Origin: Frankia tisae
Lineage (GTDB): Bacteria > Actinomycetota > Actinomycetes > Frankiales > Frankiaceae
Length of the DNA stretch: 32,427 bases
Reading direction: 5' to 3'
Assembly: GCF_025403405.1 (NCBI RefSeq)
Contig: NZ_JANEZT010000025.1
Span: 1 to 32,427 of the forward strand
Numbering within the stretch: the first letter of the stretch is position 1; the number at the start of each line of letters is the position of its first letter. A program made the translations under genes and the position numbers. The notes below the pieces were generated by a model. That model made no database searches. It was not told the DNA's origin and worked only from the letters and a program-made list of their open reading frames with translations. Of this stretch, positions 1 to 32,427 are shown one piece after another.

Positions 1-1440
<1,440 letters not shown>

Positions 1441-1622
1441 CCCGCCTACTCCTCGGGGCTCCCCAGCGGTGGCGTCCGCAGCCGACCGGCGGGATTGAAT
1501 CCACCTTCGCCGGGTGATAACGGACTGGCGTCGAGCGGGCCACGCGACCTCACGGGGGCGTTGCCCGCCCGCTGCGAGGCGGCATGCCCCGCAGGTCCGT
1601 GCAGAGCTGGCGAGGAGATGGC

Positions 1623-2156
1623 GTGTTCGGCTTCAGAAAGGTCGTCGGTCGGGGTCGGGAGGTGATCGAGCCGTCCGTGCGGCTGATCCGGCCGGGTCTC
1701 GGCGGCTTCAAACAGTTCCTCATGCGCGGGAACATCGTCGACCTGGCCGTCGCCGTGATCATCGGCACGGCGTTCACCGCGGTGGTCAAGGCGCTGGTGG
1801 ACAACCTGCTGACCCCGCTGGTCGCCGCAATCGGCGGCAGGCCGGACTTCGCCGACCTGAAGTTCACGATCAACCACAGCGTGTTTCGCTACGGCCTGTT
1901 CCTCAACGCCGTGGTGACCTTCCTGTTCGTCGCCTCAGTCGTCTACTTCGTGGTCGTCCTGCCACTGGCGAAGGCGAACGAACTGCGCCGGCGCGGCCAT
2001 CCCGTGCCCGAGTCGGAGCCGGCGATCAGCGACGAGACGCGCCTGCTCACCGAGATCCGCGACCTGCTCGCCGGCGACGGCCGCCGCCTGCCCGAGCAGC
2101 CGAGCGAGTCGACGCAGGCGGGCGCGGTCATCACCGCGGAGGACACCGGGCCCTGA
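1623..2156 (+). CDS. mscL: Large-conductance mechanosensitive channel MscL
   Basis: The protein contains the MscL signature: FKQFLMRGNIVDLAVAVIIG begins the first transmembrane helix (about residues 32-65), and a second helix near FLNAVVTFLFVASVVYFVVV is followed by a charged cytoplasmic tail. The family forms a homopentameric membrane pore that opens under hypo-osmotic stress. I chose GTG 1623 because GAGGAG at 1612-1617 sits 5 bases upstream. An in-frame ATG at 1584 would add 13 residues but lacks such a site. At 177 residues it is longer than typical MscL (about 130-150). The extra length is an Arg-rich N-terminus of about 25 residues and a longer acidic C-terminal tail. It appears to be a single-gene unit. 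Confidence 0.93.
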   Translation: MFGFRKVVGRGREVIEPSVRLIRPGLGGFKQFLMRGNIVDLAVAVIIGTAFTAVVKALVDNLLTPLVAAIGGRPDFADLKFTINHSVFRYGLFLNAVVTFLFVASVVYFVVVLPLAKANELRRRGHPVPESEPAISDETRLLTEIRDLLAGDGRRLPEQPSESTQAGAVITAEDTGP

Positions 2157-2179
2157 CCCGCCAGGCCACCACGGAAGAT

Positions 2180-2195
2180 CCCCGCGCGGGCGGGG
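2180..2195 (+). terminator. GC hairpin after mscL
   Basis: CCCCGC and GCGGGG form a 6-bp stem with a GCGG loop, 24 bases after the mscL stop. There is no T-run, as is common in actinomycete terminators, so the call is tentative. Confidence 0.35.
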
Positions 2196-2275
2196 CGGAC
2201 GACCGTCGGAGCAGGTGCAACGGGATAGCAGCTGCCACCAGGCCGCATTGATCGTTTTCGTCTATCGTCGCGAAC

Positions 2276-3352
2276 ATGGACACCGGCCACGAGCATGAGC
2301 TGCCCACGCACGGCCACGGCCACGGCCACAGCCACGCTCACGGGGGCCACACGCACGAGGACGGGCATGACCATCACACGAGCGGGCGGTGGGCGCGGCT
2401 TCGCCACGGGCTGTCGGAACTATTCGGGGGGCACGGCCACGACAGCGCCGACCAGATCGACGACGCGTTGGAAGCCGACACCGCCGGGCGCCGGGCTCTT
2501 CTGATCAGCCTGGCCGGTCTCGGCCTGACCGCGACCCTGCAAGCCATCGTGGTCGTGCTGTCCGGGTCGGTGGCGCTGCTCGGGGACACCCTGCACAACG
2601 TCGCTGACGCGTTGACCGCGGTCCCGCTGCTCATCGCCTTCGCCCTCGCGCGCCGCCCGGCCACGACCCGGTTCACCTACGGGTATGGCCGGGCGGAGGA
2701 TCTCGCCGGTCTCGCCGTCCTCGCGATGATCAGCCTGTCGAGTGTGCTTGCCGCGTGGGCCGCGATCGACCGCCTGCTCCACCCCCAGCGCATCGATCAC
2801 CTCGCCGTAGTCGCCGCGGCCGGGCTCGCCGGCTTCGTCGGCAACGAGATCGTCGCCCGCTACCGCATCCGGGTCGGCCACCAGATCGGCTCCGCCGCCC
2901 TCGTCGCCGATGGCCTGCACGCCCGCACCGACGGCTTCACCAGCCTCGCAGTCGTCCTCGGCGCCGCCGGCGTCGCCCTGGGCTGGCGCTGGGCCGACCC
3001 CGTCGTCGGCCTGGCCATCACCATGGCGATCCTCGGGGTCCTACGCTCCGCCGCCCGTGTCGTCGGCGCCCGACTCATGGACGCCGTCGACCCCGAGACG
3101 GTCGCCGAAGCCACCAGAACCCTCCTGCACACCGACGGCATCGAAACCGTCCGCGAACTGCGACTGCGTTGGATCGGCCACATCCTGCGCGCCGAAGCCG
3201 ACGTCACCGTCGATGCGAACCTGACGCTGACCGCCGCCCATGACGTCGCTCACGCCGCCGAAGCTCACCTGCTGCGCCACATCCGCCGCCTGTCCGCCGC
3301 GACCATCCACACCAGCCCCGCCCACCACCACGCCGCCGCAACGGCGCCATAA
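2276..3352 (+). CDS. Cation diffusion facilitator (Zn/Co/Cd efflux), His-rich
   Basis: This 358-residue inner-membrane transporter belongs to the CDF family (CzcD/ZitB-like), which exports divalent metals such as zinc in exchange for protons. The first 35 residues are strongly His-rich (H-E-H, then repeated G-H and S-H-A-H), a metal-binding stretch. Hydrophobic segments follow from about residue 73. The two transport-site HxxxD motifs are present at about H107/D111 (TLHNVAD) and H215/D219 (GLHARTD), and a short cytoplasmic C-terminal domain ends in a His cluster (SPAHHHA). No ribosome-binding site precedes ATG 2276. TATCGT lies 7-13 bases upstream and could act as a -10 box, so the mRNA may be leaderless. 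Metal specificity cannot be read from the sequence. Confidence 0.92.
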   Translation: MDTGHEHELPTHGHGHGHSHAHGGHTHEDGHDHHTSGRWARLRHGLSELFGGHGHDSADQIDDALEADTAGRRALLISLAGLGLTATLQAIVVVLSGSVALLGDTLHNVADALTAVPLLIAFALARRPATTRFTYGYGRAEDLAGLAVLAMISLSSVLAAWAAIDRLLHPQRIDHLAVVAAAGLAGFVGNEIVARYRIRVGHQIGSAALVADGLHARTDGFTSLAVVLGAAGVALGWRWADPVVGLAITMAILGVLRSAARVVGARLMDAVDPETVAEATRTLLHTDGIETVRELRLRWIGHILRAEADVTVDANLTLTAAHDVAHAAEAHLLRHIRRLSAATIHTSPAHHHAAATAP

Positions 3353-3365
3353 CCTGCATCGCAGA

Positions 3366-3566
3366 TCACGGTCGGTGATGACCATGGCGCCAGCCGTCGC
3401 GCCGCCGGCAGGAGAACCGCTTCCCGTTCACGCCGTTCCCGGTCAGCTTGTGCCCGCAGGAGGCACAGGAGACGAACCCGGCCAGGACGTGCCGAACCTT
3501 CTCCGCACAGCGTTGGGTTAGGCCGCTGGGTAGGCGAGGCGCTGAACGACTAGTCGAACGCCTAGG
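3366..3566 (-). pseudogene. Relic resembling a serine-recombinase zinc-ribbon domain
   Basis: On the minus strand an open frame between stops encodes HVLAGFVSCASCGHKLTG and then NGKRFSCRRR. This spacing (LxGFVxCxxCGxKLTG, a basic turn, then a further Cys) matches the zinc-ribbon segment of large serine recombinases. No catalytic resolvase domain, second terminal Cys pair or plausible start is visible, and the frame stops after about 66 codons. I read it as the surviving fragment of a recombinase or insertion. It could instead be a fragment of another zinc-ribbon protein. The call rests on motif recognition only. Confidence 0.4.
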
Positions 3567-3581
3567 TCACGGGCGGCGACA

Positions 3582-3610
3582 TTCACATTCCGCATCGGTG
3601 CCGCTACGTT
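3582..3610 (+). promoter_or_regulatory. Promoter candidate before the XRE fragment
   Basis: TTCACA (3582-3587), a 17-base spacer and TACGTT (3605-3610) form a sigma-70-like promoter. Transcription would start about 20 bases before ATG 3635. Confidence 0.4.
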
Positions 3611-3634
3611 CTTTCTGTCGAGATAGGAAGAATC

Positions 3635-3820
3635 ATGCGGGCCGGCACCAGCGCCTTCGGGCGGGAACCGCGCCGCCGCGAAGACGCGGGCCTCAGCCAA
3701 CGTCAGCTCGCCGAATCGATCGCCGCCCTGGCCCGGGATGAGACCCGGCCCGGCCGGCGAACCGGGCCGCCGGGGTCCCGCAGCCCCGTTGCGCTGGTAC
3801 TTCGGAGAGCGGATATTTGA
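3635..3820 (+). pseudogene. N-terminal fragment of an XRE-family regulator
   Basis: ATG 3635 has an AGGAAG ribosome-binding site 6 bases upstream. The first 35 residues contain GREPRRREDAGLSQRQLAES, which matches the first helix and helix-turn-helix entry of XRE/Cro-type repressors (typical pattern: LRRLREAAGLSQRQLA). After about residue 37 the protein turns into an Arg/Pro/Gly-rich tail with no second half of the DNA-binding fold and stops at 61 residues. A deletion or frameshift soon after the third helix best explains this. Because promoter and start are intact, a short peptide could still be made. Confidence 0.45.
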
Positions 3821-3849
3821 CAGAATCGGACAGTACCTGGTACGAAGTA
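3817..3849 (+). promoter_or_regulatory. TTGACA promoter candidate with GTACCTGGTAC palindrome
   Basis: A consensus -35 box TTGACA (3817-3822) is followed after 18 bases by TACGAA (3841-3846), preceded by TG as in an extended -10. The perfect palindrome GTACC-T-GGTAC (3833-3843) overlaps the spacer and the -10, where a repressor would block polymerase. TACTTCG (3798-3804) and CGAAGTA (3843-3849) form a further inverted pair. The nearest gene downstream is the LLM oxidoreductase at 4056, giving a leader of about 200 bases. Confidence 0.4.
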
Positions 3850-4055
3850 TATATCCCGATCGGTATTGTAGACATTGCGTCGGCGTACTCAGTCGTGTCG
3901 TCGAAGCAGGCGACGGCGAGGCGATGCTGCGCGCGCCCGAGCATCCCTACCCGTGGGAATCAGCCGCCGCGATCCCGATATGGACGCCGTACTCGCGCCT
4001 GATGCGGCCAGCCACGACCTCATTCCGGAACCCGCGATGAAGGAGGACCGATCGC

Positions 4056-5105
4056 ATGGACATCGGCGCGTTGACGTTCGGCACACTGCTGACCGACCCG
4101 TACACCGGCGAGCGTGTCACGCAGCATGAGCGCCTGTCTGAGGTCGTTGACGGTGCAGTACTGGCCGAGCAGCTTGGCTTCGCGTGGTACGCCCTCGGCG
4201 AGCACCACTTCGGCGAGCGTGATCTCATCCCCTCACCGCAGGTGGTGCTGGGTGCGATCGCCGAACGCACCACGTCGATCACGCTGGCCACCGGAACAAC
4301 GTTGGTGGCCAATCGAGACCCGGTGCTCGTGGCCGAGGACTACGCCACGGTCGACCTGCTCAGCGACGGCCGGCTACAACTCATCGCCGGAGCATCGTTC
4401 TACGAGGAGCCCTACGAGGTGTTCGGCCAGGATCCGGAGAGTAAGCCGGCACGCAAGCGCGAGAACCTCGAGCTGATCCTGCGGCTGTGGGCGGAAGATC
4501 GCGTCAGCTGGGAGGGGCAGTTTCGACCCCCTCTACGCGATGTGCACCTGCAGCCCCGGCTCCTGCAGACCGAGCCGCCGGTGTGGGTCAGCGGCGGAGC
4601 GAAGCCGGACTCGGTCCACCTCGCAGTCGATCTCGGCCTGCCCATGGTGATGGGAACGGTCGCCCGGTCACCGGAGGCCAACGCGCCGATGTTCACCCTC
4701 TACCGCGAACTGTGGGCAGAACACGGACGCCCGCCGGAAGCCGCGCGCACCGGCGCGGCCAGCCACGTCTTCGTGGCCGAGACCAGCCAGCAGGCGCGTG
4801 CGCAGTGGCGCGAGTACCTCGCCAACTACTTCCGCGACGCGACCGTACCGGGGGGCGCCAGCCGTCCCGCGTTCGACTTCGACGCGCTGATCGCCGGGCA
4901 GGCGATCTGCGGCAGCCCGGCCGAGGTCGTCGACAGGATCGGGCGCATGCACGAGCTGTGGGACCACGACCTGCACCTGCTGACCATCGATCTCGGCGGG
5001 ATTCCCGCGCGCACCGTCGCGCGCGCGATGGAGTTGGTGGGCAGCGAGGTCATCCCGCAGGTGACGGGCCTCGGCAGGCACGCCACGGTGGCCGCAGATG
5101 CTTGA
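4056..5105 (+). CDS. LLM-class flavin-dependent monooxygenase
   Basis: This 349-residue protein has the bacterial-luciferase-like fold. Visible marks are the N-terminal strand MDIGALTFGTL, the active-site block ALGEHHFGERDL (about residues 47-58), SITLATGTTLVANRDPVLVAEDYATVDLLSDGR, the phosphate-binding PPVWVSGGAKPDS, and a C-terminal GSPAEVVDRI. Family members use reduced FMN or F420 to oxidise organic substrates and include enzymes that release sulfur from sulfonates and thioethers. ATG 4056 follows a near-perfect AAGGAGGACC site. It overlaps the next gene by 8 bases, and the third gene is a sulfurtransferase, so a role in organosulfur breakdown is likely but not shown. The substrate is unknown. 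Confidence 0.88.
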   Translation: MDIGALTFGTLLTDPYTGERVTQHERLSEVVDGAVLAEQLGFAWYALGEHHFGERDLIPSPQVVLGAIAERTTSITLATGTTLVANRDPVLVAEDYATVDLLSDGRLQLIAGASFYEEPYEVFGQDPESKPARKRENLELILRLWAEDRVSWEGQFRPPLRDVHLQPRLLQTEPPVWVSGGAKPDSVHLAVDLGLPMVMGTVARSPEANAPMFTLYRELWAEHGRPPEAARTGAASHVFVAETSQQARAQWREYLANYFRDATVPGGASRPAFDFDALIAGQAICGSPAEVVDRIGRMHELWDHDLHLLTIDLGGIPARTVARAMELVGSEVIPQVTGLGRHATVAADA

Positions 5106-5499
5106 TCCCGAGGTCCGGCGGCTCGCGCAGGCGTGCTCCGACGTCACGCTGGCGACGCTCATGCCGGACGGCCAGCCGCACACGAGCATCGTCTGGGCCC
5201 ACGCCGACGACGACTACCTGCTGATCGGCACCAGCACGACGCTGCAGAAGTACCGCAACGTCGTCGCCGACCCGCGCGTCTCGGTGCTGATCGTCGACCC
5301 CGACGACGCGCGCCGCTACGTCGAGGTGCGTGGCCACGTGGCGGCTCTCGACACCGGCGCGCCGGCGCTCGAACTCGTGCAGACGACGTTCGGCAAGTGG
5401 ACCGGCGGCCCGCCACCGCCCGTCGTGCTCGCCGGTGCGGGCCAACGTGTCCGGCTGCGGATCGCCGCCGAGCGGATCCGCTGGAAGCTACCGCGATGA
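5098..5499 (+). CDS. F420/FMN-binding PPOX-class oxidoreductase
   Basis: This 133-residue protein has the split beta-barrel pyridoxamine-phosphate-oxidase-like fold. It begins LDPEVRRLAQACSDVTLATLMPDGQPHTSIVWAHADDD and continues with KYRNVVADPRVSVLIVDPDDARRYVEVRGHV. This is the pattern of the actinobacterial F420-dependent PPOX group, whose members reduce small organic molecules or bind the deazaflavin. ATG 5098 lies inside the end of the LLM gene (8-base overlap) and its stop overlaps the next start (ATGA), so the three are translationally coupled. In this operon it could supply reduced flavin or process the monooxygenase product. FMN rather than F420 as cofactor remains possible. Confidence 0.82.
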   Translation: MLDPEVRRLAQACSDVTLATLMPDGQPHTSIVWAHADDDYLLIGTSTTLQKYRNVVADPRVSVLIVDPDDARRYVEVRGHVAALDTGAPALELVQTTFGKWTGGPPPPVVLAGAGQRVRLRIAAERIRWKLPR

Positions 5500-6371
5500 G
5501 CGCTCGCCTCGAGGTGGAGCCCGTCGTCACGCCGGAGTGGGTCGCGCAGCGGCTCGACAGCGTCGTCGTGGCGGACGTGCGCTGGTATCTCGATGGCCGC
5601 CCCGGCCACGACGCCTACCTGCGCGAGCACGTGGCCGGCGCGGTCTGGGTCGACCTCGACGTCGACCTGTCCGATCCGCCGAGCGTGGCCGGCGGGCGTC
5701 ATCCACTGCCCACACCGGAGACGTTCGCCGAGCGGCTGGGGGCGCTGGGCCTCGCCGACGACGACATCGTCGTCGGCTACGACGACCAGGGCGGCGGGTT
5801 CGCCGCGCGGCTGGTCTGGCTGCTGCGGTCCATCGGACAGCCGGCGGCGCTGCTCGACGGTGGGCTGGCCGGTTGGACCGGGGCTCGCGAGTCGGGGCCG
5901 ATCACCCGCACGCCGGTTGTGCGCCGCCCGCGGCCATGGCCCGCGCGCCTGGTGCGCAGCGCCGACGAGGTCCAGGCAGCGGCGGCCGGCGGCGGCGGCG
6001 CGGCCGTCGTGCTCGATGCGCGTGCCTCGGGACGCTACTCGGGTGCCGACGTCCTGCCAGGCGAGTCGCGCCTCGGCCACGTGCCGGGTGCCCGCAGCGC
6101 GCCGTGGGCGGACAACCTGCGCCGCGACGGCTCGTTTCGGTCGGCTGCCGAGCTGCGGGAACGCTTCGCGGCGCTGGGCGCCGTCGATGCCGACGAGGTG
6201 ATCGTCTACTGCGGCTCGGGCGTCACCGCCTGCCACGACCTGCTGGCACTCGAGCGCGCCGGCCTGCCCGCCGGAGCGCTGTACCCCGGCTCGTGGTCGG
6301 CGTGGTCAGCCGAGGAGAGCCGGCCGGTCGCCATCGGCGAGGAGCCCCACGAGACGCCGACCAGCGCCTGA
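5496..6371 (+). CDS. sseA: 3-mercaptopyruvate/thiosulfate sulfurtransferase
   Basis: A two-domain rhodanese of 291 residues. Domain 1 (about 1-130) has GHDAYLREHVAGAVWVDLD and an inactive loop with Asp-Gln (YDDQGGG, residues 95-101) where the catalytic Cys would be. Domain 2 has the active loop CGSGVTA with Cys at about 239. CG[ST]G at this loop is the 3-mercaptopyruvate type, while thiosulfate rhodaneses usually carry CRKG or similar. The enzyme moves sulfane sulfur to thiols or cyanide in the cytoplasm. ATG 5496 overlaps the previous stop by 4 bases. A larger upstream extension in the same frame would run antiparallel to the PPOX coding phase and is not credible. Confidence 0.9.
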   Translation: MSARLEVEPVVTPEWVAQRLDSVVVADVRWYLDGRPGHDAYLREHVAGAVWVDLDVDLSDPPSVAGGRHPLPTPETFAERLGALGLADDDIVVGYDDQGGGFAARLVWLLRSIGQPAALLDGGLAGWTGARESGPITRTPVVRRPRPWPARLVRSADEVQAAAAGGGGAAVVLDARASGRYSGADVLPGESRLGHVPGARSAPWADNLRRDGSFRSAAELRERFAALGAVDADEVIVYCGSGVTACHDLLALERAGLPAGALYPGSWSAWSAEESRPVAIGEEPHETPTSA

Positions 6372-6426
6372 CGGACCCCCCGATCGCTCATCGTCAAAGG
6401 CGGTCGGTCCGGCTTCGTCACGACCT

Positions 6427-6438
6427 GAACTAGAGTTC
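6427..6438 (+). promoter_or_regulatory. Palindromic operator over the -10 of the first MarR gene
   Basis: GAACT-AG-AGTTC is a perfect inverted repeat covering a -10-like TAGAGT (6431-6436). The start codon at 6444 is 7 bases further on and has no ribosome-binding site, so the transcript is probably leaderless. Such a site is well placed for autorepression by the MarR protein. Confidence 0.45.
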
Positions 6439-6443
6439 GACTC

Positions 6444-7001
6444 ATGTGTGCGACGACCGAGCCGGCCACCAGCGACCCGCGGGTGGCCAGCGACCCGCGG
6501 GTGGCCGGTGAGCCGCGGGTGGCCGGTGAGCCGCGGGTGGCCGGTGAGCCGCGGGTGGCCGGTGAGCCACGGCTCGCCGACGCGCTCGTCCAGTTCGCGC
6601 ACCTGATCGATCATCTGTTTGCCGATGTCAGCCGCGGTCTGGGCCTGACCCCCCAGCAGGTCCAACTGCTGTGCGAGCTCATCCGGGGGCCGGTCGGCAT
6701 GACCGAGTTGACCGGGATTCTGCATGTCGAGCGCTCGAGCCTGACCGGGCTGGTGGACCGAGTCGAGCATCGAGGCCTCGTGAAGCGCGTCCGCCACGCC
6801 ACCGATCGACGCTTCATCGAGGTCGCGTTGACCGCCAAGGGCATGGAGCTGGCGATGAAGTCCTACCACAGCGTCACCGCGAAGGTCGCGGAACTCACCA
6901 GCGGTATGGCGCCGGCCAACACGACACTTTTGGCGGCGATCGTCGCGGGCATCCTGGCCGACAACGGCATGCCGCTCATCTCCGCGTCCGAGGTCGGCTA
7001 G
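6444..7001 (+). CDS. MarR-family transcriptional regulator with repeat-expanded N-terminus
   Basis: This 185-residue protein carries a MarR winged-helix fold from about residue 47. Recognition region: GMTELTGILHVERSSLTGLVDRVEHRGLVKRVRHATDRR, with the wing D-R-R conserved. Dimerisation helices lie at each end. Residues 10-45 are six copies of a six-residue motif (DPRVAS or EPRVAG) produced by an 18-bp tandem repeat, outside the conserved fold. The protein is clearly paralogous to the MarR at 13760, and the two flank the ABC importer operon. MarR proteins are dimeric ligand- or redox-sensing repressors. A Cys in QLLCELI is shared in position with the paralog (ELVCAVV). Targets may be its own promoter and the adjacent sulfur operons. 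Confidence 0.85.
   Translation: MCATTEPATSDPRVASDPRVAGEPRVAGEPRVAGEPRVAGEPRLADALVQFAHLIDHLFADVSRGLGLTPQQVQLLCELIRGPVGMTELTGILHVERSSLTGLVDRVEHRGLVKRVRHATDRRFIEVALTAKGMELAMKSYHSVTAKVAELTSGMAPANTTLLAAIVAGILADNGMPLISASEVG
6471..6578 (+). repeat. Six tandem 18-bp units inside the MarR gene
   Basis: Units start at 6471, 6489, 6507, 6525, 6543 and 6561. The first two are identical (begin AGCGACCCGCGG), the next three are identical (begin GGTGAGCCGCGG), and the last is diverged. The period is a multiple of three, so copy-number change keeps the frame. It encodes the proline-containing N-terminal repeat. Confidence 0.95.
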
Positions 7002-7501
7002 CGATCTTTGGTCGCTGGTACTGCAACGGCACTTGGCTGTGTCCGCGTCGTTTGTAGTGGCAGCGTCGGGCCTGGTGTTGGCGGCGCCGGCACCAGCCTG
7101 ACCAAGCCCGCTCGACTCTGTGCACGCGGCATTCACCAGGAATGCCGACCGCACCGGCGCGGTCACAACCCCGATCTGGGCATCGGCATCCGTGCCCGCC
7201 CCTTGAGCCTAACAGCTCGCGCTCGAAAATTCGTGGGACGAATTACCTGCGGGCGGGTCGGTGTATGACCGAAGGATGGCCGACGGCCGATCTCCGAGGC
7301 CGGCGTCGAGCCACGGTCGGCGACAGGCCGGGCGGTCCGGGCGTCGGCCGACCGGGTCGAGGCGTCGGCCGACCCGACCCGGCCGGGTGCGACGACCTGC
7401 AGGCGTCGAGAACCAGTCACGTTCCGTGAGATCGCTGGACAGTGGTCCCGCCCGGCAGGTCCGCGCCGGTGGAAGTCGAGCGGATCTACATGAAGTTCAC
7501 G
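7002..7501. other. Gene-free stretch with palindromes after the first MarR
   Basis: No credible gene is seen here. It contains AATTCGT-GGG-ACGAATT (7228-7244), a 7-bp inverted repeat in an unusually AT-rich island. It also has two copies of GCGTCGGCCGACC (7341-7353 and 7362-7374), each containing the palindrome GTCGGCCGAC and set 21 bp apart, about two helical turns. Both could be protein-binding sites. Nothing else stands out. Confidence 0.5.
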
Positions 7502-7531
7502 TTGACAACAGTTCATGACAATATCTACTCT
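7502..7531 (+). promoter_or_regulatory. Promoter of the importer leader
   Basis: Perfect TTGACA (7502-7507), an 18-base spacer and TACTCT (7526-7531). The sequence AGTTCA occurs at 7494-7499 and again at 7510-7515, flanking the -35 box, and may be part of an operator. Transcription would start near 7538, about 170 bases before the leader peptide and 630 before the first transporter gene. Confidence 0.6.
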
Positions 7532-7538
7532 TGCCCGA

Positions 7539-7612
7539 GCAGCTAAGGGGGGTTCCATCGGCAACCCTGGAGCGGACGGCGCCGCGGGCACCACGGGTGG
7601 CGGTCGCCAGCT
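7539..7612 (+). ncRNA. Possible structured leader RNA with an S-box-like GGCAACCCT core
   Basis: Directly after the predicted transcription start, CAGCTAAGG is followed by CATCGGCAACCCTGG and a GC-rich stem ending in CACGGGTGG. GGCAACC is the conserved core of SAM-I/SAM-IV riboswitches, and similar CAGCTAAGG...GGCAACCCT leaders occur, as I recall, before actinobacterial sulfur genes. The terminal closing stem of SAM-IV is not evident, so this may be a divergent or partial element, or a chance match. Confidence 0.3.
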
Positions 7613-7709
7613 CACCAGGCAGCCGACCGGACTCGGGTCTTCGGGTGTTGCCTCCCCAGGCGGTACGGATATCTGTTGTGAGCGACCGACGCGGGGGGGG
7701 GATCACGCG

Positions 7710-7814
7710 GTGCGATCATTGAACACTTACCTGCGTCGGCACGTCGACTTCGCGCTGGTGAAGAGCGCGCTGTGTACCGCGTCGACGTCCTCGCTCTGTG
7801 GGCTCGACGGCTAG
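7710..7814 (+). CDS. Cysteine-containing leader peptide of the importer operon
   Basis: A 34-residue peptide starting at GTG 7710 (or TTG 7719) with a G-rich stretch just upstream as ribosome-binding site. Its centre, LRRHVDFALVKSALC, matches the actinobacterial 'putative leader peptide' type (R-R-H-[IV]-D-L-x4-S-A-L-C) found upstream of sulfur-uptake and assimilation genes. A second Cys codon lies near the end (SSLCGLDG). I infer that ribosome stalling at Cys codons reports cysteine supply to the operon downstream. The gap to the first transporter gene is 354 bases and is filled with repeats and a strong hairpin. No lanthipeptide or other modifying enzyme is nearby, so a secreted peptide product is unlikely. 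Confidence 0.6.
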   Translation: MRSLNTYLRRHVDFALVKSALCTASTSSLCGLDG

Positions 7815-7830
7815 GTTCACCCCAGGAAGT

Positions 7831-7895
7831 CAGGTCGTCCCGGCGGGCAGGTCAGCCGAGAGCGGTCAGGTCACCTGACCCGGCAGGTCACCTCA
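7831..7895 (+). repeat. CAGGTC repeats with a 17-bp palindrome
   Basis: CAGGTC occurs at 7831, 7848, 7867 and 7884, spaced 17, 19 and 17 bases. The third copy lies in the perfect palindrome GGTCAGGT-C-ACCTGACC (7864-7880), and CAGGTCACCT recurs at 7884-7893. In RNA the palindrome can fold as a 6-bp hairpin. In DNA it could be an array of regulator sites. It sits just after the leader-peptide stop. Confidence 0.6.
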
Positions 7896-7954
7896 GGCAG
7901 CGGATCTCCTGAAACCGGCACACGATCGGCCTTCGCGCTTACCCGTTTCCCGCC

Positions 7955-8000
7955 GGCTGTTCGATGCTCCGGGCTGTCCATTCCGGGGCATCGAACGGTT
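7955..8000 (+). promoter_or_regulatory. Strong hairpin in the importer leader, attenuator candidate
   Basis: GTTCGATGCTCCGG (7959-7972) pairs with CCGGGGCATCGAAC (7983-7996) over 14 positions, with one G-U pair and a 10-base loop. Four more mostly wobble pairs extend the stem to 7955/8000. It lies between the leader peptide and the first transporter gene. No T-run follows, so it may act as an actinobacterial-type terminator or as a barrier whose formation depends on leader translation. Confidence 0.5.
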
Positions 8001-8082
8001 CAGTCCGGCATTGCAGAAGGCCGTGCCCACCTCGGTCCAGTACGACCGACTCCTCATCTTCGGCACCGAGCTAGGAGAAGAC

Positions 8083-8184
8083 GTGTGTCCGCGCACTGAA
8101 TCAGTGGGTGTGTTCGGCCTGCCGGGAATCGCGGCGCGCCGACTGAGGCCGATGCATTCGGCTCGGCTATGCGTCGTTACGTAG
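8083..8184 (+). CDS. Upstream ORF overlapping the first permease start
   Basis: GTG 8083 is preceded by a good AGGAGA site (8074-8079) and opens a 33-codon frame that runs past the permease ATG at 8169 and ends at TAG 8182-8184. The permease start itself has no ribosome-binding site. Ribosomes finishing this small ORF would be delivered to that start, so translational coupling is likely. The peptide has Cys at position 2 and near its end (SARLCVVT), which could tie it to cysteine supply. It does not carry the R-x2-[VI]-D-[LF] motif of the other leaders. Alternative: the frame is open by chance and the permease uses a leader-dependent start. Confidence 0.4.
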   Translation: MCPRTESVGVFGLPGIAARRLRPMHSARLCVVT

Positions 8185-9140
8185 CGGGGCGCCTGGCCCA
8201 GGCCGTCGGCGTGCTGTGGGCCGCCTACACGGTGTCGTTCTTCGTGCTCTACTACCTGCCGGGCGACCCGGTTGCGGCGATGTTCGGCGGGGGGGCGGAC
8301 GCGGCCACGATCAATCCCGCCCAGCTTGACGAGCTTCGCCACCGGTACGGCTTCGACAAGCCGGTTATCGTTCAGTACTTCGACTATCTCGGCAAGGCGC
8401 TCAGGGGCGACTTCGGGAACTCGGTGTCGTCGGGACGTTCGGTCTCGTCAACGTTGGGCCACGCGTTGCCGCAGACCTTCGCGCTCGCCGGGGCGGCCCT
8501 GCTGCTGTCGGTGGTGCTCGGCGGCGCTCTGGCAATCTCAGCCAGCTACACGCGGCGGCGCTGGTTGCGGCAGGCGCTGTTGTCCCTGCCGTCGCTGGGC
8601 GCGTCGCTGCCGGGCTTCTGGGTCGGGTTGATGCTCATCGAGCTGTTCTCCTTCCGTGTCGAGTGGTTCCCGGCCTTCGGGCACGGCGGGCTGCGTGGGC
8701 TGGTGCTGCCGGCCGTGACGCTGGCTGTCCCGGGCACGGCGCTGCTGGCGCAGATTCTCGCCAAGGGCCTGGTGGCGGCGCTCGACGAGCCCTACGTGCA
8801 GACGGCGCAGTCGAAGGGGGCCAGCCGGTGGCGTATTCACCTGCGCCACACCCTGCGCAACGCCTCACTGCCCGCGCTGACGGTGCTGGGGCTGATCGGC
8901 GGGCAGTTACTGGCCAACGCGGTGGTCGTGGAGACTGTCTTCGCCCGCGAGGGTCTGGGCCGGATCACCGCCTCCGCGGTGTCCACCCAGGACATTCCCC
9001 TTGTGCAGGGCGTGGTCGTGTTCGGAGCACTGGTGTTCGTCGTGCTCAACCTGATCATCGATCTGGCCTACCCGCTGCTTGATCCGCGCATCATCGCCAG
9101 CCCCCGTGCAGGCAGGGCGATCGTGGGGGCCGGAGCATGA
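8169..9140 (+). CDS. ABC importer permease, DppB/OppB family
   Basis: A 323-residue inner-membrane protein with about six transmembrane helices. The family's N-terminal pattern RYVAGRLAQAVGVLWAAYTVSFFVLYYLPGDP is visible in segments (RRYVAGRLAQ, YYLPGDPV). The ATPase-coupling EAA loop is at about 205-230 (EPYVQTAQSKGASRWRI). The protein ends in YPLLDPRI, as DppB homologues do. It forms the pore with the next gene, which starts inside its stop codon (ATGA). The family imports dipeptides, oligopeptides, nickel chelates and glutathione. Leader type and neighbours favour a sulfur-containing compound such as glutathione or a modified cysteine, but the sequence does not prove it. Confidence 0.9.
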   Translation: MRRYVAGRLAQAVGVLWAAYTVSFFVLYYLPGDPVAAMFGGGADAATINPAQLDELRHRYGFDKPVIVQYFDYLGKALRGDFGNSVSSGRSVSSTLGHALPQTFALAGAALLLSVVLGGALAISASYTRRRWLRQALLSLPSLGASLPGFWVGLMLIELFSFRVEWFPAFGHGGLRGLVLPAVTLAVPGTALLAQILAKGLVAALDEPYVQTAQSKGASRWRIHLRHTLRNASLPALTVLGLIGGQLLANAVVVETVFAREGLGRITASAVSTQDIPLVQGVVVFGALVFVVLNLIIDLAYPLLDPRIIASPRAGRAIVGAGA

Positions 9141-10104
9141 TCAACGAGCTGGCCGGGCAGACCGAGGTGACCGTCGACCGCGACGCCGACGCCGACGCCG
9201 ACGCCCAGACCCACGCCTACTCCCACGCCGATCCCGTCTCCCACACCGATCCCGTCTCCGGCCAGCCGCGCCGTGCCGCCCGGGTGAACCACGCGGCCCG
9301 GTTCTTCGTACGCCGTCCGGGCCTGGTTTTGTCGATCATTCTGGTGCTCCTGGTGGTCGTGGCCGCATTCTGGCCCGGTGGGCTCAGCGCGCGGGACCCG
9401 CTGCGAGGCCATCCAGCCAACAGCTTCCGTGGGCCGAGCCGCTCGCACTGGTTCGGTACCGACGCGCTGGGGCGCGACGAGTACTCCCGCGTCGTGCACG
9501 GGGCGCAGCTGTCGCTGAAGGCGACCCTCATCGCCGTCGCGGTCGCCTTCGTCGTCGGTGCCCTGATCGGGCTCGTGGCCGGCTGCGCGGGGCGATGGAT
9601 CGAGAGCCTGCTGATGCGGTTCGTGGACGTGCTGCTCTCGATTCCCTCGCTGTTGTTGTCCCTGGCGCTGGTCACCGCACTGGGCTACGGGACGGTGAAG
9701 GTCGCGGTCGCGGTGGGCATCGCGAGTGTCGCCGCCTTCGCCCGGGTCATGCGGGCCGAGGTGCTCCGGGTGAGGCACGCGACCTACGTGGAGGCCTCGC
9801 GCTCGTGTGGCGGTCGCTGGCTGTTCGTGCTGTGGCGGCACGTGCTGCCCAATGCGATCGGCCCGGTTCTGGTGCTGGCCACGATCGATTTCGGGGCCGC
9901 GATCCTGGCCGTGTCCTCGCTGAGCTATCTCGGCTATGGGGCGCCGCCGCCGGCGCCCGAATGGGGGACGTTGGTGGCCACCGGGCGGAACTACCTCTCC
10001 AACGCCTGGTGGTTGACCGCGCTGCCGGGACTGACGATCGTGGCGACGGTCCTGGCGACCAACCGTATTTCCCGCGCACTGGACGGCGAATGGGTGCGGC
10101 AGCG

Positions 10105-10108
<4 letters not shown>
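9137..10108 (+). CDS. ABC importer permease, DppC/OppC family
   Basis: A 323-residue second permease. From about residue 55 it shows the DppC pattern: a first helix (PGLVLSIILVLLVVVAAFWP), the periplasmic HWFGTDALGRDEYSRVVHGAQ block, further helices, and the coupling loop EASRSCGGRWLFVLWRHVLP. It ends in RALDGEWVRQR. The first 50 residues are an unusual hydrophilic extension with Asp-Ala repeats from a GACGCC run (about 9181-9204) and a duplicated H-x-DPVS motif. ATG 9137 overlaps the DppB stop, and the stop overlaps GTG of the ATPase gene. The extension lies before the first helix, so it is cytoplasmic and probably disordered. Confidence 0.9.
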
Positions 10109-11820
<1,712 letters not shown>

Positions 11821-11906
11821 CGCGAGACGTACGCGGCCGGGGAGGCGGCTGCGGACTCACCTCCATCTTCCACCTTCAACCTGAACTTTTCCTATCAGGA
11901 GATTCT

Positions 11907-13550
11907 GTGCCCGCACTGAGTTCACCGCGTCGGGGACCGCGCCGCCTCGGCCTGCTGGCGTTGTCCGCCGCGCTTCTCGCCGTTCCGTTGAGCGCCTGCG
12001 GCAGCGACGACTCCGGGTCATCCGGTGGCGCCGCGGCGGCCCCGTCCAAGGCCGCCGGCCAGCCGGGCGGCACTGTGTCGGTCGCCGTGCCCACCGATAT
12101 CGGCTGCATCGACCCGCAGCAGGTCCGTTCGGACACGTTGTACTCGCTGCGCCAGACCGTCGACTCGCTGACCGACCAGAATCCCGCCACCGGGCAGATC
12201 GTGCCCTGGCTTGCGACGAGCTGGGACGTCAGCTCGGACGCCACGACGTTCACGTTCCACCTTCGCGACGGCGCCACCTTCAGCGACGGAACCCCCGTCG
12301 ACGCGAAGGTGGTGAAGGACAACTTCGACACCATCACGACGAAACTGCGGGGACTGTCCAGTCTCGGTGTGACCTACCTGACCAACTACGCCGGAACGAC
12401 CGTGGTCGACAGCTTGACCGCGCAGGTGAAGTTCAGCAAGCCCAACGCCGCCTTCCTGCAGGCGTCGTCGACTCCTTCGCTCGGACTGATCGCCGAGGCC
12501 AGCCTCGCGAAGGAGCCGGCCCTGCGCTGCTCGGGGGGCGTCGTGGGCTCGGGTCCGTTCACGCTGTCCAGCTGGCGACCAAACCAGTCGATCACCCTGG
12601 CCAAGCGTAAGGGTTACAACTGGGGGTCGTCTCTGTGGACGAAGCCCGGCGAGGCGTACCTGGACAAGGTGGTCTTCCAGATCGTGCCCGAGACCGGGGC
12701 GCGGACCGGCGCCCTGCAGTCGGACCAGGTCCAGCTGATCACCAGTGTGACCCGCGCGGACGAGGCGGCGCTGAAGGGCTCCAACAAGACGCTGAAGACC
12801 GTCACTCTTGCGGGCACGAACACCCTGTGGATCAACCACGCCACCCCACTGCTGAAGGACGTGAAGATTCGGCAGGCCCTCCAGTTCGGAATCAACCGGA
12901 AGGAGATCACCAGCCTGTTCCCGTCCGGAACCACGGCGGCCACCAGCATCCTGTCGCCGACGTCGCCGGGCTACGCCGACAACTCCGAGTTCGTCACCTA
13001 CGACCCGGCCAAGGCCAAGTCCATTCTCGAAGCCGACGGCTGGAAGGTCGGCGCGGACGGCATCCGGACCAGGGACGGCGTCCCCCTCGAGATCGAGATC
13101 GGCAATCCGGGCGGCCTCAGCAGCGTGGACCCGGAACTTGAACTCCTTCAGCAGCAGGTGAAGGACGTCGGCATCCGCATCAAGATCAGGGAGATCCCGG
13201 TCTCCGAGGCGACCTCCGTCCAGCAGTCGGGCTCCTACGACATCCTGATCGCCAGCGCGCAGCGGCCTGACCCGGACTTCCTGCGCACCAACTTCTCCAC
13301 CAAACTGCTCAACTCCTACAAGCTCGCCCCGTCCTCGCTGGACACGCTGCTCGACCAGCAGGCCGCCACGACGGACCTGGCCAAGCGCAAGGAGCTGGCC
13401 GGTCAGGCGCAACGCATACTGTCGGAGAACGCCCACGCCATTCCGATCGTGAACTACGTGGCCGAGTTCGCGCACTCACCCAAGCTCAACGGTGTGGCAT
13501 TCAACCCGCAGGGCTACCCGGGCTTCCACGACGCGTGGCTCAGCCGGTGA
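11907..13550 (+). CDS. Peptide-type ABC solute-binding lipoprotein (SBP family 5)
   Basis: GTG 11907 is preceded by AGGAG at 11897-11901. The 547-residue protein has an Arg-rich start, a hydrophobic stretch and the lipobox LSAC with the lipidated Cys at about 31, followed by a Ser/Gly linker. The mature part shows family-5 hallmarks: LATSWDVSSDATTFTFHLRDGATFSDGTPVDA (about 95-130), FTLSSWRPNQSITLAKR and VKIRQALQFGINRKEI. It captures the substrate outside the membrane for the permease-ATPase complex encoded just upstream. Family 5 binds peptides, glutathione, nickel chelates and other ligands. Nothing visible fixes the ligand. An upstream in-frame TTG near 11817 lacks a site and would mask the signal peptide. 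Confidence 0.92.
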   Translation: MPALSSPRRGPRRLGLLALSAALLAVPLSACGSDDSGSSGGAAAAPSKAAGQPGGTVSVAVPTDIGCIDPQQVRSDTLYSLRQTVDSLTDQNPATGQIVPWLATSWDVSSDATTFTFHLRDGATFSDGTPVDAKVVKDNFDTITTKLRGLSSLGVTYLTNYAGTTVVDSLTAQVKFSKPNAAFLQASSTPSLGLIAEASLAKEPALRCSGGVVGSGPFTLSSWRPNQSITLAKRKGYNWGSSLWTKPGEAYLDKVVFQIVPETGARTGALQSDQVQLITSVTRADEAALKGSNKTLKTVTLAGTNTLWINHATPLLKDVKIRQALQFGINRKEITSLFPSGTTAATSILSPTSPGYADNSEFVTYDPAKAKSILEADGWKVGADGIRTRDGVPLEIEIGNPGGLSSVDPELELLQQQVKDVGIRIKIREIPVSEATSVQQSGSYDILIASAQRPDPDFLRTNFSTKLLNSYKLAPSSLDTLLDQQAATTDLAKRKELAGQAQRILSENAHAIPIVNYVAEFAHSPKLNGVAFNPQGYPGFHDAWLSR

Positions 13551-13595
13551 CGGCGGGCATCGTTCCAAGAGTGCGGGCCGCGATCGAGCGGGGGT

Positions 13596-13629
13596 GACGG
13601 CACGCGGTCGGCGACGGCACGCGGTCGGC
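13596..13629 (+). repeat. Two perfect tandem 17-bp copies
   Basis: GACGGCACGCGGTCGGC is present at 13596-13612 and again at 13613-13629, just after the binding-protein gene. It may be a slippage duplication. Confidence 0.95.
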
Positions 13630-13641
13630 CGCCCGGCCGGC

Positions 13642-13663
13642 CGGCCGGGGGCTGACCCGGCCG
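13642..13663 (+). terminator. GC hairpin after the importer operon
   Basis: CGGCCGGG and CCCGGCCG form an 8-bp stem with a 6-base loop, about 90 bases after the binding-protein stop and ahead of the second MarR gene. No T-run follows. Confidence 0.45.
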
Positions 13664-13759
13664 CGTGCGGCGGCCCACTGCCAGAAGATCAACATCTGGC
13701 CGGCCCGATAGGATTGTCCACAGCCGCAGATCATCCGTCAGGCTGGGGGCGTCGACATC

Positions 13760-14218
13760 ATGACAGCAAGTCCGGCCGGTACCGGGAGCCCCGCGTCCGC
13801 CGAGGACGCGGGGCTCGCCGAGGCGCTGGTCGAGCTGTCGCATCACGTTCTGCACGTGTTCGCTGACGCCGGTCGCGACCACCGGCTCAGTCAGCAGCAG
13901 GTCGAGCTGGTCTGCGCGGTCGTCGTCCGGGAGTCGGTCAGCATGACCGAGCTCGGCCGGCTGCTGCATGTCGAGAAGTCGAACCTGAGCAACCTGGTCG
14001 ACCGGCTCGAACAACGGGCCCTGGTCACCCGCACGAGGGACCCCGACGATCGGCGCGCCATCCAGGTCAGCCTCACCGACGAGGGCACGGCCGTCGCGAT
14101 GAAGACCTACTACGACGTGACCGCGCGGGTGCGGCGGCTGCTCGAGCGGCTCCCCCAGGACGACCAGCGCAACCTCGCGGCGGTCGTGCGCAGGATCGTT
14201 CGGGACGAGCCGGCCTGA
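13760..14218 (+). CDS. MarR-family transcriptional regulator (paralog of the one at 6444)
   Basis: A 152-residue MarR protein with the winged helix at about 55-105: SMTELGRLLHVEKSNLSNLVDRLE, then TRTRDPDDRRAIQVSLTDEG. It aligns along its whole length with the first MarR (shared LAEALV/LADALV, SQQQVELVC/TPQQVQLLC, L-HVE-S-L--LVDR-E, DRR, T-KG/T-EG, AMKTYY/AMKSYH) but lacks the repeat expansion. A -10-like TAGGAT is at 13709-13714, and CCAGA/TCTGG arms at 13681-13699 may be an operator. It sits between the importer operon and the second sulfur leader, so it may regulate either or both. MarR proteins usually repress their neighbours until a ligand or oxidant is sensed. Confidence 0.87.
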   Translation: MTASPAGTGSPASAEDAGLAEALVELSHHVLHVFADAGRDHRLSQQQVELVCAVVVRESVSMTELGRLLHVEKSNLSNLVDRLEQRALVTRTRDPDDRRAIQVSLTDEGTAVAMKTYYDVTARVRRLLERLPQDDQRNLAAVVRRIVRDEPA

Positions 14219-14325
14219 ACGAGCCCGTGCTCAGGCCGGCCAGGACGCTGCGGGCGGCCCCGGACCGATCCGGTCAGGACGGAGCAGCGGCGCCAAAGGC
14301 GGCAGTCCCCTCCGGAGGTCCCAGA

Positions 14326-14354
14326 TGGACATAGTCGACTTGCCCGGCTAGGTT
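14326..14354 (+). promoter_or_regulatory. Promoter of the second leader
   Basis: TGGACA (14326-14331), a 17-base spacer and TAGGTT (14349-14354). The start near 14361 would lie about 170 bases before the leader-peptide ATG, almost the same distance as in the importer leader. The region 14219-14885 holds no other gene besides the leader peptide. Confidence 0.5.
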
Positions 14355-14529
14355 TGGCCCGGTCAGCCTGCCAAAAATGGGTCGGCGAGACGGTTGGCCG
14401 GACCGCGTTGTCCGGCCTCGGCCGGACCGGCCGTCCGTCGGCGCGGTGGGGTCGTGTCGCCACAAGCGGCCGGCGCGCGGGCAGGCGCAGGCTCGCCTCG
14501 GGGTCGGGCCCGAGTTGAGGAGGGGTGCG

Positions 14530-14676
14530 ATGTCGCCGGCGCCCAGCCGACACGATCGGCCCTCTGCGAACGCTCGGTGCCGCCCGCCGCACAGCCGGTT
14601 CGCCAGGCGGCGGTTCACCCGGCGGCTCGTGATCGATCTGCGCCGTTCATCCAGCAGCCTCTGTCCCGGTCCCTGA
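14530..14676 (+). CDS. Second cysteine-containing leader peptide
   Basis: ATG 14530 follows a strong GAGGAGGGG site. The 48-residue basic peptide ends with RRLVIDLRRSSSSLCPGP. Aligned with the first leader it keeps R-x2-[VI]-D-[LF]-x4-S-[AS]-L-C exactly, with Leu in place of the usual His. The stop is 207 bases before the LLM gene at 14886. The gap contains a CCGCAGACCG tandem repeat near 14693-14717 and a small TCCCG/CGGGA hairpin (14769-14783) that could compete with other pairings. I infer a cysteine-responsive control peptide for the operon downstream. The peptide's length beyond the motif is unusual, and an internal start is possible. Confidence 0.55.
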   Translation: MSPAPSRHDRPSANARCRPPHSRFARRRFTRRLVIDLRRSSSSLCPGP

Positions 14677-14885
14677 CCGGTTCACCGCAGGCCGCCGCAG
14701 ACCGCCGCAGACCGCGTTGCGCGCTCCCGCTCGTGCCGCGGCCATCGCGCCGTCTCGGACCGCCGCATCCCGCCCGCCGGGACGGCCAGGTTCACGCCGC
14801 ACCGCCCCAGGCCGGCGGGCCGGTTCGGGAGCCGACGTCCCCGTGGACGCACCCAACCCCACCCGCCTCGACCGAAAGGCCGGAC

Positions 14886-16103
14886 ATGACAGACCTCCCG
14901 TTGGCCGTCCTCGATCTCGTGCCGGTCAGCGCCGGTGACACCCCGAACGACGCGCTGCGCAACACCGTCGACCTGGCCCGGCGGGCGGAGGAGTTCGGTT
15001 ACCGCCGGTACTGGTTCGCCGAGCACCACCTCAACCCCGGTCTGCTCGGCGTGTCCCCCGCGGTGGCGATCGCGTTGGTGGCCGGGGCGACGTCGACGAT
15101 CCGGCTCGGCTCGGCCGGCGTGCAGAGCGGGCATCGCACCCCGCTGTCCGTCGTCGAGGAGTTCGGCCTGATCGACGCGCTGCACCCCGGCCGCCTGGAC
15201 CTCGGCATCGGCCGCTCACCGGGCCGGCCGGCACCGACGAACGGCGAAGCCCGCAACGGCGCACCCACAGCCGGCGCGCCCACAGCCGGGACGGCGCCCG
15301 CCTCGGGCCCGGCACTCGTCTCGGCCGCGGCGGCCGCCTACCAGGCGAGTCTCGGCGGGGCCGATCACAGCACCGATCAGCGGGCCGCCAACGGCCTGTT
15401 GATCCCTCGCCGGTTCGACTTCAGCACGCTACTCGGCTCGCCCCGGCTGGGGGTGACCCTGTCGCTGCTGCAGCAGCCGGGCGCCTACACCCCGGAGTAC
15501 GCCGACCAGGTCGACGACGTCCTCGCCCTGCTGCGCGACACCTACCACACCGCGGACGGCCAGGCGCGGGCCGGGGCGGCGCTTGAGGTGTGGATCCTCG
15601 GGGCGTCCGGGGGGTCGAGCGCGTCCGTCGCGGGCTCGCGGGGGCTGCGCTTCGCCGCCTCCTACCATCACAGCCCCAGCACGGTCCTCGACGCGGTCGA
15701 CGGGTACCGGGCGGCGTTCGCACCGTCGGCGGGCCTCACCGCGCCCTACGTCTCGGTGTCCGCCGACGTCGTCGTCGGCGAGGACGACGCGAGCGCGGCC
15801 CGACTGGCCGCCGGCTACGGGCTGTGGGTCCGCAGCATCCGCGGCGGCGCTGGAGCGATCCCGTTCCCGGCCCCCGAGGAGGCGGCCGCGCACACGTGGA
15901 GCGACGCCGATCGGGAACTGGTCGCCGACCGCGTCGCCACCCAGCTCGTCGGCTCCCCGTCGACCGTCGCCGACCGGCTCGAACAGCTCGCGGCGGCGAC
16001 CGGCGCCGACGAACTCGCCGTCACCACGATCACCCACCGGCACGCCGACCGGGTGCGATCCTATGAACTGTTGGCCACGGAGTGGGCCCGCCGCCGCGGC
16101 TGA
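14886..16103 (+). CDS. LLM-class flavin-dependent oxidoreductase, MsnO8/YtmO-like group
   Basis: The 405-residue protein opens with PLAVLDLVPVSAGDTPNDALRNTVDLARRAEEFGYRRYWFAEHH in pieces typical of the group (LDLVPVSAGDTP, FGYRRYWFAEHH), then STIRLGSAGVQSGHRTPLSVVEEF and LDLGIGRSPG. The Bacillus subtilis monooxygenase YtmO (CmoO), which acts on N-acetylated S-alkylcysteines, belongs to the same branch as far as I recall. An Ala/Pro/Thr-rich insertion (about residues 117-145), including a short duplication, breaks the fold near the active-site loop region. ATG 14886 follows GAAAGG. It heads an operon with MDR, GNAT and M20 genes. Reduced flavin would come from a separate reductase. Confidence 0.88.
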   Translation: MTDLPLAVLDLVPVSAGDTPNDALRNTVDLARRAEEFGYRRYWFAEHHLNPGLLGVSPAVAIALVAGATSTIRLGSAGVQSGHRTPLSVVEEFGLIDALHPGRLDLGIGRSPGRPAPTNGEARNGAPTAGAPTAGTAPASGPALVSAAAAAYQASLGGADHSTDQRAANGLLIPRRFDFSTLLGSPRLGVTLSLLQQPGAYTPEYADQVDDVLALLRDTYHTADGQARAGAALEVWILGASGGSSASVAGSRGLRFAASYHHSPSTVLDAVDGYRAAFAPSAGLTAPYVSVSADVVVGEDDASAARLAAGYGLWVRSIRGGAGAIPFPAPEEAAAHTWSDADRELVADRVATQLVGSPSTVADRLEQLAAATGADELAVTTITHRHADRVRSYELLATEWARRRG

Positions 16104-16164
16104 TCCGACATCCGGACAGAACAGCCCGAACAGGGTGAGCCCGAGGACGAAGGGAACGATTGCG

Positions 16165-17109
16165 GTGCCCAAGGCATACGTCTATACCGCGAACGGCGGC
16201 CCCGAGGTGGAGGCGTTCACCGATCTACCGGTGCCCGAGCCCGGCCCCGGTCAGCTCGCGATCGCGGTACGCGCGGTCGGCGTCAACCCCGCGGACTGGA
16301 AGCTGCGCAACGGGCTGACGCTGCCCGGCCTGCCCGACCCGGTGTTCCCCGTCGTGCTGGGGCTGGAGGCGGCGGGCGTGGTCACCGCAGTGGGCCCGCA
16401 GGTGTCGGCGTTCGCGGTCGGCGACGAGGTTTTCGGGATCACCGTCGCCGGCGCCTACGCCGAACACGTCCTGCTCGCGGCCGCGCTGGCGACGCACAAG
16501 CCGGCCGCGGTGAGCTTCCGCGCCGCGGCCGCCCTGCCGGTTGCCGCGGCGACCGCCTACGACGGTGTGCACCAGCTCGCGCTGCCGGCGGGCGCGACCC
16601 TGCTGATCACCGGGGTCGGCGGTGGGGTAGGCGTGGCCGCCGCGCAGATCGCCCGCCACGCCGGGCTCACCGTCGTCGGTACGGCCAGCGCGGGGAAGAA
16701 GGACCTCGCCGAGTCGCTGGGGGTCGTCTGGGTCGAGCCGGGCCCGGGCGTCGTCGAGCGGGTCCGCGCGGTCGCGCCGCAGGGCGTCGACGCGGTCTAC
16801 GATCTCGTCGGCGGTGCGGCGCTCGAGGAGATCGCCGGGGTGCTCACCCCGGCGGCCGCCGCCGGCGCCGGCGCCGCGCCGCGGCTGATCACGGCCGCGG
16901 ACACGGCGACGGTCACCCGCCTCGGCGGCGTGGCCGTGCAGCGGGCTCGCAACGCGGACGTGCTCGACGCCGTCGCCGGCCTCGCCGCGGCCGGGGTGCT
17001 GGACCCCCACGTCAGCGACGTCTACCCGCTGGACCGGGCGGACGCGGCCCTGCGGGCGGTGGAGACCGGCCACGCCCGCGGAAAGATCGTGATAGAAGTC
17101 GCCGGGTGA
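16165..17109 (+). CDS. Zinc-less MDR oxidoreductase (quinone-reductase-like)
   Basis: A 314-residue medium-chain dehydrogenase/reductase. N-terminal GroES-like domain: VRAVGVNPADWKLRNG and PVVLGLEAAGVVTAVG. The nucleotide-binding Rossmann loop is ITGVGGGVGVAAAQIARHAGL (about 146-166). The catalytic-zinc Cys/His and structural-zinc Cys cluster of alcohol dehydrogenases are absent, which points to the NADPH:quinone/enone reductase branch. GTG 16165 is preceded by AAGGGA. The next gene starts inside its stop (GTGA). Its role in this operon is unknown. It could reduce an aldehyde, enone or quinone product, or feed electrons to the flavin enzyme. Confidence 0.88.
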   Translation: MPKAYVYTANGGPEVEAFTDLPVPEPGPGQLAIAVRAVGVNPADWKLRNGLTLPGLPDPVFPVVLGLEAAGVVTAVGPQVSAFAVGDEVFGITVAGAYAEHVLLAAALATHKPAAVSFRAAAALPVAAATAYDGVHQLALPAGATLLITGVGGGVGVAAAQIARHAGLTVVGTASAGKKDLAESLGVVWVEPGPGVVERVRAVAPQGVDAVYDLVGGAALEEIAGVLTPAAAAGAGAAPRLITAADTATVTRLGGVAVQRARNADVLDAVAGLAAAGVLDPHVSDVYPLDRADAALRAVETGHARGKIVIEVAG

Positions 17110-17852
17110 CCATACGGCACGTGCTGGACAATCCCGCCCGTTCGGCCCTGCTCGGCCCGCATGCACACCTCGCCGAGCGGCGCGGGGAGGTGCTGCGCTA
17201 CCCGGCGGACGTGTGCCCGTTCGTCGCCCTGCCCGACGAGCCGGACGAGAGCACCTGGCGGGACGCGGCGGCGCTGCTCGGTCCGGGCGCCCTGGTGCCG
17301 TTCACCGGCGTCGACGCGGCCGTGCCGCCCGGTTGGGAGGAGGTCGGTTTCGGCCCGGGGGTCCAGATGATCGACGCCGGGATCGACGCAGCCGGTGACG
17401 ACGGCGCGGTGCGCCTCGGCCCGGCGGACGTCGCGGAGATGCTCGATCTGGTAGCCCGCACGCGCCCCGGCCCGTTCCTGCCCCGCACCATCGCGCTCGG
17501 CACCTACCTCGGCATCCGCCGCGGCGGGGCGCTGGTCGCCATGGCCGGGGAGCGGCTGCACCCGCCGGGCTGGACCGAGATCAGCGCCGTCTGTACCGAT
17601 CCGCAGTACCAGGGGACGGGACTCGCCTCCCGGCTCGTGCGGGCGGTCGCCGCCGGCATCCGCGCCCGTGGCGAGACGCCGTTCCTGCACGCCGCCGCGA
17701 CGAACACGAACGCGATCCACCTCTACGAGACCCTCGGCTTCCGGCTGCGGCGCACGGTGACCTTCCGCGCCGTCCGGATCCCGGGTGCCGTGCCGGGCCA
17801 GCCCACCGGGCCGCTCGCCGCGGAGTCGAGCACGGGCGAACCGGCGCTCTGA
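17106..17852 (+). CDS. GNAT-family N-acetyltransferase
   Basis: A 248-residue protein whose C-terminal half is a GNAT (FR47-like) domain. ISAVCTDPQYQGTGLASRLV carries the acetyl-CoA pyrophosphate loop Q-x-x-G-x-[GA], and the domain closes with HAAATNTNAIHLYETLGFRLRR. The N-terminal half is a less conserved alpha/beta region common in actinomycete homologues. GNAT enzymes acetylate amines, including amino acids. Overlapped 5' with the MDR gene (GTGA) and 3 bases from the M20 gene, it is part of one operon with a deacylase-type M20 enzyme and a monooxygenase. This is the partner set used for acetylation-dependent S-alkylcysteine salvage in Bacillus. The substrate is inferred, not shown. Confidence 0.87.
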   Translation: MTIRHVLDNPARSALLGPHAHLAERRGEVLRYPADVCPFVALPDEPDESTWRDAAALLGPGALVPFTGVDAAVPPGWEEVGFGPGVQMIDAGIDAAGDDGAVRLGPADVAEMLDLVARTRPGPFLPRTIALGTYLGIRRGGALVAMAGERLHPPGWTEISAVCTDPQYQGTGLASRLVRAVAAGIRARGETPFLHAAATNTNAIHLYETLGFRLRRTVTFRAVRIPGAVPGQPTGPLAAESSTGEPAL

Positions 17853-17855
17853 GCG

Positions 17856-19169
17856 GTGGAGACCGGCCAGCAGGTCGCGGCGCGCGAGGCGGTGGCGATG
17901 GCCAGCGACCTCATCGCGTTCGACACCAGTAACCACGGCGACCCGCACGCCGGCACCGAGCGGCCCGCGGCCGAGTACGTGGCCGGCCGGCTGGCCGACG
18001 TCGGCTACGACGTCACCTACCTGGAGTCCGGGGCACCCGGGCGCGGCAACGTCGTCGCCCGGCTGGCCGGCGCCGACCCGTCGCGGGGCGCCCTGCTCCT
18101 GCACGGCCACCTCGACGTCGTCCCGGCGCAGGCGGCCGACTGGACGGTCCACCCGTTCTCCGGCGAGGTACGCGACGGCTACGTGTGGGGTCGCGGCGCC
18201 GTTGATATGAAAGGCGCGGTCGCGATCACGCTGGCGGTGGCCCGCCGCCTGCGCCGGGAGGGGATCATCCCACCGCGGGATCTGATCTTCGCGTATGTCG
18301 CCGACGAGGAGGCCGGCGGCTGGTACGGGGCCCGCTGGCTGGTGGACAACCGCCCTGACCTGTTCGAGGGCGCCACGGAGGCGATCGGTGAGGTCGGCGG
18401 CTTCTCCGTCACCCTCGGCGAGGACCTGCGCGCCTACCTCGTCCAGACGGCGGAGAAGGGCAGCCTGTGGCTGCGGCTGACCGCCCGGGGCCGCGGCGGG
18501 CACGGCTCGATGCTGCATGACGACAACCCGATCGCCACGCTGGCGGCGGCCGTCGCCCGCCTCGACGCCCACCGCTTCCCGCTGGTGCTCACCGATCCGG
18601 TCCGGGCGTTGCTCACCGGGATCGCGGACATCACCGGGGTCCCGTTCGACGAGGCCGATCCGCAGGCCGCCGTCGACCGCCTCGGCCCGCTGGCCCGCCT
18701 GGTCGGGGCGGCGCTGCGGGACACGGCGAACGTGACCCTGTTCGACGCCGGCTACCGGTCGAACGTCGTGCCCGCCACGGCCCGCGCCACCGTCGACGGG
18801 CGGTTCCTGCCCGGGCGGGAGGAGGCGTTCGGCCGCGAGCTGGTCGAGGTGCTCGGCCGGCGGGTACGGGCCGAATGGGACACCCTGCCGCCGGTCCGGA
18901 CGACCTTCGACGGCGCCCTGGTGGGCGCGATCCGCGCGGCGGTCGAGGCCGAGGACCCGGGCGCTCGCGTCCTGCCGTATCTGCTGGCCGCCGGTACGGA
19001 CGCGAAGTCCTTCCAGCGGCTGGGGATCCGCCACTTCGGGTTCACCCCGCTGCGCCTGCCGCCGGAGCTGGACTTCAGCGCCCTGTTCCACGGGGTTGAC
19101 GAACGGGTCCCGGTCACGGCCCTGGAGTTCGGCACCCGGGTGCTGCACCGGCTGCTGCGGACCTGCTGA
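17856..19169 (+). CDS. M20-family metallohydrolase (amidohydrolase/peptidase)
   Basis: A 437-residue zinc hydrolase of the M20/M25/M40 group. Metal and catalytic marks: LLHGHLDVVP (H85, D87), WGRGAVDMKG (D117) and VADEEAGG (E151/E152), plus the dimerisation-domain stretch GRGGHGSM (about 207-214) and a C-terminal His in FHGVDE. Members cleave peptides or N-acyl amino acids (aminoacylase, DapE, ArgE, carboxypeptidase). GTG 17856 lies 3 bases after the GNAT stop. In this context removal of an acetyl group from a processed cysteine derivative is attractive. General peptide cleavage of imported dipeptides or glutathione fragments is an equally simple reading. It is closer in style to the aminoacylase-1/CPG2 group than to the hippurate-hydrolase (M20D) group of YxeP/YtnL. 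Confidence 0.9.
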   Translation: METGQQVAAREAVAMASDLIAFDTSNHGDPHAGTERPAAEYVAGRLADVGYDVTYLESGAPGRGNVVARLAGADPSRGALLLHGHLDVVPAQAADWTVHPFSGEVRDGYVWGRGAVDMKGAVAITLAVARRLRREGIIPPRDLIFAYVADEEAGGWYGARWLVDNRPDLFEGATEAIGEVGGFSVTLGEDLRAYLVQTAEKGSLWLRLTARGRGGHGSMLHDDNPIATLAAAVARLDAHRFPLVLTDPVRALLTGIADITGVPFDEADPQAAVDRLGPLARLVGAALRDTANVTLFDAGYRSNVVPATARATVDGRFLPGREEAFGRELVEVLGRRVRAEWDTLPPVRTTFDGALVGAIRAAVEAEDPGARVLPYLLAAGTDAKSFQRLGIRHFGFTPLRLPPELDFSALFHGVDERVPVTALEFGTRVLHRLLRTC

Positions 19170-19337
19170 CGCGGGCACCATCCGGACGGGCGGCCCGTGC
19201 CGGAGGACCCGGCAGGCGGACGACGATCGGCCCTGCCTCCCGCGGGGCACGCCGGCCTACGGTCGAACCGGGCGTCGCCGCAACGGTCCGGGCGCGCCGT
19301 CGATCCGGACGCCCACCCAGCGACGAGGGGAAACGCG

Positions 19338-19811
19338 ATGACATCGACGAGTGTGGGTGCGCGGGAGTTCACCATCAGCGCCAGCGACAAGACGACCGTC
19401 ACCATCGACCACGCCGGGGGTGGTGTCCTACCCGCGGCGACGTGTCTGTGGCTGCTCGCCGGCGAGCAGGTGGGCCGGGTCGCGTTCCGCGCGGACGGGG
19501 AGATCCTCGTCCTGCCGGTGAACTACGTGCTGGACGGGGACGCCATCGCCTTCCGTACGGCCACCGGTTCCAAGCTGGCCGCCGCCCTCGAGGAGGACGC
19601 CGTCGGGTTCGAGGTCGACGGCCACGACCCGGTGGCCCGCGCGGGCTGGAGTGTTCTGATCAACGGCCGGGCGGCGGCGGTCAACGACCCGCAGACGCTG
19701 GCCAGGCTGGAGAAGACCGGACTCGCCCCGTGGGCGGACCGCATCGCCCATCCGCACTGGGTGCGCATCCTGCCCGAGTCGATGACCGGCCGGGTCGTCG
19801 CCCACTCCTGA
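19338..19811 (+). CDS. PPOX-like flavin-binding protein (PNPOx-like family)
   Basis: A 157-residue protein with CLWLLAGEQVGRVAFRADG, VLPVNYVLDGDAIAFRT and SVLINGRAAAV, the order seen in small actinobacterial pyridoxamine-phosphate-oxidase-like proteins. These bind FMN in a split barrel and are often stress-linked or of unknown substrate. ATG 19338 has GAGGGGAA 7 bases upstream. It lies 168 bases after the M20 gene and may be the last gene of that operon or an independent unit. It is not closely similar to the PPOX gene at 5098. A flavin-reductase role for the LLM enzyme is possible but only inferred. Confidence 0.8.
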   Translation: MTSTSVGAREFTISASDKTTVTIDHAGGGVLPAATCLWLLAGEQVGRVAFRADGEILVLPVNYVLDGDAIAFRTATGSKLAAALEEDAVGFEVDGHDPVARAGWSVLINGRAAAVNDPQTLARLEKTGLAPWADRIAHPHWVRILPESMTGRVVAHS

Positions 19812-19822
19812 GGGCCCCCTGG

Positions 19823-19837
19823 CGGGGTCGTACCCCG
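19823..19837. terminator. Hairpin between convergent genes
   Basis: CGGGG-TCGTA-CCCCG lies between the stop codons of the convergent PPOX (+) and SpoIIE-type (-) genes, with additional GGGCC/GGCCC pairing outside. It could stop transcription from both sides. Confidence 0.45.
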
Positions 19838-19874
19838 GGCCGGCCCACGACTGCCCGGCGGGGCGAGCCGGCCG

Positions 19875-21650
19875 TCAGTCCAGGCCGACGGCGAGCAGGC
19901 AGACGTCGTCGTCGCGACCGGCCGGGGCGACGATCTCCGCCAGGATCCCGTCGCACAGGTCCTCCAGTCCGCCGCCGGAGTCGGGCCCACCCGCCGGGCC
20001 GGGACCGGGTGGAAACCCGGCGCCTGCGGCGGCGGCGAACACGTCGAGGCGCTCCGACAGCGGTGTCTCGCGCCGTTCGATCAGCCCGTCGCTGTAGAGC
20101 AGCAGCCGGCAGCCGGCCGGCAGCGACAACACGCTCTGCCCGTACCGATGGTCCGGCGACGCGCCGAGGATGGGGCCGTGCACCTGTTCGAGGTAACGCG
20201 TGGACCGCCCGACGATCAACAGCGGCGGGGGATGTCCCGCGCAGGACCAGGTCAGCCGCCGCTCGCCCGGCGTGAGCAGGGCGACGACGGCGGTGGCCAG
20301 CACCTCGTCGCCCTGGCCGGCGAGGTTCGCGGCGAGCTGGGTGGTGATCTCCGCCGGAGTCCGCCCCTGCAGCGCGTAGGCCCGGGTGGCCTGGTACAGC
20401 TCCGCCATGATCGCGATCGCGTTGAGCCCGTGGCCGCCGACGTCCCCGACCACGAGCATGAGCTCGCCGTCCGGCAGCACGACGGCGTCATACCAGTCGC
20501 CGCCGATGCCGACGTCCCGGCTCGCCGGCAGGTACCGGGCACTGAGACGCACGCCGGCGAGATGGGGCAGCCGCTGCGGCAGGATCGCCCGTTGCATGAC
20601 GGCCACCAGCGTCGTCTGGCGCTCGTAGAGCCGGGCCCGTTCGAAGGCGTGGGCGCACGTCCCGGCGAGGGTCTGCAGGAACGCCTGATCGCCCGGGTCG
20701 AAGTCGCGGGACACTCCCCAGACGAGTACGAGGACGCCGATGAGCCGATCGGAGACGATCAGCGGCAGGTGGGCGCAGGCGTTCAGCTCGAGAACCCGTA
20801 CCGGCTCCTCCCGATCCGGGTAGTCGACGAGGTACTCGGCCCGGCTGCGGTGGTAGCGGGGCCGCCGGTCGCGCGCGACGTCGGCGGCGGCGGCCGGTCC
20901 GCGACCGGCCAGGCCCGGCCACAGCGCCAGGACCGGCGACGTGGCCGGGCGCACGATGCTGCGGTACGGCTCGCCGTCGTCGCCGTAGAGCAGGACTGCG
21001 GCGAAGATGATTCCGAGGTCGGCGGTGGCGGTGTGCACGACCACGTCGCCGAGCTCGTCGACGGTCAGGGCCCGCTCGAGCGCGTGGGTGACGTCGAGCA
21101 GGCGGGTGGCGCGCCACAGGGCGGTGGACCCCGGGCCGGCGCCGGGCCGGTCGGGCTGCACGGCGCTGACGTCGCCGACCAGCCCGACCATCCGGACCAC
21201 GCCGTCCGACTCATCGCGCAGGACGGCCCCTCGGACCTGGACCCAGCGGACCGCGCCATCCGGTCGCAGGATCCGGTACTCCTCCAGGACCGCGCCGGCG
21301 GTGCGGGCCGCGTCGAACATCGCCGTGCGCACGCCCGTCACGTCATCCGGGTGGACCATGGCGAACGCGGCGTCCATGGTCCCCTCGACCTCGTCCGAGG
21401 CGAGTCCGCACAGTGCCGCCGTCAGATCGTCACACGTGAACCGACCGGTGGCCAGCTCCCAGCTCCACACGCCGACCCCCGCGGCGGCCAGGGCCAGCTC
21501 GGGCGCACGGACCGCGCGACCCGTTCGCAGTCCCACCTCCGCGCCGCCCTCCCGCCGCGCATCAACGGCAACCCACGGCCGCACTGCTCCGGCCCGGGAC
21601 CCCGATGTTCGGCCTGTCCGCCAATCTTCCCCCGGGGCACCGCTGGGCAC
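19875..21650 (-). CDS. PAS-GAF-SpoIIE (PP2C) serine phosphatase
   Basis: Up to 591 residues. A PAS domain lies at about 50-165 (VWSWELATGRF, YRILRPDGAVRWVQVRG), a GAF-like domain at about 185-345 (AHLPLIVSDRLIGVLVLVWG), and a SpoIIE-type PP2C phosphatase at about 365-590 with RYLPASRDVGIGGDWYDAV, VGDVGGHGLNAIAIM and AGHPPPLL, whose Asp residues bind the metals. Such proteins dephosphorylate anti-sigma-factor antagonists in partner-switching pathways. No kinase or STAS gene is adjacent. The start is uncertain: GTG 21650 gives the longest form, while GTG 21536, just before the PAS domain and preceded by a GGGAGG site, removes a low-complexity 38 residues and looks better. Confidence 0.88.
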   Translation of the reverse strand: MPSGAPGEDWRTGRTSGSRAGAVRPWVAVDARREGGAEVGLRTGRAVRAPELALAAAGVGVWSWELATGRFTCDDLTAALCGLASDEVEGTMDAAFAMVHPDDVTGVRTAMFDAARTAGAVLEEYRILRPDGAVRWVQVRGAVLRDESDGVVRMVGLVGDVSAVQPDRPGAGPGSTALWRATRLLDVTHALERALTVDELGDVVVHTATADLGIIFAAVLLYGDDGEPYRSIVRPATSPVLALWPGLAGRGPAAAADVARDRRPRYHRSRAEYLVDYPDREEPVRVLELNACAHLPLIVSDRLIGVLVLVWGVSRDFDPGDQAFLQTLAGTCAHAFERARLYERQTTLVAVMQRAILPQRLPHLAGVRLSARYLPASRDVGIGGDWYDAVVLPDGELMLVVGDVGGHGLNAIAIMAELYQATRAYALQGRTPAEITTQLAANLAGQGDEVLATAVVALLTPGERRLTWSCAGHPPPLLIVGRSTRYLEQVHGPILGASPDHRYGQSVLSLPAGCRLLLYSDGLIERRETPLSERLDVFAAAAGAGFPPGPGPAGGPDSGGGLEDLCDGILAEIVAPAGRDDDVCLLAVGLD

Positions 21651-21735
21651 ACTTTGGGACGCCGGCCGGGACCGGGGCCGGCTCCCGCGGGCGCCCGGGT
21701 CGACGGGACCGGGCTGGGCCCGGCCCTGCCTCGGG

Positions 21736-22533
21736 CTACTCGAGGATGTCGATGACGCCGGCGGCGTCGAAGCCGCGCAACAGCGACTCGTTGGCGGAGA
21801 TCAGATGGCGCCGCCAGAACCGCTCCGCCTCGTCGGCCTCGCCGGCCCGCACGAGGCTGATCAGCTTCTCGTACGCCCTGACCGCCCGGCGATACTGCAA
21901 CTGCACCTCGTCCGGCTCGGACTCGTAGTGCGTCCTCGTCGCGGTCGCCATGTGCCGCGCGAGGATCTCCTGGATCATGCCGGCCGTGACCACGAGGGCA
22001 CGGTTGCCGGACTGCTTGACGACGACCTCGTGGAACCGGGCGAACGCCGTCCCGACAGCGTCGCCGCTCACGTCCTGGGCCAGCCGGGCGGTCAGGTCGT
22101 CGAGCGCGGCGGCAAGCGCCTCGATCGCGTCGTCGGAGCCTCGATCGGCAACCAGCCAGGCGGCCAGCGGCTCGATGCCGAGGCGGGCGACAAGCACCTC
22201 GCCGAGGGTGGTGCCCGCGACGGCGAGCAGCAGCCCGGCCGGGCGGGCGACCACCTCGGGGCCCGGTACCCGGATGCGGGCGCCGGTGCGGGAGCCACGC
22301 CGGACCTCGACGAGGGACTCGGCCTCCAGCACCCGCACGGCCTCGCGCAGCGTCGGGCGGGAGACCCCGAAGTGGGTCATGAGCTCGGCTTCGCGCGGTA
22401 GGTAGTCGCCGTCGCGCAGCTCCCCCGTGACGATCATACGACGCAGCCGGCGCGTGAGCAGCTCGGCCGTCTTCGGGGATCGCACGTCAGCCCCGGACCG
22501 GCCCTCCGGCAGAGAGAAGACCGGGGCGGCCAT
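21736..22533 (-). CDS. GntR-family regulator, FadR/FCD subfamily
   Basis: A 265-residue DNA-binding protein. The N-terminal winged helix (about 20-85) contains LRDGDYLPREAELMTHFGVSRPTLREAVRVLEAESLVEVRRGS. The C-terminal helical FCD ligand domain (about 110-245) contains RLGIEPLAAWLVADR and FHEVVVKQSGNRALV. FCD proteins sense small organic acids or acyl-CoA and usually repress nearby catabolic genes. It lies 225 bases downstream of an atypical crotonase on the same strand, with a 30-bp inverted repeat between them, so autoregulation or control of the crotonase is likely. It is followed by the SpoIIE-type gene 85 bases on. Confidence 0.92.
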   Translation of the reverse strand: MAAPVFSLPEGRSGADVRSPKTAELLTRRLRRMIVTGELRDGDYLPREAELMTHFGVSRPTLREAVRVLEAESLVEVRRGSRTGARIRVPGPEVVARPAGLLLAVAGTTLGEVLVARLGIEPLAAWLVADRGSDDAIEALAAALDDLTARLAQDVSGDAVGTAFARFHEVVVKQSGNRALVVTAGMIQEILARHMATATRTHYESEPDEVQLQYRRAVRAYEKLISLVRAGEADEAERFWRRHLISANESLLRGFDAAGVIDILE

Positions 22534-22597
22534 GGGATCGACTCCTCGCGTAGGGAACGTCGGATGCTGCGGACCTGGGATCTATAGCCGCGATACC

Positions 22598-22627
22598 GGT
22601 CGGGACCACGGAATCGCGGTACCGACC
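22598..22627 (-). promoter_or_regulatory. Inverted-repeat operator upstream of the GntR gene
   Basis: GGTCGGGACC (22598-22607) and GGTACCGACC (22618-22627) are inverted repeats with 9 of 10 matches, with centres 20 bp apart. The site lies 65 bases before the regulator's start codon, suitable for binding of a GntR dimer pair. Confidence 0.45.
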
Positions 22628-22758
22628 TCATGCTACTACAGAGTCAACTTAGTTACCTTTGAGCAGATGCGACGCCTGTGACCCGGGATGCGCGGCCGGT
22701 TGCAAAACGATACCTGCCGGGACGGGCCCAGCGGCACCCGCACCCGCCGGCGTGACCA

Positions 22759-23544
22759 TCAACGCACCTCATAGCCGCCGCGGGTCGCCGGCTGCGTGCG
22801 CGACGTGCCCGGCGGGGTCGCGACCTGCACGTAGAGCAGCCCGGTGCGCAGGGCCTGCGTCCGGGTGGAGTCCAACGACTCCCAGATCGCCCGCACGGTC
22901 TGCTGGACCGCCACGGTCGGGTGCCGGGCGATGCGCTGCGCGATGTCCTGCGCCCGCGGCCACAACCGGTCACGAGGGACGACCTCGCTGACGAACCCGA
23001 TCTCGTGGGCGCGCCTGGCCGACATCCGTTCGTCGTTACCGAGCAGCGCCATGCGCAGCACCTCACCGATCGGGATGCGCCGCGCCAGCCCGATCGGCTC
23101 CAGCGCCGCGGTCATCCCGAAGGTGACGTGCGGGTCGAAGAAGGTCGCCTCCTCGCCGGCGATGATGATGTCGGCCTCGTTCAGCCAGTACAGCGCCCCA
23201 CCCGCAGCCATCCCCTGCACCGCGCACACCAGCGGCTTCCAGCACTGGTTGAACTTCGGGGAGAGGTAGGCGGCCGGGTCGACCTGCTTGAGGGGCTCCT
23301 TCGCGAGGTCGTAGCCCTCGACCACGTCGACGCCGGTACTGAAGGCGCGCTCGCCCTGCGCCCGCAGGACGACGACATGCACGTCGTCGGTGACGGCCGC
23401 GAAGTCCCAGATCACCCGGAAGTCGTCCAGCACCTCCTGGTTGAACGAGTTGAGCCGGTCGGGCCGGTTGAGCGTGAGGGTGAGAACGTGATCATCACCC
23501 AGGGTCACGAGAACGCTCGTCAGCACGGGTACCTCGGCCGGCAT
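22759..23544 (-). CDS. Crotonase (enoyl-CoA hydratase/isomerase family) lacking both catalytic Glu residues
   Basis: A 261-residue protein with the crotonase pattern LTLNRPDRLNSFN, the first oxyanion-hole region FSTGVDVVEG and the second VQGMAAGG. ATG 23544 has GAGGAGG 7 bases upstream. An open frame continues further upstream but is not crotonase-like. Aligned by eye with enoyl-CoA hydratase, the two catalytic glutamates fall on Tyr (about Y119, in GGALYWLNEAD) and His (about H139, in FDPHVTFG). Simple hydration of enoyl-CoA is therefore doubtful. Crotonase relatives also carry out isomerisation, hydrolysis and decarboxylation. The oxyanion hole appears intact, so it should still bind a CoA thioester. 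The gene next to it encodes an FCD-type regulator. Confidence 0.9.
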   Translation of the reverse strand: MPAEVPVLTSVLVTLGDDHVLTLTLNRPDRLNSFNQEVLDDFRVIWDFAAVTDDVHVVVLRAQGERAFSTGVDVVEGYDLAKEPLKQVDPAAYLSPKFNQCWKPLVCAVQGMAAGGALYWLNEADIIIAGEEATFFDPHVTFGMTAALEPIGLARRIPIGEVLRMALLGNDERMSARRAHEIGFVSEVVPRDRLWPRAQDIAQRIARHPTVAVQQTVRAIWESLDSTRTQALRTGLLYVQVATPPGTSRTQPATRGGYEVR

Positions 23545-23640
23545 GTCGTTGCCTCCTCGTATCGGCGACCCGCCGGACCCTCGGTGGCCCGGGGCACGCG
23601 GGACGCGGGACGCGACCCTGCGGCAGCGCGCCCGATGACA

Positions 23641-23670
23641 TGTATAACTCAGTGCGCGAGGAAAGTTCAA
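23641..23670 (-). promoter_or_regulatory. Promoter of the crotonase gene
   Basis: On the minus strand TTGAAC (23670-23665), an 18-base spacer and TATACA (23646-23641) lie about 100 bases before the start codon. The rest of the 23545-23877 gap shows no gene. Confidence 0.55.
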
Positions 23671-23877
23671 CCTCTCGCCGCCGCGCCAGCCGGACGGGCC
23701 GGTGGGGGCACTATTCGCAGTCCATCGCAGGCGGACCGCACGACGCACTTCACCGCAGATCGGAGTGGACATCCACGCATCATCCGAGCTGATCGAACTC
23801 GTCGGGACAGTTCGGGCCCGGCGTTCCCGACCTATGCCCCGATCCAGGTGAACGCGAATCACACAGAGCGGACAACC

Positions 23878-24955
23878 TCATGACACCCCGCGCCACGGAC
23901 CCGGGCGGACGCTACTCGATTTGCCTGCCCCGTAATCGCCGCACACCGCCCGGCGGGCGCTGGACCGACCCCGACCCCACCGGCGTCGCATTCTCGACAC
24001 CGGCCCACCCGGAGCCCGACGGACGGTCAGACACGGCCCGGATGGAACACCCGTGCACGCAAGGAGCGCAAACCGGACGATGGTGGCCAGAAGGCCACTG
24101 ACCAGCACGGTGACTATCGCCGAGAGCACCCCCGAGCCCCGCCACAGCAGAGGTGAAACGGCCAGCGCCGCACTGGAGATGATCAGGGCCGCCCCGAAGA
24201 CCATCGCGGACCCCGTGAACCGAGGCGCCCACCGCTGACTGCCGGAGCGACGGAACGTGAACCGACGGTTCGCCCACGCGTTTCCCACCACCGCGATGCA
24301 CAGGGACACCGGATTGGCGTCGAATGCCAACAGCACCCTCCTGAGCAGGGCGTAAAGGGCGATGTACGACGGCGTGGAGATGGTTCCGATCACCGCGAAC
24401 AGGCCGAGCTGGGCCCTCATCCCGGCCGGCGGCCGCGCCGCCGCCCGCTCGGCCGGCAGCTCGACACGCCCCCGACCTGCGAGGATGCGCAGCCCCACCC
24501 GCCACATCCCACCCAGGTCCGCCAGCGCCGTGGCGACGGCGTCGGCGCCCGAGTCCGGGTCAGTCCACCCGGTCGACGGGCAGGCAGTAGGAGCCGCGCC
24601 ACGTCCGCCCGCACCTCCTTGAAGCCACACCGGGCGCCCCAGAAGAAGCTGCGGAAGATGATTTCCCGCCTCGAGCCGCGGAAAACCGGGCGCCGCGCCG
24701 CAGCCGGGATCCGATGGCGATTTCCGAAGGCAGATCCCGGCCTTTGACGTCGAGCTGCCGAACCTGGGCACGGGATAGTTCCGCCGCCATCCGGTCCGCA
24801 ACGACGAGCGTCCGGTACATGCTCGCTTTGTCGACGATCGTGATACGCCATCCATAGGGATAGAGGTCGGTGAGGCAGGTGCGCAGACGGCGCACACTGC
24901 GTTCCAGCGCCGCCTCCTCGCTGTAGACCGGAATCGCTACGTCGACGCGATTCAT
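23878..24955 (-). pseudogene. Broken GT2-GtrA bifunctional glycosyltransferase gene
   Basis: From 24955 the minus strand begins a family-2 glycosyltransferase: MNRVDVAIPVYSEEAALERS, then WRITIVDKASMYRTLVVADRMAAEL. The central DxD-containing part is missing: KGRDLPSE runs straight into IAIGSRLRRGARF. The frame then shifts, and later pieces appear in other frames (CGFKEVRADVARLLLP, then DPDSGADAVATALADL). A four-helix GtrA membrane domain follows (LGLFAVIGTISTPSYIALYALL to ATIVRFALL). GT2-GtrA fusions are common in actinomycetes and act in polyprenol-linked sugar transfer at the membrane. A deletion plus at least two frameshifts make this copy non-functional, although the GtrA part alone remains open. 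Confidence 0.7.
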
Positions 24956-25198
24956 GACGGGTGGCCTCGCCGCATGCGAGAAAATTGCATCGGTGCTGGA
25001 CGGCACGGTTTCCCCTGGACTCCAGGGTGAACGGAGCCGTGCCCTGAGGCCGGGCGAGAAACGCGGGAACGGCCCTGGGACAACCGATCGGGACGGCGGG
25101 TATCACCGGCCATGCGGATGGCGGCGAGGTCCGTCGGCGACGGCCGATCCGCGCTTCCAGGGCCTGGCATTCGTAGAGGTTCGACGAAGAGGTGTCGG

Positions 25199-25558
25199 TC
25201 AGAACCCGGAAATCCTGGAGGAGGTCGGCCGGCGAGATGTCGATGGCGGGCTCCGGAATCCCGCCGCCGCCGAACGGCGAGGCCGGCCCGCCCGGTGAGC
25301 CTGCAGGTAGGCGAGCATCGGTGGGGTGATCAGGTCGACGGGCCGGCGGTGGGGTCGCTGCCCTGGCGGGGATGGCACGGCGGGGATGGCACTATGCCAC
25401 GAACTGCTCATCGACCGGGCCGCGGCGGCGCAGTAGATGTTGCCGTAACCGTTGCGGTCCAGGCGCCTGAGATCGAGGGCCGCACCAAAGATCAGGACTG
25501 CGGTCAGTGCCGCCCATTCCAGGCTGCGGCCCAGGCGGATTCCCGTGCATCCGCCCAC
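25199..25558 (-). pseudogene. N-terminal remnant of a GT39-type membrane glycosyltransferase
   Basis: The minus-strand frame starts with a membrane segment (LEWAALTAVLIFGAALDLRRL) followed by DRNGYGNIYCAAAARSM and SSSWH. This matches the first helix and the NG-x2-N-x-YYAAAV-x-SM-x-x-SWHN block of actinomycete family-39 glycosyltransferases. After that the similarity fades (a weak TPPMLAYLQA remains), and about 400 further residues expected for the family are absent. It lies just upstream of the broken GT2-GtrA gene, as intact copies often do, so a two-gene surface-sugar unit has decayed here. The bases 24956-25198 between them show nothing clear. Confidence 0.55.
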
Positions 25559-26093
25559 TTCATCGGCCTCCGACCCACCTAATAAAGACGGGCGCTCATC
25601 GGATAACCTGGCGGAGCCGCTTTCGTCGCCGGCCCCCGCGCCGGCAACCTACGTGTCCCGGGTCCTCCATTAATCTCCTTCCGTGCCCGTCACAAACCGG
25701 TGGGAGGGTAGAGCGGCGGCGTGAGCGGCCGCACCCGAGGGAACCCCCGTTCGGGGTAGGGATCAGGATCCTCATCCGGACTTCCCCGGCGCCGTGAGAG
25801 TCTGTTCTCGCACATCGGAGCGGGCGGCATTGACGACATGGCCGAACCGCGAGATAACCTTTTCGATGTAGCCGACAGTGGGGTCCGACGAAGGCATCCC
25901 GAGCCCGGAGGGAGTTGGTGTGGCGGCGCACCCACTTCACCCGAGCCCGGACCATGCACGGCCTCCCACAAAGGTGGTGTACGGCTGATCCCCTGCCCGA
26001 CCCTCGGATGAATTTGCCGGACTGTCGGCGATGGGCCGGCGATCCTCATCCGGAGCGGTCGGGTAAACCGGAGTGGACAGGGAGAGGAGCACG
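25559..26093. other. Gene-free stretch before the LuxR-type gene
   Basis: I see no gene that convinces. The 14-bp sequence GATCCTCATCCGGA is repeated at 25767-25780 and 26041-26054. CCCCCGTTCGGGG near 25745-25757 is a small hairpin. The second repeat copy lies 40 bases before the LuxR-type start, so it may be a regulator site. Confidence 0.4.
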
Positions 26094-26561
26094 ATGGGCC
26101 CAATGGTTTCGGACTCGCCCGCTGTGCAGGTGCGCCTGCACCGGACGATGACCGCCGCAGGCTTCGACCGAGCGTCGGGTCCTTTCACCACCGACAACCA
26201 GCCGACCGACGCGCGGACCCAGCGGGAACGGGTTCGCCTGGCCCAGATCGAGCTGCTCGAGCTCAGCGCGCAGCTCACGACGCCCCACCTGCGACGCCAG
26301 ATCCTGCGCATCTACTCTCTGCTACGCAGCGAGCCGGTAGTGCAGAGCCCGGCGAAGCCACCGCCCTTCCGCCTCACCCTGCGTGAGATGGAGGTGCTCA
26401 CTCTGGTGGCCACCGGGTGTTCCAACGTCGAGGCGGCGGAGCAGCTCACCATCCGGGCCGAGACGGTCAAGACCTACATGCGCAGCATCATGCGCAAGAT
26501 GGGGGTACGCAACCGGACGGCCGCGGTGCACACCGCCCGGCAGATCGGTCTGCTGGACTGA
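26094..26561 (+). CDS. Small LuxR-type HTH regulator without receiver domain
   Basis: A 155-residue protein. The C-terminal 65 residues are a LuxR/GerE HTH: LTLREMEVLTLVATGCSNVEAAEQL, then TVKTYMRSIMRKMGVRNRTAAVHTARQIGLL. The N-terminal 85 residues are polar and helical (VRLAQIELLELSAQL), with no receiver, GAF or autoinducer domain seen. ATG 26094 follows GGAGAGGAG. An in-frame GTG at 26073 would add seven residues. It may be an orphan regulator or act with a partner protein through the helical N-terminus. It converges with the solute-binding-protein gene on the opposite strand, separated by a terminator. Confidence 0.82.
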   Translation: MGPMVSDSPAVQVRLHRTMTAAGFDRASGPFTTDNQPTDARTQRERVRLAQIELLELSAQLTTPHLRRQILRIYSLLRSEPVVQSPAKPPPFRLTLREMEVLTLVATGCSNVEAAEQLTIRAETVKTYMRSIMRKMGVRNRTAAVHTARQIGLLD

Positions 26562-26765
26562 CCGGCAGCACCCGCGGCGGCAGGACCCGCATCCGCAATA
26601 CCGGCACTACGGTGCCACAAACACCACCGGCACCTTCCGGCGCCATCGCCGGCGGCCCTTCCCGGCCACCGCTCGGCACTGCCCCGCTCGGGCCACGCCA
26701 CGGTCCGTCGGCCCGCTCCGGCACTCCCTCCATGCCGGATCGCGACCACTCCGGAACATGACAAC

Positions 26766-26801
26766 GGGCTCGGATCGGACAGCATCGTCCGATCCGAGCC
26801 C
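26766..26801. terminator. Perfect 15-bp bidirectional terminator hairpin
   Basis: GGGCTCGGATCGGAC and GTCCGATCCGAGCCC are perfect inverted repeats around an AGCATC loop, located between the convergent LuxR-type (+) and solute-binding-protein (-) genes. The rest of 26562-26861 holds nothing else I can identify. Confidence 0.8.
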
Positions 26802-26861
26802 TTGCCGTCGATGCCCGGATGGCACCGACGGGTACGACGCCGACGGGTACGGCGGGCCTGT

Positions 26862-28148
26862 CTAGCCGGCGGCGAACAGGCTGGCCGCGTCGACCGTCCT
26901 GACACCGGTCGCCTTGGTGCCCTTGAGAGTTGCCTCGACGGAGCTGGCCGAGCACAGCGCCTTCAGGCTCGGGATGGCGCTGCCGTCGCAGGAGAACGTC
27001 AGCCCGTGACCAGCGGGCATCGTGATGTTCCGGGCAGCCTGCAGGGTGGAGGTCACCGAGGCCGGGGTGACCTCACCGTTGATGCCTTTGAGCGCCCGCG
27101 CGAGGCCCAGGACCGTCTGGTAGCCGGTGACCGCGTAGCCGTCGGTCTGCGTCTTCGGCGCGTACCGGGCCATCACCGTGCGGTACAGCTTCGCCTCCGG
27201 GTCGTCGGAGTCGGTGTCCGACGGCGTGAACAGGATCGAGCCGTCGAGCTGGCCCGGCGCCGCGTCGTCGACGGTCTTCGACACGCACGGCTGGATCACG
27301 AACTTCGGCTGGGTGGCGCCCACGGCCTGGAAGGCCTTGAACACCGAGGTGCAGTGGGTGGCGTCGCCGACGAGGGCGAGAGCGTCCGGCTTCTTGCCGA
27401 TCGCCGAGGTCACCTGGGAGGTGGCGTCGGCCGAGCCCTGCGGGATGGAGATGACGTCCAGGTCCACGCCGGACTTCTGGAACACCGGCTTGCCCAGCGC
27501 GTTCGCCCCGGTGATCGCGGCCGGCACGTCCGTGACGAACAGCGCCACCCGCTTGTAGCCCTTCTCCTTCGCGTAGCTCGCCATCGTGCCCAGCGTGGCG
27601 GGGAAGGCCCCGGTCCACGAGAACACGCCGTCGGTGGCGAACTCGGAACCGGCGGTCGCAGTGCCCGTGACGTAGGGGATCTTCGCGCCGGTGATGACCG
27701 GCACGAGGGTGTCACCGAAGCCGGTGGTCCCGGTGCCGACCGCGGTGACCTTCTGCTCGACCATCTGGTTGGCGCAGGTGCGGGCGGAGGCCGCGTCCTC
27801 CTGCGACTTGCAGACGACCAGCTGGATGGGCCGCCCGCCGATGCCGCCGAGGTAGTCGTTGGCGTAGGCGACGGCCGCCTGGGCGCCCTCACGGACCTCG
27901 GGCAGGGATACCGCGCTGCCGCCCTCCGCGGTGATAAAACCGATCTTCACTGGCGCGCCGGACGCCTTCGTGCCCGGCGGCAGCGTCACCGTCGCCGCGG
28001 TCGGCCCGGGCGAACCGCCCGCGTCGTCGCCGCTGCTGCTCCCGCCGCCGCAGGCCGCCGGTAACAGTGCCAGGCCGAGGACTAAGAACGCCGCTCCCGC
28101 CCGCACGCTGCGGCGCCCACCGTGCCAGTACCTGCTCCTCGTGCCCAC
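26862..28148 (-). CDS. Branched-chain amino acid-type ABC solute-binding lipoprotein
   Basis: A 428-residue LivK/peripla_BP_6 family protein. The signal peptide has an Arg-rich start, a hydrophobic core (GAAFLVLGLALLP) and the lipobox PAAC with Cys at about 33, followed by a Gly/Ser linker. The mature domain begins VKIGFITAEGGSAVSLPEVREGAQAAVAYANDYLGGIGGRPIQ in the family style. It should bind the substrate for the LivF and LivHMG proteins encoded upstream, although it is transcribed separately: 480 bases and a palindromic operator lie between. GTG 28148 has GGAGGAG only 2 bases upstream, which is close, and GTG 28106 is the alternative. Ligands in the family include amino acids, amides, urea and aromatic acids. 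Confidence 0.9.
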   Translation of the reverse strand: MGTRSRYWHGGRRSVRAGAAFLVLGLALLPAACGGGSSSGDDAGGSPGPTAATVTLPPGTKASGAPVKIGFITAEGGSAVSLPEVREGAQAAVAYANDYLGGIGGRPIQLVVCKSQEDAASARTCANQMVEQKVTAVGTGTTGFGDTLVPVITGAKIPYVTGTATAGSEFATDGVFSWTGAFPATLGTMASYAKEKGYKRVALFVTDVPAAITGANALGKPVFQKSGVDLDVISIPQGSADATSQVTSAIGKKPDALALVGDATHCTSVFKAFQAVGATQPKFVIQPCVSKTVDDAAPGQLDGSILFTPSDTDSDDPEAKLYRTVMARYAPKTQTDGYAVTGYQTVLGLARALKGINGEVTPASVTSTLQAARNITMPAGHGLTFSCDGSAIPSLKALCSASSVEATLKGTKATGVRTVDAASLFAAG

Positions 28149-28273
28149 TGCTCCTCCATCTCACCGTCAGGCCGCCCGGTAGGAGGCGGGTGTCCCCGCC
28201 GGTCGCACGGCCCGTTCGATCCCGGTTCCGGCCCGTCCTCACCGGTGGCAACGGCCACAGCCGCCCGAAAGCG

Positions 28274-28302
28274 CAACGTAGATTACCTAGTAATCTACGT
28301 TG
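28274..28302 (-). promoter_or_regulatory. 29-bp near-perfect palindrome upstream of the binding-protein gene
   Basis: CAACGTAGATTAC (28274-28286) and GTAATCTACGTTG (28290-28302) are perfect 13-bp arms around CTA. The site is AT-rich in a GC-rich surrounding and contains -10-like TAGATT and TAATCT on the minus strand. A partial third copy (GTAGAGGTTACC, 28302-28313) adjoins it. It is most likely an operator for a dimeric repressor (TetR or GntR type) at the promoter of the solute-binding-protein gene. Confidence 0.65.
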
Positions 28303-28391
28303 TAGAGGTTACCAAATTCATCGCGAGAACGGAATGGATGACCGCCGCTTCGCGGCAACCATGCGCCTCCGACAGCGACCCGACCCCGATT

Positions 28392-28435
28392 CGACCGCGG
28401 CCCGACCGCGGCCCGACCGCGGCCCGACCGCGGCC
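28392..28435. repeat. Four tandem 11-bp CCGCGG-containing units
   Basis: CGACCGCGGCC is repeated exactly four times, each unit holding the palindrome CCGCGG, with a degenerate fifth unit before it. It lies in the 325-base gap between the binding-protein promoter and livF, in which I see no gene. Confidence 0.9.
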
Positions 28436-28627
28436 CGTTGATGCACCGGTGGCCGCAGGGTGCGAAAGCGCCGGCGAGCTGATCCGCTCGCCGAGTCGAG
28501 CGAACCCGGGTGTGCCGGGCAGTCCCGGACGGCACGCGGGCGCGGCCATCAAACGCCGGAATGCAATACCGGATGGGCAGGCGCCGAAAGTGGCACCGGT
28601 AATACGACGAATGCGATTCGCCGACGC

Positions 28628-29356
28628 TCAGACGACTGCCTTCTGCGGGACGTGCCGCTCGCTGAGGTAGGCCCGTTCCAGCAGCTCGGGCTTCGCCCGT
28701 AGCTCGGCCGCGGGCCCTGCCAGCACCTCCTCGCCGTGCGCAAGCACCACCGCGTGGTCGGCGATGCCCATGACCAGGTGCACGTGCTGCTCGACGAGCA
28801 GCACCGCTGCCGACGTGCCGGTAGCCACCGCCCGCACGACCGGCAGGAGCTCCTGCACGACGACCGGGGCGAGCCCCATACTCAGCTCGTCGATCAGCAG
28901 GATGCGCGGGCGCTGCACGAGCGCCCGTCCGATGGCGAGCATCTGCTGCTCACCGCCGGAGAGCATCCCGGCCCGGACGTCGAGCCGCTTGCGCAGCGCC
29001 GGGAAGTAGTCCAGCACCTCGTCGACACTCAGCCCGTCCCTGACCCGCCCGAGCTGGAGGTTCTCCCGGGAGGTCAGGGTGGTGAACAGGGACCGGTCGT
29101 CCGGCACCAGCACGACACCGAGCCTGGACAGCGCCCGCGGGCTGGCCCGGTTCACGCCCTGCCCGTGCACGGTGACCTCGCCGCCGAGCGCGGGCAGCAG
29201 CCCGGCGAGCGTCAGCAGGACCGTGGTCTTGCCGGCGCCGTTCGGCCCGAGCAGGGCGACGACCTCACCCTCACGCAGCGTCAGATCGAAGCCGCGCACC
29301 ACCGGCACCCGGTCGTATCCCGCGTTCAGCCCGCGGGTCTGCAGCAACTCGGTCAC
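28628..29356 (-). CDS. livF: Branched-chain amino acid-type ABC ATPase LivF
   Basis: A 242-residue ATPase with Walker A LLGPNGAGKTT (about 36-46), signature MLSGGEQQML (about 135), Walker B ILLIDELSMGLAP and the switch His in VEQHV. The Glu-Leu-Ser-Met-Gly-Leu-Ala-Pro stretch is typical of LivF as opposed to LivG (DEPAAGL). It is half of the ATPase pair that drives uptake; the other half is the C-terminal part of the preceding fusion protein. GTG 29356 overlaps the fusion gene's stop (GTGA), so the two are coupled. Substrate as for the binding protein. Confidence 0.92.
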   Translation of the reverse strand: MTELLQTRGLNAGYDRVPVVRGFDLTLREGEVVALLGPNGAGKTTVLLTLAGLLPALGGEVTVHGQGVNRASPRALSRLGVVLVPDDRSLFTTLTSRENLQLGRVRDGLSVDEVLDYFPALRKRLDVRAGMLSGGEQQMLAIGRALVQRPRILLIDELSMGLAPVVVQELLPVVRAVATGTSAAVLLVEQHVHLVMGIADHAVVLAHGEEVLAGPAAELRAKPELLERAYLSERHVPQKAVV

Positions 29357-32181
29357 CCGACGCTCTCCTTCTCCATCGATGCGGACGGTCCGGGCGGAGT
29401 CGCGGGCTGTGGCGGAACGGGAGTGCTGCCGAGGTAGGCCTCGGCGACCGCCGGATGGTTCTTGATCTCCTCGGGCGAGCCGCTGGCGATCACTGCGCCG
29501 AGAGCCAGCACGACGATCCGGTCGCAGACGCCGAGCACGAGGTTCATGTCGTGGTCGACGAGCACGATCGTCACCCCGGTGCGGGCCACCTCGCGCAACC
29601 GCTCGCCGAGCCAGAGACTCTCGGTGCTGTCCAGGCCGCCGGCCGGTTCGTCGAGCAGGAGCACGCGCGGCCGGCCGGCGAGCGCCCGCGCGATCGAGAC
29701 CAGTTGCCGATGGCCCTGCGACAGCTCGCGGACCGGGCTCTCGCGGACCTCGTGCAGTTGCAGGGCGCGGTAGAGCCGGTCGAGGTAGTCGGCGTGATCG
29801 GCGGGTAGCCGGCCGCCGCCGCCGCGGGCCGCGGCCTCACCGACGGCGACGTTCTCGGCGACCGAGAGGTCCTCGTACAGCTCGATGCCCTGGAAGGTGC
29901 GGCCCAGGCCCTTGCGAATCCGGTGGTGCGGTTTGAGCCCGTCGAGCCGGATGCCCTCGAACTCGACCTCGCCGGTTGCGGCGGTGAACCCGCTGATCGC
30001 GTCGATCAGGGTCGTCTTACCCGCGCCGTTGGGGCCGATCAGACCGACGACCTGGCCCTGGCCGAAGTCGAGGCTGACGTCCTGCACGGCCCGCACGCCG
30101 CCGTACTGAACCCCGACTCCCCGCAGAGTGAGCATGATCCGCTCGGCGCCGGCGGTCGCCGCAGCCGCGATGGCATCGACCGGTTCGCCTGCGGGGGTGG
30201 TCGCCGCGGTGGCGTCGGCGGTGGGCAGGACCGGCGGCTCGGCGCGCAGCCGCTTCGACCGCAGAGCCGCCCACCAGGTGTGGACGGGGCCGACGGCGCC
30301 CTCCGGGTTGAGCAGCACGGACAGGACCAGGGCAAGACCCGTGATGACCTGGTACCAGCTGCCGAGATCGACCGCCTTGTCCAGCGCGACGAACAGCAGC
30401 CCGCCCGCGCCGAGGACGCCGGCGAGCAGACCGCCGGAGACCGAGGTGATCCCGGCGAGGTAGGCGGTGGCGAACAGGGCCAGACCGCCGACGACGGAGA
30501 AGGACTCGGCGTCCACGAGGGTCTGCTGGTAGCCCATCAGCGCGCCGCCGAGGCCCGCGATGAACGACCCGATCGCAAAGGCGGCGATCTTGACGCGGGC
30601 GACGTCGATGCCGGCGGCCGCCGCCGAGCGCTCGTTGGCGCGCACGGCGAGCATGGCCGCGCCGAGGCGGCTGCGCCGCAGCTCCGCGACGGCCAGCGCG
30701 ACACCGATGAGGACCATCAGGCAGAGCAGGCCGAACTGGATGCGTGGGTAGTTCTCGCCCGCGCCGATGCGTAGGTTGAGCCCCCACAGCTTCGGATCGG
30801 CCACCTTCGCCCCGGCCGTCCCGCCGTTGACGTCCGGGTTGCGGAACCAGATCGACTCGACCGCCATGCCCAGGGCGAGCGTCACCACGGCGACGGGCAG
30901 GCCGCGGATGCGCAGCGCGGGCAGGCCAACGACGACACCGATGATCATTGCGCCGAGCGCGGCGAGCAGCGGTGCGATCGGGAACGGGATGTTCCAGTCG
31001 GTCGTCATCCGGCTGACGAGGAAGCCACCCACCCCGGCGAGGGTCAGCTGTGCGAGCGAGACCTGGCCGGCGTACCCGGTGACGACCACCAGCGAGAGCG
31101 TGACGATGCCGAGCAGCATCGAGGTGACGACCGCCGCCCGCATCGAGCCGGAGGTGGCGACCAGCAGCACGACCGCCACGGCGGCCGGGATGACGATGTT
31201 CAGCAGCCGGTGGCGCGGCCGGGGCGCCTGGCCGAGGTTGGCGCGGATGAGCATGCCGCGGGTCGGCAGCGGCCGGCCGCGAAAGACCAGGTACGCCAGG
31301 ATGACCACGAGCGGGACGAGCTGGCCCAGGCCCTGCTGCGGCAGCCAGGAGTGCTGGGACTGCAGGTACTGCAGCTCGGACTGCACCATCCCGATGAGCA
31401 GGCCGGCGCCGACGGCCAGGCCCAGGGAGTTGAAGCCGGCCACCAGGGCGGCGGCCAGCGCCGGGACGATGAACAGCGTGTAGGAGACCGGGATGAGCGG
31501 CACGATCGGCGAGATCAGGATGCCGGACAGGCCGGCGACCACGGCGCCGATGGCCCAGTTGGCCAACGCGATGCGGTCCGGCGACAGGCCGGTGACCAGC
31601 GCGCCCTTCTCCGTCTCCGCGGCGGCCCGGGTGGCCAGGCCGAACCGGGTGAAGCGGAAGACCCCGGCGAGGGCGAGCGCGAGGACGACGATCGTCAGGG
31701 CGAACCACAGCTTGTCACCCTGGATGCGCAGGTCGCCGATCGTGTAGCTGTCGCTGGGCAGGATCCGCTTGACCGACACCGGCGTCGTGCCGACCCGCTG
31801 GGCGAGCAGCGCCTGGATGACGATGAGCAGACCGATGGAGGCGACGGCCTTGGCGACCGGCGGCGCGGCGCGCAGCCAGCGGAACACCAGCACGTAGAGC
31901 AGGACTCCGAGCAGCGCGGCGATGGCCAGCGAGACCAGCAGGGCGGGCCACAGACCCCAGTGGGAGCCGACGGAGACCGTCTTCGGTAAGCCGGGGATCG
32001 GCAGCAGCAGCGCGCCCCTGCGCAGGAACGCGTACGTGTACGCGGTGTACAGAGCGATGGCGCCGGTGGCGAAGTTGACCACGCCCGAGCTGCGGTAAGT
32101 GACCACCAGGCCGAGCGCGAGCGCCCCGAAGACGGCTCCGCTCCCCAGCCCGAGTAGCAGGAAGACGATGTGTTGGGTCAT
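29353..32181 (-). CDS. LivH-LivM-LivG triple fusion: two permeases and an ATPase in one chain
   Basis: A single 942-residue frame carries three components. Residues about 1-300 are a LivH-type permease (SGAVFGALALGLVVTYRSSG, VVNFATGAIALY). About 320-640 are a LivM-type permease (GYAGQVSLAQLTLAGVGGF, LPALRIRGLPVAVVTLA, AVRANERSAAAAGID). After an Ala/Thr-rich linker (about 650-690), a LivG-type ATPase follows with Walker A GPNGAGKTT (about 715-723), signature LSQGHRQ, Walker B VLLLDEPAGG and the switch His in VLVDHDMN. The signature is LSQG rather than the common LSYG/LSGG. With LivF and the lipoprotein it makes a complete importer. ATG 32181 has GGGGAG 12 bases upstream, somewhat far. No frameshift or internal stop separates the domains. 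Confidence 0.92.
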   Translation of the reverse strand: MTQHIVFLLLGLGSGAVFGALALGLVVTYRSSGVVNFATGAIALYTAYTYAFLRRGALLLPIPGLPKTVSVGSHWGLWPALLVSLAIAALLGVLLYVLVFRWLRAAPPVAKAVASIGLLIVIQALLAQRVGTTPVSVKRILPSDSYTIGDLRIQGDKLWFALTIVVLALALAGVFRFTRFGLATRAAAETEKGALVTGLSPDRIALANWAIGAVVAGLSGILISPIVPLIPVSYTLFIVPALAAALVAGFNSLGLAVGAGLLIGMVQSELQYLQSQHSWLPQQGLGQLVPLVVILAYLVFRGRPLPTRGMLIRANLGQAPRPRHRLLNIVIPAAVAVVLLVATSGSMRAAVVTSMLLGIVTLSLVVVTGYAGQVSLAQLTLAGVGGFLVSRMTTDWNIPFPIAPLLAALGAMIIGVVVGLPALRIRGLPVAVVTLALGMAVESIWFRNPDVNGGTAGAKVADPKLWGLNLRIGAGENYPRIQFGLLCLMVLIGVALAVAELRRSRLGAAMLAVRANERSAAAAGIDVARVKIAAFAIGSFIAGLGGALMGYQQTLVDAESFSVVGGLALFATAYLAGITSVSGGLLAGVLGAGGLLFVALDKAVDLGSWYQVITGLALVLSVLLNPEGAVGPVHTWWAALRSKRLRAEPPVLPTADATAATTPAGEPVDAIAAAATAGAERIMLTLRGVGVQYGGVRAVQDVSLDFGQGQVVGLIGPNGAGKTTLIDAISGFTAATGEVEFEGIRLDGLKPHHRIRKGLGRTFQGIELYEDLSVAENVAVGEAAARGGGGRLPADHADYLDRLYRALQLHEVRESPVRELSQGHRQLVSIARALAGRPRVLLLDEPAGGLDSTESLWLGERLREVARTGVTIVLVDHDMNLVLGVCDRIVVLALGAVIASGSPEEIKNHPAVAEAYLGSTPVPPQPATPPGPSASMEKESVG

Positions 32182-32326
32182 CGCAGGCGATGTCTCCCCT
32201 CACCCTCCGTCGGCGCAGCCGCGAAGTGATCGATTGCAGGTGGGTCCGGGCGGGACGGGTCGGCCCTGTCGGCGCGCCTCAACGGACCCGGTCGACAGCT
32301 CGTGAGACGTGCAGCACACCGCTATC

Positions 32327-32377
32327 TTTGTAAACTAGGTACTCGATCTGGTCAAGCGGCGCTCGATCTCGTCAAGC
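32327..32377 (-). promoter_or_regulatory. Promoter with two 16-bp direct repeats upstream of the importer fusion gene
   Basis: On the minus strand TTGACC (32355-32350), a 17-base spacer and TACAAA (32332-32327) form a promoter candidate about 145 bases before the start codon. CTCGATCTSGTCAAGC (plus sense, S = G or C) occurs at 32342-32357 and 32362-32377, 20 bp apart, so the first copy covers the -35 box. This is a typical layout for a regulator binding on one face of the helix. Confidence 0.5.
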
Positions 32378-32427
32378 AGTGGCCTGCCGCGACCGCGCCC
32401 GGGCAGCTCGCGGTCGAGGCGAGACAG

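Follow-up and report, generated by a model that had tools for sequence, protein, structure and literature searches.

A conserved single-cysteine leader peptide precedes a predicted sulfur-salvage operon in Frankia and may belong to a wider cysteine-responsive regulon

The window analysed here is a stretch of 32,427 nucleotides from Frankia tisae (contig NZ_JANEZT010000025.1). Between a MarR gene and an LLM monooxygenase gene it carries a short open reading frame (ORF) that is conserved across Frankia, shows peptide-level selection on its core, ends that core in a Cys codon strongly biased to UGU, and belongs to a kind of leader associated with sulfur genes (Table 1). The ORF would be translated as a leader; when charged tRNA-Cys is scarce, the ribosome would pause at the single UGU ending the conserved core, the pause would raise expression of the LLM-MDR-GNAT-M20 genes, and about 16 leaders of this kind would act in parallel as a ribosome-read cysteine and sulfur regulon. 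As a single explanation of the observations this is highly probable. We infer Cys sensing at UGU because of the motif, the gene content and the mycobacterial precedent. Counted against a cysteine leader are a score below the family cut-off, a single core Cys codon instead of a run, and a variable spacer. With this analysis, a so far uncharacterised sulfur-salvage operon of Frankia and a transporter fall within one predicted cysteine-responsive regulon.

Table 1. Features of the window, with the evidence for each.
Feature	Position	Strand	Evidence or remark
O-acetylhomoserine/O-acetylserine sulfhydrylase	142-1440		same contig
Mercaptopyruvate-sulfurtransferase-like rhodanese	5133-6371		same contig
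First leader (VRSLNTYLRRHVDFALVKSALC...), same motif with UGU	7710-7814	+	conserved in two relatives (L158 and L159)
Peptide-type ABC transporter behind first leader: DppB/DppC permeases, fused ATPases, SBP	8169-13550	+	homology
MarR regulator gene	13760-14218		
Candidate promoter of leader-operon transcript, TGGACA-N17-TAGGTT	14326-14354	+	read by eye; block kept in relatives
Shine-Dalgarno (SD) GAGGAGG of leader ORF	14517-14523	+	sequence; SD and ATG in same place in 10/10 orthologs
Leader peptide ORF, 48 aa	14530-14676	+	ORF translation MSPAPSRHDRPSANARCRPPHSRFARRRFTRRLVIDLRRSSSSLCPGP; NF042934 17.9 bits; 10 orthologs
Leader N-terminal extension	14530-14610	+	start and SD kept, residues unconstrained
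Leader core (R)RRFTRRLVIDLRRSSSSLC, under peptide-level selection	14611-14664	+	codon-position differences, 10 orthologs; NF042934 match coordinates
Motif end with UGU Cys codon, presumed sensing codon	14659-14664	+	TGT in orthologs and other leaders
Spacer from leader to LLM gene, candidate Rho-loading region	14677-14885	+	47% C, 32% G; C-rich, G-poor
LLM flavin monooxygenase, MsnO8 family (TIGR03558)	14886-16103	+	homology
MDR/quinone-oxidoreductase-like zinc-type dehydrogenase	16165-17109	+	homology; start codon judged from sequence
GNAT acetyltransferase (FR47-like)	17106-17852	+	homology
M20 family amidohydrolase/deacylase (PRK07906 subfamily)	17856-19169	+	homology

An earlier note on this DNA had described the leader, and most of its description holds. 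The ORF lies exactly where it was placed and its translation contains the R-x-x-[VI]-D-L...L-C core; the strong ribosome-binding site is the GAGGAGG directly 5' of it. The promoter put about 170 nt upstream corresponds to the TGGACA-N17-TAGGTT block, which is conserved in six Frankia loci and more weakly in two others; a strict scanner built on the E. coli consensus did not call it. The distance to the first enzyme gene, given as about 200 nt, measures 209 nt from the leader stop to the LLM ATG. The N-terminal extension is real, but "about 25" residues was too few, as there are 31 before RRL and 28 to 42 across orthologs. The window leader has one Cys in the core and one non-conserved Cys in the extension.

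The upstream DNA of orthologous LLM genes, a comparison that the note had proposed, was readable directly upstream at 10 Frankia loci; the contig of G010 ends 183 nt upstream and was left out of the count. All 10 carry the core LTRRLxIDLxRSSSxLCP together with the ATG and SD, with SRC for SLC in F. torreyi and G001 and FTRRL in the window and its nearest relative. Among the closest relatives, every one that retains the operon (QA3, torreyi, G001, G004) also has the motif, and frame-breaking substitutions, sought as a refutation, occur in none of the compared sequences. Sequence comparison thus confirms the leader ORF as real and conserved. In an eleventh species, F. canadensis (G002), no leader adjoins the LLM gene; a leader of this subtype, LTRRLPIDLHRSSSCLC, stands at the head of a same-strand run SBP-DppB-DppC-ATPase-LLM that continues to GNAT and M20. 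Because differences among the 10 orthologs concentrate at third codon positions in the core (15, 19 and 55 at positions 1, 2 and 3), selection must act on the core as a peptide. The extension, with 51, 43 and 50 differences over 232 compared codons, gives no sign of such selection, and the spacer, 156 to 494 nt long, is conserved in neither length nor sequence. A motif search of 980 kb of related LLM loci from across the Actinobacteria returned 55 leaders, compared with 0.4 expected from codon-shuffled DNA; 44 lie on the strand of the gene and 11 on the opposite strand. In Frankia sp. AiPa1 (L201, G008:C88) the LTRRLxIDLxRSSSxLC subtype occurs twice, in front of M20 and in front of LLM, with 6.4 kb between the two leaders.

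TGT encodes the Cys at the motif end in 10/10 orthologs and in 15/15 NF042934-like leaders of the genome. Among the 123 distinct actinobacterial leaders from all collected loci, 120 have TGT there; common ancestry makes these counts non-independent, but other synonymous sites vary freely. Background Cys codons in neighbouring long reading frames number 140 TGT and 868 TGC (140/1008, or 14% TGT), and those in the genes of the window 8 TGT and 35 TGC. Where a Cys stands seven codons before the motif Cys, it is encoded by TGC in 15 of 16 cases. Bacterial tRNA-Cys has the anticodon GCA, so UGU is read by wobble and could be the more sensitive codon. The conservation of the core as a peptide and the almost constant use of UGU appear to be the new points of this analysis: descriptions of peptide-core selection and of near-invariant UGU in single-Cys leaders were not found in the literature searched. 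What stands out most is that peptide and UGU codon are constrained together. This could mean that these leaders are cysteine sensors that depend on a conserved nascent peptide as well as on a specific UGU read by G-U wobble, resembling arrest peptides with one hungry codon, where classical attenuators count codon runs, and serving an actinobacterial sulfur regulon that has neither a terminator nor a hairpin sequestering the ribosome-binding site (RBS); this proposal is tentative and rather doubtful as it stands. Core selection and UGU bias make the sensing mechanism directly testable. At position -3 of the motif, Ser is mostly AGC (59 AGC and 11 TCC among 75 Ser in the 123 leaders, above background), perhaps a second constraint at the nucleotide level.

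The window leader matches only one NCBIfam family, NF042934 (cis_reg_atten, 'putative leader peptide'), over residues 28-45, and its 17.9 bits do not reach the curated cut-off of 27 bits. Orthologs in other Frankia score 20.1 to 24.8 bits, also under 27, and the family threshold therefore excludes this subtype; real leaders are lost at the NCBI cut-off. The short ORF ends in the R-x-x-[VI]-D-L-x-R-x-S-S-x-L-C core and lies 5' of a same-strand (sulfur) operon, a position conserved in relatives. Like the NF042934 leaders, which are common in Streptomyces and Frankia, it has a single terminal Cys encoded by UGU, a short tail to the stop and a sulfur operon downstream. Its subtype differs in having V, S, P or Q at position -11, where most leaders have H, in carrying the 28-42-residue extension, and in scoring below the cut-off. 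Searches with the NCBIfam leader names found no literature match.

Mycobacterial-type poly-Cys leaders with a LTKRRAVDLCRVAG core are found by the same NF042934 model. Such leaders are cysteine-responsive attenuators according to Canestrari et al. 2020 (Mol Microbiol 114:93), as cited in PMC9031893 and PMC13236596, the latter describing the published mycobacterial work as translation attenuation. The Frankia leader resembles these leaderless upstream ORFs (uORFs; NF042936, Ms4527A) in its [KR]RRxVDLCR-type core, in Cys codons near the stop and in the sulfur genes downstream. However, it has one core Cys and no contiguous Cys run, it is led by a conserved SD behind a promoter-like block that would give a 5' UTR of about 170 nt, and it has no conserved pairing to the downstream SD. 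Seliverstov et al. 2005 (PMC1262725) predicted cysteine leaders in Mycobacterium, Propionibacterium and Bifidobacterium and suggested Rho. Those are likewise short ORFs with Cys codons near the stop and no terminator, but they have runs of Cys codons, and Frankia is absent from that paper. The window leader thus appears to belong to a known kind of cysteine leader, as a variant with a single Cys, an SD-led start, a long extension and a sub-cut-off score.

No intrinsic terminator, the mark of a classical transcription attenuator, was found between the leader and the LLM gene, and the 5' UTR and the spacer fold no better than shuffled sequences (z 0.49 and -0.31). In the window no Rfam riboswitch or leader was found at gathering level; the only match was a chance minus-strand hit to a microRNA within the leader region. 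The favoured way of transmitting a stall is protection of a C-rich Rho-loading region: Rho would load on the spacer and end transcription, and a ribosome stalled at UGU would block the loading. We give this nearly even chances of being right. In 44 of 50 leaders C exceeds G just 3' of the ORF, compared with 22 of 50 for the DNA upstream of it; the freedom of the spacer in length and sequence and the lack of an intrinsic terminator point the same way, as does the earlier proposal of Rho for mycobacterial cys leaders. The spacer is C-rich and G-poor and is therefore compatible with a Rho-dependent scheme, but base composition alone is weak evidence, as C-rich, G-poor leaders can have other causes, and the account of the mycobacterial work in PMC13236596 also speaks against Rho.

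Translation attenuation of the mycobacterial type, in which the UGU region would pair with the LLM RBS or start and a stalled ribosome would free the RBS, seems unlikely. In both the minimum free energy (MFE) and the centroid fold of the window, the leader UCUGUC pairs with GACAGA at the LLM start, and for the window and its nearest relative the duplex z is -1.8; the mycobacterial loci L129, L143 and L145 of the same scan show pairing of the poly-Cys stretch with the SD. However, the helix is not kept in distant orthologs (z -0.61 to +1.63), complementarity between the leader core and the spacer or RBS is no greater in 50 leaders than in shuffled sequences (mean z -0.11, -0.09 and -0.36), and the spacer is unconserved. 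Protection of a Rho-loading region is preferred over unmasking of the LLM RBS.

Control by the adjacent MarR regulator, with the leader incidental, would suit the position of the MarR gene, which ends 107 nt before the promoter block, but QA3 and torreyi, which keep both operon and leader, showed no match to this MarR within 6 kb upstream, and we regard this as very unlikely; MarR and the leader may exert joint control. That the leader ORF senses nothing and serves chiefly to increase downstream translation, through coupling or reinitiation, is highly improbable: a general role of leader ORFs in raising downstream translation has been proposed (PMC4833913), but here the gap is 156-494 nt, the peptide core and the UGU are strict, and sulfur genes are associated. 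A functional small protein in place of a regulator would explain peptide-level selection on the core but is scarcely credible, as only about 17 residues are constrained, the extension is free, the same motif precedes many unrelated sulfur genes, and UGU is constrained at the codon level.

The cysteine-leader explanation extends beyond this operon. The earlier note had reported a first leader of the same type in the window, and it proves real: two relatives keep it as LNTYLRRHVDFARVxSSLCP. The QA3 copy scores 18.0 bits against NF042936 and 16.5 bits against NF042934, both below threshold. In the window copy the motif is followed by a second LC (SSLCG), and Leu replaces the Arg that usually follows D-F-A; neither feature occurs in the two relatives. 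From these two leaders the note had concluded that there is a single sulfur-responsive regulon, which is supported but proves much wider than two leaders. Beyond the window leader, 14 NF042934-like leaders of the genome were examined, and the first window leader brings the total to about 16. The genes just 3' of them, named mostly from sub-cut-off matches, include a nitrite/sulfite-reductase family member, an SsuD-like alkanesulfonate monooxygenase, a TauD-like dioxygenase, a DszC/SfnB-like oxidoreductase, a second MsnO8-type LLM, a GsiB-like SBP and a LysR regulator. The regulon reading is strengthened by these leaders, several of them before sulfur genes, and by the joint transporter-LLM-GNAT-M20 operon of F. 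canadensis. By analogy with mycobacteria and from the gene content, the leader-controlled genes would respond to sulfur or cysteine.

The second MsnO8-type LLM gene (L005/L124) has NF042934-like leaders both before and after it (G000:C29:13324-13374 and 14953-15003), the later of which precedes an amidohydrolase/Xaa-Pro-dipeptidase-like gene. The closest paralog of the window leader, LTRRLSIDLRRSSSCLCSP, lies at a contig end (L006, G000:C610:21879-21935). Among the loci of Streptomyces and relatives (L058-L117), most Streptomyces ones have such a leader about 3.75 kb upstream of the LLM gene. This leader is of the H-[VI]-D-L type, often SRPHIDLQRVAGALC, and a few of these loci have an additional downstream leader of the type LTRRRHVDLARVSSxxC.

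The operon itself fits a role in sulfur salvage. QA3, AiPs1 and torreyi share the gene order LLM-MDR-GNAT-M20 with a PNPOx-like gene after it. In Bacillus, clusters of an acetyltransferase, an FMN monooxygenase and an M20 deacetylase free cysteine from S-modified cysteines (PMC12757645), and the Frankia operon likewise brings together an acetyltransferase, a flavin monooxygenase and an M20 deacetylase. The likeness to the Bacillus subtilis scm, ytn and yha systems is one of functional gene set; the Frankia M20 is of the PRK07906 type and an MDR gene is added. By this analogy, the operon probably frees cysteine from S-modified cysteines via acetylation, flavin-dependent C-S cleavage and deacetylation. 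Elsewhere in the window, positions 6444-7001 encode a MarR-like protein with an N-terminal tandem repeat of PRVAGE/PRVASD units. A contig labelled Candidatus Melainabacteria (CAJCJE010000066.1, L045) encodes an LLM 69% identical to the Frankia LLM and is possibly a misassigned actinobacterial contig.
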